64,000 nt of DNA from Deltaproteobacteria bacterium (GTDB taxonomy: Bacteria; Myxococcota; Myxococcia; Myxococcales; SZAS-1). Numbering within the stretch: position 1 is the first letter of the stretch; each line of letters begins with the position of its first letter. Shown in pieces: positions 1 to 64,000 of this stretch. The position numbers and the translations under genes are program-made. The notes below the pieces were generated by a model. That model did not search any database, was not told the origin of the DNA, and was given only the letters and a program-made list of their open reading frames with translations. The stretch lies in the NCBI GenBank assembly GCA_018266075.1, contig JAFEBB010000007.1, positions 62,001-126,000 on the forward strand, given 5' to 3'.

Positions 1-283
1 GCAGCGGCATCACGAAGAGCGTGAACCAGTACGCGAAGAGCACCGGCACCGGGATCTGCTGGAGCCGCTCGGCCAAGGCCTTATCGCCGCCCGACGCGAC
101 GGCCGCGAGCAGCCCCGAGTTCATGAGCTGGCCCATCCCGCTGCGCGAGAGCACGGCGAAGAGCACGCCGCCCGCGCCCTCCACGAGGCCGTAGAGCAGC
201 AGCAGCACCAGGCCCTTGCCGGAGCGGAAGAGGCGCGCGAGGTCCGTGCGCGTGAACTCGATGATCTCCCGACCGAGCTCCAT
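1..283 (-). CDS. Membrane permease, N-terminal part (ABC-2-type transporter permease-like)
   Basis: The gene runs off the left edge, so only about 94 N-terminal residues are visible. It begins MELGREIIEF, followed by a short amphipathic segment and a hydrophobic stretch (about residues 25-45, rich in Leu/Val/Gly), then a soluble loop and the start of a second hydrophobic segment near the edge. The layout of an N-terminal cytoplasmic helix, a first membrane span and a long loop resembles inner-membrane permease subunits of ABC-2 transporters, but too little is present to name a substrate. The ATG at 281-283 gives the first plausible start. The lipoprotein gene downstream on the same strand lies beyond a 51-bp gap, upstream of this gene in transcription. 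Confidence 0.55.
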   Translation of the reverse strand, partial: MELGREIIEFTRTDLARLFRSGKGLVLLLLYGLVEGAGGVLFAVLSRSGMGQLMNSGLLAAVASGGDKALAERLQQIPVPVLFAYWFTLFVMPL

Positions 284-334
284 GCCGCCCTCCGCGGCGC
301 GGGCTCTATCGGGAGCCTGGGTGCCCGTCAATCG

Positions 335-1822
335 TCAGTTGCAGGCCGGCATGCAGACCGTCTGGCCGCCGCCGTCGGGCGCCACGCAGAGGCCGTCGGT
401 GCAGAGCGAGCCGCCGTCGGCGAAGAAGCTGCAGCTCTCGTTGTTGTGGCCGCACTCGAAGCGGGTGGGGTCACACGCCTGGCCCGCGGTCTTGAAGGCC
501 GCGCAGTGGCTGGTGCTGTCACAGTAGCCGGTCAGGCACGCCTGCTGGATGGTGGGGTCGCACGCGGCGCCCTGCGTGCCCTCGATGTGGCAGGTGCCGG
601 TGCTGTCGCAGTAGTCGCCGCCGCGGCAGGTCTGGCTGTTCGACACCGCGAGGCAGGGCTGCCCGTTCGACGGCAGCGGCTGGCAGGTGCCGTTCTGGCA
701 GCTGAGCGTGCCCGAGCACTCGTCGCTGGGCGTGCAGGCCGCGCCCTGGGCGAGCTTGGCGGTGCAGGTGCCCACGCTCCCCGTGGGGTTCTGGCAGTAG
801 CCCTGGTTGCAGTACGCGTACGAGCCGCAGCGGCCACCGAGGCCGGGGCTCGAGGTCGAGCAGGTGCCGCCGAGGCACGCCAGGCCCGTGGCGCAGTTGC
901 CCTGTCCGCCGAACTGCACCGTGCACGCCTGGCCGTCCGTGGCTGCCGTGATGCATACCGATTGGAAGCCGCCGTCCGGGGGCGCCGGGCACGCGAGCCC
1001 CGCCGCGCAGTCGCTGCTGGTGGTGCAGGGCGCGCCGGAGCCGCCCAGGGGCGAGCAGGTCTCACCGGTGCCGCTGAAGGTGCAGTGGTCGATGCTCGGG
1101 TCGCAACCCTCGAAGTTGGTGCTGCAGTCGCCGCCCTCGGCGATGAACGCGGTGCAGACGTTCGTGGTGAAGTTGCAGTAGCCCGTGAGGCAGACGCCGT
1201 TGGTGCACGAGTCGCCCACGTTGGCGCCGGCCTGGCAGACGCCGCTGCACGAGCCGGGCGGCTTCACGCAGAAGCCGTTCCCGCTTCCGCCGGCCGGCGG
1301 GAGGCACTCGTTGTCGTGGGTGCAGCTGCCGCCCGCGGGCGTGCCCGGCTGGAACACCTGGTTGCACGCGGAGCTGCTGTTGTTGTTGGAGAAGAGGCTG
1401 TCGCAGAGCGAGCTCCCGCCGGCCTGCAGCTCCTCCAGGCAGCTCGCGCCCGCAGTGGCGTTGTACGACTCGCCGGGCTCGCCGCACTGGCCGCCGAGCA
1501 ACGCGAAGATGTTGGTGCAGTCCACTGCGGGGTCGATGAGGCCGCAGGTCTGGAAGACGGTGCAGAGCTCGGGCTCCGCCGAGTTGCAGAACTGCTGCGC
1601 GCTCCCGCTGCTGGTGCCGGTGAGGCCGGAGGTGCCCGTCTGGCCCGTGGAGCCGCCGGCGCCGTTGCCGCTGCCCGTCCCGTTGCCGGTTCCGTTTCCG
1701 GTGCCCGTTCCGGTTCCCGAGCCCACCGAGCCGCTGCTGGAGCTGCTGCTGCCACCGCCGGAGCACGCCGCGAACGCAAGGGCGAGCCCGAGGACCAACA
1801 CAGCCGGACGAAGACGGGTCAT
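335..1822 (-). CDS. Cys-rich lipoprotein with Gly/Thr linker
   Basis: Predicted 495-residue exported lipoprotein. Residues 1-20 form a signal peptide with lipobox AFAAC, so Cys20 would be lipidated. Residues 21-75 are a low-complexity Gly/Ser/Thr/Asn linker. The remainder has many Cys residues spaced in short C-x(3-8)-C units with repeated phrases such as GxxC, GQxC and GAxC, like the repeated Cys-rich (Dickkopf/EB-like) modules common in myxobacterial surface proteins. Pairs of Cys suggest disulfide-bonded mini-domains outside the cytoplasm. No catalytic motif is visible. The next lipoprotein (1999-3495) lies upstream on the same strand and has the same signal-linker-Cys-rich plan. A role in surface binding is only a guess. 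Confidence 0.85.
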   Translation of the reverse strand: MTRLRPAVLVLGLALAFAACSGGGSSSSSSGSVGSGTGTGTGNGTGNGTGSGNGAGGSTGQTGTSGLTGTSSGSAQQFCNSAEPELCTVFQTCGLIDPAVDCTNIFALLGGQCGEPGESYNATAGASCLEELQAGGSSLCDSLFSNNNSSSACNQVFQPGTPAGGSCTHDNECLPPAGGSGNGFCVKPPGSCSGVCQAGANVGDSCTNGVCLTGYCNFTTNVCTAFIAEGGDCSTNFEGCDPSIDHCTFSGTGETCSPLGGSGAPCTTSSDCAAGLACPAPPDGGFQSVCITAATDGQACTVQFGGQGNCATGLACLGGTCSTSSPGLGGRCGSYAYCNQGYCQNPTGSVGTCTAKLAQGAACTPSDECSGTLSCQNGTCQPLPSNGQPCLAVSNSQTCRGGDYCDSTGTCHIEGTQGAACDPTIQQACLTGYCDSTSHCAAFKTAGQACDPTRFECGHNNESCSFFADGGSLCTDGLCVAPDGGGQTVCMPACN

Positions 1823-1896
1823 GACGACCTCCCAACATCACGCTAGCGCGCTCCGACGCCGCGGTGGGCCGAAAATTCAGACCCGCAAAGGCGCGA

Positions 1897-1920
1897 GCCG
1901 CCCGAGAACGACCGGGCGGC
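1897..1920 (-). terminator. Hairpin downstream of the heme lipoprotein gene
   Basis: GCCGCCCG at 1897-1904 pairs perfectly with CGGGCGGC at 1913-1920 around an 8-base loop. It lies about 80 bases past the stop of the minus-strand gene 1999-3495. The tail on that strand has only a short T-run, so it is a weak intrinsic terminator candidate or an RNA-stabilising hairpin. Confidence 0.4.
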
Positions 1921-1998
1921 CCGCAGGTGCTGCATGGTCAGCTCAGCGCGCGGCGAGGGAGGGGAGCGCCGCGCGGCGCCCGACCGGTGTGCCGCGGC

Positions 1999-3495
1999 TC
2001 AGGGAGCGCCGCAGCCAATCCAGGTGTCGACGCGGTTCACGTCCGACTGGCTCAGGCCGCCGCCCGGGGGCATGGAGCCGCTGTCGATGCGGCTCTGGCC
2101 CTGCTCGGCGAAGCTCTTGGACACGCTGTGGCAGCCGCCGCAGTTATTGGTGAAGAACGAGTGCATGGTGCTCGTCCAGGTGTCCGAGGTGCAGCTACCG
2201 GTGGTGCTGCCCGTGGTGCTGCTGCCCGTGGTCGTGCCGCCCGTGGTCGTGCCGCTCGTGGTCGTGCTGCCGGTGGTGGAGCCCGTGGTGGTGCCGCCGC
2301 CGCTGCAGTCGCAGTACATCTTGCCGGAGGTGCCCGGGACGGTGCAGGTGCCGCCGTTGCAGTCCGCGTCCGCGGTGCAGCTCACGCCCACCGGGTCACA
2401 GAAGCCCTGGTAGCAGGAGTTGCTGGCGCAGTCGCTGTTGGCGGCGCAGGTGGAGCACGCGCTGCCTCCGCCGCTGGTCCCGGAGGTGCCGCCCGTGCTG
2501 CTGCTCCCAAGCTGCGGGCAGAGGCAGTCGCCGTAGGTCACGTCGTTCGGGTTCGTGTCGCACTGGGCCACGTTGTTGCAGTCCGAAGCCGAGGCGCAGT
2601 AGTTGGCCGAGTCGCAGAACGGCTGGCCGCCCGTGTAGACGTTGCAGAAGCCGCTGTTGCAGTCGGCGTCGGAGCTGCAGTTGGAGCAGATGTCGCCCGG
2701 CGTGCCCGAGGTGGAGCCGGTGGTGCCCGACGTGGTGGAGCCCGTGGTGCCCCCGCCGCAGACCGAGGCGCACTCGCTGGTGCAGGCGGTGTTGCAGATG
2801 CAGTCGGCGACGGCGCTGTACTCATTGACCGCCGTTTGACCCGCCGTCGTCGCGCACGAGTCAACACAGTTGGTGTCGCCGGCGGCGCAGTTGTTGAGGC
2901 AACCCACCAACGTGACGCAGGCGTTGTCTGCCTCGCAGGCCTGCACCTGGCTGTCGCAGGCGCCGCCCGAAGCGGTGGCCGAGTTCTGGCAGGTGGTGCA
3001 GGCGTCGGTGCCGGTGGTGCCCGAGGTGGCGCCGTTGCCGCCCGTGGTCGCGCCCGCGTTGCCCGTGGTGGCGCCCGTCCCGATGGTCAGGCCCGTGGTG
3101 GCGGTGGTGGAGGTCGTGCCCGAGGTGGCGCCGGTGCCCGTGGTGCCCGTGGTGTGCGTGCCGGTGGTGGACGTCGTCGTGCCCGAGGTGCCCGTGGTGT
3201 GGGTCCCCGAGCCCGTGGTCGCCGTGGCCGTACCGGACGTGGTGGTGCTCGACGTCGACGTCGTCAGGTGCGTGCCCGTGGTGGCGCTCGAGCCCGTGGT
3301 CGCCGTGGTCGTGCCCGAGCCCGTGGTGCCCGAGCCGGTCGAAGTGGACGTGGAGATGTGCGAAGTGGTCGAACCCGAGGTGCTGCCCACCTTGCCCGTG
3401 GTGCCCTGGTTGGGCTTGGAGGACGTGCCGCCGCAGCCGATGAGCAGGCCAGTCAGCGCGATCGAGGTGAGACAGCTCTTCAAAGAAACGGACAT
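1999..3495 (-). CDS. Linker lipoprotein with C-terminal cytochrome c-like CxxCH segment
   Basis: Predicted 498-residue lipoprotein: signal peptide with lipobox LIGC (Cys21), then roughly 140 residues of Thr/Gly/Ser repeats, a Cys-rich middle with several CxxC and DADC-type units, a second TTGST-type linker around residues 390-430, and a compact C-terminal segment. That last part holds CGGCH at about 452-456 and a downstream SMPPGG at about 474-479, the arrangement of a small class I cytochrome c (heme-binding CxxCH and distal Met). The Cys-rich part resembles neighbouring lipoproteins; the heme segment does not occur in them. A tethered electron carrier or heme sensor at the membrane surface is inferred, not shown. 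The start ATG at 3493-3495 precedes a clear signal peptide. Confidence 0.82.
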   Translation of the reverse strand: MSVSLKSCLTSIALTGLLIGCGGTSSKPNQGTTGKVGSTSGSTTSHISTSTSTGSGTTGSGTTTATTGSSATTGTHLTTSTSSTTTSGTATATTGSGTHTTGTSGTTTSTTGTHTTGTTGTGATSGTTSTTATTGLTIGTGATTGNAGATTGGNGATSGTTGTDACTTCQNSATASGGACDSQVQACEADNACVTLVGCLNNCAAGDTNCVDSCATTAGQTAVNEYSAVADCICNTACTSECASVCGGGTTGSTTSGTTGSTSGTPGDICSNCSSDADCNSGFCNVYTGGQPFCDSANYCASASDCNNVAQCDTNPNDVTYGDCLCPQLGSSSTGGTSGTSGGGSACSTCAANSDCASNSCYQGFCDPVGVSCTADADCNGGTCTVPGTSGKMYCDCSGGGTTTGSTTGSTTTSGTTTGGTTTGSSTTGSTTGSCTSDTWTSTMHSFFTNNCGGCHSVSKSFAEQGQSRIDSGSMPPGGGLSQSDVNRVDTWIGCGAP

Positions 3496-3835
3496 GTGAT
3501 GCTCCAGAGACTCAGGGTTCGGGAATTGCGGGCCGCGGCCGGATGCAGTTGGCGCGCCAAGGTGAACAGGCCGGATTTCACAAGGGCTCCGACCTACAAA
3601 GTGCGACAGGTATGCTCCGATCTGACACCCCGATCGTCTTCAATTCGGACGGTCGGCGTATAGCAACTTGATACATGACGCGATGTGCGACTGATCTGTC
3701 TCGCCACAGAACGGCCCAAGACCTGGATGGATGCGCGGCGGTCACGCGTGGGTGATCTGCGGGGCGGGCAGCCTTCTTTTTTCTTTCAGGCCGCTATCGC
3801 GCGCTCGATGAAGCCCATTAGACTCGGGGCACGAC
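3496..3835. other. Intergenic region between divergent lipoprotein and kinase genes
   Basis: These 340 bases separate the minus-strand lipoprotein start from the plus-strand kinase start and must carry both promoters. The stretch is visibly more AT-rich than the flanking genes and includes a pyrimidine run at 3774-3788. I found no convincing -35/-10 pair, hairpin or short gene in it. Confidence 0.5.
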
Positions 3836-6115
<2,280 letters not shown>

Positions 6116-6186
6116 ACAGACCCAAGAGTCCGGGCTCGACGCACGGTCGCCATCGCCTATGTTGCGCTCTCCGAAATGGAGCGCAC

Positions 6187-7320
6187 GTGAAGACGCGGAT
6201 TGCCGTGCTGGGCGCGGGCTTTGGCGGGCTGGAGCTGACGGCGTCGCTGTCGGAGGCGCTCGGCGACCGCGTGGACGTCGCGCTCATCGACAAGTCCGAC
6301 GCGTTCGTCTTCGGCTACGCCAAGCTCGACGTGCTCTTCGGTCGCGCCACGCCAGACGCAGTCCGCATTCCGTACGGTGCGCTCGCGAAGACCGGCGTGC
6401 GCATGCTTCGAGAGACGGTCACCGCGATCGACGTGCACGCGAAGAAGGTCACCACGAACGCCGGTACGCACGAGGCCGACATTCTGGTGATTGGGCTCGG
6501 TGCGGACGACGACCCTGCCGCCACGCCTGGGCTGGTGCCGGGCCAGAACGAGTTCTATTCGATGGCGGGCGCAGAGCAGCTCGCGACGCGGCTCCTGGGC
6601 TTCAACAAGGGCCACGCCGTCGTGGGCGTGTGCGGCGCGCCGTACAAGTGTCCGCCGGCGCCGAGCGAGTGCGCGCTGATGCTGCACGACTTCCTCACCG
6701 AGCGGGGCGTCCGCGGCGATTGCACCATCACCCTCGCGAATCCCTTGCCGAGCCCGGTGCCGCCGTCGCCGGAGACCTCGAAGGCGCTCATCGCTGCATT
6801 CGCCGAGCGCGGCATCAACTACCTGCCGAGCCATCGCGCGAGGAGCATCGACGCGGCCCGTAAGATGGTCGTCGCCGGCGAGGGCAAGGAGCTGCCCTGT
6901 GACCTGTTCCTCGGCGTGCCCAAGCAGCGCGCGCCGGACGTGGTGGTCGCCACCGGGCTCACCAAGGATGGCTGGGTGCAGGTCGATGGCAAGACGCTCG
7001 AGACCGAGGTGCCTGGCGTCTATGCCATCGGCGATCTCGCGGACACCGGCGCGCCCAAGGCCGGCGTGTTCGCGGAGGGCACGGGACGAACCGTTGCGCA
7101 GAACCTCATCGCGAAGCTCCAGGGCCGCGAAGGCACCGCCAAGAACCCCGGCGCGGGCTCTTGCTACATCGAGTTCGGCGCGGGCCGCGTGGCGCGCGTC
7201 GACGTGGACTTCCTCTCCGGGCCCAAACCTACTGGCGCGTTCCATGCGCCGTCGGCGGAGCTTCGCACGGAGAAGCAGCGCTTCGGCTCGACGCGAAGAG
7301 CGCGCTGGTTCAAAGCCTAG
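6187..7320 (+). CDS. FAD/NAD(P)-dependent oxidoreductase, sulfide:quinone oxidoreductase-like
   Basis: Predicted 377-residue flavoprotein. The N-terminal GAGFGGLE is a Rossmann FAD-binding loop. A second dinucleotide-type segment is weak, and near the C-terminus VYAIGDLAD is the second FAD-binding motif. CGAPYKCPPAP in the middle resembles the Cys-containing loop of sulfide:quinone oxidoreductases and flavocytochrome c sulfide dehydrogenases, suggesting a thiol/sulfide or quinone-linked reaction. The exact substrate is not determined. No signal peptide or membrane span is visible; family members usually attach to the membrane through amphipathic helices. Its TAG stop shares a CTAG tetramer with the stop of the convergent phosphatase gene. 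Confidence 0.85.
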   Translation: MKTRIAVLGAGFGGLELTASLSEALGDRVDVALIDKSDAFVFGYAKLDVLFGRATPDAVRIPYGALAKTGVRMLRETVTAIDVHAKKVTTNAGTHEADILVIGLGADDDPAATPGLVPGQNEFYSMAGAEQLATRLLGFNKGHAVVGVCGAPYKCPPAPSECALMLHDFLTERGVRGDCTITLANPLPSPVPPSPETSKALIAAFAERGINYLPSHRARSIDAARKMVVAGEGKELPCDLFLGVPKQRAPDVVVATGLTKDGWVQVDGKTLETEVPGVYAIGDLADTGAPKAGVFAEGTGRTVAQNLIAKLQGREGTAKNPGAGSCYIEFGAGRVARVDVDFLSGPKPTGAFHAPSAELRTEKQRFGSTRRARWFKA

Positions 7321-8720
7321 TTCGGGTCGACCGTCCACTGGTCGTGCAGCGTGCCGGTGTGCACGTCGTAGACGCTCACGCGCAGCTTGCCGTTGGCCTT
7401 CTGATCGACGATGGCGTAGCCGTGGTAGTTCGCGCCGCCGCTGAAGGGCGCGCCGCCGAGGCCCATGACGAGGTCGCGGCCGCTGTCGGCGGACTGGTGC
7501 GCGTACTCGTGCACGTGCCCGGTGAGCAGCAGCGAGAACTTGTGCCGCCGGATCACCTGCATGATGGTCTGATTCGACGCGATGGACGTGTCGCCCTGCG
7601 GGTGGTGCTTGCAGATGATGGTGTAGGTGGCGTTCGAGTCGGCGGTGGTGAGCGTGTTCTCGAGCCAGGTCTCCTGCGCCGAGTCCCAGCTGTTGTCAGC
7701 GATGAAGACGAACGTCGCCAAGCCCAGCCGCGTGTGGATGTTGCGCTTGTAGTAGGGCTTCGACGCGATGGGCGCCAGCGCGTTCAAGAAGGCCTGGTAG
7801 TTCACGTTCGTCGAGCCGAGCGGGCAGAACCCGCTTCCGGCGCCCATGCACTCGTGGTTGCCCTCGGTCATGAACCAGGTGCCGCCGAAGTGCGCGACGC
7901 CTTGCATGAACTTGTTCATCTGCGCGTCCGCGGTGGCCTGGTGGTTGTTGCAGACGAACATGTGGTCGCCGAGGTCGAGCGCGAACTGCGCGCCGGCGGC
8001 CTTCTCGGCGTCGCCGATGGCGTTGATGATCGCGGTCGGGTAATTGGCGGTGTCGTTGCAGGCAGGCGGCCGCGTGTCGCCGCTGACGCCGAACTTGAGC
8101 AGGTCCACGGTGCCGCCTGACGGCCCCACGCCGCCGCTGCTGCCAGAGCTCCCCGAGGTTCCCGCCGAGCTGCTGCCGCTGGAGCTGCTCGTGGTGCTGC
8201 TGCTGGAGCTGCTGCTCGAAGTGCTCGACGTGCTCGTCGATCCGGTGGATCCGGTCGTCGAGCTGGAGCTCGACGTGGTCGTGGTCGTGGTCGACGTCGA
8301 GCTGCTGCTGGAGCCGGACGATGAGCCCTCTTCGCAGCTGCCCGAGAGCGGCTGGCAGCGCAGGCCGCTGATGCCGCTCACGCAGCGCGCGGTCGTCGGG
8401 CAGTCGCTGTCGTCGCTGCAGGGTGGGAAGCAGAAGCCGCCCGAGGCGTTCGGATCGAGCGAGCACAATCCGCCCGGGCCGCAGTCGGAGGGTTGATCGC
8501 AAGGCGAGCAGAGTGGGGCGACGGTGCCGCTCGTCCCCGAAGCGCCCGAGGATGAGGCGCCCGACGTCGTCGATGCAGCGGTGGTCGAGCCCGCGCTCGT
8601 TCCCGACGCCGCCGCGCCCTCGCCGGCGATGGTCTGGCCCATCGGCTCGACGCGCCCGTTCTCGCAGCCGGCCAGCGCCGCCGCGAGTCCCGCCACCCAT
8701 GCCAATCGCCGAAGATCCAT
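7317..8720 (-). CDS. Metallophosphatase (calcineurin-like) lipoprotein
   Basis: Predicted 467-residue exported lipoprotein. Lipobox ALAGC places the lipidated Cys at 19. A Ser/Thr linker, a Cys-rich section (about 60-120) and a second Ser/Thr-rich linker (about 125-175) precede a calcineurin-like phosphoesterase domain (about 185-465). Metal-ligand motifs appear in order: GDTR, DLGDH, GNHE, KHHP and GHVHEY. The His usually following the first Asp is replaced in GDTR, as in some subfamilies. It likely hydrolyses a phosphoester outside the cytoplasm; the substrate is unknown. The reading frame stays open far upstream of 8720, but the ATG at 8718-8720 gives the signal peptide. The stop overlaps the convergent oxidoreductase stop by three bases. 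Confidence 0.88.
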   Translation of the reverse strand: MDLRRLAWVAGLAAALAGCENGRVEPMGQTIAGEGAAASGTSAGSTTAASTTSGASSSGASGTSGTVAPLCSPCDQPSDCGPGGLCSLDPNASGGFCFPPCSDDSDCPTTARCVSGISGLRCQPLSGSCEEGSSSGSSSSSTSTTTTTTSSSSSTTGSTGSTSTSSTSSSSSSSSTTSSSSGSSSAGTSGSSGSSGGVGPSGGTVDLLKFGVSGDTRPPACNDTANYPTAIINAIGDAEKAAGAQFALDLGDHMFVCNNHQATADAQMNKFMQGVAHFGGTWFMTEGNHECMGAGSGFCPLGSTNVNYQAFLNALAPIASKPYYKRNIHTRLGLATFVFIADNSWDSAQETWLENTLTTADSNATYTIICKHHPQGDTSIASNQTIMQVIRRHKFSLLLTGHVHEYAHQSADSGRDLVMGLGGAPFSGGANYHGYAIVDQKANGKLRVSVYDVHTGTLHDQWTVDPN

Positions 8721-8839
8721 GACCTTTTCCCGAGCAACTTGCTGTGCCGACCACCCATTGTCGGACGGTCGCGGGAAGAGGTGCTTGCCGGATGCGCCAC
8801 GCGTCCGTGCAGCATGCGCCAGGGCCAACCAACCAGGAA

Positions 8840-10168
8840 CTAGGAACCCGATTTTCGAATACCGAGCTTCTGCACGATGTACTCGGCGCTCTTGCGATGC
8901 ACGCCGGCGATGCGCGCGGCCTCGGAGAGGTTGTTTCCGGTGCGCGCGAGCAGGGCTTGCCAGTAGCGCTGCTCGAAGTCGGCGACGAGCGCGTCTTTCG
9001 CGTCTTTGAACGGCCGCGTGGTGTCGATCTCGCCGGGCGCGGGCGGCGTCGACAACATCAGCTCGGGCGCGCCGGCCTTCTCGAGGTTTCCGCCGCTGAT
9101 GGCCTGCGCGCGCTGCAGGTAGTTGCGCAGCTCGCGCACGTTTCCCGGCCAGGGGTGCGCGCGCAGCTTCTCGAGCGCCTCGAAGCTCACGGCATCCGCG
9201 CCCGGGCCGAGGAAGTTGCGAACGAGGAGCGGCAGATCGTCGAGCCGCTCGCGCAGCGGAGGCAATCGCGCGCGCACCACGGCGAGTCGATAGAAGAGGT
9301 CCGCGCGAAAGCGACCGGCTTCGACCTCGCGCGCCAGGTTTCGCACGGTCGCGGCCACCACGCGCACGTCGACCTTCACCGGGCCGTCGGCGCCCACCGG
9401 CCGCACCTCGCGCTTCTCCAGCGCGCGCAGGAGCTTGGGCTGGAGCGCGTCGGCGAGCTCGCCCACCTCGTCGAGGAACAGCGTCCCGCCCTCGGCCGCA
9501 CGGAACGCACCCGCGCGATCGCGCTCGGCGCCCGTGAACGCGCCGCGCACGTGGCCAAAGAGCTCGCTCTCCGCCAGCTCCGGCGCCACGGCCGAGCAAT
9601 CGAACACCACCAGCGGGCCCTTGCGTCCACTGCGCGCGTGCAGCGCCTCCGCCACCAGCTCCTTGCCCGTGCCCGTCTCGCCTTCGACGAGCACCGTGGC
9701 CGGCGTGGGCGCCGCCGCTTCGATGAGCGCGAAGAGCTCGCGCATCGCACGTCCCTGGCCAACGAGTCCCTCGAGCCGCGTCGCCGACGAGAGCGCGACC
9801 TCGGCCGTGCCCTTGTCGAGGCTGAAGCGGACCTTTTGTCGACCGAGCACGAGCACGTCGCCGTCGTCGAGGTACGCGGAGACCACGCGGCGGCCGTTGG
9901 CGTGGGTGCCGTTCTTGGAGCCGAGGTCGTCGAGCCGGTAGCCGCGCTCGTCCACCTCCACGCGCGCGTGACGCCGCGAGACGGTCACGTCGGTGAGCGC
10001 GAGATCCACGTCCGGGTCCGAGCCGATGACCGCCTCGCGCCCGAGCACGCGGAGCTTGTGGCCCGCCTCGGGGCCGTCGAGCACGTCCAGCCGATAGGGC
10101 GCGAACGCGATCTTCACCGGTTGCGCGCCGATGAACGTGGTCCGCGTCTTGGCCTCCTTGCTCGACAT
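8840..10168 (-). CDS. FHA-domain sigma-54-dependent transcriptional activator
   Basis: Predicted 442-residue regulator. An FHA domain occupies about residues 15-105, with the phosphothreonine-binding signature: GSD, SRRHA and [10 protein letters not shown]. An AAA+ sigma-54 interaction domain follows (about 115-340), with Walker A GETGTGKE, the GAFTGA loop that contacts sigma-54, Walker B TLFLDE and the ELRNYL end. A Fis-type helix-turn-helix lies at the C-terminus ([18 protein letters not shown]). It should read kinase-phosphorylated partners and activate a -24/-12 promoter. The start ATG (10166-10168) follows GGGGAGGGG; the longer open frame upstream lacks coding character. The divergent lipoprotein gene has a possible sigma-54 promoter (10280-10295). 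Confidence 0.93.
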
Positions 10169-10279
10169 CTTTCCCCTCCCCGACATCCCCCGGCCAGGGT
10201 GGATGAAGCGTACTCCACCTCGGCGTGGCCGTACTCCGCCCAGTGTCGATGGATGCACCTCGTCTCGCGGACTTGCGAG

Positions 10280-10295
10280 CGGCACGCGGGCTGCT
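10280..10295 (+). promoter_or_regulatory. Possible sigma-54 (-24/-12) promoter
   Basis: CGGCACGCGGGCTGCT places GG (10281-10282) and GC (10293-10294) exactly 10 bases apart, with GGCAC at the -24 element and CTGCT at -12. Two consensus T positions differ. Transcription would start near 10306, 29 bases before the lipoprotein start. The divergent neighbour encodes a sigma-54 activator, which supports the call. Confidence 0.45.
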
Positions 10296-10334
10296 CTGGC
10301 AAGTCTCGGCCGAGATTTTCCCAGGGAGCCTTCC

Positions 10335-11213
10335 ATGAACCGTACGTCCCACACGTCCGCAATCCTCGCAGCAGCCTTCGCCTTGTCCGTGGTTCCAGCA
10401 TGCGAATACCGGAACCAACCTTGTGACGGAGACGAGGGTGTCTCGGCGGGCGGGAGCTGGAACGTGCAGGCGTCGGGCGGAACCGACAACGGCGGCGCCG
10501 ACAGCGCGTGCGTGCCGTTCTGCAACCGGCTCGTGTTCTGCGACATCGTCTCTGCCGCGAACGAGAGCGCGTGCCTCGACAACTGTCGCAACGCCTATGC
10601 GGCCAACCCGAGCCTGACCGAGTCGGGCTGCGCGTGCGTGGTCGCCGACTTCTGCCGCCCGCCCGATGGCAGCGACGGCCAGTACCAGTGCCCCGGCGCG
10701 CCGCTGGTCACCGACGAGAACCTGACCACCAGCACGTCGTCGACCAGCACGGGCACCACCGGCTGGAGCGTCACCAGCTCGACCACGGGCAGCTCTGCCG
10801 GCAACACCTCGGTCGGCACCAGCGGCACCATCGGCGCGAGCGCCAGCATCGGCTCGGGCGCGAGCGGCACGACGTCGACCGGCGGCACCACCTCCGGGAC
10901 CGTCACCACCACCTCCACCGGCGGCACCACGTCGACGACCGGCACCAGCGCGGGCGCGACGTCGACGACGACGGGCACCACGGGCGCCACCGGCAGCGCA
11001 GGCAGCTGCAGCAGCAACTCGGACTGCTCGCTCACCCAGGGCTGCGTGAACGGCGCGTGCCTCAACCGCTGCAACGCCTCGTGCGACTGCGCGGCGAACG
11101 AGGCCTGCAGCGCCGACGGCTACTGCCAGGCGCAGCCGCCGCCGGCGCAGCCCTGCTCGAGCGACTGCGACTGCCCGAGCGGCCACGCCTGCGTGAACAA
11201 CCTCTGCCAGTAG
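10335..11213 (+). CDS. Cys-rich lipoprotein with Ser/Thr/Gly linker
   Basis: Predicted 292-residue exported lipoprotein. The signal peptide ends in lipobox VVPAC (Cys22). A Cys-containing region (about 45-120) includes CVPFCNRLVFCD and DNCRN. Residues about 130-220 form a Thr/Ser/Gly linker of the STTG type. The C-terminal 70 residues are Cys-rich, with two repeats built around CSSDCDC and CNASCDC. It may be positively controlled by the FHA/sigma-54 activator encoded divergently (8840-10168), with which it shares a 166-bp promoter region. Its function is unknown. The start ATG at 10335 is the first that gives a signal peptide; the open frame continues upstream into the promoter region. Confidence 0.85.
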   Translation: MNRTSHTSAILAAAFALSVVPACEYRNQPCDGDEGVSAGGSWNVQASGGTDNGGADSACVPFCNRLVFCDIVSAANESACLDNCRNAYAANPSLTESGCACVVADFCRPPDGSDGQYQCPGAPLVTDENLTTSTSSTSTGTTGWSVTSSTTGSSAGNTSVGTSGTIGASASIGSGASGTTSTGGTTSGTVTTTSTGGTTSTTGTSAGATSTTTGTTGATGSAGSCSSNSDCSLTQGCVNGACLNRCNASCDCAANEACSADGYCQAQPPPAQPCSSDCDCPSGHACVNNLCQ

Positions 11214-11232
11214 GTCGCTGACGTCGGTCGAA

Positions 11233-11268
11233 GATGCCCGGGGCGCGCGGTCGGCGCCGCCGGGCATC
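11233..11268. terminator. Hairpin between convergent lipoprotein genes
   Basis: GATGCCCGG (11233-11241) pairs with CCGGGCATC (11260-11268), enclosing a GC-rich loop that can itself pair. It sits in the 61-bp gap between two convergent genes and is followed on the plus strand by CGTTT. It is a good candidate for a bidirectional terminator. Confidence 0.6.
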
Positions 11269-11274
11269 GTCGTT

Positions 11275-12039
11275 TCAAGGCATGTCGAACTCGGCGACCT
11301 GGGTGCCGGAGCCGATGCCGCCTTTGTCGCCGTCGCCGGTGACCGCGCCGGAGTAGACCGTGGTCACGGTGCCCTTGCGCACCGCGACGGTGAACGGCAC
11401 CGAGGGCGCGCTGTCGCAGTTCTGCCAGTAGTCCACGCGGACCACGTAGTGCCCGGCGGGCGGGGTGACGTCGGCCGGGTAGATCACGTTCTCGGTGTCC
11501 TCGCCGAGGCCGGTGTCGGGCGTGCAGGCGGCGTTGGCGTCGAGGTCGAGCGAGCCCACGGGCGTGCAGTCGCCGGTGACGTCGCGGCCGTTGTTGCCGT
11601 AGTAGATCTCGCAGCCGCCGCCGAACATGGGCTCGACCACGTGGAGGTCGAGGTCCTCGGGCAGGCGCGGGTCGTGGACCCAGCGCAGCGTGATTTGAAG
11701 TGGGCCGCTCTGGCCGTCGAGCACGCAGACGCCGATGTCGGTGCCCTGGCAGAAGAAGCCGGTGGGACAGCTCCCGTCCTGGCCCACCACGCACGACTGC
11801 ACGCCGAAGCCTGCGTCGTAGCCGCCGTCGTAGACGATTGGACCGGCGTCGACCTCGCTGCCGGCGTCGAAGTCGCTGCCAGCGTCGAAGTCGAAGCCCG
11901 CATCGTGATGCGCGCCCGCGTCGGGCTTGGGCGTCTTCACGCCAGCGTCGACGCGCTCGGCGGGCGGCCGCGGAAAGAGTGGATCGCTCCGACCGCAGCC
12001 GGCGAGGGCCAGCAACAGCGGCAACCAGATTCGGCGCAC
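11275..12039 (-). CDS. Lipoprotein with Asp-Ala-Gly linker and DUF2135-like beta domain
   Basis: Predicted 254-residue lipoprotein. Starting at GTG (12037-12039), the signal peptide is short and ends in LALAGC, with Cys15 lipidated. Residues about 28-75 repeat the DAG tripeptide with Pro and acidic residues, a linker typical of myxobacterial lipoproteins. A small Cys pair follows. The C-terminal domain has the pattern of DUF2135/YfaP-like beta domains: LRWVHD, DLDLHVVEP, EIYYGNN, LDLDAN, NVIYP, then PAGHYVVRVDY and a final strand VAVRKG. Function unknown; it may bind a partner at the cell surface. The frame is open far upstream, but the GTG start gives the only sensible signal peptide. Confidence 0.82.
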   Translation of the reverse strand: MRRIWLPLLLALAGCGRSDPLFPRPPAERVDAGVKTPKPDAGAHHDAGFDFDAGSDFDAGSEVDAGPIVYDGGYDAGFGVQSCVVGQDGSCPTGFFCQGTDIGVCVLDGQSGPLQITLRWVHDPRLPEDLDLHVVEPMFGGGCEIYYGNNGRDVTGDCTPVGSLDLDANAACTPDTGLGEDTENVIYPADVTPPAGHYVVRVDYWQNCDSAPSVPFTVAVRKGTVTTVYSGAVTGDGDKGGIGSGTQVAEFDMP

Positions 12040-12077
12040 GCGAAAATCCCCGGGAAGCGGCCCTTCGAGTTGGCACT

Positions 12078-13496
12078 CTAGCGCTTTGCGCGCGACAGCA
12101 GGAAACGCCGCGGGTTCGAGAACTCGAGGTGCCACTCCGGCGACGCTGACAGCCGCTCCAGCGTCGCCTGGTGAAACGTGGGATCGAGCATCACGAGATC
12201 GACGTGGTGCGCGTCGAGGTAGCGAAGCAGGGCGTCGACGTCGAGCTCGGCGCGCGACCACTCGCCGAAGAGCTGCGGGCCGTAGAGATCGAGCCGAGCG
12301 TCCATCACCGGGCGCACGCGCGGTCCGAGCGCGAGGATGATCGGCCCGCCATCCGCGATCTCGCAGTAGATGACGCCCTGCAGCCCGCGCTTGCCCAGCT
12401 CGTCGACCTCCGCGAGCGCGAGGTTGTCGCCGGGCCCCACGCCGATGGGCCGCCAGCGCTCGGTCTCGGGCTCGCCCCGCACCAGCACCAGGAGCACCAG
12501 CGCCGCCGCACCAGCGAGCGACACCTCGCGCAGGCCGCGTCGCTCGCGCGTCGGCAGACCGTCGACGAGCACCGGCAGCCCGAGGATCGCCAGCTCCGGC
12601 AGAAAGCGCACCGCTTGCAGCCCGAGCTTCACGGCGAGCGCGACCTGCGGCAGCTGTGCCAGCCCGCCGCGCCGGATTCGAAGCGCCACCGACACCAGCG
12701 GCCCGAGCAGCAGCAGCGCGAAGGGCAACGTCCACGGCGCGGACGGCAGCGACGCGAGCGGGCTTCGCCACTCGTGGGTCGCGCTTCGCAGGAAGTCCGC
12801 GCGCGAGAGCGCCGACGCGAACGCGAGCAGCTCCACGCCGCGCGGGTTCACCAGACACGCGAGCAGGCACGCGAGCGCGGTCACGCCCAGCCTTCGCGCG
12901 TCGCGCAGGCGTGCCTCGAGGTTCGCGCGGTCGATGAACGCGCCGTCGATCGCGTCGCCCGCCGCGGCTGCAGCGAGCAGCGCCGGCCCGAGCAGCGCCG
13001 ACGCGTGCAGGTTCACCCAGAGGATCTGAAGGCGCGGCGCGAACGCGAGCCAGCGCACGCGCTTCTCCTGCCGAAACCGCGCGAGCAAGAGCACCAGCCC
13101 CGCTTCGCACGCGTGCGCGAGCACGTGCGGCCGCGCGGTGAGCCGCTCCTCGACGAGGAACAGCGCCGCCATCCACGCCAGCAGCACCAGCGGCTCACTG
13201 CGTCGCGCGCGGGGAATCGCGAAGAGCATGAGCAGCGCGATCGCCAGACCTGAGAGTCCGCAGAGCACGCTCAGCGCCGCGAACCCGCCGAGCTTCTCCA
13301 GCAGCGCAAAGAGCACGCACGCGAGCCACTCGTGCGCGAGGTAGGGCTTGCCGAGCGCGGTCCCCGACCAGGCGTCGACGGTGGGCACGTGGCCCGTGGC
13401 GAGGATCTCGCGGCCGATGCGGACGTCGACCCAGGCGTCGTGCGAGACCACGCGATTGGTCGCGGCCAGGGCGGCCCAGAGCACCACCAGCACCAT
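12078..13496 (-). CDS. Polytopic membrane protein (GT-C-like)
   Basis: Predicted 472-residue inner-membrane protein with about ten hydrophobic segments. After the first span comes a periplasmic loop reading WVDVRIGREILATG..P..DAWS..GKPYLAHEWL, a pattern seen in GT-C-type membrane glycosyltransferase-like proteins, where such a loop holds catalytic acidic residues. The C-terminal 140 residues are soluble and include VMDARLDLYGP. The donor and acceptor are unknown. I chose ATG 13494-13496 because the alternative upstream start (TTG at 13608-13610) would lie two bases from the divergent neighbour's start and adds an atypical N-terminus; GTG at 13533-13535 is also possible. Confidence 0.75.
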   Translation of the reverse strand: MVLVVLWAALAATNRVVSHDAWVDVRIGREILATGHVPTVDAWSGTALGKPYLAHEWLACVLFALLEKLGGFAALSVLCGLSGLAIALLMLFAIPRARRSEPLVLLAWMAALFLVEERLTARPHVLAHACEAGLVLLLARFRQEKRVRWLAFAPRLQILWVNLHASALLGPALLAAAAAGDAIDGAFIDRANLEARLRDARRLGVTALACLLACLVNPRGVELLAFASALSRADFLRSATHEWRSPLASLPSAPWTLPFALLLLGPLVSVALRIRRGGLAQLPQVALAVKLGLQAVRFLPELAILGLPVLVDGLPTRERRGLREVSLAGAAALVLLVLVRGEPETERWRPIGVGPGDNLALAEVDELGKRGLQGVIYCEIADGGPIILALGPRVRPVMDARLDLYGPQLFGEWSRAELDVDALLRYLDAHHVDLVMLDPTFHQATLERLSASPEWHLEFSNPRRFLLSRAKR

Positions 13497-13612
13497 CGTG
13501 GCGCGCGCGAGTCGCGAGGGGGCCGGAGGTTGCACCCGTAGAGGCTCGGCCCGCTGCGACGAGCTGTCAAACCCTGCTTGACGCGCGCGCGTGAAAGGCG
13601 TCGGCTCCAACC

Positions 13613-13996
13613 ATGCACCACGAGCTCATGCTGTACGGCATCACTTCCGCGATCGGCACGCTCATCCGCGCGGGCGTCGACGTGGGCTTCCTGGTGGTGG
13701 CCTTCGCGGTGGTCCGGCCGCGCGGCCTGGATGGCGCGGGCCTGCTCGCGGGCGGCGGCGCGGTGCGCATCGCCAGCTCGCTCTTCATGTTCATCCAGTG
13801 GCCGGTGCTGAACTACCTCGTGGCCGGTCAGCTCGAGCCCGAGAGCTTCCGAAACCTCACCATGCTCGGGACCACGTTCGTCGGGTTGGTCTCCGATGTG
13901 GGGACGGCGATGCTCGTCGCGGGAGTCGTCTCGTTGGCGCGCTCGGCGGCGCCGCGCGTGCTCAGTGCCGCGCCTGGCACGACACCAGGTTCATGA
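13613..13996 (+). CDS. Small membrane protein, four predicted spans
   Basis: Predicted 127-residue protein of unrecognised family. Four hydrophobic stretches are visible: about residues 5-35 (two closely spaced), 45-70 and 90-112, with an Arg-Pro-Arg turn near residue 41. It has no Cys-rich or catalytic motif. It is divergent from the polytopic membrane protein at 12078-13496, and its 3' end overlaps the convergent gene 13962-14492 by 35 bases. Base composition at third positions fits a real gene. Function unknown. Confidence 0.7.
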   Translation: MHHELMLYGITSAIGTLIRAGVDVGFLVVAFAVVRPRGLDGAGLLAGGGAVRIASSLFMFIQWPVLNYLVAGQLEPESFRNLTMLGTTFVGLVSDVGTAMLVAGVVSLARSAAPRVLSAAPGTTPGS

Positions 13997-14492
13997 AGTC
14001 CTGGCGCGACTCCTGATCCCAATTCACCGAGCTCGGCGGAATCGGGACGTTGCCCTGGAGCGCATTCAGATCCGGGTCGATGCCCACCGAGCCGCTCAGC
14101 CCATTCGCTTGTCCCGTCGGCAGAGCGGGCATCAGGCCCAGCTCCTCGTCGCTGAGCTCGGTGCGGCTCACCTCGAGGCCGTGCAGCGTGAGCAGCCGAC
14201 GCGCGAGCGCCCCGCGCTCCTCGGCGCACGGCGGCGGCGCGGCGGGCTGCTCCGCTTGCTCCATCGGCGGCAGGGCAGGCGGCGCGGCGAGCTCCTGGGC
14301 GGTCGGTCGGACGGCGGCCACGTGCGGCGCCGGCTCGATGTCGACCGTGCCCTGGCCCGCGTTCATGCCAGGCGTGGGCTCGCTCCCTTCGACGCGGTAC
14401 CAGCCCTCGTCGGTGAAGACCGTCTCGCCCGCCCGCGCCTGGCCAGCAAGGCCCAGCGCCACCACCACGCCCACCGCGATCGAGAGCTTCAT
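13962..14492 (-). CDS. Secreted hypothetical protein
   Basis: Predicted 176-residue protein. An N-terminal signal peptide ends near AGQARAG (cleavage about residue 21) and has no lipobox Cys, so a periplasmic or secreted protein is expected. The body is Pro/Ala/Glu-rich with no recognised domain, and it contains a short helical segment around ALARRLLTLHGLEVSRTELSDEE. Two Cys residues (about 108 and 173) could form a disulfide. It overlaps the 3' end of the convergent gene 13613-13996 and is divergent from the MFS gene. Confidence 0.7.
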   Translation of the reverse strand: MKLSIAVGVVVALGLAGQARAGETVFTDEGWYRVEGSEPTPGMNAGQGTVDIEPAPHVAAVRPTAQELAAPPALPPMEQAEQPAAPPPCAEERGALARRLLTLHGLEVSRTELSDEELGLMPALPTGQANGLSGSVGIDPDLNALQGNVPIPPSSVNWDQESRQDFMNLVSCQARH

Positions 14493-14564
14493 GTGCCGCC
14501 TCCGCCCTCAAAGGTGAGGACGCAAGACGTGCCCGGCAAACTTCTGCTGCGGCGCACAGCGCGC

Positions 14565-15827
14565 ATGACCTACATTGCGCCCGCCGTGAACAAGAGACCC
14601 TTGGCCATCATCTTCGCCGTGGTGTTCTTGGACCTGCTCGGGTTCGGGATCGTCATTCCGCAATTGGCGATCTACGCCCACCGCTTTGGCGCGAGCGGCT
14701 TCTGGGTGGGCGTGCTCGGCTCGACGTACTCCGCCATGCAGTTCCTCTTCGCGCCCATGCTCGGTCGCCTCAGCGATCGCGTGGGGCGCCGGCCGGTCTT
14801 GCTCATCAGCCTGCTCGGCTCGGTGGGCGGCTACCTGATCTTCGGACTCGCTGGCTCGCTCGCGTGGCTCTTCGTGGGCCGCATGGTGCAAGGCATCTGC
14901 GGCGCGAACATCGGCACCGCGCAGGCGTACATCGCCGACGTCACGCCGCCCGAAGAGCGCGCCAAGAGCCTCGGCCTCTACCTCGGCGCGGCGTTTGGCC
15001 TGGGCTTCGTGTTCGGACCGGCCGTCGGCGGGCTGCTCGCGCAGTGGGGAAACCTCGGGCTCGGCATCGCGGCGGCGGCGATGAGCTTGTGCGCGTTCCT
15101 GCTCGCGCTGGTGGCGCTGCCCGAGTCGCTGCCGCCCGAGAAGCGCGGGGCACACGCTCGTCAGCGCGGCGGACTCGAGCGCTTGATGGAAGTGCTGCGC
15201 ATGCCCGGCGTGGGGCGAATCATCGCCGTCTTCGGCCTGGCGACGCTCGGCTTCTCGATGATGGAGGGCGTGTTCTCGCTCTACGTGCTGGTGCACTTCT
15301 TCCACGTCGAGGCGACGCCGGGCGCCTTGCCGGGACACGATCCGCTCTCGGTGTCCGCGGGCCGCTGGACGGCCGCCGTCTTCGTGGTCATCGGCGTGGT
15401 CTCGACGGTGGTGCAGGGCGGGCTCATCGGCCGGCTGCGCGCGGCGTTCGGCGAGCCGAAGCTGGTGGCCGCCGGCGTGGGCATCATGACCCTCGCGTTC
15501 GCGTTCGTGCCCGCGGTGGGCAGCGTGGCGCTCCTGATGGCGCCGATGGGCGCGCTCGCGCTCGGGTCGGGCATCAACAACCCGTCGATCTCCAGCTTGC
15601 TCACGCAGCGCGCGCCGGCCACGCGACAAGGCGAGGTCATCGGCGTGTACCAATCGGTGGGCAGCTTCGCGCGGACGGTCGGGCCGTCGCTGGGCGGCCT
15701 CTTCTTCCAGATGTTCGGCGAGACCACGCCATTCCTGGGCGCGGCGGCGCTGATGGCGCTCGCGACCGTGATCTCCCTGGGCCTGCTCAACGCCGGCCCG
15801 CGCGCGCCCGAGGCATCGGTCATCTGA
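14565..15827 (+). CDS. MFS transporter, TetA-like drug/metabolite exporter
   Basis: Predicted 420-residue major facilitator with 12 hydrophobic spans. The first span carries FLDLLGFGIVIPQL, typical of the TetA/Bcr-like drug:H+ antiporter group, with the conserved acidic residue in span 1. Loop 2-3 has the MFS signature GRLSDRVGRRPVL. The central loop (about residues 185-205) is basic. The span 11 region SVGSFARTVGPSLGG is also family-like. It is expected to sit in the inner membrane and export a small molecule; the substrate is unknown. ATG 14565 or GTG 14586 could start the protein, as neither has a strong ribosome site and the family N-terminus fits the GTG equally well. Confidence 0.9.
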   Translation: MTYIAPAVNKRPLAIIFAVVFLDLLGFGIVIPQLAIYAHRFGASGFWVGVLGSTYSAMQFLFAPMLGRLSDRVGRRPVLLISLLGSVGGYLIFGLAGSLAWLFVGRMVQGICGANIGTAQAYIADVTPPEERAKSLGLYLGAAFGLGFVFGPAVGGLLAQWGNLGLGIAAAAMSLCAFLLALVALPESLPPEKRGAHARQRGGLERLMEVLRMPGVGRIIAVFGLATLGFSMMEGVFSLYVLVHFFHVEATPGALPGHDPLSVSAGRWTAAVFVVIGVVSTVVQGGLIGRLRAAFGEPKLVAAGVGIMTLAFAFVPAVGSVALLMAPMGALALGSGINNPSISSLLTQRAPATRQGEVIGVYQSVGSFARTVGPSLGGLFFQMFGETTPFLGAAALMALATVISLGLLNAGPRAPEASVI

Positions 15828-15899
15828 CCGACCTCCGGATGACCGACGCGGCCGCGCGCTCGATTCGAGATGCTGGGCTCACCAAGCTCGGAGCCCGCG

Positions 15900-16376
15900 A
15901 TGTCGGAATGCGATCGTCCCAAGCCGCTGCGCCTCGATGTGGCGCGGCCGTGTCCGGTGAGCTGGGACACCATGGCCGGCGACGACAAGGTGCGCTTCTG
16001 CGCGCTCTGTCAGAAGTGCGTCTACAACCTCTCGGCGATGAAGCTCGCCGAGGCGCGGCAGCTCGTGGAGGAGCGGGAGGGCAAGATCTGCGTGCGCTTC
16101 TTCCAGCGCGACGACGGCACGGTGATGACCGAGGACTGCGCGTTCGGCATCGAGCGCGTGCGGCGATCGGTGCGCCGCGGCGTGGGCGCGACGCTCGGCT
16201 TCATCGCGGCGATGTTCGGGTTGGCCTCGCCCGGCATCTTCGGCGAGGAGCTGCGGCGCGTCTTCGGGGCGACCGCGACCACCGGCGCGCTCGTCAACAC
16301 CCTTGACCCGCCGAAGAAGCCCAAGCACCACCACATGGGCGTGATCGGCTTTGCGTCGTACTCGACGATGAGCTAG
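15900..16376 (+). CDS. Conserved Cys-motif protein (CALCQKCVYNLS)
   Basis: Predicted 158-residue protein with a compact N-terminal domain. It reads CPVSWDTMAGDDKVRFC, then CALCQKCVYNLSAM, then EGKICVRFFQRDDGTVMTEDC; the paired Cys residues suggest metal or disulfide binding. A hydrophobic stretch at about 100-120 may be one membrane span. The C-terminal 40 residues are poorly structured and end in a His cluster. I recognise the sequence style from myxobacterial proteins but cannot attach a function. ATG 15900 was chosen over 15870 because the conserved region begins right after it. The stop shares CTAG with the convergent rtcB stop. Confidence 0.75.
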   Translation: MSECDRPKPLRLDVARPCPVSWDTMAGDDKVRFCALCQKCVYNLSAMKLAEARQLVEEREGKICVRFFQRDDGTVMTEDCAFGIERVRRSVRRGVGATLGFIAAMFGLASPGIFGEELRRVFGATATTGALVNTLDPPKKPKHHHMGVIGFASYSTMS

Positions 16377-17602
16377 CCCTTCACGCACACCACCTGGCGG
16401 AGCGTGTGGACGATGTCCACGAGGTCCGCCTGCGCGGCCATGACGGCGTCGATGTCCTTGTAGGCCATGGGCGTCTCGTCGATGACGTCGGCGTCCTTGC
16501 GGCACTCCACGTCGCGCGTGGCCTCGGCGTGGTCGTGCACGCTGAAGCGCTTGCGCGCCTCGGTGCGGCTCATCTTGCGGCCCGCGCCGTGCGAGCAGCT
16601 CTCCAGGCTCTCGGGGTTGCCCTTGCCGCGGACGATGAACGAGCGCGCGCCCATCGAGCCGGGGATGATGCCCAGCTCGCCCTTGCCCGCGCGCACTGCG
16701 CCCTTGCGCGTCACGAAGACCTCGCGGCCCAGGTGGCGCTCCTTCTGCACGTAGTTGTGGTGGCAGTTCACCGCCTCGAGCCGCGCGTCGAACGCGGGCA
16801 GCTCGCCGCTCTGCGCCAGCGCTTGGAGCACCGCGTCCATCATCAGCTCGCGGTTGCGGCGCGCGAAGTCCTGCGCCCAGCCGACGGCGTGGACGTAATC
16901 GTCAAAATAAACAGTACCCTCACGCAGGTAACCGAGATCGCGATCCGGAATCTCGAGGCCGAGCCGGTGCATCTCCTCGCGGGCGAGGTCGATGAAGTAG
17001 CTGCCGATGCGGTTGCCCACGCCGCGCGAGCCCGAGTGCAGCATCACCCAGACCTTCTGCGACTCGTCGAGGCAGAGCTCGATGAAGTGGTTTCCCGTGC
17101 CGAGCGTGCCCAGGTGCTCCAGGCTCGCGCCGCGGTCGAGGACGGGGTGCCGCTCGAGGATGCGCTTATAGCCCGCCTCGAGCTCGCTCCAGGCCTGGAC
17201 GGCAGGCGAGGGCGGCACGTGCCACGCGCCGCGATCGCCGCGGCGGCCGTTGTTGGTGCGGCCGTGCGGGACCGCCTGCTCGATGGCCGAGCGTAGGTCC
17301 TTCAGGTTGGAGGGGAGTTGGTTGGCGTTGAGCGAGGTCTTCACGGCCATCATGCCGCAGCCGATGTCGACGCCCACCGCCGCGGGGATGATCGCCTCGC
17401 GCGTGGGCACGACAGAGCCCACCGTCGCGCCGATGCCGTGGTGCACGTCGGGCATGACGGCGATCCAGCCGTCGATGATGGGCAGCCGCGCCAGCTTGTG
17501 GAGCTGCTGCTGCGCCGCGAGCTCGAAGGGCACGCCGCGCGTCCAGGCCTTGATGGGCACGCCGTCATCGGACTGCAGGAGCTGGAAGGTCTCGTTCGAC
17601 AT
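16373..17602 (-). CDS. rtcB: RNA-splicing ligase RtcB
   Basis: Predicted 409-residue RtcB, the GTP-dependent enzyme that joins RNA 2',3'-cyclic phosphate or 3'-phosphate ends to 5'-OH ends. Diagnostic motifs are present: PDVHHGIG, GVDIGCGM (Mn-binding Asp and Cys), LGTLGTGNHFIE, HSGSRGVG, NCHHNY and SHGAGRKMSR, whose His338 is the guanylation residue. Length is typical of the shorter bacterial form. The protein is cytoplasmic. No archease or RtcA gene is adjacent, so it may work alone in tRNA or stress-damaged RNA repair. The stop overlaps the convergent gene by four bases (CTAG). Confidence 0.97.
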   Translation of the reverse strand: MSNETFQLLQSDDGVPIKAWTRGVPFELAAQQQLHKLARLPIIDGWIAVMPDVHHGIGATVGSVVPTREAIIPAAVGVDIGCGMMAVKTSLNANQLPSNLKDLRSAIEQAVPHGRTNNGRRGDRGAWHVPPSPAVQAWSELEAGYKRILERHPVLDRGASLEHLGTLGTGNHFIELCLDESQKVWVMLHSGSRGVGNRIGSYFIDLAREEMHRLGLEIPDRDLGYLREGTVYFDDYVHAVGWAQDFARRNRELMMDAVLQALAQSGELPAFDARLEAVNCHHNYVQKERHLGREVFVTRKGAVRAGKGELGIIPGSMGARSFIVRGKGNPESLESCSHGAGRKMSRTEARKRFSVHDHAEATRDVECRKDADVIDETPMAYKDIDAVMAAQADLVDIVHTLRQVVCVKG

Positions 17603-17644
17603 GGGCTCACTGACGATCGAGCAGGGGAAACCCGACGGGCAAGG

Positions 17645-18103
17645 CTAGCCGCCGTCGGTACAGCTGTGGAGCTGACCGAAGCCGTCGCATTCCGGATCCA
17701 TGAAGGTGCCAGAAGGCGTGTTGCACGCGGTTTGTAGCGTGGGCCCGACGTCGACGAGCTCTGCGACGAGCGCGCCGGAATCGGCGTCGAAGTAGGCACG
17801 GGCACCCTGATCGGCTTGGACACAGGAGATGAAGTTGTATCCGCCGCAGGAACCGGTCTGGGTTCCGATGCAGTACTGCTGGCAGGGGAGCGCGCTGACG
17901 TCGGCCCATGTTTGGACGCATGGGCCGCTTCCCAAGCAGAAGCTCGAGACGGTGCTGATGCAGGTCAACGGTTGCGGACCTGCGTCGGCGGGCCCCGCGT
18001 CGATCTGCCCGCCGTCGACCCCGGCATCGAGAGCGGTGGTCGAAGCGCCGGTGCATCCGGCAGCCACCACGAGCACGAGCGAGATGGAGCGAGCGGTCAT
18101 CAT
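17645..18103 (-). CDS. Small Cys-containing lipoprotein
   Basis: Predicted 152-residue lipoprotein. The signal peptide ends in VVAAGC (Cys17). A short Asp-Ala-Gly linker (about 25-45) leads to a domain with about ten Cys residues in positions consistent with disulfides, including SSFCLGSGPC and PCQQYC. No known domain was recognised. It is divergent from the small plus-strand lipoprotein at 18142, and both face a 38-bp gap that must contain overlapping promoters. Function unknown. Confidence 0.75.
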   Translation of the reverse strand: MMTARSISLVLVVAAGCTGASTTALDAGVDGGQIDAGPADAGPQPLTCISTVSSFCLGSGPCVQTWADVSALPCQQYCIGTQTGSCGGYNFISCVQADQGARAYFDADSGALVAELVDVGPTLQTACNTPSGTFMDPECDGFGQLHSCTDGG

Positions 18104-18141
18104 CGGCTTGGTTCATAGTGCCCTGAAACCGCGAGAGCTTC

Positions 18142-18501
18142 ATGCGAACGGCCTGGCCCATCCTGCTCGCACTCACCGCCTGCGCCACCGCGCCGCACGC
18201 GAGCCAGCCCTCGAGCTGCCTCATCCGCGACGAGAACCTCCAGCCCATGCAGTGCTTCGACTTCGTCGGCCCACAGAGTCGCGCGTACGGACCACAGACC
18301 TGCCGCGAGATGGAAGGCCGCCCCGAGTACGTTCCGAACTTGAGCTGCTCCGACGAAGGCCTCGTCGGCTCATGCACCACCGGCGCTGGCAGCGACACGG
18401 AAGTGGTCGAGCGCTGCTACCGCGATCCCGACGAGTGCCGCGCGCGCTGCAAGCGCCACGCGGGCACGTTCGCGCCGGTCGCCGCCGCGCCTAGCCCTTG
18501 A
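18142..18501 (+). CDS. Small Cys-containing lipoprotein
   Basis: Predicted 119-residue lipoprotein. The signal peptide ends in LTAC (Cys14). Eight further Cys residues lie in a short body, including CLIRDENLQPMQC and CYRDPDECRARC, suggesting a disulfide-stabilised fold. The tail is Ala/Pro-rich. No family recognised. Its 3' end overlaps the convergent LssY_C gene by 11 bases. Confidence 0.72.
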   Translation: MRTAWPILLALTACATAPHASQPSSCLIRDENLQPMQCFDFVGPQSRAYGPQTCREMEGRPEYVPNLSCSDEGLVGSCTTGAGSDTEVVERCYRDPDECRARCKRHAGTFAPVAAAPSP

Positions 18502-19342
18502 GCGAGACCACGTAGACGTTCCCGTCGGTCGTGTACTGCCGCTTCAAGAAGTCGGTCACGTTCGCCGGGCGCACACCCTGGGCCACGTTCCAGCTCGCCA
18601 CGTTGCCCGTGGCGAGCAGGTCGGCCATCACCATGTCGCGCTCGCCGTCGAGGTGGTGGTCGATCTGGTGCGTGGCGTGGAGCGTCTGGGTGTCGAGGTT
18701 GAAGGCCAGGTCGCGCGTGGCGGCGATCTCCCAAATCGGCCGGCCCTGCGCGTCGGTCTTACCCGAGGCGAAGACGCGCAAATGGTCGCGCCCCTCGTGG
18801 TGGTCGTTGTTCTTCTCGAACGACATCACCTGCTTCTGGCCGCCGACGTACATCGCGCTCATGGGCGCGTCGGCGTCGTCCTGCACGTCCACGAACTTGC
18901 CGAGCGCGGTGTTGCCCGTGAGCAGCGAGAGCGCGCTCTTGATGTCGGCCGTGGGCGACTCGTTCTCCGACTTCACCCAACCGGCCTTCTGAAGCGTCGC
19001 CTGCAGCTCGGGCAGCGTTCCCGACACGGCCAGAGTCACCGGCTCGTGCGGACCGCCGTGGCCATCGCGCGCGAGGCGCTGCACGGAGGTCATGCCCGTG
19101 GAGCGCGCCTTCGCATCGGCGAGCGCCTGCGCGGGGAGCTTGGTGTACGGCGGCAGATCCGCCGGCGCGTGAAAGACGGGACCGAAGAGCTTCTGCAGCG
19201 CGGCCTCAGCGGCCTTCTTCGGCGCGTCCATGCCATCGACCTGGTTGGCAATCGCGGGCGCCACGTCCTTCGCCACGGACTTGACCGCGTGGCCGGCTGC
19301 CTTCACGACCGACGAGCCGACGATCTTGGAGAGGAAGCTCAT
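18491..19342 (-). CDS. LssY C-terminal domain-containing protein
   Basis: Predicted 283-residue protein. The N-terminal 45 residues form an amphipathic, Ala/Lys/Val-rich helix without a clear signal peptide. Residues about 95-275 match the LssY_C pattern: VTLAVSGTLPELQATLQKAGW, then DHLRVF, GRPIWEIAATRD, and THQIDHHLDGERD. LssY_C domains are found in bacterial membrane-associated proteins of the Legionella LssY type. The biochemical role is not established and no catalytic residue can be named. The gene is divergent from the small secreted protein at 19468 and overlaps the convergent lipoprotein gene at its 3' end. Confidence 0.8.
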   Translation of the reverse strand: MSFLSKIVGSSVVKAAGHAVKSVAKDVAPAIANQVDGMDAPKKAAEAALQKLFGPVFHAPADLPPYTKLPAQALADAKARSTGMTSVQRLARDGHGGPHEPVTLAVSGTLPELQATLQKAGWVKSENESPTADIKSALSLLTGNTALGKFVDVQDDADAPMSAMYVGGQKQVMSFEKNNDHHEGRDHLRVFASGKTDAQGRPIWEIAATRDLAFNLDTQTLHATHQIDHHLDGERDMVMADLLATGNVASWNVAQGVRPANVTDFLKRQYTTDGNVYVVSLKG

Positions 19343-19467
19343 GCTTCGATTGTCCCGGAGCCCGGGCGCCCGTTGTTCGCCTCCAGCGACGCAACGATGT
19401 GCAAAGCGCGCCAGGAACCCTTGCTAAAGTCCCAAGCGGGGCGCGTTTCCGCGCCGGAGGAGAGGTC

Positions 19468-19833
19468 ATGGTCCGCGCTGGGTTCGGAGCTCTGGTCGTG
19501 GTGGCACTGCTTGGGGCTGCGCCCAAGCCGCCCACGTGCGACGCCAACGCGAAGGGCGTCATCTGGAACTTCGGCACCGACGCCGCTCCCGAGCTGAAGC
19601 GCTGCGACGGCAAGGCGTACGTGGCCTACAGCGTGCGTTGCCAGGACGCCGCCGCGTCGGGCGCTTATCCCGCGCCGCCGCCCGCTGCGCCGCCGACGAA
19701 GCAGCAGTGCGAGAAGGCCTGCGAGGACACCCAGAAGGCGTGCACCAACCACTGCAACAACGGCCTCGTCACCGACACGCAGTGCGTCGACCGATGCAAC
19801 CGCTCGAAGGTCCAGTGCGCGGTGAAATGCTGA
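19468..19833 (+). CDS. Small secreted Cys-rich protein
   Basis: Predicted 121-residue protein. A hydrophobic N-terminal segment (GFGALVVVALLGAAP) looks like a signal peptide without a lipobox. The C-terminal half contains eight Cys residues spaced C-x(3)-C and C-x(7)-C in a helical context (QQCEKACEDTQKAC, NHCNNG, RCNRSKVQC), suggesting a disulfide-linked helical hairpin. ATG 19468 was selected because GGAGGAGAGG lies just upstream. It precedes plsX by 85 bp; a functional link is not evident. Confidence 0.75.
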   Translation: MVRAGFGALVVVALLGAAPKPPTCDANAKGVIWNFGTDAAPELKRCDGKAYVAYSVRCQDAAASGAYPAPPPAAPPTKQQCEKACEDTQKACTNHCNNGLVTDTQCVDRCNRSKVQCAVKC

Positions 19834-19918
19834 CCTGCCGGCCGAGCGAGCGAACGAGGCGGATTGCCCGCGCTGCGCCCGCACCGCGCTCCTCGCCCGC
19901 GTGGTAAAAGCGAAGGCC

Positions 19919-21004
19919 ATGTCCCACCCGCCCGTGACCATCGCCGTCGACGCCATGGGCGGCGACTTCGCCCCCGATGAAGTGGTGAAGGGCGTGGCGG
20001 AGATCTCGCTCGGGCACTCACACATCAACTCCATCCTGGTGGGTGACCAGAAGCGCATCACCGAAGTGCTCGGCCACGTGAAGCACAACCCCGAGCGCCT
20101 CAGCGTCCACCACGCGCCGCAGGCCGTGCCCATGGGCGCCAAGCCGAGCGAGGCGCTGAAGGAGCTGCCCGAGGCGTCGATTGTCGTCGCGGCGAGGCTC
20201 GTGCGCGACGGGACGGCCCAGGCGCTGGTGTCCGCGGGCAACACCGGCGCGAGCGTGCTCGCCTGCGCGCGCACCTGGCAGCTCATCCCCGGTGTGAAGC
20301 GTGCGGCCCTCGCGGCCGTGTACCCCACGCAGACCCAGCGCGGCATCAAGGAAGACCCGTTCTCGCTGTTGCTCGACGTGGGCGCCACCGTCGATGCCAC
20401 CGCCCAGGACCTCGCCGCCTTCGCGGTGATGGGGGCGAGCTACGCGCGCGTCATCAGCCGCAACGAGACGCCGAAGGTCGCGCTGCTCTCCAATGGCACC
20501 GAGGAGAAGAAGGGCCCGGTGCGCGTGGTCGAGGCGCACGAGCTGCTTCGAAAAGTTCCGGGCATCGAGTTCGTCGGAAACATCGAGGGCGTCGATCTGC
20601 CGAAGGGCGTGGCCGACGTGGTGGTCTGCGACGGCTTCGTGGGCAACGTGGTGCTCAAGATGCTCGAGGGCATCAGCGAGACGGCCATGTCGCTCGCGCG
20701 CTACGCGGCCAAGGAGAAGCTGCTCTGGCGCGCGGGCCTGGCGATGCTCAGCTCGGGCTTCCAGCGCATCAAGACGCTCACCGACTGGGAGGAGTACGGC
20801 GGCGCGCCGTTCCTCGGCTTCGACCGGCTCTTCATCAAGGCGCACGGCCGCTCCAAGTCGCGCGCCATCCAGAACGCGTGCAAGGTGGCCGCCAAGGCCG
20901 CCGCCGCGGACTTGCCTGGGCAGATTGGCCGGACGGTGCAGGAGTTCGTGCCCGCCGGACCGGAAGAGACCGAGGTCACCAAGCCCTTGCGGGTGAAGAA
21001 ATGA
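19919..21004 (+). CDS. plsX: Phosphate acyltransferase PlsX
   Basis: Predicted 361-residue PlsX, which converts acyl-ACP and phosphate to acyl-phosphate for membrane phospholipid synthesis with PlsY. Family motifs are clear: IAVDAMGGDFAP at the N-terminus, LVSAGNTGA, LLDVGA, LLSNGTEEKKG, NIEGVD and DGFVGNVVLKM. The protein acts at the cytoplasmic face of the membrane. The usual rpmF and fabH neighbours are absent. Instead its stop overlaps the start of an App1-like phosphatase gene by four bases (ATGA), so the two are probably translated together. ATG 19919 was chosen over an in-frame GTG at 19901 because the family N-terminus starts there. Confidence 0.97.
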   Translation: MSHPPVTIAVDAMGGDFAPDEVVKGVAEISLGHSHINSILVGDQKRITEVLGHVKHNPERLSVHHAPQAVPMGAKPSEALKELPEASIVVAARLVRDGTAQALVSAGNTGASVLACARTWQLIPGVKRAALAAVYPTQTQRGIKEDPFSLLLDVGATVDATAQDLAAFAVMGASYARVISRNETPKVALLSNGTEEKKGPVRVVEAHELLRKVPGIEFVGNIEGVDLPKGVADVVVCDGFVGNVVLKMLEGISETAMSLARYAAKEKLLWRAGLAMLSSGFQRIKTLTDWEEYGGAPFLGFDRLFIKAHGRSKSRAIQNACKVAAKAAAADLPGQIGRTVQEFVPAGPEETEVTKPLRVKK

Positions 21005-22077
21005 GCTTGGTGGATCGCATCGACCCGCCGCCGGCGAGGCACGTCTTCCGCTGGGACCTCGACAAGACGTACCTCCGCACCGACTTCGACACCATTCGCC
21101 AGCTGGTGAAGACCGCGCTGGAGAAGGCCTCGGAGAAGGTGAACGTGCCGGGCACCGCCGCGCTGATGCGCGAGCTCAAGCGCGAAGAGACGCGCGTGCT
21201 CATCGTCTCCGGCTCGCCCCGGCAGATGCGCCGGGTGATCGAGGACAAGCTCCGGCTCGACGGCGTGGTCTGGGACGAGCTGGTCCTCAAGGACAACCTG
21301 GGCAACGTGCTGCGCGGCCGCTTCCGCGCGATGCGGAACCAGGTCGGCTACAAGCTGCCGGTGCTGCTCGAGAGCCGGCTGCGCTACGGCCTCGCCGTGC
21401 CGGAGACGCTCTTCGGCGACGACGCCGAGGCCGACGCGTTCGTCTACTCGCTCTACGCGGACATCGTGGCCGGGCGCGTGTCGCGCGAGCTGCTCAGCGA
21501 GGTGATGGAGGCTGCGCGGCTCTATCCCGACGAGCGCGGGCGGCTGCTGCAGTTCTTCGACGAGCTCACCAAGGCGCGCGAGAACGCGGGCGGGCTGGTG
21601 GGCGTGGAGCCGGTGCGGCGGATCTTCATCCACCTCGACAAGCTCACGCCGCCCACGCGCTTCTCCGCGTACGGGCCGCGGCTGGTGCCCATCTACAACT
21701 ACTTCCAGAGCGCGCTGGTGCTCATGGCCGACGGGCAGCTCAACTCGCTCTCGGTGATCAAGGTCGCGCTCGAGATGGTGCAGGGCTACGGCTACAACCT
21801 CATCTCGCTCTCGAACTCGTTCCAGGATCTCATTCGCCGCGGGATTCCCGTCTCGCAGGTGGCCGGCGCGCTCGCCGAGGCGCTGACCACCCACAACCCG
21901 GTGCTGGCGGCGCTCTTGCCCGCGCCGGACATCCTCGCGGCGTTCGCCGGGCGCGTGGCTTCGCTCGGTGCGCCGCCGCCAGCGCCGGCTGCGGTCGACG
22001 TCGACTATCGCGCGCTCATCGACGACGCGCGGCCAAGGACGGACAAGAAGCGGCGGCTGTCGGCGAACGAAGAGTAG
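21001..22077 (+). CDS. App1-like HAD phosphatase (DUF2183)
   Basis: Predicted 358-residue HAD-superfamily phosphatase. HAD motif I is DLDKT at Asp19-Thr23, followed by an RTDF extension; motif II VSGSP is near residue 67; motif IV GDDAEADAF is near residue 140. This order and the phrase KLRLDGV..DELVLKD match the catalytic domain of yeast App1-type phosphatidate phosphatases. The likely reaction is phosphatidate to diacylglycerol, but a different phospho-substrate is possible. The C-terminal 120 residues contain additional helices and a basic tail. It is translationally coupled to plsX, which makes a lipid role attractive. Confidence 0.8.
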   Translation: MSLVDRIDPPPARHVFRWDLDKTYLRTDFDTIRQLVKTALEKASEKVNVPGTAALMRELKREETRVLIVSGSPRQMRRVIEDKLRLDGVVWDELVLKDNLGNVLRGRFRAMRNQVGYKLPVLLESRLRYGLAVPETLFGDDAEADAFVYSLYADIVAGRVSRELLSEVMEAARLYPDERGRLLQFFDELTKARENAGGLVGVEPVRRIFIHLDKLTPPTRFSAYGPRLVPIYNYFQSALVLMADGQLNSLSVIKVALEMVQGYGYNLISLSNSFQDLIRRGIPVSQVAGALAEALTTHNPVLAALLPAPDILAAFAGRVASLGAPPPAPAAVDVDYRALIDDARPRTDKKRRLSANEE

Positions 22078-22084
22078 TCGAGGA

Positions 22085-22193
22085 GTCGGCGCTGGGAAGC
22101 GCCTCCCACAAACCTCAGCCGCCAAATTGGATCCCACAATTGGGAGGGATCGAGGTCGAAGTGTGTCTGTGGGAGGCGCTTCCCAGCGCCGAC
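22085..22193. repeat. REPIN-like element: two inverted REP-type hairpins
   Basis: Two perfectly complementary 26-base arms, 22085-22110 and 22168-22193, point inward around a 57-base core. Each arm holds TGTGGGA next to a self-complementary stem-loop (GGCGCT, 4-base loop, AGCGCC). The core contains GATCCC (22130-22135) and GGGATC (22146-22151) in inverted orientation. The head-plus-hairpin unit closely resembles the REP sequences of Pseudomonas and Xanthomonas, which pair as REPINs. Such elements are mobilised by RAYT transposases; none is encoded here. It fills the gap after the App1-like gene and may also end its transcription. Confidence 0.7.
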
Positions 22194-22269
22194 CCGCTCT
22201 TGCCATCCCAATCTGACGTGCCCACCTTGCGCCCACACGGGCCCGTGCGCGCGGCCCCGGGAGCCCACG

Positions 22270-22473
22270 ATGGCCCAGAGCCAAGCCCAGAACGGCGCCG
22301 CCACGGCGAACCACGCAATGGAGCGCGTGGAGGAGCAGCTCCAGGCTGCGAAAGATGCCCTCGCCGACACCGACGTGAAGGTGCGCGCCTTCGTGAAGGA
22401 GCGACCGATCCTGTGCCTCGCCGGCGCGATCGCCCTCGGCTACGTGGTCGGCAAGCTGGTCTCGCGACGCTGA
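22270..22473 (+). CDS. YqjD/ElaB-type small membrane protein (DUF883-like)
   Basis: Predicted 67-residue protein. An N-terminal soluble amphipathic helix (about 15-45, charged, Ala-rich) is followed by one C-terminal membrane span (CLAGAIALGYVVGKL) and basic residues. This plan matches the YqjD/ElaB (DUF883) family, whose members are tail-anchored inner-membrane proteins, some reported to bind ribosomes. It is the first gene of a three-gene run of small membrane proteins ending at 23159, consistent with a stress- or stationary-phase operon. Start by ATG directly after the REPIN-like element region. Confidence 0.75.
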   Translation: MAQSQAQNGAATANHAMERVEEQLQAAKDALADTDVKVRAFVKERPILCLAGAIALGYVVGKLVSRR

Positions 22474-22484
22474 AGGAGGACGCC

Positions 22485-22826
22485 ATGCCCGAGCAAGAAC
22501 ACAACGGCCGCGGCCACGCCGAGAAGGCCATGCACCACGGCAAGGCCCTGCGCGACGACGCCGTGGGCCTCGCCAGCGAGCTCCGCGGCGCCGCTGGCGA
22601 CCTGCAGGACAAGCTCGACCTCGCCGGACGCATGGAGCGCAACCCGTACGCCACCCTCGCGGTGGCCGCCGGCCTCGGCTACGTCCTCGGCGGCGGCCTC
22701 TTCTCGCGCTTCACCGGTCAAGCGCTGCGGCTGGGCGTGAAGGTGATGCTCCTGCCGCTCTTGAAGAGCGAGCTGGCCGCGCTGGGCGACGCCGCGGCGC
22801 AGGGCGCGTTCTCGGACGAGCAATAG
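22485..22826 (+). CDS. Small membrane protein, phage-shock/YqjD-like
   Basis: Predicted 113-residue protein. The N-terminal half is hydrophilic and helical with a His-rich start. A Gly-rich hydrophobic segment (about 48-65, VAAGLGYVLGGGLF) and a second weakly hydrophobic stretch (about 75-90) suggest membrane attachment. The phrase RNPYATLAVAAGLGYVLGG is typical of the same YqjD-like group as its upstream neighbour. ATG 22485 lies 8 bases after AAGGAGG, a strong ribosome site, and 12 bases after the upstream stop. Function is inferred only from the operon. Confidence 0.75.
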   Translation: MPEQEHNGRGHAEKAMHHGKALRDDAVGLASELRGAAGDLQDKLDLAGRMERNPYATLAVAAGLGYVLGGGLFSRFTGQALRLGVKVMLLPLLKSELAALGDAAAQGAFSDEQ

Positions 22827-22847
22827 AAAAAGGGGAAGGTCGTTCAC

Positions 22848-23159
22848 ATGAACTTGAAGCAGCTGAAGCTCGACGCGCTGGCCAAGCAGCTCGGCAACCT
22901 CGACAAGGACGACGTGCTCGAGGTCCTCGGCCTGGAGACCCGCCGCGACGCGGGCGACTACCTCATCCCTGGCCTGCTGGTGTTCGGCGCCGGCGTGGCC
23001 GTGGGCTGCGGGCTGGGCTTCCTGCTCGCGCCGCGCACCGGCTCGGAGCTCCGCGGCCAGCTCGGCGAGGCCATCGGCCAGGGCTTCGAGAAGAGCAAGC
23101 AGGGCGCCCAAGCGGTGCGCGACCGCATCTCCGAGGCGGCCAAGTCGTTCCAGGATTGA
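22848..23159 (+). CDS. YtxH-domain membrane protein
   Basis: Predicted 103-residue protein. A soluble N-terminus is followed by one membrane span (about 43-62, LIPGLLVFGAGVAVGCGLGF) and then LLAPRTGSELRGQL, the signature of YtxH/general-stress proteins, and a helical C-terminus. It is the last gene in the 22270-23159 run. A paralogue with the same APxxGxELR signature occurs at 31273-31566. Members of this family are small stress-induced membrane proteins of uncertain biochemistry. Confidence 0.82.
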   Translation: MNLKQLKLDALAKQLGNLDKDDVLEVLGLETRRDAGDYLIPGLLVFGAGVAVGCGLGFLLAPRTGSELRGQLGEAIGQGFEKSKQGAQAVRDRISEAAKSFQD

Positions 23160-23214
23160 TGTTGCACTCCTGAGCCGGCTCCTGCGTTGATCGGCGGCCC
23201 ATCCTGGAGCCGCC

Positions 23215-24699
23215 ATGCATCGCCGCTTTGTCGCTGCCCTCGTGACCGCGCTCGCCCTCGGCGCGTGCGGCAGCGGCACCACGAGCGGCAACTCGGGCTC
23301 CACCAGCGCCGGGACCACCGCAAACAGCGGGACCACCGCGAACACCAGCGGGACGGACGGCACCGGCGCGAACGGCGGCTCGACGGGCAGCACCAGCGCG
23401 TCCACGGGCGGCAGCACGTCCAACGCGACCTCGACTTCGAGCTCCACCTCGACGGCGTCGACCAGCACGAGCGCGTCCAGCACCGGGACCAGCGCGAGCG
23501 CGACCTCGTCGACGGGCGCGACGGGCTCCAGCACCTCCTCGACGACGTCCACGGGCTCGACGTCGACCTCCACCGGCAGCTCCACGGGCTCGACCAGCAC
23601 GAGCACGTCCTCCTCGACGGGCTCGACCGCCACCGGCTCGTCGACCAGCAGCGCCGGCTCGACGGGCACGAGCGGAACCGACCTCACCTGCGCGCAGAGC
23701 ACCTCGACGACCGTTCCGGCCGACGCGTACGCCATCGCCAACAGCGGCGGCAGCGTCTACGCGTTCTTGCGCGACGACACGCACTGGACGGTGATCAACA
23801 GCGGCAGCGGAACGACGCGGACCATCAGCTTCCCCACCGGCTTCACCTCGATGCACGTGATGAGCGTGGAGCTCGCGCCGTCGGGCGAGCAGCTCATCCT
23901 CTTCGCGGCTTCGGGCACCACCCCCACGCACGCCGCCTTCTTCAGCGCGGGCACGTTCTCCGCGCCCATCGCGCTGCCCGCGAACACGGTCACAGCGCAC
24001 GCGGACGCGCAGGATCACCTCTTCGCCGTCGACGGCAGCAACGTCCTCTGGGATGGCTCGGGCGGCAGCTTCATCAACCGCGGCGGCCTGCCGCTCACGA
24101 ACGTGAACACGTACTACGGCGGCTACTGGAACTGGAACGTCGCGCCCAACGGCCGCGTGTACCTGGCGTACATCGATCAAGGTCAGCAGTTCGTTTGGCT
24201 GATGTGGCTCGACGCCGGCGCGCTCGGCTGGAGCAACGCCATCAACACCATCCCGCAGTCGCAGAGCACGCTCGCGGGCCTCGACCTCGCCATCGGTCGC
24301 GACGGCTCGGTGCACCTCGGATTCACGCTCGTGGACACGAGCGGCATGGAGTACGGCTCGCCGACCTACTACATCCGCAGCCAGGACGGCTCGACCTGGG
24401 GGCAGGGCGAGACGCTGCACAACGTCGAGACCGTGAACGACATCAACTACTCCTATGGAATCGTGAGCCTGGTGGCCCTGGGCTACGACACCGCCCAGGC
24501 GTACCTCGAGGGCTATGGCCTCGCCCGCTACGCCAACCGCTGCGGCGCGGCCCAGCCCTGGTATGGCTGGAACTGGGTCGCCCTGGCCGCCGACGGCTCG
24601 CTCACGAACAACCCGGAGCAGATGTCGGTCGACGAGAACGGCACGCCCGCGTTCCTCATGCCGGTGAACGGCATCTGGGAAGTGCAGCAGAACCAGTAG
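23215..24699 (+). CDS. Lipoprotein with long Ser/Thr/Gly linker and beta-rich C-terminal domain
   Basis: Predicted 494-residue lipoprotein. The signal peptide ends in LALGAC (Cys18). Residues about 20-155 are almost entirely Ser/Thr/Gly/Ala, the longest such linker in the window. The C-terminal 330 residues form a beta-rich region with repeated blades around GGSVYAFLRDDTHW, GEQLILFAAS, DHLFAVDGSNVLWD and GRVYLAYID, consistent with a beta-propeller-like or sialidase-like sensor fold. No catalytic residues were identified. It probably displays this domain away from the outer membrane on the linker. It starts 55 bases after the YtxH gene. Confidence 0.82.
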   Translation: MHRRFVAALVTALALGACGSGTTSGNSGSTSAGTTANSGTTANTSGTDGTGANGGSTGSTSASTGGSTSNATSTSSSTSTASTSTSASSTGTSASATSSTGATGSSTSSTTSTGSTSTSTGSSTGSTSTSTSSSTGSTATGSSTSSAGSTGTSGTDLTCAQSTSTTVPADAYAIANSGGSVYAFLRDDTHWTVINSGSGTTRTISFPTGFTSMHVMSVELAPSGEQLILFAASGTTPTHAAFFSAGTFSAPIALPANTVTAHADAQDHLFAVDGSNVLWDGSGGSFINRGGLPLTNVNTYYGGYWNWNVAPNGRVYLAYIDQGQQFVWLMWLDAGALGWSNAINTIPQSQSTLAGLDLAIGRDGSVHLGFTLVDTSGMEYGSPTYYIRSQDGSTWGQGETLHNVETVNDINYSYGIVSLVALGYDTAQAYLEGYGLARYANRCGAAQPWYGWNWVALAADGSLTNNPEQMSVDENGTPAFLMPVNGIWEVQQNQ

Positions 24700-24776
24700 G
24701 CCGTCGCGCGCCAGGTCGACGGGCGGGCGTGCATCCAGCGGGGGCGAAGCGGTCCGGGCCCGGGTATCATGGCGGC

Positions 24777-25250
24777 ATGTCCGTCCGCCCCCGGCTCGCG
24801 GCGCTGCTGGTGACGCTCTCTGCCTGCGTGACCGCGCCCCTCACGCAGGAGCGCTACCAGGCGCTCTCGCCCGAGTCGAAGGCGCTCTTCGACAAGTACC
24901 ACCAGTTCATGACCGACGAGCGCGAGGAGGCCTTCCTCGGCGCGCCCAACGACGCCGAGCGGCGCAAGATCGTCGAGGACATGCACGTCGAAGAGCGGCT
25001 CGCGGAGTTCCCCAAGTTCGTCCAGGAAGCGATCTGGTCGCGGACGCCCGTGGTGGGCATGGACAAGAACGCGCTCTTCCTCGCGGTGGGCAAGCCCGAC
25101 GCCGTCGACCGCCAGAACGTCGACCCGGACACCCACGAGCTTCCCAAGGAAGTCTGGCGCTACCGGCGCGGCCCCGCGCTGGAGCACGACTACATCATCA
25201 CCGTCGTCAATGACCACGTCATCGACGTGCAGGCTCCACAATTCAAATAA
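24777..25250 (+). CDS. Small lipoprotein with C-terminal SmpA-like strand
   Basis: Predicted 157-residue lipoprotein. The signal peptide ends in TLSAC (Cys17). The middle is helical and charged (RYQALSPESKALFDKYHQFMTDEREE). The C-terminal half, with ALFLAVGKPDAV and EVWRYRRGP..DYIITVVNDHVID, resembles the small alpha-beta fold of the SmpA/OmlA (BamE) type, in which GxP and xWxY precede paired strands. That resemblance is weak. It lies 11 bases before the next gene on the same strand, suggesting cotranscription. Confidence 0.7.
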   Translation: MSVRPRLAALLVTLSACVTAPLTQERYQALSPESKALFDKYHQFMTDEREEAFLGAPNDAERRKIVEDMHVEERLAEFPKFVQEAIWSRTPVVGMDKNALFLAVGKPDAVDRQNVDPDTHELPKEVWRYRRGPALEHDYIITVVNDHVIDVQAPQFK

Positions 25251-25261
25251 ACAATACAACC

Positions 25262-26173
25262 GTGGCCAAGACATCCGAGAGCAGGGCCCTCGCCGTGGCC
25301 CTCGAGTCCGAGAGCCTGGAGGCGCTCTACGCCGCCTGGCTCGACGTGCGCCTGCAGAACGCCCAGGCCGCCGCCGCGCTCGCGAAGGAGCACGAGCTCC
25401 TGGATACGCGCGCCGCATACCTCCTCAAGACCGTCGAGGCCGCGCGCAAGCTCCCTGCCGAGCCCGCGCCCAAGAAGGCAAAGAAGCCCAAGGCCAAGTC
25501 GACGAAGAAGTCGAAACAGCTCGTCGAGGCGGATCCGCTGGCCCAGTTCCACGCGCAGGCGCGCGCGGAGCTCGAGCGCGCGCGGAAGGACCTCGTCGCC
25601 CGCCAGAAGAGCGAGGAGAAGGAAGCTGCAGCCACCGACACGCGAGTGCGCAAGGCGCTGCTCGCCCGCGCGGACCTGCACCTCAAGCTGCACAAGCCGA
25701 GCGTGAAGCTCAACGCGCACCCTGTCGGGAAGGACCAGGTGCTCCTGCAGCTCGGTCCGATCGGCGAAGAAGACGCGGTGCTCTTGCTGCGGCTGCTCCA
25801 CGGCAAGCTGCCCACGCGCTGGGGCTACTACGGCGATGACGCCATCGAGGATCTCCAGCGCGGACCGGCGCCGCTGTATCGCGACGAGGGCGTGACCGAG
25901 CCGTGGCCCGCGGACGCTGAGGCCTTCGACGCTGCGGCGTTCGCCAAGGGCGACTTCACCCCCGTGCGCGCGAACTTCGCTTTCGCGCTGGGCGAAACCG
26001 GCTTCCCGCACTTCCGCTTCGTGCACCGCGGCCCGGTCGGCCAGGTCGAAGCCCGTCGCAAGGGCGAGCCGTACCAGCACGTGCTCCGCCGCGAGGACGC
26101 CGAGCTGCTCTCGGGCTACTTGCTGCGGCTCAAGCTCTCCGGCCGCATCGAGCTCCAGCTCGACGTCGGATAA
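25262..26173 (+). CDS. Conserved cytoplasmic protein, unknown function
   Basis: Predicted 303-residue protein starting at GTG 25262, 11 bases after the upstream lipoprotein. The N-terminal half is a coiled-coil or long helical segment with a Lys/Pro-rich hinge (about 70-85). The C-terminal half is more globular and includes GYYGDDAIEDLQRGPAPLYRDEG and LLSGYLLRLKLSGRIEL. No signal peptide, membrane span or known motif is present. The gene is followed by an arylsulfatase with a different codon feel, so a shared function is not implied. Confidence 0.7.
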   Translation: MAKTSESRALAVALESESLEALYAAWLDVRLQNAQAAAALAKEHELLDTRAAYLLKTVEAARKLPAEPAPKKAKKPKAKSTKKSKQLVEADPLAQFHAQARAELERARKDLVARQKSEEKEAAATDTRVRKALLARADLHLKLHKPSVKLNAHPVGKDQVLLQLGPIGEEDAVLLLRLLHGKLPTRWGYYGDDAIEDLQRGPAPLYRDEGVTEPWPADAEAFDAAAFAKGDFTPVRANFAFALGETGFPHFRFVHRGPVGQVEARRKGEPYQHVLRREDAELLSGYLLRLKLSGRIELQLDVG

Positions 26174-26260
26174 TCAGAACTCAATTCAACAGTTCGGGTT
26201 GCCGCGTTCAGGCGCGATGCACAGCTTGTGCGCGCCGTCCACTTGCCTGCGGGGCAGCCC

Positions 26261-28744
26261 ATGTCATTGCGGATTCTTGTGATTGCACTGCTCGCGTTTG
26301 AAGGTGCCGCGCTCGGCCAGGAAGCCGCGGTGAAGCCCGGCTCCCCGAGCGCGACCACGTCGATTCCAGGCAATCAGCTCCCGCCACCGACGCCGCCGTT
26401 CCGGGGAAAGATCGAACGAAACGCCTCGCAGTCGACGCCGTACTGGGCACCGCGCGTGGTGCCGCCGAAGAACGCGCCCAACGTGCTGCTCATCATGACC
26501 GACGACACGGGCTATGGCGTCACGAGCACGTTCGGCGGCGTGGTGCCCACGCCCAACCTCGACAGGATCGCCGCGCGCGGACTCCGCTACACGAACTTCA
26601 ACTCCACGGCCCTCTGTTCGCCCACGCGCGCGGCGCTGATCACCGGACGGAACCATCACTCGATGGGCTTTGGCGTCGTCGCGGAGCAGGCGACGGGCTT
26701 CCCCGGCTACGACAGCGTCATGACGCGCGACAAGGCGACCATCGGCAAGATCCTCAAGGACCACGGCTACTGGACCGCGTGGATTGGCAAGGATCACAAC
26801 ACGCCCACCTACCAGGCGAGCCAGGCCGGACCTTTCGATCAATGGCCCACGGGAATGGGTTTTGACTACTTCTATGGGTTTGTCGGCGGCGACACGAGCC
26901 AGTGGCAGCCGAATCTCTTCCGCAACACGAGCGCCATCTACCCGTACGACACGGACAAGAACTTCAACCTCATCACGGCGATGGCGGACGACACCATCGA
27001 TCAGCTCCGTCGGGTGACGGCGATCAATCCGGACCAGCCATTCTTCATTTACTACGTACCGGGCGCCGTCCACGCGCCGCACCATCCGACGCCCGAGTGG
27101 ATCAAGAAGATCAGCGACATGCACCTCTTCGACAAGGGGTGGAACGCACTGCGCGAGCAGATCTTCGCGAATCAGAAGAAGCTGGGTGTGATTCCGCAGG
27201 ATGCGCAGCTCACGCCCTGGCCGAAGGATCTCTTGAAAGAATGGAGTCAGCTCACGCCGGAGGAGCAGAAGCTCTTCATTCGTCAGGCCGATGTGTTCGC
27301 GGCGTACTTCGCCTACACGGACCACGAGATCGGCCGCGTGATCGATGAAATCGACAAAGAAGGAAAGCTCGATAATACGCTCGTGATTTACATCGCCGGC
27401 GACAATGGCAACAGCGCCGAGGGGACGCTCGTGGGTACGCCCAACGAGGTCGCGGCGCTCAATGGCGTCACCATGCCTGTCGCCGACCAGATGAAGTTCT
27501 ACGACGCGTGGGGCTCCGACGACACGTATCCCCACATGGCCGTCGGCTGGAGCTGGGCCTTCGATACCCCCTTTTCGTGGACCAAGCAGATCGCTTCACA
27601 CTTTGGCGGCGTGCGGCAGGGGATGGCCATCTCGTGGCCCCGAGGCATTCATGAGAACGGTGGAATCCGCAACCAGTTCCACCACGTCATCGACATCGTG
27701 CCGACGATCCTCGAGGCCGCCGGAATTCAGGCTCCGGCGGTCGTTGACGGCATTCCCCAGAAGCCCATCGAAGGCACGAGCATGGTGTACACGTTCGATC
27801 CCTCGAACGCGAACACGCCCTCGCGGCACCTCACTCAATACTTTGAAATGATGGGTGACCACGCCATCTATCACGATGGTTGGATCGCCAGCACGAAGGT
27901 GATGCGCCCGCCCTGGGAGATCGCAGGGAAGGTGAGCCAGGATCCCTCGTCGTTCCCGTGGGAGCTCTATGATCTTCGCCATGATTGGACGCAATACGAG
28001 AACGTCGCGGGCAAGTACCCCTCGAAGCTGAAGGAGCTCCAGCGGCTCTTCTGGACGGAGGCCGCGAAGTATCAAGTTCTCCCCCTGGACGCGTCTGTCG
28101 CCACGCGGCTGATTCAGCCCCGCCCCAGCCTCGCCGCTGGACGTACGGACTTCACCTGGAATGGCCCCGTCACGGGAACGCCGAACGGCGACGCGCCAAA
28201 CCTCCTCAACGCTTCGTTCACCTTTCGCGCGAACGTGGACGTGCCGGCGAATGGCGGCGAGGGGATGATCGTGACGCAGGGCGGACGCTTCGGCGGCTAC
28301 GGCTTCTACGTCCTCAAGGGCCGGCCGGTGTTCGTCTACAACTACTTCAACATGAAGCGCACATTCTGGGAGGCGGGCAACACCATGGGCGCGGGGCGGC
28401 ACATCCTCGAGTTCACCTTCAAGTATGAGGGAATGGGCCCGGAGACCCTGGCATTCAACAATATGAGCGGAATTGGTCGCGCGGGCACCGGCGTCCTGAA
28501 GGTGGACGGAAAGGAAGTCTCGACCGAGACCGTGCCCAACACGATGCCGCTCATCATGCAGTTCGACGAGAACTTCGACATTGGCTCCGACACAGGAACG
28601 CCCGTGACCGAGGACTACGGCATTCCCTTCAAGTTCACGGGCAAGCTCGACAAGCTCACGCTCCACATCGATCGCCCGCAGCTCACGCCGGCCGAGGAGC
28701 AGAAGCTCAAGGAGATGTCGCGCAACAAGCAAGCGAGTGAGTAG
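26261..28744 (+). CDS. Type I arylsulfatase
   Basis: Predicted 827-residue sulfatase exported by a Sec signal peptide (about residues 1-20, ending ALGQ). The metal-binding start LIMTDDTGYG lies near residue 72. The sulfatase signature CSPTR has Cys119 as the residue converted to formylglycine. Further family elements include GKDHN, the IAGDNGNSAEG loop and a downstream C-terminal domain (about 580-825) beyond the alkaline-phosphatase-like core. It should hydrolyse sulfate esters in the periplasm or outside. The formylglycine-generating enzyme is not in this window. Codons use more A/T than neighbouring genes, hinting at acquisition. ATG 26261 was preferred over an upstream GTG because it begins the signal peptide. 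Confidence 0.95.
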   Translation: MSLRILVIALLAFEGAALGQEAAVKPGSPSATTSIPGNQLPPPTPPFRGKIERNASQSTPYWAPRVVPPKNAPNVLLIMTDDTGYGVTSTFGGVVPTPNLDRIAARGLRYTNFNSTALCSPTRAALITGRNHHSMGFGVVAEQATGFPGYDSVMTRDKATIGKILKDHGYWTAWIGKDHNTPTYQASQAGPFDQWPTGMGFDYFYGFVGGDTSQWQPNLFRNTSAIYPYDTDKNFNLITAMADDTIDQLRRVTAINPDQPFFIYYVPGAVHAPHHPTPEWIKKISDMHLFDKGWNALREQIFANQKKLGVIPQDAQLTPWPKDLLKEWSQLTPEEQKLFIRQADVFAAYFAYTDHEIGRVIDEIDKEGKLDNTLVIYIAGDNGNSAEGTLVGTPNEVAALNGVTMPVADQMKFYDAWGSDDTYPHMAVGWSWAFDTPFSWTKQIASHFGGVRQGMAISWPRGIHENGGIRNQFHHVIDIVPTILEAAGIQAPAVVDGIPQKPIEGTSMVYTFDPSNANTPSRHLTQYFEMMGDHAIYHDGWIASTKVMRPPWEIAGKVSQDPSSFPWELYDLRHDWTQYENVAGKYPSKLKELQRLFWTEAAKYQVLPLDASVATRLIQPRPSLAAGRTDFTWNGPVTGTPNGDAPNLLNASFTFRANVDVPANGGEGMIVTQGGRFGGYGFYVLKGRPVFVYNYFNMKRTFWEAGNTMGAGRHILEFTFKYEGMGPETLAFNNMSGIGRAGTGVLKVDGKEVSTETVPNTMPLIMQFDENFDIGSDTGTPVTEDYGIPFKFTGKLDKLTLHIDRPQLTPAEEQKLKEMSRNKQASE

Positions 28745-28785
28745 CCGCTGCTACGCTCCATGGCCGACACCGCCGTGGCCGCCGG

Positions 28786-29718
28786 CTACGGAGTCGCCTC
28801 GGGCTTCCACGCGGCCCAGCTCAGGCCCACGAGGAAGATCTGCCCGACCGGCCTCGCGCGATCGCCGAAGTCGTGCTCGTACCGTCCGAGCACCTTGAGG
28901 CGCCACTGGGGAATGAGCAGGCCGAGCTCGGGACCGACGCTGAAGGCGCGTTCGCGGAGGCCCTGGAGCTGCGGCGGCAAGTCGGCGCCGCGGTCGTCGC
29001 TCACCTGCCACAGCGCCGCGCCGGCAACTCCGACATCAACGATCCGCGCGAGGGTCTTGCCCAGGCCTCCCTGGAGTTGCATCGACGTGCCGCGGGTGAC
29101 GTCGAGGCCCGGCTTGCGCGCGTAGAAGTCGATGCTGCCCAGCGCGGAGAGGCGCCAGGTGCGCGCCGCGTCGAAGAAGACGGTGCTGCCCAGTGCCGGC
29201 TCCTGCACCCACTGCGAACGCCCGATGCCGCCCACGCCGCCGGCCGCGAGGTTCCGCGTGGGCGCGTACAGCGCGTACGACGCGACCACGTCGAGCCGCG
29301 GGGTGTGCCAGCCCAGTTGCAAGGGCAGGAGGTACGCGTCGGCGAGCCCGAAGCGATCCAGGCTGGCCTCGGGGTTGGCGGTCTGCGCGGAGACGTGCGT
29401 GAGCGGCGCCGCGACCGCCGCCCCGTACGACGCGCCGAGCACGGGCAACTTCCACACGCCCAGCACGCCGATGCCATTGGCCACCACGTCGATGTCCAGT
29501 CCCACGGGCAGTGCCTGTCCCGTTCGGCCCACGAGCACGTTGGCGTTGTAGAACATCAAGCGATCGCTCACGTAGATGCCGGGCTGCGGCTGGGTCCCTG
29601 CGTCCAGGCCGACGGTGCCCAGCGTCTTGTGGCCGAGGTCCTGCTGGGCGTGGCACACCGAGCTCGCGGTGAGCGCCGCCACGAATGCGGTGGTGACCAG
29701 GGCCTTGCGCGAGCGCAT
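28786..29718 (-). CDS. SphA/MetA-type outer-membrane transport protein
   Basis: Predicted 310-residue protein with a signal peptide ending near CHAQQ. The mature part is built from alternating hydrophobic-polar strands with Gly and aromatic girdles, typical of an outer-membrane beta-barrel. The phrases QPGIYVSDRLMFYNAN, GASYGAAVAAPLTH, LGWHTPRLDVVASYALYAPT and the terminal FLVGLSWAAW match the family of putative phenol-degradation meta-pathway transporters (SphA-like). It may conduct hydrophobic compounds. It converges on the sulfatase gene with a 41-bp gap. ATG 29716-29718 was preferred to a GTG at 29739 since it starts the signal peptide. Confidence 0.78.
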   Translation of the reverse strand: MRSRKALVTTAFVAALTASSVCHAQQDLGHKTLGTVGLDAGTQPQPGIYVSDRLMFYNANVLVGRTGQALPVGLDIDVVANGIGVLGVWKLPVLGASYGAAVAAPLTHVSAQTANPEASLDRFGLADAYLLPLQLGWHTPRLDVVASYALYAPTRNLAAGGVGGIGRSQWVQEPALGSTVFFDAARTWRLSALGSIDFYARKPGLDVTRGTSMQLQGGLGKTLARIVDVGVAGAALWQVSDDRGADLPPQLQGLRERAFSVGPELGLLIPQWRLKVLGRYEHDFGDRARPVGQIFLVGLSWAAWKPEATP

Positions 29719-29957
29719 GCGTCTGCAGAAGGTACGCACCCCCGCGGCGCGCTCTCGGGCTCGCGTTCACCGTCGACCAGGTCGTCGAATGTCGGCGCCG
29801 CAGCGGGGAAGTGTGCAGCCTGAACCTTCCGACTTCCCGCGGACACTGACTACACACTTCGTTCACAGGCAAGCGTGCAAGGGGTTGCCAGCCGGGACCC
29901 CGGCTTGACGCGCGAGCCTGGTAGACCTACTCAATTCTTCCCTTCATCGGAGCGCGC

Positions 29958-30341
29958 ATGCGCAAGGCCGTCACCACGGACAGGGCACCCAAGGCCATTG
30001 GGCCGTACTCGCAGGCAGTGAGCGTGTCCGCGGGGCGCATGGTCTTCTGCTCCGGCCAGATCCCCCTCGATCCCGAGACGGGCAACATGGTCGACGGCGA
30101 CATTGCGCTCCAGACGGAGCGGGTGATGAAGAACCTCGAGGCGGTGCTCGGCGCCGACGGCATGACGTTCGGAAACGTGGTGCGCACCACGATCTTCCTC
30201 GCGGACATGAACGACTTTGCAAAGGTGAATGAAGTGTACGGCCGGTACTTCAAGGAGGCGCCGCCCGCACGCGCCACCGTCCAGGCCGCGGCCCTGCCCA
30301 AGGGTGCGCGGGTGGAGATCGACTGCATTGCGGTGGGGTGA
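29958..30341 (+). CDS. ridA: RidA family enamine/imine deaminase
   Basis: Predicted 127-residue RidA (YjgF/UK114) protein, which hydrolyses reactive enamine/imine intermediates released by PLP enzymes. Characteristic segments are APKAIGPYSQAV, GQIPLDPETG, QTERVMKNLEAVL, VVRTTIFLADM and the C-terminal PARATVQAAALPKGARVEIDCIAV, whose Arg binds the substrate carboxylate. It forms a cytoplasmic trimer in known members. It is three bases upstream of a membrane-protein gene on the same strand. Confidence 0.95.
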   Translation: MRKAVTTDRAPKAIGPYSQAVSVSAGRMVFCSGQIPLDPETGNMVDGDIALQTERVMKNLEAVLGADGMTFGNVVRTTIFLADMNDFAKVNEVYGRYFKEAPPARATVQAAALPKGARVEIDCIAVG

Positions 30342-30344
30342 CCC

Positions 30345-31118
30345 ATGTTGAAGCGCGTGTTCTCGCTGATCGTCATGCTCTCGCTGCCGGCCGCGGCGTG
30401 GGCCCAGACCGCTCCCGCGAGCGCGCCGCCGCCGCCGCCCATCGTGGTGGCGCCGACCTCCGAGCCGCCGCCTCCGCCGCCGCCGAGCTATCCGCCCGCG
30501 GAGCCCGCGCGCACCCAGCCCAACCTCGTGCCGACGAACCTGCAGCCGTATTCGCCCATCGTGCAGCCTGCGCCCGCCAAGGAGGACTCGCAGCACGAGC
30601 TCGGGCTGATGGCCGGTGAGTTCTTCGCCAGCGCCGCCGTGACCACCGCGGCCACGGTGGCCGTGCTCAGCGCCATCGGCAGCACCGAGACCACGAGCCA
30701 GCAGGCCACCGCGGAGATCGTCTCGCTGCTCTACATCGCGCTCATCCCCGCGGTGAGCTCGCTGCCGGTGTGGCTCATCGGCATGCTCAGCGATCGCTAC
30801 GACGTGCGCATCGGCCCCGCGATGGAGGCGGGCTCGGCGATCAGCGGCGTGGCGGTGATCATCTACCTCATCGCCAGCGAGGTGGACCCGAACGGCAACT
30901 CCACCAACACCTGGAAGTACGCCGCGGGCGGCGCGCTCATCATCGCCATGCCGCTCGCCGAGGTGATCGCCACCAACGTCACCAAGACACCGAAGAGCGC
31001 CGCCATCGGGCCCTTGAGCGCGCCCATCCTGCCCGAGGTGCCGCAGCGCTTCGCGGCCGCGGCGTCCACACCCCTGCCGGGCACGGTGATGCTCGGGCTG
31101 CCTGCGGTCTCTTTCTAG
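30345..31118 (+). CDS. Exported Pro-rich membrane protein
   Basis: Predicted 257-residue protein. A Sec signal peptide (ending AAAWAQ) is followed by a Pro-rich segment (about 25-75) and then four hydrophobic segments: about 90-110, 125-150, 165-182 and 193-213. No known domain is evident. Starting three bases after ridA, it is probably in the same transcript, but no functional link is clear. The TAG stop is followed immediately by the palindrome GTAACCAAACGGTTAC. Confidence 0.72.
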   Translation: MLKRVFSLIVMLSLPAAAWAQTAPASAPPPPPIVVAPTSEPPPPPPPSYPPAEPARTQPNLVPTNLQPYSPIVQPAPAKEDSQHELGLMAGEFFASAAVTTAATVAVLSAIGSTETTSQQATAEIVSLLYIALIPAVSSLPVWLIGMLSDRYDVRIGPAMEAGSAISGVAVIIYLIASEVDPNGNSTNTWKYAAGGALIIAMPLAEVIATNVTKTPKSAAIGPLSAPILPEVPQRFAAAASTPLPGTVMLGLPAVSF

Positions 31119-31120
31119 AT

Positions 31121-31136
31121 GTAACCAAACGGTTAC
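31121..31136. repeat. TAACC-N4-GGTTA palindrome, copy 1
   Basis: GTAACCAAACGGTTAC is a perfect inverted repeat (6-base arms, AAAC centre). It lies two bases after the stop of the gene 30345-31118. Four related copies occur at 35665, 47554, 48725 and 54977. Confidence 0.7.
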
Positions 31137-31272
31137 GACGTGCGCCTGACGGCTGCGTCGGGCCCCGGGCGTCCGACCGAGCCGGGCCCTTCGCACCTGC
31201 CCACATTTCTCGCCAGAGCGGCCACCGCCCGGGGTGGGCCCGGTGCAGGGCCGTGCGCGCTGGAGGCGAGAC

Positions 31273-31566
31273 ATGACTTTTCTGGACAAGTACAGGATCA
31301 ACCGGGCGCTGCGGCAGGTTGGCAACTACGACCTCGACGGCGTGTTGGGTCGCTTTGGCCTGGAGCGGCGGAGCATCGCGGCCGACGTGGCTGCCGACGT
31401 GGGCTTCTTCGTGCTTGGCTGCCTGGCCGGTGCGCTGGCGGGCGTGTTCTTCGCGCCGCGTCGGGGCATCGAGCTGCGCGAGCAGATGAAGAAAAGCATT
31501 GGCGAGCGCGGCTTCGTGGGCGGCATGCAGGAGACCATCCGCCAGACGCCCGCAGGGCGCGCGTAG
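31273..31566 (+). CDS. YtxH-domain membrane protein
   Basis: Predicted 97-residue protein. A soluble N-terminal region of about 40 residues is followed by one membrane span (about 47-65, FFVLGCLAGALAGVFF) and the YtxH signature APRRGIELREQM. It is a paralogue of 22848-23159. GGAGGCGAGAC precedes the ATG at 31273. It is monocistronic, flanked by the TAACC palindrome upstream and a hairpin downstream. Confidence 0.78.
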   Translation: MTFLDKYRINRALRQVGNYDLDGVLGRFGLERRSIAADVAADVGFFVLGCLAGALAGVFFAPRRGIELREQMKKSIGERGFVGGMQETIRQTPAGRA

Positions 31567-31586
31567 GCCACCTCGAGAAGGCATCG

Positions 31587-31614
31587 GCCCTTCCTCGCGC
31601 GAGCGGGGAAGGGC
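31587..31614 (+). terminator. Hairpin after YtxH gene
   Basis: GCCCTTCC (31587-31594) pairs with GGAAGGGC (31607-31614), 21 bases past the YtxH stop, followed by GTTGTT. The T-run is poor, so this is a moderate terminator candidate. Confidence 0.45.
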
Positions 31615-31655
31615 GTTGTTCGCTCGGGCCCGCGAACGAGCGCTCGCTCGAAGGT

Positions 31656-31684
31656 TTGACAGCCCCCGCGCGAGGGGATGTGAT
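31656..31684 (+). promoter_or_regulatory. Candidate sigma-70 promoter of cysE
   Basis: TTGACA at 31656-31661 and TGTGAT at 31679-31684 are spaced by 17 bases. The start GTG at 31701 lies just after the expected transcription start, which also argues against a GTG start at 31680. Confidence 0.5.
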
Positions 31685-31700
31685 CGCCGCAAGGCCTCCC

Positions 31701-32423
31701 GTGAATCCGCTCGCGTTCTTCCGCCGCGTCCAGACCGACATCGACTACGCGCTCCGGCACGACCCCGCGGCGCGCTCGCGCACCGAGATCCTGCTCGCCT
31801 ACCCGGGGCTGCACGCGCTCTGGCTGCACAGCGTGGCGAACGGGTTGTGGACGCGCGGACACCACCTCTCGGCGCGCCTGCTCGCGCACACTGCGCGGCG
31901 CCGCACCGGCGTGGAGATCCATCCGGGCGCCACCATCGCGCCGGGCGTCTTCATCGATCACGGCATGGGCGTGGTCATCGGCGAGACGTCGGTGATCGAA
32001 GAGGGCTGCCTCATCTACAAGGGCGTGGTGCTCGGCGGCACGAGCCTGGAGCGAAAAATCCGACACCCGCACCTCGCGAAGAACGTCGTGGTGGGCTCGA
32101 ACGCGTGCATCCTCGGCGCGCTGCACATCGGCGAGGGCGCGCGCATCGGCTCAGGCTCCGTGGTGGTGCGCGACGTGGCCCCGGGCGCGACGGTCGTCGG
32201 CGTTCCCGGGCGCGTGGCGCGCTCGGCCAAGCGCGAGGCCTTCGCGGAGCAGCTCGACCACGCCAGCCTGCCCGACCCGGTGACGGAGATCGTGCGTGGG
32301 TTGGCGCACCAGAACGAGGTCTTGCTGGAGCGCCTGCTGCGGCTGGAGAAGCAGCTCGGCGTGGCGTCGACCGAGGCGACCCGCTTCGATCCCGACGACC
32401 TGATCAGCGGCCGCCGCCGCTGA
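31701..32423 (+). CDS. cysE: Serine O-acetyltransferase CysE
   Basis: Predicted 240-residue serine acetyltransferase, which makes O-acetylserine from serine and acetyl-CoA as the first step of cysteine synthesis. The N-terminal helical part (FFRRVQTDIDYALRHDPAARSRTEILLAYPG) is followed by the left-handed hexapeptide beta-helix: GVEIHPGATIAPGVFIDHGMGVVIGET, LYKGV-type turns and HPHLAKNVVVGSNACILG, ending at residue about 190. A C-terminal helical extension (about 195-240) is not typical of the shortest forms. It is cytoplasmic. Cysteine synthase (cysM) lies 1.4 kb away on the other strand beyond a DUF885 gene, forming a likely pathway cluster. Confidence 0.95.
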   Translation: MNPLAFFRRVQTDIDYALRHDPAARSRTEILLAYPGLHALWLHSVANGLWTRGHHLSARLLAHTARRRTGVEIHPGATIAPGVFIDHGMGVVIGETSVIEEGCLIYKGVVLGGTSLERKIRHPHLAKNVVVGSNACILGALHIGEGARIGSGSVVVRDVAPGATVVGVPGRVARSAKREAFAEQLDHASLPDPVTEIVRGLAHQNEVLLERLLRLEKQLGVASTEATRFDPDDLISGRRR

Positions 32424-33849
32424 GCGCGAGCGGACACAAGCCCTCGTCGAGGAGCCGCGCGTAGAGCTTCGCTTCGGGCAGCTTCGATTCGGCGCGCAGC
32501 CTTCGCAGCTCGCGCTTACCCCAGAAGTACGAGAGCCCGTAGGTGGGATTGAGCCGGAAGTCGTCGACCTCGGCGAGCGCGTCGCGTTCGGTCAAGCCGG
32601 CCTTCTCGACGAGCAGCCGCGCGGCCGCGTTGGCGTCGAGCTCGCCGCGGGCGTAGCCGATGTCGGCGCGCGCACGCACCGCGCGCCAGAGCGCCTCGCG
32701 TTTCACTGCCCGTGAAATGAGCGGATCGTCTGGAAAGAGCTCGGCGTAGCGCGCTTCGGCGAAGTGCGCCCAGCCCTCCATCAGCTCGCCGGCGAAGAGC
32801 CCCGCGCCGAGCCCCGGAATCGGACAAAGGTCTACCGCGCGCCAGGGCCGGTTCGCGGCGTTCGCGCGCGCGGCCTGAAGTGCGTGCCCCGGACCGCCCT
32901 CGTGCACCGCGAGCAGCAGCCGCCGCCCCGGATCGCGCAGCAGCGGGGAGGCCGCGTTCACCACCACGAGCGAGGGCTCATCGGGGCGCAGCGGCCGCGC
33001 GGTGAACACGGCCGCGTTCGGAATGCTCGACTCTAGCCCGGGCGGCACCGCGAGCACCTCGAACCGGGCGCCGCTCGCAGGAAGTCCGGCCAGCTTCCAC
33101 ACGCCCTCGGTGAGCTCGAGCTCGGTGCGCAGCGCGTCGCGGAGCACGTCGGGCGGGAAGTCCTGCGGCTGCGGCTCGGACGACTTGGCGAGCGCGTCGC
33201 GAAGGCGGGCGATCTCCGCGTCGGCTTCTTCAGCGATCTCGTCGGGCAATGCGTCGATCGCGCGCGCATGCAGGAGCTGCTCGAGCGCCTCGCGGCCGAG
33301 CGGGCCGAGCGACGAGCCCGGCCTCAGCGCGTCGAGCCAGGCCTGGTGCTCGGCGAGCGCGAGCAGCGCGGCCTGGAGCGCATGAACGGAGACGACGTCG
33401 GCGAGCGCGTCGACCTGCTCGCGCAGTCCCTGGCACGCGTCACGCGCGAGCTCGAGCGCGCGGGGATCCGGCGAGTCGCGACCCTCGCGGCCAGGCGGGA
33501 GCACGCGCGGCAATGAGGTGAGCCACGCATCGAGCGTCTCCTTCGCGCCCGGCTCGCTCTCGGCGACGAGCGCCTCGCGAAGCAGCAGCGCGCCCAGCTC
33601 GGACAGCACGTCGGGGTTCTTCTTCCAGCGGCCGCTCTCGAAGAGGTGCGCGAAGCAGTCGGCCGCGCGGGTCACCAGTGTGGCGTCGAGCCCGGTGGCG
33701 TCGCGGGCGAGCGCGCGAATCGAGGCGATGCGCTCCTGCGCGAGACCGGGCGCGAGCGAGCTCAGCGGCCGGGCCTCGGGCGCGCCCGCGAAGGCAGCCA
33801 GCTCGGGCCAGAGGTCGCAGAGCGTCTGGAATCCGAACTCGAGGCTCAC
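32404..33849 (-). CDS. DUF885 family metallopeptidase-like protein
   Basis: Predicted 481-residue protein without a signal peptide. The C-terminal half has the DUF885 signature HEGGPGHALQ (HExxPGH-type zinc site) and ELMEGWAHFAE (third-ligand Glu), then YARGELDANAA and a conserved end NPTYGLSYFWGKREL. These features suggest a gluzincin-like metallopeptidase, probably cytoplasmic; the substrate is unknown. It overlaps the convergent cysE by 20 bases, and its start overlaps the stop of cysM by four bases, so cysM and this gene are translationally coupled. The insertion of a peptidase between two cysteine-biosynthesis genes is noteworthy. Confidence 0.85.
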   Translation of the reverse strand: MSLEFGFQTLCDLWPELAAFAGAPEARPLSSLAPGLAQERIASIRALARDATGLDATLVTRAADCFAHLFESGRWKKNPDVLSELGALLLREALVAESEPGAKETLDAWLTSLPRVLPPGREGRDSPDPRALELARDACQGLREQVDALADVVSVHALQAALLALAEHQAWLDALRPGSSLGPLGREALEQLLHARAIDALPDEIAEEADAEIARLRDALAKSSEPQPQDFPPDVLRDALRTELELTEGVWKLAGLPASGARFEVLAVPPGLESSIPNAAVFTARPLRPDEPSLVVVNAASPLLRDPGRRLLLAVHEGGPGHALQAARANAANRPWRAVDLCPIPGLGAGLFAGELMEGWAHFAEARYAELFPDDPLISRAVKREALWRAVRARADIGYARGELDANAAARLLVEKAGLTERDALAEVDDFRLNPTYGLSYFWGKRELRRLRAESKLPEAKLYARLLDEGLCPLALSGGGR

Positions 33850-34742
33850 GGTGACGGCGCCAGGGTGCGGAGGTAGTTGCGCGCGGTGTCCGGCGCGATG
33901 ACCACGGCCACATCTCCCTCGCGCCAGCTCGCGGAATCGCGAAGCGCAGCGGCCACGGCCGTGCCTGCCGATAGGCCGATCAGCAAACCTTCTTCACGGG
34001 CCACGCGCTGGGCGATCGAAATCGACTCGGTGTCTTCCACGCGGTGCCGCGCGTCGACACGCACGCCGCCAAAGTTCTCGGAAGGATCTTCGTCGGTGAT
34101 GCCTTCCACGACCGTCGGCTCCTGCGCAGGCTGCCCCACGACCAGCCGAAGCGATGGATTCCGCTCGCGGAGAAAGCGCGTCGTGCCCGAGAGCGTGCCG
34201 CTCGTGCCGATGCAGCCCACGAGCACATCGACGCGCCCCGCACAGTCGCGCCAGAGCTCGGGCCCCGTGGTGTCGAAGTGCGCGTCCGGGTTGGCGAGGT
34301 TCTCGAACTGACCCAACCGGTGCGCGCCGGGCCGCTCCTTCGCCATTCGCTCGGCCACCGCGACGTAGCTCTCGGGATGCTCCAGCGGCAGGTCGGGTGG
34401 GGTGAGCACGATCTCGGCGCCGAGCAGTCGAAGCACGGCCTGCTTGTCGGCGCTCGCGTTGCGCGGCATGGCCACCACGGCCTTGTAGCCGCGCGCTGCT
34501 GCCACCAGGGCGAGCCCGATGCCGGTGTTGCCGGCCGTGCCTTCCACGAGCGTCGCGCCGGGCTTCAGCGCTCCCGCCTGCTCGGCCGCGAGGACCATGG
34601 ACTTCACCGCGCGGTCCTTCGCCGAGCCGCCCGGGTTCTGCGCCTCGAGCTTGAGCAACAGCGTGCCGCGAAGGGGGCGCACGCGCTGGAGCGTCACCAG
34701 TGGCGTTTCGCCGATGGCGCCGAGGATCGAGTCGAGCCGCAT
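33846..34742 (-). CDS. cysM: Cysteine synthase (CysM-like, PLP-dependent)
   Basis: Predicted 298-residue O-acetylserine sulfhydrylase. PLP-binding Lys42 lies in NPGGSAKDRA. The phosphate-binding loop is EGTAGNTGIGLA, and GCIGTSGTLSG and IGLSAGTAVAA are other family segments. It makes cysteine from O-acetylserine and sulfide (or thiosulfate if truly CysM). CysM and CysK cannot be cleanly separated by eye; the GTAGNTG loop and length favour CysM. The stop is coupled to the DUF885 gene by a 4-bp overlap. It is the first gene of this two-gene transcript. Confidence 0.93.
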   Translation of the reverse strand: MRLDSILGAIGETPLVTLQRVRPLRGTLLLKLEAQNPGGSAKDRAVKSMVLAAEQAGALKPGATLVEGTAGNTGIGLALVAAARGYKAVVAMPRNASADKQAVLRLLGAEIVLTPPDLPLEHPESYVAVAERMAKERPGAHRLGQFENLANPDAHFDTTGPELWRDCAGRVDVLVGCIGTSGTLSGTTRFLRERNPSLRLVVGQPAQEPTVVEGITDEDPSENFGGVRVDARHRVEDTESISIAQRVAREEGLLIGLSAGTAVAAALRDSASWREGDVAVVIAPDTARNYLRTLAPSP

Positions 34743-34784
34743 GCCCCGCAGGATATCCGCACCCGCGGCCGGTGGGCGTTCGAA

Positions 34785-35234
34785 TCAGGGCGCGCGCTGC
34801 GCCAGCGCTTCGCCTTGGGACAGAGCGGGAGGCGGCCGGAGCGTCCGCTCGACGATCTTCCGCGCCGCCGCACCCGCAGCCGCGGTGAGCACCGAGAGCA
34901 CCAGGCGCACCGGCAGCGACGGCTCACCGCCGGCCACGCGCTCGGGATGATCGATGGCGCGCCTCGCCGCCTTGCGCGCCCGACGGATCTTCGCCCGCGG
35001 CCGCTGCTGCTCGCGGCGCTGCGCGATGGCGAAGGCCGCGAGCCCCGCGAGGGCGAGCACACCCACCGTCGCAGCGATGGCCACCGGGAGCGCGTGCTGC
35101 TTGAGCTGCGTGGGCAGGTCCATGAGCTGCTTGCGTCGTCGATCGAGCTCCTCCACGGCGCCGCCGAGCTCGGTGCGCAGCGCGGCGATCTCGTCCTGCA
35201 GCCGGTCGGTGTTGACGGACGTCGCTTCCTTCAC
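34785..35234 (-). CDS. DUF3618-like membrane protein
   Basis: Predicted 149-residue protein starting at GTG 35232-35234, which overlaps the upstream gene's TGA by four bases and has GGAGG eight bases earlier. The N-terminal helix DRLQDEIAALRTELGGAVEELDRRRKQL is the DUF3618 style (RTELG..VEEL). A membrane span (about 43-63, ALPVAIAATVGVLALAGLAAFAI) and a basic stretch follow, then a second hydrophobic region (about 102-118). It is the last gene of the minus-strand stress-envelope operon 37140-34785. Confidence 0.78.
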   Translation of the reverse strand: MKEATSVNTDRLQDEIAALRTELGGAVEELDRRRKQLMDLPTQLKQHALPVAIAATVGVLALAGLAAFAIAQRREQQRPRAKIRRARKAARRAIDHPERVAGGEPSLPVRLVLSVLTAAAGAAARKIVERTLRPPPALSQGEALAQRAP

Positions 35235-35647
35235 GAGAGCCTCCGCTTGGCCCAATCCACGTTGTCCTGCAGGTTCTGCCGGGTGGCCGAGAGCGGCTTG
35301 TCCACCTTGTGCGCCCACGCCCAGAAGGCGAGGCCGCCGGCGACCAACAAGAGCGCCAATCCCACCAGCAGCGCCGCGAGCCATGGCGCGATGACCAGCC
35401 CCACGGCCAGCGCGCCCGCCACGAAGAGCACGCACACGCCCCACACCGCGAGCATGGCCGCGGCGCCCGCGCCCTTCAGCGAGCCGAGCTCGGTCTTGAC
35501 GTCCTGGCGAAGCTCGGCGCGCGCGAGCTGAACCTCCTTGCGCGCCAGCATCTGGGCCTTCTCCGCGATCTCGCGCACCAGCTCGGCCGTGCCTTGCTCG
35601 GCGCGGATTCGTCCACCGTTTGGCGCCTCGCGCTCGCCCAGCGACAT
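35231..35647 (-). CDS. Holin-X/YqjE-like membrane protein
   Basis: Predicted 138-residue protein. The N-terminal helix ELVREIAEKAQMLARKEVQLARAELRQDVK matches the phage-holin family 3 / YqjE pattern. Two membrane spans follow: about 60-80 (AAMLAVWGVCVLFVAGALAVG) and 85-112. The family name reflects similarity to holins, but chromosomal copies are stress-related membrane proteins, not lysis proteins. It is coupled to the next gene by a GTGA overlap and is preceded by the TAACC palindrome (35665-35678). Confidence 0.8.
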   Translation of the reverse strand: MSLGEREAPNGGRIRAEQGTAELVREIAEKAQMLARKEVQLARAELRQDVKTELGSLKGAGAAAMLAVWGVCVLFVAGALAVGLVIAPWLAALLVGLALLLVAGGLAFWAWAHKVDKPLSATRQNLQDNVDWAKRRLS

Positions 35648-35664
35648 GTCGCGGTCTCCAATCT

Positions 35665-35678
35665 TAACCAGATGGTTA
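35665..35678. repeat. TAACC-N4-GGTTA palindrome, copy 2
   Basis: TAACCAGATGGTTA, a perfect 5-base-arm palindrome, lies in the 36-bp gap between the PRC-barrel-like gene stop and the holin-X-like gene start, inside the operon. Confidence 0.7.
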
Positions 35679-35683
35679 TGTCG

Positions 35684-36196
35684 TCACGGCCACGGGTCTT
35701 TTTCGGGGTGGGCCATGGGCGGCATGCGCGCCTCGGGCGGTGAGCCGCGCGGTTCGTCTGGGGTGAACGGGTCCCGGATGCCCTCGACGGCACCCAGTCT
35801 GTCGTCCATCTCCGAAGGCAGGCGGTCGGCGCTCGCGGCCATGCTGGTGCGCGCCTGGGCGGCGAGCCCGGGGTTGGCCTGGGCGCCGAGGCGATGCTCG
35901 CGGTCCGCGCGGGCGAGGGCGTCGAGCTCCTCGCGGGCCTCGGCGCTGGCCCGGCCGGAGTGCCAGGGCGTCCAGTTCGGGCTGCGCGGGGCGTCGGCGC
36001 GGTACTGCTCGGCGGGGCGGCGCAGGAAGACCTCGGAGCCGGAGACGGAGGCCACCTCGTCCATGCCCACCGTGAAGTCGCGAACCTTGAAGAGGCCCGA
36101 CTCCACCACCAGCTCGTCGCTGTCGCAGCGGACGACCTTTCCGATCTTGTGGCCGTCGGAGCCCCGGACCTGCTTGCCCTTGCAGTCGATCAACAT
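35684..36196 (-). CDS. PRC-barrel-like protein
   Basis: Predicted 170-residue protein. Residues 1-65 form a small beta-barrel-like domain: VRGSDGHKIGKVVRCDSDELVVESGLF and FTVGMDEVASVSGSEVFL, the PRC-barrel/DUF2171 pattern for a small metabolite- or protein-binding fold. The rest is polar, Pro/Ala-rich and probably disordered. ATG 36194-36196 was used because the domain starts immediately after it. Two paralogues lie upstream (36276-36614, 36628-37140) in one operon. Confidence 0.78.
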   Translation of the reverse strand: MLIDCKGKQVRGSDGHKIGKVVRCDSDELVVESGLFKVRDFTVGMDEVASVSGSEVFLRRPAEQYRADAPRSPNWTPWHSGRASAEAREELDALARADREHRLGAQANPGLAAQARTSMAASADRLPSEMDDRLGAVEGIRDPFTPDEPRGSPPEARMPPMAHPEKDPWP

Positions 36197-36275
36197 GGAG
36201 ATGCGCCTCCGCGACAAAGCTAGGGACGATGGCGCCGAGCGGCCGAGCAGCCGAGCAGGCGAGCGCCCGAGCGCT

Positions 36276-36614
36276 TCAAGGGATGCCGCGGGTGCTCGAG
36301 CCCGGGGTGAGGCCGACCTCGTGCGCTTGCTCCGGGCCGCCGAGGATGGCGCGGGCGCGGTGGGCCTTCTCGGCGTCCCAGTGGCCGTCGTCGACGTCGC
36401 CGCCGGCGCGGTAGTAGGCGGCGCTCTCGTGGAGGTGCGCCGTTCCTTCTTCGACGCGCTTCACCTCGTCGTAGGGGATGAACGTATCGCGCGGGAAGAT
36501 CACCCCGGCCTCGACGGTGAAGTAGTCGTCGTCGCAGCGGATGATGCGGCCCACGCGGCGGTCGTCGCTGCCGCGGGCGGTGAGGCCCAGAAGCTCTTGT
36601 CGTGCTGGCTGCAT
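36276..36614 (-). CDS. PRC-barrel-like protein (paralogue 2)
   Basis: Predicted 112-residue protein. The N-terminal domain ARGSDDRRVGRIIRCDDDYFTVEAGVIFPRDTFIPYDEVKRVEEGTAHL aligns with the PRC-barrel-like part of 35684-36196 (GSD, VG..IRCD and E.G..F). The C-terminal tail is polar. AAGGAG lies just before the ATG and overlaps the stop of the upstream gene. It is one of three tandem paralogues of divergent sequence. Confidence 0.78.
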   Translation of the reverse strand: MQPARQELLGLTARGSDDRRVGRIIRCDDDYFTVEAGVIFPRDTFIPYDEVKRVEEGTAHLHESAAYYRAGGDVDDGHWDAEKAHRARAILGGPEQAHEVGLTPGSSTRGIP

Positions 36615-36627
36615 GGTCGCTCCTTCG

Positions 36628-37140
36628 TCAGCGGCGCTTGCGGGTGACGCCGCCGCGGTGGGTGCCGCGCGCGCCCTTCACGATGCGGTCCGAGTCGTCG
36701 TCGGCGCTGCCCTCGGCCTCGACGTCGGGCGGCTCCACGGGTGGGCCGGGCGGCAGCTTGTTGGGCCCGATGCTGCTCGCGCGCAGGCCTGGCGCGGTGG
36801 CGTCGTTGGGGCGCTCCGGGTCGTCGCCGAGCTCGGCGCCCGGCTGCAGCTCGGCGATGGGCGGCTCGCCATCGACGGTCACGTCGTGCAGGCGACCGTC
36901 CTGGATACCGGCCGGCGCGGCGCCTGGCTCCACGGCGAGCTGGCGGTACCACGCCGCCCCGCGCCTCAGGACCACGGCGTCGCCCTCGGTGCGCAAGAGG
37001 TCGCCGTGGGGCACCTCCAGCCGCCCCAGGTCCGGCACGTCGAGGATCAAGCGATCGGCGCGAAGCTCCACCAGGGTGCCCACGCGGACGCCGTCGAATC
37101 CCAGGGCCTCGCGTCCGCGCAGCTCGTCTTGGCTCTCCAT
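36628..37140 (-). CDS. PRC-barrel-like protein (paralogue 3)
   Basis: Predicted 170-residue protein. The N-terminal domain, with ALGFDGVRVGTLVELRADRLILDVPDLGRLEVPHGDLLR and VVLRRGAAWYR, is the most divergent of the three tandem PRC-barrel-like domains. The C-terminal half is polar and Pro/Asp-rich with a basic end. ATG 37138-37140 starts the domain directly. It is the promoter-proximal gene of the minus-strand operon that runs to 34785; a 215-bp gap to the Ku gene upstream should hold its promoter. Confidence 0.75.
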   Translation of the reverse strand: MESQDELRGREALGFDGVRVGTLVELRADRLILDVPDLGRLEVPHGDLLRTEGDAVVLRRGAAWYRQLAVEPGAAPAGIQDGRLHDVTVDGEPPIAELQPGAELGDDPERPNDATAPGLRASSIGPNKLPPGPPVEPPDVEAEGSADDDSDRIVKGARGTHRGGVTRKRR

Positions 37141-37355
37141 GCGGGCAACATGCGCACGTGCCAGGCGGGCTGAAACCCTCGATCGGGAAGCGGGAGGGCG
37201 GGGATGGGCGCACACGGCCGTCGCCCGCGGGGCACCGGCAGGATCGCGGGTGGCTCGGCCTTCCCCGCTTCACCCGGACGCGCACTTGCTTGGGGAACGG
37301 TACCGGTGATCGGTGTGCGGTGATCGGCGCCGAGCACCCGACGCAACATCTCGCA

Positions 37356-38219
37356 TCATCGCTTCCGCTTGTGCCGCGCGGCTGCCTTCGGCCGGTGCCG
37401 CCGCTCTCCCTTCGCCTCCGACGCTCCCTTCGACCGCGACCGCACCTCCGCCAGGCTCGCCGCGAGTACGTCGGCCAGGCTGCCGCTCGGAGCCGGCTTC
37501 ACCGCTTCCTCTTCCACCACCAGCTCCTGACCCGCCGCCTTGCGCTCGATCATCGCCAGCACCTTGTCCCGGTAGTCGTCGCGGTACTTGGTGGGATCGA
37601 ACTCGGTGGCCAGGCCGTCCACCAGCTTCTTGGCCATCTCCAGCTCGCGCGCGGTGGGCTCCGTCGCATCGGCCTCGGCAAGCCCGGGCAGATCATTCGG
37701 ATCGGCCACCTCGTCCGCCCAGTGCATGGTGGAGAGCACCAGCGCACGCCCCACCGGCCGCAGCGCGCAGAGGTACTGCTTCGTCCGCAGCACCACCTTG
37801 GCCAGGCCCACGCGGCCGGCGTCGGCCATCGCGCGCTGAAGGAGCGCGTACGAGCGCCCGGCCTTTTCATCCGGCGCGAGCAGGTAGCTCGCGTCGAAGT
37901 ACATGGGGTCGATCTCCGAGAGCTCGACGAAGTCTTCGATGTCGATCGAACGCGAGCTCCGCGGCGCGAACTTGGCCAGCTCCTCGCGGGTCACCGGCAC
38001 GTACTGGTGCTTCGAGAGCGGATATCCCTTCACGATGTGGTCGTACGAGACCTCCTCGCCGTCGTTCTCGCAGACGCGCTTCTCCCGGATGCGGCCACCG
38101 TCCTTGTCGTGGAGCATGTGGAAGCGCAGCTCCTTCTGCGACGTGGCCGAGTAGAGCTTCACCGGCACGTTCACCAGCCCGAACGAGACGGCCCCCGACC
38201 AGATCGGACGCGACGGCAT
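37356..38219 (-). CDS. ku: Ku protein (bacterial non-homologous end joining)
   Basis: Predicted 287-residue bacterial Ku. The N-terminus PSRPIWSGAVSFGLVNVPVKLYSAT is the Ku signature, followed by the beta-barrel region (IVKGYPLSKHQYVPVTREE, SIDIEDFVEL and PMYFDASYLLAPDE) and a C-terminal extension that is Lys/Arg-rich. It forms a ring that binds double-strand ends and recruits ligase LigD, which is not in this window. GGAGGAGCC precedes the ATG at 38217-38219. It lies divergent from the hemerythrin gene and upstream of the PRC-barrel operon on the same strand. Confidence 0.96.
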   Translation of the reverse strand: MPSRPIWSGAVSFGLVNVPVKLYSATSQKELRFHMLHDKDGGRIREKRVCENDGEEVSYDHIVKGYPLSKHQYVPVTREELAKFAPRSSRSIDIEDFVELSEIDPMYFDASYLLAPDEKAGRSYALLQRAMADAGRVGLAKVVLRTKQYLCALRPVGRALVLSTMHWADEVADPNDLPGLAEADATEPTARELEMAKKLVDGLATEFDPTKYRDDYRDKVLAMIERKAAGQELVVEEEAVKPAPSGSLADVLAASLAEVRSRSKGASEAKGERRHRPKAAARHKRKR

Positions 38220-38356
38220 GGCTCCTCCGCGGAAAAGTCCGCTCCAAAGCTCGGACCGGCGCGAGGGGCCGGGCAATGGCCGAGCGTGCGGCCGAGCGCT
38301 GCTCTCGTTTCGTGCACGTCAGACCCCAGCTTGGGGGTTGGACGCGGAGCCCGCCC

Positions 38357-38833
38357 ATGGACGCCATCGAGTACCTCACCCGCCAGCACCGGCACATCGA
38401 ATCGCTCTTCGACGAGCTCCAGCGCGGTCGCCCGCTCGAGCCGCTCGAGCTCGCCGACGTGTTCGCGCGCATCGCCGACGCCGTGGCGCTGCACTGCGAG
38501 CTCGAGGAGGAGCACCTCTACCCGCACGCCCGCGGCATCCGCCCCGAGGCCGAGCAGGCCGACGCGCTCACCGAGCACCAGGAGCTGAAGGAGAAGCTGG
38601 CCGACCTGTTGCAGATCGAGCCTGTCGACCCCGGGTTCGGGCCGCGGCTCCTGGCCTTGCGGGATCTGGTCGAGCTGCACGTCGAAGAGGAAGAGAGCGA
38701 GCTGTTTCCAGAGCTGGAGCGCGTGTTGCCCGAAGCGCTGCGGCTCGATTTGGGGCTGGCGATGGCGGCCGTGGCGCGCGAGCGGGGCGCCGCGGTGGAG
38801 GGCGAGGTGACGCCCGGCCTCGAGCCGGGTTGA
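38357..38833 (+). CDS. Hemerythrin-domain protein
   Basis: Predicted 158-residue protein. The four-helix iron-binding pattern is visible: RQHRHIESLFDEL, HCELEEEHLYPH, TEHQELKEKL and LHVEEEESELFP. The ordered His and acidic ligands are those of hemerythrin HHE domains, which bind a di-iron centre and sense or carry oxygen or protect against iron/NO stress. It is cytoplasmic. Divergent from Ku across 137 bp; downstream is the response regulator-KaiB gene. A shared redox or stress role is only suggested by position. Confidence 0.9.
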   Translation: MDAIEYLTRQHRHIESLFDELQRGRPLEPLELADVFARIADAVALHCELEEEHLYPHARGIRPEAEQADALTEHQELKEKLADLLQIEPVDPGFGPRLLALRDLVELHVEEEESELFPELERVLPEALRLDLGLAMAAVARERGAAVEGEVTPGLEPG

Positions 38834-39054
38834 CCTTCCGACGGCGCACGTGCGGCGGCCCTTGTTGCCGCGCGGAGCGATGCCAATCCTCCCGGCCGCA
38901 CGGCGCTGGAAACCCAAAGGGAGGGCACATGCACGCTCCTGGACCAGAGGCTTGTCGAGCAAGCGACGTCGCGGCCGGCGGAGCGTGGGGCGGATCGCGT
39001 CGGTCGGTTAGCGTTTTCGAAGGCTCGCAGAGCGGACGGCCGCTCGGGAAGCGC

Positions 39055-39759
39055 ATGGCCATGGACACCACCTCGCGCCTCAGCATCCTCTACGTCGAGG
39101 ACGAGCCCGACATCCGCGAGACGCTCGCGGAGATCCTGCAGCTGCACGACTACGAGGTCGTGTCGGTGGAGAGCTCCGAGGCGGCCATGGCCGAGCTGCG
39201 GCGCGGCGGCTTCGATCTCCTCCTCACGGACTACAACCTGCCCGGGCAGAGCGGCGGCTGGCTCATCGAAGAAGGTCAGCAGCTGGGGCTCCTGCAGGGC
39301 ACGGCGGTGCTGGTGGTGACCGCACATCCCACGCCGCGCATGGCGCCCGACGTGGTGGTGATGCGCAAGCCGCTCGACATCGATCACTTCCTGCGCCAGG
39401 TGCACGAGCTGCTCGAGCCGGCAGCGGAGGCCCGCGCGCTCTCGAAGGGTGGGGCGCCGGTGCGTGCCACGCCGGTGGACCTGGTGCTCTACGTGAGCCC
39501 GGACTCGCCCGCGTCGCTGCGCGCGCTGCGCAACCTGCACGCGCTGCTGGAGCGGTTCCCCGGGCTGCCGGTGAAGCTCACGGTGCGGAACCTCGCCGAG
39601 AGCGGCGCGGAGCCGGAAGGCGATCAGGTCGCGTTTGCGCCCACGCTGGTTCGACGCGGACCGGGGCCGCGCGCATGGATCCTGGGCACGCTCGACGACG
39701 TGCAGCCGGTGCTGGATCTGCTGCGCGTCGAAGGGTTGGCGCCGGCAGCGGTCGGCTAG
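39055..39759 (+). CDS. Response regulator receiver fused to KaiB domain
   Basis: Predicted 234-residue fusion. Residues about 9-125 are a receiver domain with the acidic pair in YVEDEPD, phosphoacceptor Asp59 in LLTDYNLPG, TAHP and Lys105 in MRKPLD. Residues about 141-228 match KaiB: LYVSPDSPASLRALRNLHALLE, FAPTLVRRGPGPRAWILG, then TLDDVQPVLDLL. KaiB is the thioredoxin-like clock component that binds KaiC; fusion to a receiver would couple it to a histidine kinase. No kaiC gene is present here. An upstream ATG (38929) has a strong GGGAGGG but its extension has non-coding codon use, so 39055 or 39061 is preferred. Confidence 0.9.
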   Translation: MAMDTTSRLSILYVEDEPDIRETLAEILQLHDYEVVSVESSEAAMAELRRGGFDLLLTDYNLPGQSGGWLIEEGQQLGLLQGTAVLVVTAHPTPRMAPDVVVMRKPLDIDHFLRQVHELLEPAAEARALSKGGAPVRATPVDLVLYVSPDSPASLRALRNLHALLERFPGLPVKLTVRNLAESGAEPEGDQVAFAPTLVRRGPGPRAWILGTLDDVQPVLDLLRVEGLAPAAVG

Positions 39760-39894
39760 GCGCCCAAGGCCGCGTCGAAGTCGACGTCCAGGCGGCTCTG
39801 GACGAGCCGCACCAGGCTGTCGCACTCGGTGGGCGTGAGGCTGAGCCGCTCTTGGACCGGGAGCCAGGTCCTGCTCGCTTTGCCGCAGCAGCTC

Positions 39895-39922
39895 TTGACC
39901 GACCTGAACGCATGTTCATAAA
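39895..39922 (+). promoter_or_regulatory. LexA-repressed promoter of imuA
   Basis: TTGACC (39895-39900) is followed after 16-17 bases by CATAAAT at 39917-39923, with a LexA-type box GAACGCATGTTC (39906-39917) filling the spacer. LexA bound there would block RNA polymerase. The imuB promoter repeats this arrangement. Confidence 0.75.
39906..39917. promoter_or_regulatory. SOS (LexA) box of imuA
   Basis: GAACGCATGTTC is a perfect GAAC-N4-GTTC palindrome, the type recognised by LexA proteins outside the Gammaproteobacteria. Confidence 0.75.
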
Positions 39923-39942
39923 TGAGGCTCCGGAGGTTCTCG

Positions 39943-40755
39943 GTGCCATCGGAGCTGGGCGCACTGCTGCTGGAGCTTCGCGGCCACGGGCTGCTGGGCG
40001 CGGAGGAGCTGCGCCAGCGCCGGCCCACCCGCGCCAGCACCGGCTTCGCTGCCCTCGACGCGCTCCTCGGCGGCGGCTTGCCCCAGGGCCGGGTCATCGA
40101 GCTGGCCGGCAACGCGACCTCGGCCGCGACGGCCATCGCCATCCGCCTGCTTGCGCGCTGGACCACCGAGGGCTGGCCGTGCGCGCTCGTGGACCGGCCG
40201 TTCAACTTCGACCCGCGCAGCGCTTCGGAGGCCGGCGTCGAGCTCTCGCGGCTGCTCTGGTGCCGGCCCAACCAGCTCGCCCACGCCGCCCGCGCCGCCG
40301 ACGTCGTGCTCGGCTCCGGCGCGTTTCCCCTCGTGGTGCTCGACCTGGTGCCGCCGCCTGCGCCGCCCGGTCCGCGCAAGCGCGAGCGGCTCCTGGCCGA
40401 AGGCGCGTGGGTGCGGCTGGCGCGGCGGGCCGAGGCGTCGCGGGCCACGCTCGTGGTGCTCTCCGACGGCCGCGGGGGACCGGGCGCGATGGCCGCCGCG
40501 ACGCTGCAGCCGGTGAAGCAGCGCGCGCGCTTCCTGGGCCAGGGCCCGGGCCGGACGTTCGAAGGGCTCTCCATCACCATCAGTCTCCAGCGCAACAAGC
40601 TGGGGCTGCCGCCGGGAACGGCCGAGCTGGAGCTGGGCGCGCCCGCGCACTTTCCCGCGCGCGTGGAGCCGGCGCCTGTGCTCGCGCCTGTCGCCGAGCC
40701 GACGGCCGCGGCGGCCCGAGTGACCGCGCGGCGACGCCGGGGGCGCGGACGCTGA
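39943..40755 (+). CDS. imuA: ImuA, RecA-like mutagenesis protein
   Basis: Predicted 270-residue RecA/SulA-related protein of the ImuA family. Residues about 30-60 read RRPTRASTGFAALDALLGGGLPQGRVIELAG, the degenerate start of a RecA-like fold with an incomplete Walker A. The central part has LVVLDLV, resembling Walker B. The C-terminal 60 residues are Pro/Ala-rich and Arg-ended. ImuA works with ImuB and DnaE2 in SOS-induced translesion synthesis. Start GTG 39943 is preferred because GGAGG lies at 39932-39936 and the promoter -10 overlaps the alternative ATG 39922. imuB follows after 352 bases with its own SOS promoter; dnaE2 is not in this window. Confidence 0.85.
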   Translation: MPSELGALLLELRGHGLLGAEELRQRRPTRASTGFAALDALLGGGLPQGRVIELAGNATSAATAIAIRLLARWTTEGWPCALVDRPFNFDPRSASEAGVELSRLLWCRPNQLAHAARAADVVLGSGAFPLVVLDLVPPPAPPGPRKRERLLAEGAWVRLARRAEASRATLVVLSDGRGGPGAMAAATLQPVKQRARFLGQGPGRTFEGLSITISLQRNKLGLPPGTAELELGAPAHFPARVEPAPVLAPVAEPTAAAARVTARRRRGRGR

Positions 40756-40821
40756 ACACGCGTGCGCTTGTCGCGATAGGAGGGCATCTCCAGATCGGCC
40801 AGACCTGCGCCGAGGTCCCGC

Positions 40822-41022
40822 GTGTTCGGCATCGTCCGGAGTGGAACGCCAGGACTGCTCCTCGTCGCCGCGCTGCTCCTCGCGCCCGCCGATGCGTGCC
40901 AGCCTGCGCCGAGGGAGATGGCGCGTCTCGAACCGTCCGCGGGGGCGTGCGAGCAGGGCCTGTCCGACGTCCGGCGGGGCGGGCCGCGCGCCAGCCCGAC
41001 GATTCCCGTGTCGGGGCCTTGA
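40822..41022 (+). CDS. Possible small lipoprotein (uncertain gene)
   Basis: A 66-codon frame from GTG 40822 would encode a signal peptide (LLLVAALLLAPADACQ), with Cys26 as a possible lipobox residue. The body is short and without a recognised fold. It lies in the 352-bp gap between imuA and imuB and ends just before the imuB SOS promoter. There is only a weak GAGG upstream. It may be a real small lipoprotein or a chance frame. Confidence 0.3.
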   Translation: MFGIVRSGTPGLLLVAALLLAPADACQPAPREMARLEPSAGACEQGLSDVRRGGPRASPTIPVSGP

Positions 41023-41047
41023 CCGACCTGAACGGATGTTCATAGAT
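41019..41047 (+). promoter_or_regulatory. LexA-repressed promoter of imuB
   Basis: TTGACC (41019-41024), then CATAGAT (41041-41047) after a 16-17 base spacer, with SOS box GAACGGATGTTC inside it. The 26-base block starting at TTGACC is identical to the imuA promoter except for one base in the box centre. Confidence 0.75.
41030..41041. promoter_or_regulatory. SOS (LexA) box of imuB
   Basis: GAACGGATGTTC is GAAC-N4-GTTC with a central GGAT, versus GCAT in the imuA copy. Confidence 0.75.
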
Positions 41048-41107
41048 CCGTCGTGTGGCTCTGGCATCCACCAGGCAGCACGGCCGTCGCGGCGCGCGGG
41101 GGCGCCC

Positions 41108-42601
41108 GTGAGGATCGGCTGCCTGGTGGTGCCAGAGCTGCCGCTGCAGGCCCTGCGGCGCACGGTGCCCGAGCTCGCCGACACCGCCTTTGCCGTGGCC
41201 GAGGGCGAGGGCGCGCGGGCGCGAATCCAGGCGGCGTCGTCGAAGGCGCGGCAGCTCGGCGTCCGCTCCGGTCAGGCCATCTCCGAGGCGCTGGCCTTCG
41301 CGCCGGAGCTCGCCATTCGCTGGCTGGAGCCAGCGCTGCTCGACGACGCGCGCCAGGCCGTCTTCGACGCCGCCTACCGCGTGTCGCCGCAGGTGGAGCT
41401 GGGCGAATCCGGTCGAGCGGCGCTGGCCTGGATCGACGCGGAGGGACTCGCTCGGCTCTGGGGCGAGGACGCGGGCACCGCGAGCGCGCTCTGGGCCAGC
41501 GCGAACCGGGTGGGCTTCTCGGCGCGCGCGGCCGTGGGGCCGGGAAAACGACTCGCCCAGCTCGCAGCGGAGCGGGGCGAGGGCGCGGAGGTCATTGGTC
41601 CCGAGCAGGGGCGCTCGTTCGTGGCCGGCTTGCCGCTCACCTCGCTCACCCGCGACGCCGATCTCGCCGAGACGCTCGCGCGCTGGGGCCTGCGCACCGC
41701 GGGCGAGCTCGCGGCGCTGCCGGCCGACGGCGTGGGCGCGCGGCTGGGTCGACCCGGCGCGCTCCTGCACCGGCTCTGCTGCGGTGAGGATCCGGAGCCC
41801 TTGCGTCCGGCCGTCCCCACCGAGCGCTTCGAAGAAGGTTGCCACCTCGATCACCTCCTCGTCGCGCTCGAAGGGCTGCTGTTCTTGCTGCGGCCCGCGC
41901 TGGAGCGGCTGGTGGAGCGGCTCGACTGTCGCGGCTTCGCGTGCGGCGGGCTGACCCTGCGGCTGCAGCTGGATCCGACGGGCGAGGTGGCCTTGCCCGT
42001 GTCGCTCGCGGCCCCCACGCGCGAGGTGGGCGCCATGCTCGCGCTCTGCCGGGCCGTGGTGGAGGCGCATCCGCCCGGCGCGCCGGTGCGCGGGGTGCGG
42101 CTCTGCGCGGAGCCCGCCCGGGTGCGCCAGCAGCAGCTCGGCCTCTGGGACCTGCCCACCGCCGCGCCCATGAAGCTCATGGCCGCGGTGGCCCAGGTGG
42201 CGGCCATCGTCGGCGCGGAGGGGGTGGGGCGGGCGCAGCTTCAGGACTCGCACCTCTTCGAGCGCTGGGAGCCCGCGTCGTTCCAGCCCGCGCCCGCGCC
42301 GCCGCGCCTGCCCGGTGCGCCGGCCCCCCAGCCGCCGCCGCCGCTCGCCGCGCTGCGCCTGTTCCGTCCGCCGCTGCCTGCCGAGGTGCGCTACGGCCCG
42401 CGCGGCCCCGAGGCGCTCTCCGCGCCCGGCGTGAACGGCTGGGTGGTGAGCTGGGCAGGCCCCTTCCGGGTGGACGTGGGCTGGCACGGTCCGCACGTGA
42501 GCCGCGACGCCTTCGACGTGGAGCTCTCCGACGGCGCTGTGTACCGCGTGATCCACGAGGGGACCGCAGGAGTCTTTCAGGTGTTGGGTCGGTACGACTG
42601 A
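41108..42601 (+). CDS. imuB: ImuB, Y-family polymerase-like protein
   Basis: Predicted 497-residue member of the DinB/Y-family fold. The N-terminus IGCLVVPELPLQAL replaces the catalytic D-x-D of active Y-family polymerases, as in ImuB proteins that act as non-catalytic hubs. The palm-finger region (GQAISEALAFAPEL, VSPQVELGESGRAALAW) and the helix-hairpin-helix-like thumb (LARWGLRTAGELAALPADGVGARLG) are visible. QQQLGLW near residue 345 resembles a sliding-clamp-binding motif. Start is GTG 41108, about 60 bases after its own SOS promoter. It would cooperate with ImuA and DnaE2 in damage-induced mutagenesis. Confidence 0.87.
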   Translation: MRIGCLVVPELPLQALRRTVPELADTAFAVAEGEGARARIQAASSKARQLGVRSGQAISEALAFAPELAIRWLEPALLDDARQAVFDAAYRVSPQVELGESGRAALAWIDAEGLARLWGEDAGTASALWASANRVGFSARAAVGPGKRLAQLAAERGEGAEVIGPEQGRSFVAGLPLTSLTRDADLAETLARWGLRTAGELAALPADGVGARLGRPGALLHRLCCGEDPEPLRPAVPTERFEEGCHLDHLLVALEGLLFLLRPALERLVERLDCRGFACGGLTLRLQLDPTGEVALPVSLAAPTREVGAMLALCRAVVEAHPPGAPVRGVRLCAEPARVRQQQLGLWDLPTAAPMKLMAAVAQVAAIVGAEGVGRAQLQDSHLFERWEPASFQPAPAPPRLPGAPAPQPPPPLAALRLFRPPLPAEVRYGPRGPEALSAPGVNGWVVSWAGPFRVDVGWHGPHVSRDAFDVELSDGAVYRVIHEGTAGVFQVLGRYD

Positions 42602-42722
42602 CGGCTCGTACGGGCTACACTCTGGACGCCGGCCGGACGGCAATCAAAAAGGCCCGACTCAGCAGCGGTGCCCTCGACGGCACTCTGGGCTAGATTGGGC
42701 AGCACGCGCAGGACCTTGGGGC

Positions 42723-44936
42723 ATGGACGAGGCCAGCAAGCTCGAAGCACAGGGGAGCCTGGACCAGGCGCTCGCGGCCTACGTGCGCGAGCAGCAGTGG
42801 CCGCAGGCTGCCCGGCTCGCGGTCCGCCTCGATCGCCCTGGCGAAGCGGGCCGCTTCTGGCTCCAGGCCGGCCAGCCCTACGACGCCGCCGTCTGCTTCC
42901 AGCGCGCGTCCATGCTCAAGGAGTGCCTCGACGCGCTCCTCCTCGTTCCGAACACCGAGCCCCGCTACCGCGCCGCGTGCGTGCACGCCATCCGGCTCAC
43001 GGTCTCGCTGGGCGAGCCGATGGATCGGCTGGGCTCGTTCTTGATGTCGTTCGCCAACACGCCTCCGGCCTCACCGGTGGAGGCCGCGGCGCTGAACCAG
43101 GTGGCGCAGCTCTACGCCGAAGGGCAGGCCTTCAGCCTGGCCGCAGCCATCTATCGGCGCGTGCTGGCGTCGTACCCGGCCGACGCGGACGCGCGCGAGG
43201 GCCTCGCCGCTCTCCCCCCGGGCAACGAGCCGAGCGACGCCGCTTCCAACGCGCGCCCCAGCTCCAACCCGGCGCGGCCGATGAGCAACCCGGCCGCGGT
43301 GCAGCGGCCCAGCACCAGCACCAGCGGGTCGCGTCCGGCGCTCACCGTCGATGGCCGACGCCCGCAGACCATGTCCGGCCGCAAGCGCCTGGGAGAGATC
43401 CTCCTCGCGCGCGGCAAGGTGACCCAGGAGAACCTCGACCGGGTACTCAAGACCCAAAAGGACGCGAGCAGCAACGACATCCTCCTCGGCGAGGCGCTGG
43501 TGGCCCACGGCCTCCTCACCGACGTGGAGGTGGTGAAGGCGCTCTCCGAGCAGTCGGGGATCCCGTACATCGGCGAAGGCCGGCTGCTGAACCAGACCAG
43601 CCCTGAGGCGCTGAAGCTCCTCACCCTCGAGCAGGTGGAGAAGTACCTGGTGATGCCGGTGGCCATCGTGGACAAGAAGCTCTACCTGGCCATGAAGAAC
43701 CCGGCCGACTTCACGCTCCTCGATCAGCTCCGCTTCGCCACGGGCATGAAGCACCTCTCGGGCATCTACGCCACCGAGGGCTCCATCCGGAAGGGCATCG
43801 CCAAGTTCTACAAAGGCGAGTTCGTCTTCGAGTCCGACGACTGGCGCGGCAAGGTCTACGAGCCGGGCTCGGGTGAGTCGGCGCCGTTCTCGGATCGCGT
43901 CACCCGCACCCGCGAGCGCGAGTTCGACACCACGGAGATGGAGAAGAAGGCGCTCCTGGAGGCTGCGGGTCAGCTCCCGGTCTCGCCCACGCCCGTGCCT
44001 GCGGTGCCCGCCGTGAACACCAACCCGTCCCTTGCCGCAGCGCCCACGGCCGCGCCGGGCATGACCATGGACATGCCCCGCAAGCTGCTCGCCGGCGGCA
44101 CGCCCGAGGTGGGCCAGACCATTGCGGAGCGCTACCGCATCGACGCGAAGCTGGGCGAGGGCGGCTCGGCCATGGTCTTCAAGGTCATGGACCTGGAGCT
44201 CAACGAGCCCGTGGCCATCAAGCTGTTCCGGCCGTCGCTGCAGACCGACGCGCTGGTGGCGCGCTTCAAGCTGGAGCTCTCGCTCTCGCGGCAGCTCAAC
44301 CACCCCAACATCGTGCGGCTCTTCGACATGGGCCAGCACGAGGGCTGGCGCTACATCACCCTGGAGCTCCTCGACGGCGAGGACGTGGCCACCGTGCTCA
44401 AGAAGTTCCCCAGGGGGCTGCCGCTGCAGGTGGGCATCAACATCCTGGAGCAGGCCGCGAGCGGACTGCAGGCCGCGCACGACCGCGGCGTCATCCACCG
44501 CGACGTGAAGCCGCAGAACCTCTTCGTCACCCGCGACGGCAGCGTGAAGGTGATGGACTTCGGCATCGCCAAGAAGGAGCACACCCCCGGCGTGACCGTG
44601 GAAGGGATGATGGCCGGCACGCCGGAGTTCATGTCGCCCGAGCAGATCAACGGCTTCTCCACCGTCGGCATCCAGACCGATCTCTACTCGCTGGGCGCCA
44701 CCGCCTACGCCATGTTCACGGGCACGCCGCCGTTCGAGAGCGCCAAGCTCATGGACATCCTCATGGCGCACATGAACACCCCGCCGCCGCCGCCGCGCGG
44801 ACGCAACCCCGACCTGCCGGCCGAGCTCGAGGCCATCATCCTCAAGCTGCTGGAGAAGGACCCGGCGCAGCGCCTGCAGAGCTGCCGCGAGCTGGTCGCC
44901 GCCGTGCAGCAGCTGCGCGTGCGCCTGACCGCCTGA
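42723..44936 (+). CDS. Ser/Thr kinase with MshEN (GspE N-terminal) domain
   Basis: Predicted 737-residue protein with an unusual order. Residues 1-160 are TPR-like helical repeats (GSLDQALAAYV, QPYDAAVCFQRA, AFSLAAAIYRRVL). A Ser/Pro linker leads to a MshEN domain (about 222-300): RLGEILLARGKVTQENLDRVLKTQ and LGEALVAHGLLTDVEVVKALSEQ, the two motifs that bind c-di-GMP in MshE-type ATPases. A second linker precedes a C-terminal Hanks-type kinase (about 469-735) with LGEGGSAMVF, AIKLF, HRDVKPQN (Asp594), DFGIAK and the ending MSPEQ. The protein is cytoplasmic, with no membrane span, so kinase activity could be tuned by c-di-GMP; this is inference. Confidence 0.9.
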   Translation: MDEASKLEAQGSLDQALAAYVREQQWPQAARLAVRLDRPGEAGRFWLQAGQPYDAAVCFQRASMLKECLDALLLVPNTEPRYRAACVHAIRLTVSLGEPMDRLGSFLMSFANTPPASPVEAAALNQVAQLYAEGQAFSLAAAIYRRVLASYPADADAREGLAALPPGNEPSDAASNARPSSNPARPMSNPAAVQRPSTSTSGSRPALTVDGRRPQTMSGRKRLGEILLARGKVTQENLDRVLKTQKDASSNDILLGEALVAHGLLTDVEVVKALSEQSGIPYIGEGRLLNQTSPEALKLLTLEQVEKYLVMPVAIVDKKLYLAMKNPADFTLLDQLRFATGMKHLSGIYATEGSIRKGIAKFYKGEFVFESDDWRGKVYEPGSGESAPFSDRVTRTREREFDTTEMEKKALLEAAGQLPVSPTPVPAVPAVNTNPSLAAAPTAAPGMTMDMPRKLLAGGTPEVGQTIAERYRIDAKLGEGGSAMVFKVMDLELNEPVAIKLFRPSLQTDALVARFKLELSLSRQLNHPNIVRLFDMGQHEGWRYITLELLDGEDVATVLKKFPRGLPLQVGINILEQAASGLQAAHDRGVIHRDVKPQNLFVTRDGSVKVMDFGIAKKEHTPGVTVEGMMAGTPEFMSPEQINGFSTVGIQTDLYSLGATAYAMFTGTPPFESAKLMDILMAHMNTPPPPPRGRNPDLPAELEAIILKLLEKDPAQRLQSCRELVAAVQQLRVRLTA

Positions 44937-45030
44937 GCGGTCCCCGAGAGCTCAATCGCGTCCGGCGGGCGAGCGCTGTGGCGTCGACGCGCTTACGTTT
45001 CGGGTGGGCCAGCTTTCCGGCCCCCCGGGA

Positions 45031-45339
45031 GTGAGCGTGGAGCTGAAGATTGGCAAGAGTCACCATGCGCGGAAGGAGCTCTTCGCGCGAGGGCTGCGGC
45101 AGGGCTACCTGACGGTCGACGAGATCGAGCAGGCGCTGCCGGCGGGGACATTGACGCCGTCGGAGCGGTGGCTGCTCTACTTCTCGCTGCGCGCGGCCGA
45201 GGTGGAGATCCGCGGGCAGCCGCCGGCCGAGGCCGAGCCCCCCCAGCACCCCGAGCAGGTCGAGCACGCCGAGGCCCAGCCTCCGACCGAGCAGGAGGAG
45301 GAGCACCCCGAGCCGCCGGGCGAGGCCCATCCGCATTGA
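45031..45339 (+). CDS. Stand-alone sigma-70 region 1.1-like protein
   Basis: Predicted 102-residue protein. Residues about 10-55 match sigma-70 region 1.1: ELFARGLRQGYLTVDEIEQALPAGTLTPSERWLLYFSLRAAEVEI (compare GYLT..E....LP of housekeeping sigma). No regions 2-4 follow; the C-terminal half is Glu/Pro/His-rich and acidic. In sigma-70, region 1.1 blocks free sigma from binding DNA and occupies the polymerase channel. A separate copy may act in trans or be a decoy; this is inference. GTG 45031 or 45037 could start it. It lies 42 bases before grpE on the same strand. Confidence 0.75.
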   Translation: MSVELKIGKSHHARKELFARGLRQGYLTVDEIEQALPAGTLTPSERWLLYFSLRAAEVEIRGQPPAEAEPPQHPEQVEHAEAQPPTEQEEEHPEPPGEAHPH

Positions 45340-45363
45340 CAAGTGCGCCCGCCCGCTTAGGTT
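45336..45363 (+). promoter_or_regulatory. Candidate sigma-70 promoter of grpE
   Basis: TTGACA (45336-45341) and TAGGTT (45358-45363) with a 16-base spacer, overlapping the stop of the preceding gene and 18 bases before the grpE start. Confidence 0.55.
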
Positions 45364-45381
45364 GCCGACGCGAGGACTCCC

Positions 45382-45942
45382 ATGGACCCTACCGGCAACC
45401 CGCCTGACGCCAACGGCACGCCCGCCAGCGAGGCGCTCGAGGTCGACCCGCGCGACGCCGAGCTGGCCAAGCTCCGCGACGAGCTCTCTCTCAAAGACAA
45501 GAAGCTCGACGAGGTCTTGCGCGCGTACGCACAGGCCAAGAACGAGCACGCCGAGTTCCGCACCCGGCTGCAGCGCGAGCGCGACCGGCTCATCGACATG
45601 GAGAAGGGGCGGGTGGCGCTGGCGTTCCTCGAGGCCGCCGACGAACTCGACCGCGCCATCGCTGCCAGCGGCGATGACAGCTCGCCGCTCGCCCGCGGGG
45701 TGCGGCTCACGCGCGAGGCCATGGGCCGTCAGATGGCGGCCATGGGCATCACCCCGCTGGTGCTGATGGGCCGGCCGTTCGATCCCAACGTCTCCGAGGC
45801 GGTGGACCTGGTTCCCGTGGACGACGCCTCGCGCGACGGCGTGGTGATGGCCGAGGTCACCAAGGGCTACAAGCTCGGCGAGCAGCTCTTGCGGCCCGCG
45901 CGCGTGCGCGTGGGCAAGCGCGCCGATGAGGCCCGGACCTGA
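45382..45942 (+). CDS. grpE: Nucleotide exchange factor GrpE
   Basis: Predicted 186-residue GrpE, the DnaK nucleotide exchange factor. The N-terminal acidic/charged part leads into the long dimerisation helix (LAKLRDELSLKDKKLDEVLRAYAQAKNEHAEFRTRLQRERDRL), followed by the beta-domain signature GITPLVLMGRPFDPNVSEAV and VTKGYKLGEQLLRPARVRV. Family length is typical. dnaK and dnaJ are not in this window, so grpE is separated from its partners. An HtrA-type protease gene follows, giving a proteostasis pair. Confidence 0.95.
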   Translation: MDPTGNPPDANGTPASEALEVDPRDAELAKLRDELSLKDKKLDEVLRAYAQAKNEHAEFRTRLQRERDRLIDMEKGRVALAFLEAADELDRAIAASGDDSSPLARGVRLTREAMGRQMAAMGITPLVLMGRPFDPNVSEAVDLVPVDDASRDGVVMAEVTKGYKLGEQLLRPARVRVGKRADEART

Positions 45943-46050
45943 CCCCATTTTTGGAATAGTCTCGCTCGCCGGACGTTCTGTCCGTCGAGCCGCCGCGCCG
46001 CTCGCCTGATGGCCTGCCAGCGCGGTATGCGTTCGCGACACTGCGAGGGC

Positions 46051-47544
46051 ATGCGCATGCGCCGTTCGTCACTTCTCGTCCTGCCGGTCTTTCTGGCTGG
46101 CATCTCCTGCAGCCGCGACTCCGCCACCGCGGCCGTGCTCACGCCGCTCGCGGCCCTCGAGGGCACCGCGTCGGCGGCGACCCGGTCGGGCCTGTGGAGC
46201 GAGCGCCCCAAGAACGCGCTCCCCGCGGGCTTCGTGCCGCCCACGTCACTCGCGCCGCTCATCAAGGAAATGAAGCCTGCGGTGGTGAACATCTCGACGA
46301 CTCAGGTGGTCCGCCGGCGCGGCCCGAGCGCCGACCCGAACGACCCCTTCAACCAGTTCTTCGGCCAGTTCTTCGGCGGCGAGCAGCAACAGGTCCAGCG
46401 GCTGCACTCGCTCGGCTCGGGCTTCGTCATCAACGCCAAGGGCCTGGTGGTGACCAACAACCACGTCATCGACGGCGCGAGCGAGATCAAGGTGAAGCTC
46501 GGCGACGGCCGCGAGTTCTCGGCCGACGTGGTCGGCAAGGACCCCAAAGTCGATCTCGCGCTGCTCAAGCTCCAGGGCGACGTGAAGGACCTGCCCATCG
46601 TGTACCTGGGCGACTCGGACAAGACCGACGTGGGCGACTGGGTCATCGCCATCGGCAATCCGTTCGGCCTGGATCACACCGTGAGCCACGGCATCGTGAG
46701 CGCCAAGGAGCGCATCATCGGCGCCGGCCCCTACGACGACTTCATCCAGACCGACGCGCCCATCAACCCCGGCAACTCGGGCGGGCCGCTCTTCAACGTG
46801 AACGGCGAGGTGGTCGGCGTGAACACGGCCATCCTCTCGCCGAACGGGCAGGGCAGCGTGGGCATTGGCTTCGCGGTGCCGGTGAACATGCTCAAGGAGG
46901 AGCTGCCGCAGCTGGAGAGCTCCGGGCACGTGGTGCGCGGCTGGCTGGGCGTCTCGAGCCAGGATTTGACGCCGGAGCTGGCGCGCACGCTGAAGCTCTC
47001 GGCCATGAAGGGCGCGGTCATCAACGACGTCTTCCCCGACAGCCCCGCAGACAAGGGCGGCATGCACGCGGGCGACGTGGTCACCGAGCTCAATGGCCGC
47101 CATGTGGACAACTTCTACGAGCTGCTCCGCGCGGTCGCCGGCATTGCCCCTGGGACGGACACCAAGGTCCAGGTGCTGCGCGAGGGCAAGCCGGTGACGC
47201 TGCTCGTGAAGGTGGTGGAGAAGCCCGAGGACGAGCAGATCGCGAAGAGCGTGCAGGGCGGCGATCGGCTCGGGATCCGCGTGGAGGCCGTGTCGGCGGA
47301 GCTGGCGCGGCGCACGGGGTTGAAAGAGGGCCGCGGCGTGGCCGTGACGGACGTGAAGGAGGACGGCGCTGCCTACGCGGCGGGCGTGCGTCCCGGCGAC
47401 GTGATCCTCGAGGTGAACCGTCGGCCCGTGGAGAGCCTCAACGCGTACCAGCGCGTCGTCGGCGCGGCGAGCCCCGGCGACCTGGTGCTCCTGCGCGTGC
47501 AGCGTCGCGGGAGCACGCTCTACATCGCCGTGCGCGCCTCGTAG
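46051..47544 (+). CDS. HtrA/Deg-type serine protease lipoprotein with two PDZ domains
   Basis: Predicted 497-residue protease. The signal peptide ends in a lipobox LAGISC, so it is likely membrane-anchored in the periplasm, unlike soluble DegP. The catalytic triad is in VTNNHVIDG (His), KVDLALLK (Asp) and NPGNSGGPLF (Ser). Two PDZ domains follow: about residues 290-380 (WLGVSSQDLTPEL) and about 400-495 (RLGIRVEAVSAEL). It degrades or refolds misfolded envelope proteins. ATG 46051 is chosen because it begins the signal peptide. It lies downstream of grpE on the same strand and ends near the TAACC palindrome. Confidence 0.93.
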   Translation: MRMRRSSLLVLPVFLAGISCSRDSATAAVLTPLAALEGTASAATRSGLWSERPKNALPAGFVPPTSLAPLIKEMKPAVVNISTTQVVRRRGPSADPNDPFNQFFGQFFGGEQQQVQRLHSLGSGFVINAKGLVVTNNHVIDGASEIKVKLGDGREFSADVVGKDPKVDLALLKLQGDVKDLPIVYLGDSDKTDVGDWVIAIGNPFGLDHTVSHGIVSAKERIIGAGPYDDFIQTDAPINPGNSGGPLFNVNGEVVGVNTAILSPNGQGSVGIGFAVPVNMLKEELPQLESSGHVVRGWLGVSSQDLTPELARTLKLSAMKGAVINDVFPDSPADKGGMHAGDVVTELNGRHVDNFYELLRAVAGIAPGTDTKVQVLREGKPVTLLVKVVEKPEDEQIAKSVQGGDRLGIRVEAVSAELARRTGLKEGRGVAVTDVKEDGAAYAAGVRPGDVILEVNRRPVESLNAYQRVVGAASPGDLVLLRVQRRGSTLYIAVRAS

Positions 47545-47553
47545 CGACCGAGC

Positions 47554-47569
47554 TGAACCGTTTGGTTAC
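47554..47569. repeat. TAACC-N4-GGTTA palindrome, copy 3
   Basis: TGAACCGTTTGGTTAC has one arm mismatch. The complementary strand reads GTAACCAAACGGTT, identical over 14 bases to copy 1. It contains the TAA stop of the convergent gene 47566-48201. Confidence 0.6.
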
Positions 47570-48201
47570 TTCGCCGGGATCCACACGGCGATGTCGGTGC
47601 CCGTGCGGGCCTCCGAGAGCCGCACGCCCAGAAGCTGGCCCTTCACGCCCTCCACGAACGCGCCCTTCTTGTCGTGGCGGGGCAGCTTCCACAGCCCCAG
47701 CGGCTTGAAGACGATCTGCATGCGCACGTTGCCGGTGCGGAAGACGCGATCCACGTCCATGGGCGTGACGTTGTCGGGCAGGGTGCTCTGCATGCGGATG
47801 AGCGGGATGATCGGCCGGCCCTCGCTGTCGAGCTTGGTCGGCTGCCCGTGCGTCAGCGCCTGGCCGGCGCTCTCGAAGAACGGCGTGAGCGCGAACTCCA
47901 TCTCGTGCGTCTGGGGCGAGAAGCCCTTCTGCTCGATGAGCCGCTGCGCCTCGTCGCCGAGGATCACGTAGTACGACTTGCCCAGCGAGTCTTTGCGATA
48001 GGCGTCGACCTTCTTCTTGCACTCGGCGCCGTCGATGGGGTCCGAGCCGCAGTCGCCCACGAAGCTCGAGAGGAACGAGGAGAGGCTCTCCAGGGGCTGC
48101 GCCTTGTCGCGGAGCGCCGCGAACGACTTGCCTGCCTCGGCGCCCGCCACGCCCGGAACCGCCAGCGCGGCCACCACGAAAAGACCCAGCACTCGACGCA
48201 T
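47566..48201 (-). CDS. Secreted protein of unknown function
   Basis: Predicted 211-residue protein with a Sec signal peptide (about 1-20, ending GVAGAEA). The mature part contains FVGDCGSDPIDGAECKKKVDAYRKDSLGKSYYVILGD, then FALTPFFES, and a C-terminal beta-rich region with MQIVFKPLGLW and VKGQLLGVRLSEARTGTDIAVW. Two Cys are near residues 51 and 61. No catalytic motif was found. It is convergent with the HtrA gene and divergent from the PilZ gene; a periplasmic role is likely. Confidence 0.78.
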   Translation of the reverse strand: MRRVLGLFVVAALAVPGVAGAEAGKSFAALRDKAQPLESLSSFLSSFVGDCGSDPIDGAECKKKVDAYRKDSLGKSYYVILGDEAQRLIEQKGFSPQTHEMEFALTPFFESAGQALTHGQPTKLDSEGRPIIPLIRMQSTLPDNVTPMDVDRVFRTGNVRMQIVFKPLGLWKLPRHDKKGAFVEGVKGQLLGVRLSEARTGTDIAVWIPAK

Positions 48202-48363
48202 GCACGCTCCCTCGGAGAATTCGCGGCATCGTCTCGCGAGCGCACCGCCGCGGCAAGGGCCGGCTTGGGCGGGTGCGTCAAGGTAGATTTTTTGACCACA
48301 TCAACCCACCACGTACGCTTCGGTCATCCGCTGCGCATCGCAACGCAGCGCGAGGAGGAGCGC

Positions 48364-48723
48364 GTGACCGAGCAGGAGCAAGACCGTCGCAAGTCGTCGC
48401 GGTTCGACAAGGCCTTCGCGGTGTACCTCACCGGCGATACGGGATTGGCCCGGGGCATCGCCCGAAACATCTCCGATGGCGGCATGTTCATCGAGACGCG
48501 GGAGCCCTTCCGGCTCGGCAGCCGCATCTGGGTGACCTTCACCGACGACTGCACGGGCTCTGAGCTCTCCGCGCTCGCGGAGGTCCGCTACCAGTGCTTC
48601 CTGACGTATGCGGGGCCGCCCGGACAGAACGCGCTGCGCGGCATGGGCGTGCGCTTCGTGTCCTTTGACGCGAAGGACGCCGACCTGGGCCTCTCCGGCC
48701 AGCGCGAAGTGGTGATGCAGTAG
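48364..48723 (+). CDS. PilZ-domain protein (c-di-GMP receptor)
   Basis: Predicted 119-residue single-domain PilZ protein. The c-di-GMP-binding motifs are RRKSSR (RxxxR) near the N-terminus and NISDGG (D/NxSxxG) near residue 40, followed by the expected beta-barrel strands FIETREPFRLGSRIWVTF and a C-terminal helix. It is cytoplasmic and likely links c-di-GMP level to a partner protein. The GTG start at 48364 follows GAGGAGGAG. The stop is directly followed by TAACC palindrome copy 4. Confidence 0.93.
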   Translation: MTEQEQDRRKSSRFDKAFAVYLTGDTGLARGIARNISDGGMFIETREPFRLGSRIWVTFTDDCTGSELSALAEVRYQCFLTYAGPPGQNALRGMGVRFVSFDAKDADLGLSGQREVVMQ

Positions 48724-48724
48724 C

Positions 48725-48738
48725 TAACCGATAGGTTA
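48725..48738. repeat. TAACC-N4-GGTTA palindrome, copy 4
   Basis: TAACCGATAGGTTA, a perfect palindrome one base past the PilZ stop, just before the terminator hairpin of this convergent gap. Confidence 0.7.
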
Positions 48739-48747
48739 CAAAAGCGA

Positions 48748-48777
48748 AGCGCCCTGACCCGCGAGGGCCAGGGCGCT
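48748..48777. terminator. Bidirectional terminator between PilZ and glutamate dehydrogenase genes
   Basis: AGCGCCCTG (48748-48756) pairs with CAGGGCGCT (48769-48777), extended by an inner CCC-GCGA-GGG stem. On the minus strand it is followed by CGCTTTTG, fitting termination of the dehydrogenase transcript. Confidence 0.7.
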
Positions 48778-48797
48778 CGTGCTTGCAGCGTCAGCGA

Positions 48798-50330
48798 CTA
48801 CTGCGAGAAGCCCTCGAGCAGGTAGTGCGCCTCGATGCGCTTGAGCGCGAGCACCATCGCGGCCGCGCGGGGATCGATCTCCTTGCCGATGACGTAACGG
48901 CGGGAGTCGTGCCAGTCGGTCTTGCGCGGCTTGTTGCGGGCGATGTCGCGGATAATGGCGTAGTTGCTCTTGATGGCGCGCTCCAGCCGGGCGTTCACTT
49001 CCTGCTCGGTCCAGTGCTCCATGCGCTTGTTCTGGATCCACTCGTAGTAGCTGACGGTCACGCCGCCCGCGTTGGCGATGATGTCCGGGATGATGTCGAT
49101 CTTGCGGCCGTGGAGCACGCGGTCGCCGTCCGGGGTGGTGGGGCCGTTGGCGCCCTCGGCGATCATCTTGGTCTTGAGCCGCTCGGCCACGTTGCCGTCG
49201 ATCTCACCGCCCAGCGCCGCAGGGACGATGAAGTCGCACTCGACCTCCCAGAAGTCGGCCTTGCTGATCGACTGCGCGCCGGGGAAGCCGAGCACGCTCT
49301 TCTTGAGGTTCTGCGGGTTGTCGTACGTGTAGGCAATGAGCTGGGCGATGTCGATGCCGTTGGGGTTGTAGATGGTGCCGTCGCTGTCGTTCACGGCGAG
49401 CAGCTTGGCGCCCATGTTCCCGAGGATCTCGGCGCCGTTGGAGCCCACGTTGCCGAAGCCCTGGACGATGAAGGTCTTGCCGGTGAGCTTCTCACCGCGA
49501 TCGGCGAACCACTCCTCCACGCAGTAGGCGACGCCCTGGCCGGTGGCCTTCACGCGGCCCTCGGAGCCGCCGATGCGCACGTCCTTGCCGGTCACGACCG
49601 CGCGGGCGATGTGCCGCTCACGCTCGCCATCGGAGAACTGGCGCATCATGAGCGCCATGATCTCCCCGTTGGTGCCCACGTCCGGCGCCGGGATGTCCAC
49701 GTTCGGGCCGACCAGGTTCTTCAGCTTGTACATGTAGCGCAGGGTGATGTCCTGCAGCTCTTCCTTGCCGTACTGGCGCGGGTCGAGCTTGATGCCGCCC
49801 TTGCCGCCGCCAAACGGGACGTCGCTGATGGCCGTCTTCCAGGTCATCTCCGAGGCCAGGCTCTTGAAGAGGTCGAGCGAGACGTCCTTGTGGTAGCGGA
49901 TGCCGCCCTTGTACGGGCCGCGGGCCGCGTTGTGCTGGATGCGGTAGGCCTTGAAGCGCTTGGCCTGGCCCGGCGTGAGGCGGTGCAGGCCCTTGCCCGG
50001 CAGGCGGATGACGCCGTCGCGCAAGGTGACGTCCGAGCCGAGCAGGGCGCGGCCGCGGAGGATCAGGCTGCCGTCGGCGAGCGGCTCCATTCCCGCCGGG
50101 TTGCGCAGCACGCTGTCGGGCAGGTCCTTGTACTTCTGCTGCTCGTCCTTATCGAGCGGCACCAGGCGGTCCTTGAGCATCGCCGTGACGTAGAAGATGT
50201 GCTCGTAGTCCGGCTCCTCGAGCTCCAGCCGCACGCGCTTGTCCAGCCCGATGAGGTCGGCCGCCTTGTGAAAGACCTCCATCGACTCGGTGTAGATGGT
50301 GCGCTTCTGCGACGAGTTCGGGACGCGCAT
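48798..50330 (-). CDS. gdhA: Glutamate dehydrogenase with N-terminal insertion
   Basis: Predicted 510-residue glutamate dehydrogenase, which interconverts glutamate and 2-oxoglutarate plus ammonia using NAD(P). Family motifs are clear: GPYKGGIRYH, SEMTWKTAISDVPFGGGKGG (catalytic Lys), PAPDVGTNGEIM, GFGNVGSNGA (dinucleotide loop) and EGANGPTTPDGD. Typical bacterial forms are about 410-450 residues. The extra length lies mainly at about residues 55-125, before the GPYKGG motif, where a small beta-rich segment separates the normal N-terminal region. Coenzyme preference is not decided here. Its promoter is the TTGACG-N17-TAGGTT at 50387-50415. Confidence 0.95.
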   Translation of the reverse strand: MRVPNSSQKRTIYTESMEVFHKAADLIGLDKRVRLELEEPDYEHIFYVTAMLKDRLVPLDKDEQQKYKDLPDSVLRNPAGMEPLADGSLILRGRALLGSDVTLRDGVIRLPGKGLHRLTPGQAKRFKAYRIQHNAARGPYKGGIRYHKDVSLDLFKSLASEMTWKTAISDVPFGGGKGGIKLDPRQYGKEELQDITLRYMYKLKNLVGPNVDIPAPDVGTNGEIMALMMRQFSDGERERHIARAVVTGKDVRIGGSEGRVKATGQGVAYCVEEWFADRGEKLTGKTFIVQGFGNVGSNGAEILGNMGAKLLAVNDSDGTIYNPNGIDIAQLIAYTYDNPQNLKKSVLGFPGAQSISKADFWEVECDFIVPAALGGEIDGNVAERLKTKMIAEGANGPTTPDGDRVLHGRKIDIIPDIIANAGGVTVSYYEWIQNKRMEHWTEQEVNARLERAIKSNYAIIRDIARNKPRKTDWHDSRRYVIGKEIDPRAAAMVLALKRIEAHYLLEGFSQ

Positions 50331-50386
50331 GGCTGCTCCTGGTGTGAGGCTTGTCCGCGGGAGACGCGGGGGTCGGAAACGGCGCG

Positions 50387-50415
50387 AACCTACGCTTCGA
50401 GCCCTGCCTCGTCAA
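50387..50415 (-). promoter_or_regulatory. Sigma-70 promoter of glutamate dehydrogenase gene
   Basis: On the minus strand TTGACG (50410-50415) and TAGGTT (50387-50392) are spaced by exactly 17 bases, 57 bases before the start codon. The -10 matches the grpE promoter. Confidence 0.65.
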
Positions 50416-50502
50416 CGGCCTGTTGGCCAAAAAACCCAGGGCGCAGGCCTAGATGCGCTGCGTCATGGGTCTCTGAAACGGCTGGAACTTCCGCGTTGGC
50501 GG

Positions 50503-52149
50503 TCAGTTGGAGTTCGACGGCGTCGGCGCCGGCAGCACCAGCGTGAACGTGCCGTCGCTGAGCACGGTTCCCACGGCCAGGAGGCTGGAGCGCGCCGGGG
50601 TGAGGCCCGAGGCCGGGCTCACGTGGTACGCGCGAACGGTGGCCTGCGCGACGCCCTCCGCCGTGCCTTGGCTGTTCAGGGCCGTCACGCTGCCGGTGAC
50701 CTTGCGCGCGCTCGAGAACTGCACGTCGATGTGGTCGGTGGTGGCGCCGATGAGCAGCGGCCCGCGCGACGCCGACGGCGCCTGCACCGACAGCGGGGGC
50801 GAGAAGTCGAAGTGGTAGGTGCCCGGAGAGAGCGCGAGGTGGTACGCGCCGGAGTCGTCGGTGGTGGCGCTGGCCGGCTGGAGCGGGAGGACGTTGTCGC
50901 TGGTGGGCGTGGCGTGCACGGTGGCGCCGCTCACGGAATTGCCCTGGCTGTCGTGCACCGTGCCGGTGATCTGGGTGAGCGTCGTGAGCGAGATCTGGCC
51001 CGCGTCGCTCACCTGGTCGTTGGAGGCCCAGGTGATCGAGGGGAGCGTGGTCTGCTGGACCGCGAGCGCGCTCGCCGTCGCGGGGATGACGAGCACCTGG
51101 TAGGTCTCGTTGCCCGGGTTCAACGGGGCGGGGTTGTGCAGGCAGATGGCCACGAAGCTGCCATCGGCGCCAGTGGTGACCACCGGCGAGGCGAACTTGG
51201 CCTGGCCGGGCAGCGTCGCCAGGAGCTGAACCTGCGCGTTGGGCACGGGGTTGCCGCTGGGGTCGACGACCGTCCCCGTGACGTGCTCCGGGCGCGCCAG
51301 GCCCAGCGAGAATCCGCCGCCGTCGGTCTGCATCGCGAGCGTCTGCAGGGTCTGGAGGCTTCCCGTGAAGGTGACCGACGGGCCCACGCCGCCGTGCGGC
51401 GTCGCGGAGAGCGTGAGCTGCTCGCCGGCCGAGGTCGTCGGGGCCACGTAGAGCGAGAACGGCAGCGCCGCCACGAGGCCGCCGTCGGGCACGCTCGCCA
51501 GCGCCGGCTGCGACGCGGGCGTGCCGTCGGCGTGCAGCATCTGCACCGAGTAGCTGAGCCCGGGCTGGTTCAGCAGGCCCGTCGTGGCCTGGAGCACGCC
51601 GTCGATGCGCACCAGCGCGTCGTGGGTGAGGAACTGCAGGGGCAGGTCGAGGTTTCCGCCCGGCGCGAGGATGCTCGCCGACGCGTGGATGGGCGGCAGG
51701 ATGGGATCCGACGGCGTGGCCAGCAGTTGGTACAGCCCCGGCGAGACCGGCAGGTGCGCCTCGGCGCTCACGGTGGTGGGCTGCAGCGCGTAGGGCTGGT
51801 CGACAAGGTGCAGCGGCGTGCCCGTGAGCGAGACGGTGAACGGGTAGGTGTTGCTCGTGAGGTGCAGCGTGCCCGGGGCGCCGAGCTGCAGCGAGATGTC
51901 GTGCGAGTCGTCGACGTGGTCGAAGTCCTCGGTCGCGAGATCGTCGCGATTGGGCGGCGGCACCACCTGAACCACCAGGTTCTGGTCGGGAGAGACGCAG
52001 CCCACGTCGAGGCAGACCTGGCCGTTCGAGCAATTGGCGTCGCTCGAGCAAGGCGCAGGCACGACCGAGGGGCTGAGGTTGGTCGAGGCCAGCCCGCAGC
52101 CCGCAAGCATCAACGTCGCGACGGCGCCCAGCCTCACGTGGAGGGACAT
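50503..52149 (-). CDS. Lipoprotein with carboxypeptidase regulatory-like domains
   Basis: Predicted 548-residue lipoprotein. The signal peptide ends in LMLAGC (Cys18). A short Cys-rich part (CSSDANCSNGQVCLDVGC) precedes a long beta-rich body. Three or more repeats of the carboxypeptidase regulatory-like (Ig-like) fold are visible, marked by VTGTVVDPSGNPVPNAQVQL, ITGTVHDSQGNSVSGATV, and VTGSVTALN, each followed by GADGSF or DDSGAY. Such modules give stiff surface stalks and binding surfaces. The gene start overlaps the upstream lipoprotein's end by 16 bases, so both probably share a transcript. Confidence 0.85.
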   Translation of the reverse strand: MSLHVRLGAVATLMLAGCGLASTNLSPSVVPAPCSSDANCSNGQVCLDVGCVSPDQNLVVQVVPPPNRDDLATEDFDHVDDSHDISLQLGAPGTLHLTSNTYPFTVSLTGTPLHLVDQPYALQPTTVSAEAHLPVSPGLYQLLATPSDPILPPIHASASILAPGGNLDLPLQFLTHDALVRIDGVLQATTGLLNQPGLSYSVQMLHADGTPASQPALASVPDGGLVAALPFSLYVAPTTSAGEQLTLSATPHGGVGPSVTFTGSLQTLQTLAMQTDGGGFSLGLARPEHVTGTVVDPSGNPVPNAQVQLLATLPGQAKFASPVVTTGADGSFVAICLHNPAPLNPGNETYQVLVIPATASALAVQQTTLPSITWASNDQVSDAGQISLTTLTQITGTVHDSQGNSVSGATVHATPTSDNVLPLQPASATTDDSGAYHLALSPGTYHFDFSPPLSVQAPSASRGPLLIGATTDHIDVQFSSARKVTGSVTALNSQGTAEGVAQATVRAYHVSPASGLTPARSSLLAVGTVLSDGTFTLVLPAPTPSNSN

Positions 52150-52745
52150 GTGCCCTCCATGTAGATGACCCACGTGTGCCGCACGAGGTAGCGCCCCGGC
52201 AGCACGTCGGTGGGCTTGAGCGGCTTGCCCGGCGAGCCCGAGGTGTCGAAGCCGTCGCTCACGAACACGTCGACGGTGTGCGGCAGGTTCGGCGGCGTGC
52301 CCGGGCCGGTCTGGCCGAAGCTCTCCAAAGCGGCCTTCGAGAGGAAGAACGCGTTCGGCGGATCGGTGCGGAAGGCGGGCTGGTCTTGCACGGGCTGGAG
52401 CACGACCTCTTCGCCGAGCTCCGGGTTGTTCGGGTCGTAGTCGACGATCCAGCGCTCGTGCACTTCCTGATCGAGGTCGTCGTCCTCGACGCTGCCCACG
52501 CTGAAGTTGATGCCGTTCGCGCAATCGCCAGGCGTGACCGTGGAGGAGCTCGCCTGGACGCCGTACACCAGCGCCGCCTTGGGGCTCTCGCCGCCCTCGA
52601 CGATGCGGGGCGGATGGTTCACCGGCGCGCCCGCGTCGGGCTCTTCGGTGATGGGCTGGCAGGCAAGCGGAAACATGGTCAGTGCTGCCACACCGGCGAG
52701 CAGCACCAGCGGTAAGAGCAATCGCCTTGCCATCGGGTCGACCAT
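52134..52745 (-). CDS. Lipoprotein, unknown function
   Basis: Predicted 203-residue lipoprotein. The signal peptide ends in FPLAC (lipidated Cys near residue 29). A beta-rich body contains PRIVEGGESPKAAL, VEDDDLDQEVHERWIVDYDP and TVDVFVSDGFDTSG, the last resembling an extracellular domain of Ig or cadherin-like type. It lies upstream of, and overlaps, the carboxypeptidase-regulatory-domain lipoprotein, so the two may act as a surface pair. ATG 52743-52745, with AGGA nine bases earlier, is preferred. Confidence 0.75.
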   Translation of the reverse strand: MVDPMARRLLLPLVLLAGVAALTMFPLACQPITEEPDAGAPVNHPPRIVEGGESPKAALVYGVQASSSTVTPGDCANGINFSVGSVEDDDLDQEVHERWIVDYDPNNPELGEEVVLQPVQDQPAFRTDPPNAFFLSKAALESFGQTGPGTPPNLPHTVDVFVSDGFDTSGSPGKPLKPTDVLPGRYLVRHTWVIYMEGTCPST

Positions 52746-52820
52746 GGGAAATTCCTGCAAATCCATCGCCTTGCTGCCGAGCCTTCGTGCGCGGATGAAC
52801 GGGGCTATGACAGCGCTGCC

Positions 52821-54656
<1,836 letters not shown>

Positions 54657-54674
54657 GGCGGTTCTCCAGATGTT

Positions 54675-55673
54675 TCAGAAGCGGAAGCCCAGCCCGATCC
54701 CCAGGCCGCGGTCGGTCGCGACCGGCACGAGCGTCGGATGGAAGAGCTGCGTGTGCGGCGTCACCGGCACGCTCGGCGTCGGGTCGGAAGCCGGCTTCGC
54801 CGGCGGGGGCTGGGGGCTGGGGGCTGGGGGTTGGTCGGGTTTCGGAGCTGAAGCTTTGTGCGGCGGCTGCGGCAGGGCTTCGATGCGCGTGGTCGTGGGC
54901 TCGTAGTGCCAGAGGCTGTCCGCGATCCCGAGCACCACGCTCGCGCTCAGCATGCCGACGCCCAACCACTTCGCTGTAACCAGATTGTTAACAGTTCCGA
55001 TGTCGGCCTGAGCGAAGTAGCCGTGCTCGTCGCGAAGGCTCTCGATCTTGGCGAAGGAGCCGATGGCCGTCGCCAGGCCGATGACCTGCGTGCCCGCGAA
55101 GACGCTCCCCAGCACCGGCCGGTTCTCCTGGAACTGGCCCGCGCCGAAGGGCACGAAGTTGGTGGCGAAGGTGTGCACCTCGACCGTCTGCACCAGCACC
55201 GGACGCTCCGGCTCGAGCTGGCGCATCAGGTTCTCTTCAATGAGCTTGCGGCGCGCCTCGTCGGCGAGCCGCTCCTGCTCCGCCAACGCCTTGCGACGCT
55301 CGCGGATGGGCGCGAGCAAGCTCTCGTTGTCGCGCTTCACGCCGTCGAAGAACGCCACCGCCGGCGGCGGCACCAGGAACGGATCCATGGCGTAGTCGGG
55401 ATCCACCGAAAGCAGGGCCACGAAGTGCCGACGCGCGCCCTCCGGACGGCTCAAGTAGAAGTCGGAGAGTCCGGCGATGCGATACGCCTCCACGAGATCG
55501 CGTTCTGCGGAGAGCTGGTGGCTCGCGAGCAGCGTCTCGGTGAGCCGCAGCGACTCGTCGTAGTTGCCGTACTCGAAGGTGTTGCGCGCGTTCTTGAGCA
55601 GATCGCTCTCGGCGTGCGCCGCCGGAGCGAACGCGAGCACGAGCGAAATGCAGACCAGCCGCGCCAACCTCAT
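54675..55673 (-). CDS. Periplasmic TPR-like protein with a membrane span
   Basis: Predicted 332-residue protein. A signal peptide ends near AHAES. The N-terminal region (about 25-110) has TPR-like helices (ARNTFEYGNYDESLRLTETLL, AGLSDFYLSRPEGARRHFVALLSVDPDY). A charged helix (about 125-155) follows, then hydrophobic segments around 185-205 (VLGSVFAGTQVIGLATAIGSF) and 235-255. The tail is Pro-rich and ends in GLGIGLGFRF, like an outer-membrane beta-strand terminus. The gene is coupled to the PEGA kinase by a 4-bp ATGA overlap. TAACC copy 5 lies within the coding region. Confidence 0.75.
   Translation of the reverse strand: MRLARLVCISLVLAFAPAAHAESDLLKNARNTFEYGNYDESLRLTETLLASHQLSAERDLVEAYRIAGLSDFYLSRPEGARRHFVALLSVDPDYAMDPFLVPPPAVAFFDGVKRDNESLLAPIRERRKALAEQERLADEARRKLIEENLMRQLEPERPVLVQTVEVHTFATNFVPFGAGQFQENRPVLGSVFAGTQVIGLATAIGSFAKIESLRDEHGYFAQADIGTVNNLVTAKWLGVGMLSASVVLGIADSLWHYEPTTTRIEALPQPPHKASAPKPDQPPAPSPQPPPAKPASDPTPSVPVTPHTQLFHPTLVPVATDRGLGIGLGFRF
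54977..54990. repeat. TAACC-N4-GGTTA-like palindrome, copy 5
   Basis: TAACCAGATTGTTA, one arm mismatch, inside a coding region. It shares the AGAT centre with copy 2. Confidence 0.45.
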
Positions 55674-57466
55674 TGCGGCTCGAGCTCCTGACTCAACGTG
55701 ACGGTCTCGCCCGCCTGGAGCGTGCGCGGCACGGTGACGTCCTTGAAGCCGGGCTTGGTGAGCGTCACCTTCACGTTGGTGTGGTACGCGGGCTGGCCGT
55801 TCGCGTCCTGCGGCATGGGCACCACGAACGCGTTCTGCAGGCTCATCTCGGCCGTGCCCATCAGCTTGCCGTCGATGATGACCCCGGCGTTCTGCGCGTT
55901 CTGCACGCGGAGCTTTCCAGGCAGCGGCTGCAGGCGCACGCGCACGTCGGGCGCGCGGCCGCCTTCGGGCACGTTCACGTCGATGGACTCGGGCGCGGTG
56001 CCCGCGTGCTCGAGGCGCACCCGGTGCTTGCCCGCTGCGAGCTCGGCGAGGAACTGCACTGCGCCCGTCTGGACCTTGTTGTCGTCGATGAAGATGTCGG
56101 CGTACGGCCGCGGCACGATGAGCACCGAGCCCGGCTTGAGCGGCCGCTTCACCGCGGCGTCGTGTCGCGCGATGGCGTGCGTCTTCGACGGATCCGGCGC
56201 GAGCGACGCGAGCTCGACCTTCGGTTGCGGCTCGGGCGCTGGCGGCGGTGCAGGCTTCGGCGCTTCGGCGACCGGGGGCGGCGCGATCTCGGGCTGGGCC
56301 ACGACCGGCAGCGGCTTCGGACGTGCGTTCCAGGCCTTCACGCCCGCCCACGCGCCACCACAGATGACGACCACACCACCGAGCGCGCTGAGCACCACCG
56401 CCAGCCGCTTGCGATTGCGCGCGCGACGCTTGAGCGAGTCGAGCAGCTTGAGCGCTTCGGGATGACCCGGTTCGAGGGCGAGCACCTGGCCCAGCGCCGA
56501 CATCGCGCGCACCGGGCTCCCGCTCGACACCTGCGCGCGCGCGTACTCCAGCCGCTTCTCGACGATTCGAGTCGTCAGCTTGCGCGAGCCGCCCTCGGGA
56601 TCGGCGAAGAAGAGCGCAAGATCCTCCGCGGGCCGCTCGATGCCGGCCTCCTTCAAGAGCGCAGCGAGCGCGTCGCGGAGCGCGCCGGCGGTGGCGAAGC
56701 GCGCCTTGGGCTCGCGCGCGAGGCACTTGGCGATCACCTCGGCGAGGGCGTCGGAGACCTGCGCGTTGGCGATGCGCGGATCTTCGTAGTCGCAGTCGAG
56801 GATCTTCTTGAGCGTGGCAGTCGTGTTCGCGGCGAAGAAGGGCAGCTTTCCCACACAGAGCCAGTAGAGGATGGTCCCGAGCGAGAAGATGTCGGCCTCG
56901 GGGCCGGCCTCGTCGCCCTCGATGATCTCGGGCGCCATGTGCGCGGGCGAGCCGACGAGCGCGCCGGTGAGGGTCATCTTCTCGTCGCGGTCGAGGATCT
57001 TGGCGATGCCGAAGTCGGTGAGCTTGAGGCAGCCGTCGTCGCGGATCATCACGTTCTCGGGCTTGATGTCCCGGTGGATGACGCCGATGGCGTGCGCGTG
57101 CTCGAGCGCGTTGGCCAGCTCGTGCACCGCCATGGCCGCGACCTCGGGCGGCTTGAACGGATGCTTCTCCGCGAGCTGGCGCAGCGTCTGCCCGCGGATG
57201 AACTCGGTGATGATGAACGACTCGGCCGTCTCCGCGCCGCTGAAGTCGTAGATCTCGAGGATGTTGGGGTGGTGCAGCTTGGCGACCGCTTGGGCCTCGC
57301 GCGAGAAGCGCTTTCGAGATTCTTCTTTGCCCGCGAGGTGCGGGTGCAGGACTTTGACGGCCACTTCGCGATCGAGCGACGTGTCGAGGCCGCGGTAGAC
57401 CACGGCCATTCCGCCGGAGCCCACCTCCTCGACAATTCGGTAGCGCGAGAGCTGCCGGCCGACCAT
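55670..57466 (-). CDS. Ser/Thr protein kinase with PEGA domains
   Basis: Predicted 598-residue Hanks-type kinase. The catalytic domain (about 5-270) shows [26 protein letters not shown] and DFGIAK. One membrane span (about 365-390, [20 protein letters not shown]) precedes a Pro/Ala-rich segment and PEGA-like repeats (about 445-595: [24 protein letters not shown] and [17 protein letters not shown]). Topology: kinase in the cytoplasm, PEGA repeats outside. The stop is coupled to the downstream gene by overlap. ATG 57464-57466 with GGGGAG upstream was preferred over a TTG 33 bases earlier. Confidence 0.93.
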
Positions 57467-57548
57467 CGCTCCATGCTCCCCTTGGGTTGTGTTCGACAAC
57501 CCCGCTCAGCTTCAAACGTCGCAGCGGGGCTGCGAGGTCTGCCGGGCG

Positions 57549-57576
57549 TGTCAGGGTGGCAAGAGGCACCCTGACA
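57549..57576. repeat. Inverted repeat in divergent promoter region
   Basis: TGTCAGGGTG (57549-57558) and CACCCTGACA (57567-57576) form a perfect 10-base inverted repeat around GCAAGAGG. It lies about 83 bases upstream of the kinase start, in the gap before the divergent lipoprotein gene, where an operator would be expected. Confidence 0.5.
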
Positions 57577-57726
57577 TTCTTGTCGCGGCGATTCTAGGGA
57601 GGTTGGGGCGGTGGGATCAAACGGCGTTCGCGTGTCAGAGATGGTCGAAGGGGCGGGGCGGGACTGCCGCAGGACGCGATGGCAAAAATCCGCAAAGGTT
57701 CGCGTCGTCCGCGCACTCAAGGGGGG

Positions 57727-58089
57727 ATGACACCAATGCTCAGCGTACCGTCGAAAGTGGTGCCGCTTGCGCTCGTAGCGCTGGCGGTGTCGTGCGCGAG
57801 CGACGGCGGGTCTTCGAGCGCAGACAGCGGGTGTCCGGGTGTGGTCGGCAGCGCGTGCGGCGGACCGTGCCTTTGCCAGCCTGGTCTCACCTGCGCCGGC
57901 GCGGACGGAACGGCGGGGCTCACCTGTCGCGCCTGCCCAGTCGGATTCGGTCAGCCATGCTCGTCCGAGTGCGCGTGCGAGTCGGGACTTGTCTGCGCCA
58001 CGTTCGGAGACGTCTCGCAGACCCGCTCGTGTGCCTACTCGCAGCCCACCGGCTCGACCACGACCGGCACCAGCGGCTCGACGAGCTGA
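57727..58089 (+). CDS. Small Cys-rich lipoprotein
   Basis: Predicted 120-residue lipoprotein. ATG 57727, just after a run of six G, starts a signal peptide ending ALAVSCAS (Cys near residue 23). The mature part has many Cys residues in CxC and CxxC patterns (CLCQPGLTC, CRACPVGF, CSSECACESGLVC), followed by a short Thr/Ser/Gly tail. It resembles other Cys-rich lipoproteins in the window and is divergent from the PEGA kinase across 260 bp. Function unknown. Confidence 0.78.
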   Translation: MTPMLSVPSKVVPLALVALAVSCASDGGSSSADSGCPGVVGSACGGPCLCQPGLTCAGADGTAGLTCRACPVGFGQPCSSECACESGLVCATFGDVSQTRSCAYSQPTGSTTTGTSGSTS

Positions 58090-58130
58090 TCCGGCTGCGC
58101 CGATCGCGGCCGAGTGGTATCGAGTTGCGC

Positions 58131-58877
58131 ATGGCCCTCCATCGCGCCGCCGAGCTCACGTGGACCGAGGTGAAGAAGCTCGCGCCCAAGTCCGTGGCGC
58201 TGCTCCCGGTCGGCTCGACGGAGGCGCACGGTCCGCACCTGCCGCTCGCGACCGACGTGATCATCGCCGAGGCCGTGTGCGCCCGCGTGGCCGAGCGGTT
58301 GAAAGCGCGCAAGCTCGAGACGGTCGTCTTTCCGCCGCTCGCGTATGGGCTCACCGAGTTCGCGAAGGTGTTCGCGGGCACCGTCGGCCTGAGCGGCAAG
58401 GAAGTGACCAACACCATTCGCGACGCCGCGCTCGGCATCTCGCAAGCCGGCTTCGCGAAAATGGCCGTGGTGAACCACCACCTCGAGCCGGCGCACTTCA
58501 AGGCGGTGCGCGCAGGTGCCGAGGCCGCGCGAAAAGAGGGCGCCAAGGTGGCCTGTCCGGACCATCGGCGCACGCCCTGGGCGCCCATCCTCGGGCCGGA
58601 GTTCACGCACGGCGGCTCGCATGCGGGGCTCTACGAGACGTCGCTGGTGCTCGCGGCGGCGCCCAAGCTGGTCCGCGACGACATTCGCGAGGCGCTTCCC
58701 GCGGTCGAAGTCGATCTGCCGGCCGCGATCAAGAAGGGCGCCACGAACTTCCACGAGGCCGGTGGACCCGACGCGTACTTTGGCCAACCCGCGCTCGCCT
58801 CCGCGGCAGAAGGCAATCGGCTCTTGGATGTGCTCGCCGACGCGACCTTGGCGGCGCTCGACGAGCTCGACGGCTGA
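58131..58877 (+). CDS. Creatininase-family amidohydrolase
   Basis: Predicted 248-residue protein of the creatininase (amidase) family. The metal-binding start is GSTEAHGPHLPLATDVIIAE (E..H.PH.P..TD). HAGLYETSLVLA gives a further ligand Glu. The usual NGHGGN motif is replaced by VNHHLEPAH, so one binding loop is changed. Members hydrolyse cyclic or linear amides with zinc or manganese; the substrate is unknown. It is cytoplasmic. Downstream, 98 bases later, lies the 48-residue Arg-rich peptide gene. Confidence 0.88.
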   Translation: MALHRAAELTWTEVKKLAPKSVALLPVGSTEAHGPHLPLATDVIIAEAVCARVAERLKARKLETVVFPPLAYGLTEFAKVFAGTVGLSGKEVTNTIRDAALGISQAGFAKMAVVNHHLEPAHFKAVRAGAEAARKEGAKVACPDHRRTPWAPILGPEFTHGGSHAGLYETSLVLAAAPKLVRDDIREALPAVEVDLPAAIKKGATNFHEAGGPDAYFGQPALASAAEGNRLLDVLADATLAALDELDG

Positions 58878-58975
58878 CCGTCGATGGGTCGACGACCGCG
58901 TGGGTGTGCAAGCGGTACGCCGTGCCTACCTTGATTGTCGACCCTCGAAGCGGGGGCCGACCAGGGAGGTGACAG

Positions 58976-59122
58976 ATGGCGATTCGCAAGAAGGCTCAGA
59001 TTCGTCGGGTGAAGCGGGTGCGTCGGGGCGGTGTCGCGGGCAAGCGCGTGACCCGCCGGACGACCGCACGTCGTGGTGTGGCGCGCCGTGGCATTGCGCG
59101 CCGTCGCCTCGCGCGCCGCTGA
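58976..59122 (+). CDS. 48-residue Arg-rich basic peptide
   Basis: A 48-residue frame too short for usual ORF cut-offs. ATG 58976 follows GGGAGGTGACAG, a strong ribosome site, and the codon third positions are GC-rich as in real genes. The peptide has 22 Arg/Lys and no acidic residue, with the repeated pattern ARRGVARRGIARRRLARR at the end and RRVKRVRRGGVAGKRVTRR before it. It has no membrane span. A protamine-like or RNA/DNA-binding role is inferred from composition; it could also be a ribosome-associated peptide. Confidence 0.65.
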   Translation: MAIRKKAQIRRVKRVRRGGVAGKRVTRRTTARRGVARRGIARRRLARR

Positions 59123-59183
59123 GCTCACCGCAGACCATGGGCACAGCGCCGATCGCCAAGGGGCGTCGGCTGCTGTGCCCGTT

Positions 59184-59594
59184 TTATTTGACGCTGTACA
59201 CCGCGTACGTGCCCTCAATGATGGTGCCTGCGGCGTTGAGGCACACCTCGAGCTCCGCGTGCGTGGCCTGGTGCTCGCGCACGAGCACCACGTGCGCACC
59301 CGGCCTGGGGCAGTAGGCATTCGGCGGCGTGCCCTCGAGCTTCGTTGTCAGCTTCTGCGTGCCGCACAGGATCATCGGCTCGCCGTGCCGCTCCGAGTCG
59401 TCGAGCACGCCGTTCCCGTTCGCGTCGAAGCCGACGGACACCGCGCTCGCTTCGCCTTCGCACGCGCCGCCGTGCGCCACGTGATCGACGCGGTAGAGCA
59501 GGTTCGCCGGCACGCTCGGCGGCTGCTTGGCCTTTTCGGCGCGTGCGCCCGAGGCAAAGAGCGACGCCGCGATGATCACGAGCACGCTTCGCAT
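59184..59594 (-). CDS. Small secreted protein, DUF7151-like
   Basis: Predicted 136-residue protein. ATG 59592-59594 begins a Sec signal peptide (ASLFASGARA). The mature part has the motif VGFDANGNGVLDDSE with flanking Cys (ACEGEA..., ILCGTQ), like the short calcium-loop-like DUF7151 repeats of myxobacterial surface proteins. Disulfide pairing of Cys is likely. It is convergent with the 48-residue peptide gene and divergent from the LysR regulator. Confidence 0.75.
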   Translation of the reverse strand: MRSVLVIIAASLFASGARAEKAKQPPSVPANLLYRVDHVAHGGACEGEASAVSVGFDANGNGVLDDSERHGEPMILCGTQKLTTKLEGTPPNAYCPRPGAHVVLVREHQATHAELEVCLNAAGTIIEGTYAVYSVK

Positions 59595-59717
59595 GGAGAC
59601 GGGGTATAGCAGGCGCTCGTCTGTGCCCATCAAGACCCGATCGCGGACGCCCCAAAGTCCCCTGGCGAAGCGCCTCAAGCTCGGCTAATTTCCGCCCGCG
59701 GGCAATAAGGGCGACTC

Positions 59718-60626
59718 ATGCAGATCGAGACGCTGAAGATGTTTTGCGACGTGGTGGAGACGGGCTCGTTCTCCCAGGCCGCGCGCTTGTGCCACGTCAC
59801 CCAGAGCGCGGTGAGCCAGCAGATCCGCGTGCTCGAGGAGCGCTACGGGCAGAAGCTGCTCATGCGCCGCGCGCGCGAGGCCGTGCCCACACCGGCGGGC
59901 GAGCGCTTGTACCGCGGCTGCCGCGAGATCCTCGCGCGCTTCACCGACCTCGAGCTCGAGGTTCTGGAGTGCAGCGGCGAGGTGCTCGGCACCTGCGCGC
60001 TCTCGACCATATACTCCGTGGGCCTGCACGAGCTTCAGCCCTACGTGAAGCGCGTGCTCGCCACGCACCCGAAGATCAACGTGCGCATCTCCTATCGCCG
60101 CTCGGGCCAGGTCTACGAAGAGGTCTCCACCGGCAGCGCCGACCTGGGCATCGTGGCCTATCCCACCGCGCACCCGGGCGTGACCGTGGTGCCGTTCAAG
60201 GAAGACCAGCTCACGCTCATCTGCCCGCCCGGACACCGGCTGGCCGAGAAGCCGCGCGTCTCGCTGCGCAGCCTCGCGGGCGTGGACTTCATCGCCTTCG
60301 ATCGCGACGCGCCCACGCGCAAGTTCATCGACCGCGCCTTCCGCGCCGCCGGCATCGACGTCCGCCCGACGCAGGAGCTGGACAACATCGAGACCATCAA
60401 GCAAGCGGTCGAGCTGGGCCTGGGCGTGGCGATCATTCCGCGCGCGACCGTCTCGACCGAAGTCAAAGAAGGCAAGCTGGTCACGCGCTCCTTCGCCGAC
60501 GGAAATCTCAGCCGGCCGCTCGCGGTGCTGGTGCGCAAGGATCGAAGCTTGAGCCGCGCCGCTGCGGCCATGCTCGACGCGCTCACGGGCGGCAACGGCC
60601 CGGGCGATCTGCAGCGGGCCAGCTGA
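59718..60626 (+). CDS. LysR-type transcriptional regulator
   Basis: Predicted 302-residue LysR regulator. The N-terminal winged helix-turn-helix (METLKMFC..-type start, SFSQAARLCHVTQSAVSQQIRVLEE) and the effector-binding domain (about 90-295) with GTCALSTIYSVGLHELQP and LGLGVAIIPRATV are typical. The binding partner is not evident from neighbours, though the downstream GAF/HD-GYP gene starts 39 bases later and may be cotranscribed. It likely binds DNA as a tetramer. The inducer is unknown. Confidence 0.93.
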   Translation: MQIETLKMFCDVVETGSFSQAARLCHVTQSAVSQQIRVLEERYGQKLLMRRAREAVPTPAGERLYRGCREILARFTDLELEVLECSGEVLGTCALSTIYSVGLHELQPYVKRVLATHPKINVRISYRRSGQVYEEVSTGSADLGIVAYPTAHPGVTVVPFKEDQLTLICPPGHRLAEKPRVSLRSLAGVDFIAFDRDAPTRKFIDRAFRAAGIDVRPTQELDNIETIKQAVELGLGVAIIPRATVSTEVKEGKLVTRSFADGNLSRPLAVLVRKDRSLSRAAAAMLDALTGGNGPGDLQRAS

Positions 60627-60665
60627 AGCTGGGAAGTGCAGCCTCGTTTCGGAGATGATGTCGCC

Positions 60666-62174
60666 ATGTCGACCGAAGCCGCCGCCGCCAACAAGAACCA
60701 GCTCGCGCGCCGGGTGGAGAAGCTGACGGCCATCCTCGACGTGGCCAAGGCCATGACGGCCGCGCGCGACCTGAACACGCTGCTCGCGCTGATCCTCAAG
60801 GAGACGTCGGGCGTGGTCGATGCCGATCGCGCGTCGATCTTCCTGGCCGACCGCGCGCGCGGCGAGCTGTGGATCCGCGCGGCGCAAGGCGCTGAAAAGG
60901 AAATCCGCATCCCCATCGGCACGGGCATCGCGGGCTACGTGGCGCAGACCGGGCAGGTGGTGAACATCCCCGATTGCTACGCCGATCCGCGCTTCAACCG
61001 GCAGGTCGACATCGCCACCGGCTATCACACGCGCAACCTGCTCTGCGCACCCATGCGCGATGCCGAGGGCGAGATCGTCGGCGTGATTCAGGCGCTCAAC
61101 AAGCGCGACGGCCCGTTCACGAGCGAGGACGAGGAGCTGGTGCTGGTGCTCGGCGGCCAGGCGGCAGCGGCGCTCGAGAACGCCATGCTCCACGAGGAGA
61201 TCCAGCGGCTCTTCGAAGGCTTCGTGAGCGCGTCGGTCGTGGCCATCGAGAGCCGCGACCCGACCACGGCCGGCCACTCCGGTCGCGTGGCTTCACTCAC
61301 CGTGAACCTGGCGCACGCGCTCGAGCGCGGCGGCGTGGGGCAGTACGCGAACACCCGCTTCACGAGCACGGAGATCCACGAGATCCGCTACGCGTCGCTG
61401 TTGCACGACTTCGGCAAGGTCGGCGTGCGCGAGCCGGTGCTGGTGAAAGCCAACAAGCTCTTCCCGCACGAGCTCGACATCCTCGAGTCGCGGTTCGAGG
61501 TCATCGGCCGCACGCTCGAGGCCGAGAGCTACAAGAAGCGGCTCGATCTGGTCCGTGCGCGCTCGCTGAAGGAAGCGGAGCAAGCGCTGGTCGACGAAGA
61601 GCAGAACCTCGCCAAGCAGCTCGCCGAGCTGGAGCAGATGCTCGCGTTCGTGCGCGAGTGCAACCGCCCCACGGTGCTCGCGCAGGGCGGCTTCGAGAGG
61701 CTCGCTGACATCCGCAAGCGCACCATCAAATCGCGCGCCGGCGCGGAGGTGGCCTACCTCTCCGAAGGCGAGATCACGCGCCTCTCGATACCGCGCGGCT
61801 CGCTCACCGAGGACGAGCGAAAAGAAATCGAAAGCCACGTGGTGCACACGTTCCGGTTCCTGCAGCAGATCCCCTGGACGCGCGCGCTGCGCCGCGTTCC
61901 GGAGATCGCCGCCGCGCACCACGAGAAGCTCGACGGCACCGGCTACCCGAGCGCGCTCCCCGAGCAGAAGATCCCCGTGCAGAGCCGCATGATGGCCATC
62001 AGCGACATCTACGACGCGCTCACCGCGAGCGACCGTCCGTACAAGAAGGCCATCCCGCACGAGAAGGCGCTCGACATCCTCAACATGGAAGCCAAGGGCA
62101 AGAAGATCGACAGCGAGCTCCTCGGCATCTTCATCGAGGCCGAGGTGCCCAAGAAGGCGCTCACCAAGACCTGA
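60666..62174 (+). CDS. GAF-HD-GYP phosphodiesterase with an insertion
   Basis: Predicted 502-residue protein. An N-terminal coiled segment and GAF domain (about 30-185) carry DADRASIFLADRARGELWI. The HD-GYP domain (about 190-495) has HSGRV (first His), LLHDFGKVGV (HD) and HHEKLDGTGYP (HHExxDGxGYP), then RMMAISDIYDALTASDRPYKKAI. Residues about 275-400 between the HD and HHE motifs form an inserted helical region (LDLVRARSLKEAEQALVDEEQNL) that is unusual for the family. HD-GYP enzymes degrade c-di-GMP in the cytoplasm; retained metal ligands suggest activity. It follows the LysR gene closely. Confidence 0.93.
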   Translation: MSTEAAAANKNQLARRVEKLTAILDVAKAMTAARDLNTLLALILKETSGVVDADRASIFLADRARGELWIRAAQGAEKEIRIPIGTGIAGYVAQTGQVVNIPDCYADPRFNRQVDIATGYHTRNLLCAPMRDAEGEIVGVIQALNKRDGPFTSEDEELVLVLGGQAAAALENAMLHEEIQRLFEGFVSASVVAIESRDPTTAGHSGRVASLTVNLAHALERGGVGQYANTRFTSTEIHEIRYASLLHDFGKVGVREPVLVKANKLFPHELDILESRFEVIGRTLEAESYKKRLDLVRARSLKEAEQALVDEEQNLAKQLAELEQMLAFVRECNRPTVLAQGGFERLADIRKRTIKSRAGAEVAYLSEGEITRLSIPRGSLTEDERKEIESHVVHTFRFLQQIPWTRALRRVPEIAAAHHEKLDGTGYPSALPEQKIPVQSRMMAISDIYDALTASDRPYKKAIPHEKALDILNMEAKGKKIDSELLGIFIEAEVPKKALTKT

Positions 62175-62176
62175 CG

Positions 62177-62593
62177 TCAGTGGATGTTGGAGATGCTGTT
62201 CTTGGCGGTGTCGCTGCGAACCTTGAGCACGTTGGAGAGGGTGGAGAACGTCTGGTTCTCCTGCTGCATGGTGTTCTGCAGCTCCAGGTACTGCATGTTC
62301 ATGGCGGCCTGCTGCTGCAGCACCGAGCCGAACGATGCGGCCTGAGCGTCGGTTCCGGTGCTCACCGGAACCCCCGTCGATGCCTTCTGCACCTGGGCGC
62401 TCGCGTTCGCCGCCTGCTGATGCTGCATCGCCTGTTGAAAGGACGAGGCGCTCGCGCTCGACGAGCCGCTGGTCGGCGTGTTGGGCACGGTCGCGCCGGT
62501 GATGAACGAGCCACCCGCGACGAAGGGCGTGGCGCTGGGAGCGGCGAGCTTCGAGTCGAGCGGCAGGTTCGGGTTGATCTTCGCGATGGCCAT
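62177..62593 (-). CDS. Gln/Ser-rich helical protein, unknown function
   Basis: Predicted 138-residue protein without a signal peptide or membrane span. The N-terminal 45 residues are Pro/Thr/Ser-rich, the middle is Gln/Ala/Ser-rich, and the C-terminal 45 residues form a predicted long helix (LQQQAAMNMQYLELQNTMQQENQTFSTLSNVLKVRSDTAKNSISNI). The style recalls secreted helical proteins of type III-like systems, but no such system is in the window and I do not claim homology. It is convergent with the HD-GYP gene (2-base gap) and divergent from the kinase. Confidence 0.7.
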   Translation of the reverse strand: MAIAKINPNLPLDSKLAAPSATPFVAGGSFITGATVPNTPTSGSSSASASSFQQAMQHQQAANASAQVQKASTGVPVSTGTDAQAASFGSVLQQQAAMNMQYLELQNTMQQENQTFSTLSNVLKVRSDTAKNSISNIH

Positions 62594-62776
62594 GGGCGGC
62601 TCCCGGTTCGCGCCAGCGTGGGCGCATGTTGGGTTCTCGGCTCCGCGCGGCGGCAGGTGCGCCATGACGCTCCCGGCAAACGGATCTGGCGCGTTCGGTT
62701 CATCCCCGTGCGAGCGGCCAGCGACGTGCTCACCCCAGAAACGTGCGCTAGCATTCGTGTCCTGGGCGCGTCCGAC

Positions 62777-64000
62777 ATGACCGTCACTTGTTCCAAGTGC
62801 CATGGAGAGTTCGCGGTCGAGGACCTCTACGAGGGCGCTCGCTGTCCCAACTGCAAGAACGTGGTCGAGCTGCCCGGGGAGTTCCCCACCGCGCCCGAGA
62901 ACGCGCGGCTGCAGCGCGCCGATGGCCGCAAGCCCACCGCGGAGGTGTCCGCTGCCATCGCGGGCCCGAGCACGCCGTCGAATCGCCTGCGCGAGATGAC
63001 GGAGCGGCAGCCCACGCGGCCAGCGAAGGAGATCTCAGTCCCGAGCGCGAAGCTGCCGCAAAAGGAGATCTCGGTCCGCAGCGCGAGCCTGCCGCCCAGG
63101 CGCGAGGTGTCGGTTCCCGGGGCGAAGTTCACGCCGGACGCGCCCAAGACGGATGTGAGCTCGCCCAAGGTTCCGACTGCGCCGCCCGCGCGCGTGGCGA
63201 GCTCGCCGCGCGTACCGGTCCCGCAGCCGGGCAGCCTCCCGGCGATGCCGAAGGGCATCCAGAAGCCGGCCGATGACGTGCCGTCGACGCTCGTCGAGGA
63301 CGCTCCGCAGACCGATCGCACCTCGACGCCGCTCGAGTCGCTGGAGGTGCAGTTGCCTTCGAGCCGGCCGCGTCCGGCCGAGCGCACGGCGCCGCTGCCC
63401 GAAGACGAGCCCACGCCGCTCTCGATGACGCCGGTGAAGCGCCCGGTGTCCGCCGAAGCGCCGCCGCCCGCGCCGCTGCCGGAGAAGCGCGCCGCGCAAG
63501 AGACCGCCGACTTGCCGATGGGCCGCATCCCCGCGCGCCGAGATGGACAGTCCGGGCCGCCGGGCCAGGACGAGCTCACGCAATCGCGCACGCTGGGCGG
63601 CTACGAGATCAAGCGGCGGCTGGGGCAGGGCGGCATGGGCACGGTGTACCTCGCGCGGCAGCTCTCGCTCGATCGCGACGTGGCCGTGAAGCTGCTGCAC
63701 CCTGCGCTCGCCAACGATGCGGAGTTTCTCACCCGCTTCACGCGCGAGGCGTACGCGGCGGCGCACCTCACGCACCACAACATCGTCCAGATCTTCGACA
63801 TCGGCTCCGACGCGGGGACCAAGTTCTACAGCATGGAGTTCGTGGACGGCTCCACGCTCGGCGCGCTCGTCGCCACGAAGGAGAAGATCGACCCCGAGGC
63901 CGCTGCGGGCTACGTGCTGCAGGCCGCGCGCGGGCTCGGCTACGCGCACCAGCAGGGCATCATCCACCGCGACATCAAGCCCGATAACTTGATGCTCAAC
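62777..64000 (+). CDS. Zinc-ribbon Ser/Thr kinase, N-terminal part
   Basis: The gene continues past the right edge; 408 codons are visible. Residues 1-35 form a zinc ribbon (CSKCHGEF ... CPNCKNVVEL). A long Pro/Ser/Ala/Thr-rich linker (about 40-270) is disordered. The Hanks-type kinase domain begins near residue 275 with LGQGGMGTVYLARQ and VAVKLLH, and reaches IIHRDIKPDNLMLN at the very end. No stop or activation segment is seen, so truncation is only from the window edge. The zinc ribbon could bind nucleic acid or a partner and is unusual for kinases. The ATG at 62777 precedes the ribbon directly. Confidence 0.9.
   Translation, partial: MTVTCSKCHGEFAVEDLYEGARCPNCKNVVELPGEFPTAPENARLQRADGRKPTAEVSAAIAGPSTPSNRLREMTERQPTRPAKEISVPSAKLPQKEISVRSASLPPRREVSVPGAKFTPDAPKTDVSSPKVPTAPPARVASSPRVPVPQPGSLPAMPKGIQKPADDVPSTLVEDAPQTDRTSTPLESLEVQLPSSRPRPAERTAPLPEDEPTPLSMTPVKRPVSAEAPPPAPLPEKRAAQETADLPMGRIPARRDGQSGPPGQDELTQSRTLGGYEIKRRLGQGGMGTVYLARQLSLDRDVAVKLLHPALANDAEFLTRFTREAYAAAHLTHHNIVQIFDIGSDAGTKFYSMEFVDGSTLGALVATKEKIDPEAAAGYVLQAARGLGYAHQQGIIHRDIKPDNLMLN

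Follow-up and report, generated by a model that had tools for sequence, protein, structure and literature searches.

The window, that is, the whole stretch of 64,000 nucleotides of Myxococcota DNA analyzed here, encodes an intact fusion of a receiver domain to a KaiB domain (RR-KaiB), and this fusion is a family, not a one-off. All other copies that we found are coupled to a kaiC gene, no KaiC is found in the assembly to which the window belongs, and the fusions carry distinctive residues at two positions that determine the fold state of KaiB. With moderate confidence in the account as a whole, we infer a KaiB part that is held in one fold and gated by phosphorylation of the receiver, with KaiC as the target in the relatives and another partner in the window genome.

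A response regulator with a KaiB output domain

The fusion gene is one continuous open frame of 234 aa (Table 1), and a frameshift separating its two halves, one of the findings that would have undone the original prediction, is absent. That prediction described an intact receiver with Asp59 and Lys105, and both residues are in place. Pfam (hmmscan) assigns residues 11 to 100 to Response_reg (PF00072; E = 1.6e-14, 54.5 bits versus a cutoff of 30.2), and the signature residues of a response regulator are complete, with the acidic pair E15/D16, the Asp (D59), the Thr/Ser (T89), and the Lys (K105). D16, D59, T89, and K105 are unchanged across the eight aligned fusions (alignment A1). Pfam found the receiver and KaiB only, with no histidine kinase domain at the C terminus as in SasA, and a scan of genome contigs with the whole fusion protein matched receivers alone.

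The second half of the protein is a KaiB domain, as had been proposed. Residues 145 to 224 belong to PF07689 (E = 6.9e-9, 35.7 bits versus a cutoff of 27), the top matches of this half in a PDB sequence search are KaiB chains (5jwo, E = 2e-7), and it is 42 to 52% identical to the KaiB domains of the seven full-length coupled fusions. Furthermore, the fusion-family profile from A1 aligns the window protein over positions 4 to 240 of 242. The scores stay well below the cutoffs of the clock-KaiB equivalogs (25.0 versus 145.3 for TIGR02654; 25.4 versus 110 for NF006798). The KaiB motifs quoted in the original prediction are all in the sequence, but its LDLL does not correspond to the GLDLL of canonical KaiB: when the two proteins are aligned without gaps, LDLL falls one turn before that motif (V-L-D-L-L versus Te V-L-I-A/G-L), so that the canonical G89 is Leu and the canonical D91 is Arg in the window protein.

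Table 1 Features of the RR-KaiB gene and its surroundings, in window coordinates
Feature	Position	Strand	Basis
Hemerythrin-domain protein, upstream neighbor	38357..38833	+	PF01814, E = 1.6e-14
RR-KaiB fusion gene, 234 aa	39055..39759	+	Single open frame, both domains above Pfam cutoffs
Receiver domain, ~residues 8-122	39076..39420	+	PF00072
D59 codon, predicted phosphorylation site	39229..39231	+	Invariant column in fusion alignment A1
Linker	39421..39477	+	Ala/Gly/Pro-rich and shorter; longer and charged in the 5 closest-aligned relatives (alignment A1)
KaiB domain, ~residues 142-226	39478..39732	+	PF07689, KaiB PDB matches, identity to coupled fusions
R206, equivalent to R. sphaeroides KaiB position 68, fold-switch determinant	39670..39672	+	Alignment; PMC10808063
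D221, equivalent to R. sphaeroides KaiB position 83, fold-switch determinant	39715..39717	+	Alignment; PMC10808063
LexA-type box GAACGCATGTTC, between fusion and imuA	39906..39917	.	Exact GAAC-N4-GTTC match
ImuA-like RecA-fold ATPase, next gene downstream, candidate target	39922..40755	+	PF00154, E = 5.6e-16

A small RR-KaiB family in Myxococcota

A profile search with PF07689 across ~195 Myxococcota genomes gave a KaiB match in 18 of them and a receiver-KaiB fusion in 9, window included. Besides the window, the carriers are seven genomes of one family of large genomes (L114 to L120) and a draft genome of another family (L125), in which the fusion frame is split by a linker frameshift that is either genuine or an assembly error. 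A profile built from eight fusions recovers the same nine in Myxococcota and no more. We found no fusion spanning both domains in four further phyla (395, 398, 355, and 352 genomes sampled; ~1,500), and plasmid records returned receiver-type matches only, with no record reaching 80% query coverage.

In a tree that also includes 13 canonical myxobacterial KaiBs and 4 solved KaiBs, the fusion KaiB domains group in a single clade (support, 100/99), separate from canonical KaiB. The window KaiB is sister to the L125 (G044) copy (97/87) and has the longest branch of the clade (0.97 versus 0.27 for its sister). With respect to the receivers, those of the window and L125 group with a stand-alone response regulator of the large-genome family (96/93), the receiver of which is 42.6 to 48.7% identical to that of the window, and this suggests that the fusion receiver may derive from such a regulator. 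Single-domain response regulators of this stand-alone kind are encoded by ORFs of ~120 to 140 aa in the six large-genome-family genomes examined for them (L199 to L204) and are the closest receivers to that of the window that we found. In other Myxococcota, KaiA3-like receiver genes precede kaiB, but a test for a chimeric origin of the fusion from such genes gave no support, their receivers lying far from those of the fusions in the tree. Such receiver proteins are found directly 5' of kaiB in L123 (6555-7970, +), L124 (6694-7965, +), L126, and L129; by eye, their C-terminal region resembles the KaiA-like module of KaiA3, with a weak RsbU_N match in L129 only (E = 0.047).

The fusion is coupled to kaiC in the relatives

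In all eight other copies, the stop codon of the fusion overlaps the start codon of kaiC by 4 nt (ATGA), an overlap that the window copy lacks. The seven full-length relatives have a complete two-domain kaiC after the fusion, and L125 shows the ATGA overlap followed by a KaiC-like start (MNLIEKHRTGVPGL), after which the frame breaks near the contig end. The seven uncut KaiCs carry two ATPase domains with pairs of Walker A motifs and catalytic Glu residues, as well as the Ser/Thr phosphosite in CII, where LSTI matches ISTI in the alignment, and are without an A-loop or C-terminal tail; the one that was scanned passes the NCBIfam KaiC cutoff (428 bits versus 408). The coupling in eight of eight copies is strong evidence for a functional RR-KaiB/KaiC pair. 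By the established biochemistry of KaiC, a copy lacking the A-loop would no longer depend on KaiA, and since the coupled KaiCs are without this tail, the RR-KaiB/KaiC pair would operate without KaiA. The suggestion that a phosphorylatable KaiB would put a KaiC-type ATPase under the control of a histidine kinase is thus strongly supported in the eight related genomes, but not in the window genome, where no KaiC was found.

KaiC is missing from the window assembly

The original prediction reported no KaiC in the window and placed its partner elsewhere or took the domain to be repurposed. The absence extends to the whole assembly (7.84 Mb, 166 contigs, 96.57% complete), where neither the PF06745 profile nor a KaiC protein query found a KaiC. 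The best matches of these searches are RadA, two RecA proteins, DnaB, ATP synthase alpha (identified by us from its sequence), and ImuA. A partner KaiC elsewhere in the genome is therefore contradicted over these 7.84 Mb, repurposing (or a lost partner) is the branch that survives, and the window fusion probably controls something other than KaiC.

A partner kaiC might instead have escaped the assembly, within a gap or on a separate replicon, in which case the window would hold one half of an ordinary RR-KaiB/KaiC pair whose genes have become separated. The number of contigs and the completeness leave room for this, and strong KaiC matches occur in every other KaiB-bearing member of the Myxococcota searched, with several in most. 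However, the fusion is far from the ends of its 181-kb contig and has no kaiC adjacent, and none of the many kaiC paralogues of the relatives is present, so that a single gap would need to conceal every one of them, which makes this explanation improbable. In other genomes searched, we also observe long open frames of 746 to 786 codons with three KaiC ATPase matches each (G086:C56; G084:C1:3.42 Mb; G088:C1:0.447 Mb; G089:C1:10.18 Mb), which occur beside the usual two-domain KaiCs.

At the site of the relatives' kaiC start, the window has no gene start. The neighbors had been described as a hemerythrin gene and SOS genes, and we likewise find Ku and hemerythrin genes, together with a gene pair for an ImuA-like protein and a Y-family polymerase that carries exact GAAC-N4-GTTC boxes. 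The second exact box (41030-41041) lies at the imuB-like start, and this gene makes up a two-gene SOS mutagenesis locus with the imuA-like gene. Further downstream (42723-44936, +) is a Ser/Thr protein kinase with an MshEN domain before the kinase domain, an unusual pairing.

The KaiB domain could serve this SOS locus by binding ImuA (or RecA), such that a kinase would tune mutagenic repair. The CI domain of KaiC is itself a RecA-type ATPase; imuA is the gene directly next to the fusion, and its product has a RecA fold, with a match to the ImuA model (E = 3.4e-13) that is below the curated cutoff and a weak one to the KaiC profile PF06745 (E = 9e-4) that is also below cutoff. The usual binding site of KaiB on KaiC is this CI domain (PMC6378743). 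Against this, imuA starts 162 bp after the fusion with a LexA-type box in between, so that the two genes are probably not cotranscribed, the imuA neighborhood is seen in no fusion-bearing relative, and proximity by itself is weak. A role in SOS mutagenesis is in our view a long shot, with ImuA a possible target by position and fold only.

The KaiB part is most likely locked in the KaiC-binding fold

KaiB is among the best-studied metamorphic proteins. Wayment-Steele and colleagues reported that Arg68 is enriched among KaiB sequences predicted to be fold-switched, and that in a triple mutant of R. sphaeroides KaiB, which combines I68R and V83D with a substitution of N84, NMR shows the population flipped to the fold-switched form (PMC10808063). 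With position numbering anchored on I68, V83, and N84 of R. sphaeroides KaiB, R68 and D83 are found in eight of eight aligned fusions and K68 with D83 in L125, while the combination of Arg or Lys at 68 with Asp at 83 occurs in none of the 13 canonical myxobacterial KaiBs. The third determinant, position 84, is Leu in the fusions, not Arg or Ala. The residues at 68 and 83 reflect a single shared ancestry and hence count as one event, not nine. Fold-switching of the KaiB part, as the original prediction implied, is probably wrong, since the fusion clade carries substitutions that favor the fold-switched state (PMC10808063).

Structure prediction points the same way at low confidence. The single-sequence AF2 model of the window KaiB domain has the fold-switched order (beta-alpha-beta-alpha-beta-beta-alpha) with a mean pLDDT of 59, and in a Foldseek search with this model, fold-switched KaiB (5jyt, 5jwo), L. 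pneumophila KaiB, and the SasA N-domain outrank ground-state KaiB. Much of the switching half has a pLDDT below 50, so the modeled fold is suggestive only, and the prediction for the full-length fusion (mean pLDDT, 47.5) is too poor for use. The residues at 68 and 83 and the low-confidence model thus point to the fold-switched form only, and the KaiB part is most likely locked in the thioredoxin-like, KaiC-binding fold. In the KaiC-KaiB-kinase clusters of L121, where the kinase is a PAS hybrid kinase, and of L122, KaiB is also charged at 68/83 (R/R and A/R), a possible second fold-locked group.

The fold matches of the AF2 model include the SasA N-domain and thioredoxins, which would also fit a KaiB-type thioredoxin fold that serves for docking in general and does not target an ATPase. 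We think this very doubtful: eight of eight coupled relatives pair the fusion with KaiC, and the SasA domain itself binds KaiC (PMC6378743).

A phosphorylation-gated KaiB and its fate after loss of KaiC

Fold-switched KaiB attaches to the CI ring of KaiC by its C-terminal half and touches the CikA pseudo-receiver with strand beta-2 (PMC6378743), and in R. sphaeroides the ATPase runs faster when KaiB is bound (PMC10076222). In the mechanism that we propose, the window protein would be a response regulator with a KaiB output domain, from a small Myxococcota family otherwise made with a dedicated KaiC. Its KaiB part would stay permanently in the fold-switched, thioredoxin-like form that binds the CI ring, and a fast gate would substitute for the slow fold switch of canonical KaiB, with receiver phosphorylation rather than fold-switching doing the gating. 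A histidine kinase would phosphorylate D59, upon which the KaiB face would be exposed or repositioned, or the protein would dimerize, and this would set the amount of RR-KaiB bound to its ATPase target. In the relatives, this target would be the co-encoded KaiC, with both ATPase sites and the CII phosphosite kept and the A-loop tail lost; in the window genome, KaiC would be gone and the intact fusion would act on a different, probably RecA-fold, partner.

The window copy has itself changed. Residues common to the seven full-length coupled copies are altered (D179N, P184G, E189G, T195A), and the K58 position, which is Lys in canonical KaiB and Arg or His in the relatives, is Gln. These changes fit a changed partner or relaxed constraint, and with these residues lost, the window copy may no longer bind anything KaiC-like. 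The gene might then be a relic, jobless since the loss of kaiC and heading for decay, with the intact frame reflecting a recent loss; the missing KaiC partner, the longest branch of the clade, and the altered residues would all fit. Yet its 234 codons are open although its KaiB domain is just 42 to 52% identical to those of the other full-length copies, every residue that is invariant in the receiver and the KaiB core is retained, and relative-rate counts against the nearest relative show a mild, mostly nonsignificant acceleration (KaiB chi2, 1.0 to 4.3) with a similar excess in the receiver. Acceleration specific to KaiB in the orphan copy is weak on the same counts. We consider decay unlikely. 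A bolder reading, to which we give a fairly low probability, is that a fold-frozen, phospho-switched KaiB has survived the loss of its KaiC and has come to control another RecA-fold ATPase, a clock component turned ordinary two-component output.

Relation to known Kai systems

KaiBC modules are already known, as are Kai-associated proteins that incorporate kinase or receiver domains (SasA, CikA, KaiA3). The fusion shares the core motifs LYV...S...ALR and PTLV..P.P...G.L with the KaiB of KaiBC systems (R. sphaeroides, T. elongatus, S. elongatus), and as in those systems the relatives of the window gene adjoin kaiC. Unlike those KaiBs, it sits behind a receiver predicted to be phosphorylatable, has R68/D83, lacks G89/D91, and has no KaiC in the window assembly. 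The fold-switched KaiB-TV4 (8ubh) and L. pneumophila KaiB (4kun) have a polar residue at 83, as the fusion does, and 8ubh is the top PDB match for the KaiB domain of one coupled fusion; both were solved as KaiB domains alone, whereas the fusion adds an N-terminal receiver.

SasA likewise joins a KaiC-binding thioredoxin-like domain to a two-component module, but this module is a histidine kinase, whereas the fusion has a receiver, the reversed domain order, and a KaiB-type rather than SasA-type sequence. KaiA3 (a receiver and a KaiA-like domain, upstream of kaiB3) also places a receiver within a Kai component ahead of kaiC, but its output is KaiA-like, and the KaiA3-like myxobacterial receivers are not close to those of the fusions in the tree. 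In CikA, a receiver fold contacts fold-switched KaiB as well, but as a pseudo-receiver that binds as a separate protein. KaiA3 has been reported outside cyanobacteria in five genera, none myxobacterial (PMC11372060), and a 2024 survey of myxobacterial kai genes states that few have kaiB and says nothing further on kaiB (PMC11832031). In the open-licence literature searched, we found no description of the receiver-KaiB fusion, either coupled to an A-loop-less KaiC or as a KaiC-less survivor.

The fusion family bears on why some KaiBs switch fold and others do not. Fixed residues at the fold-switch positions combined with a phosphorylatable-type receiver make it a natural test of whether a signal can replace the slow switch, and the relatives offer compact RR-KaiB/KaiC gene pairs suited to in vitro reconstitution. 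A genome apparently without KaiC, such as that of the window, lets one ask what role KaiB has once the clock ATPase is gone.
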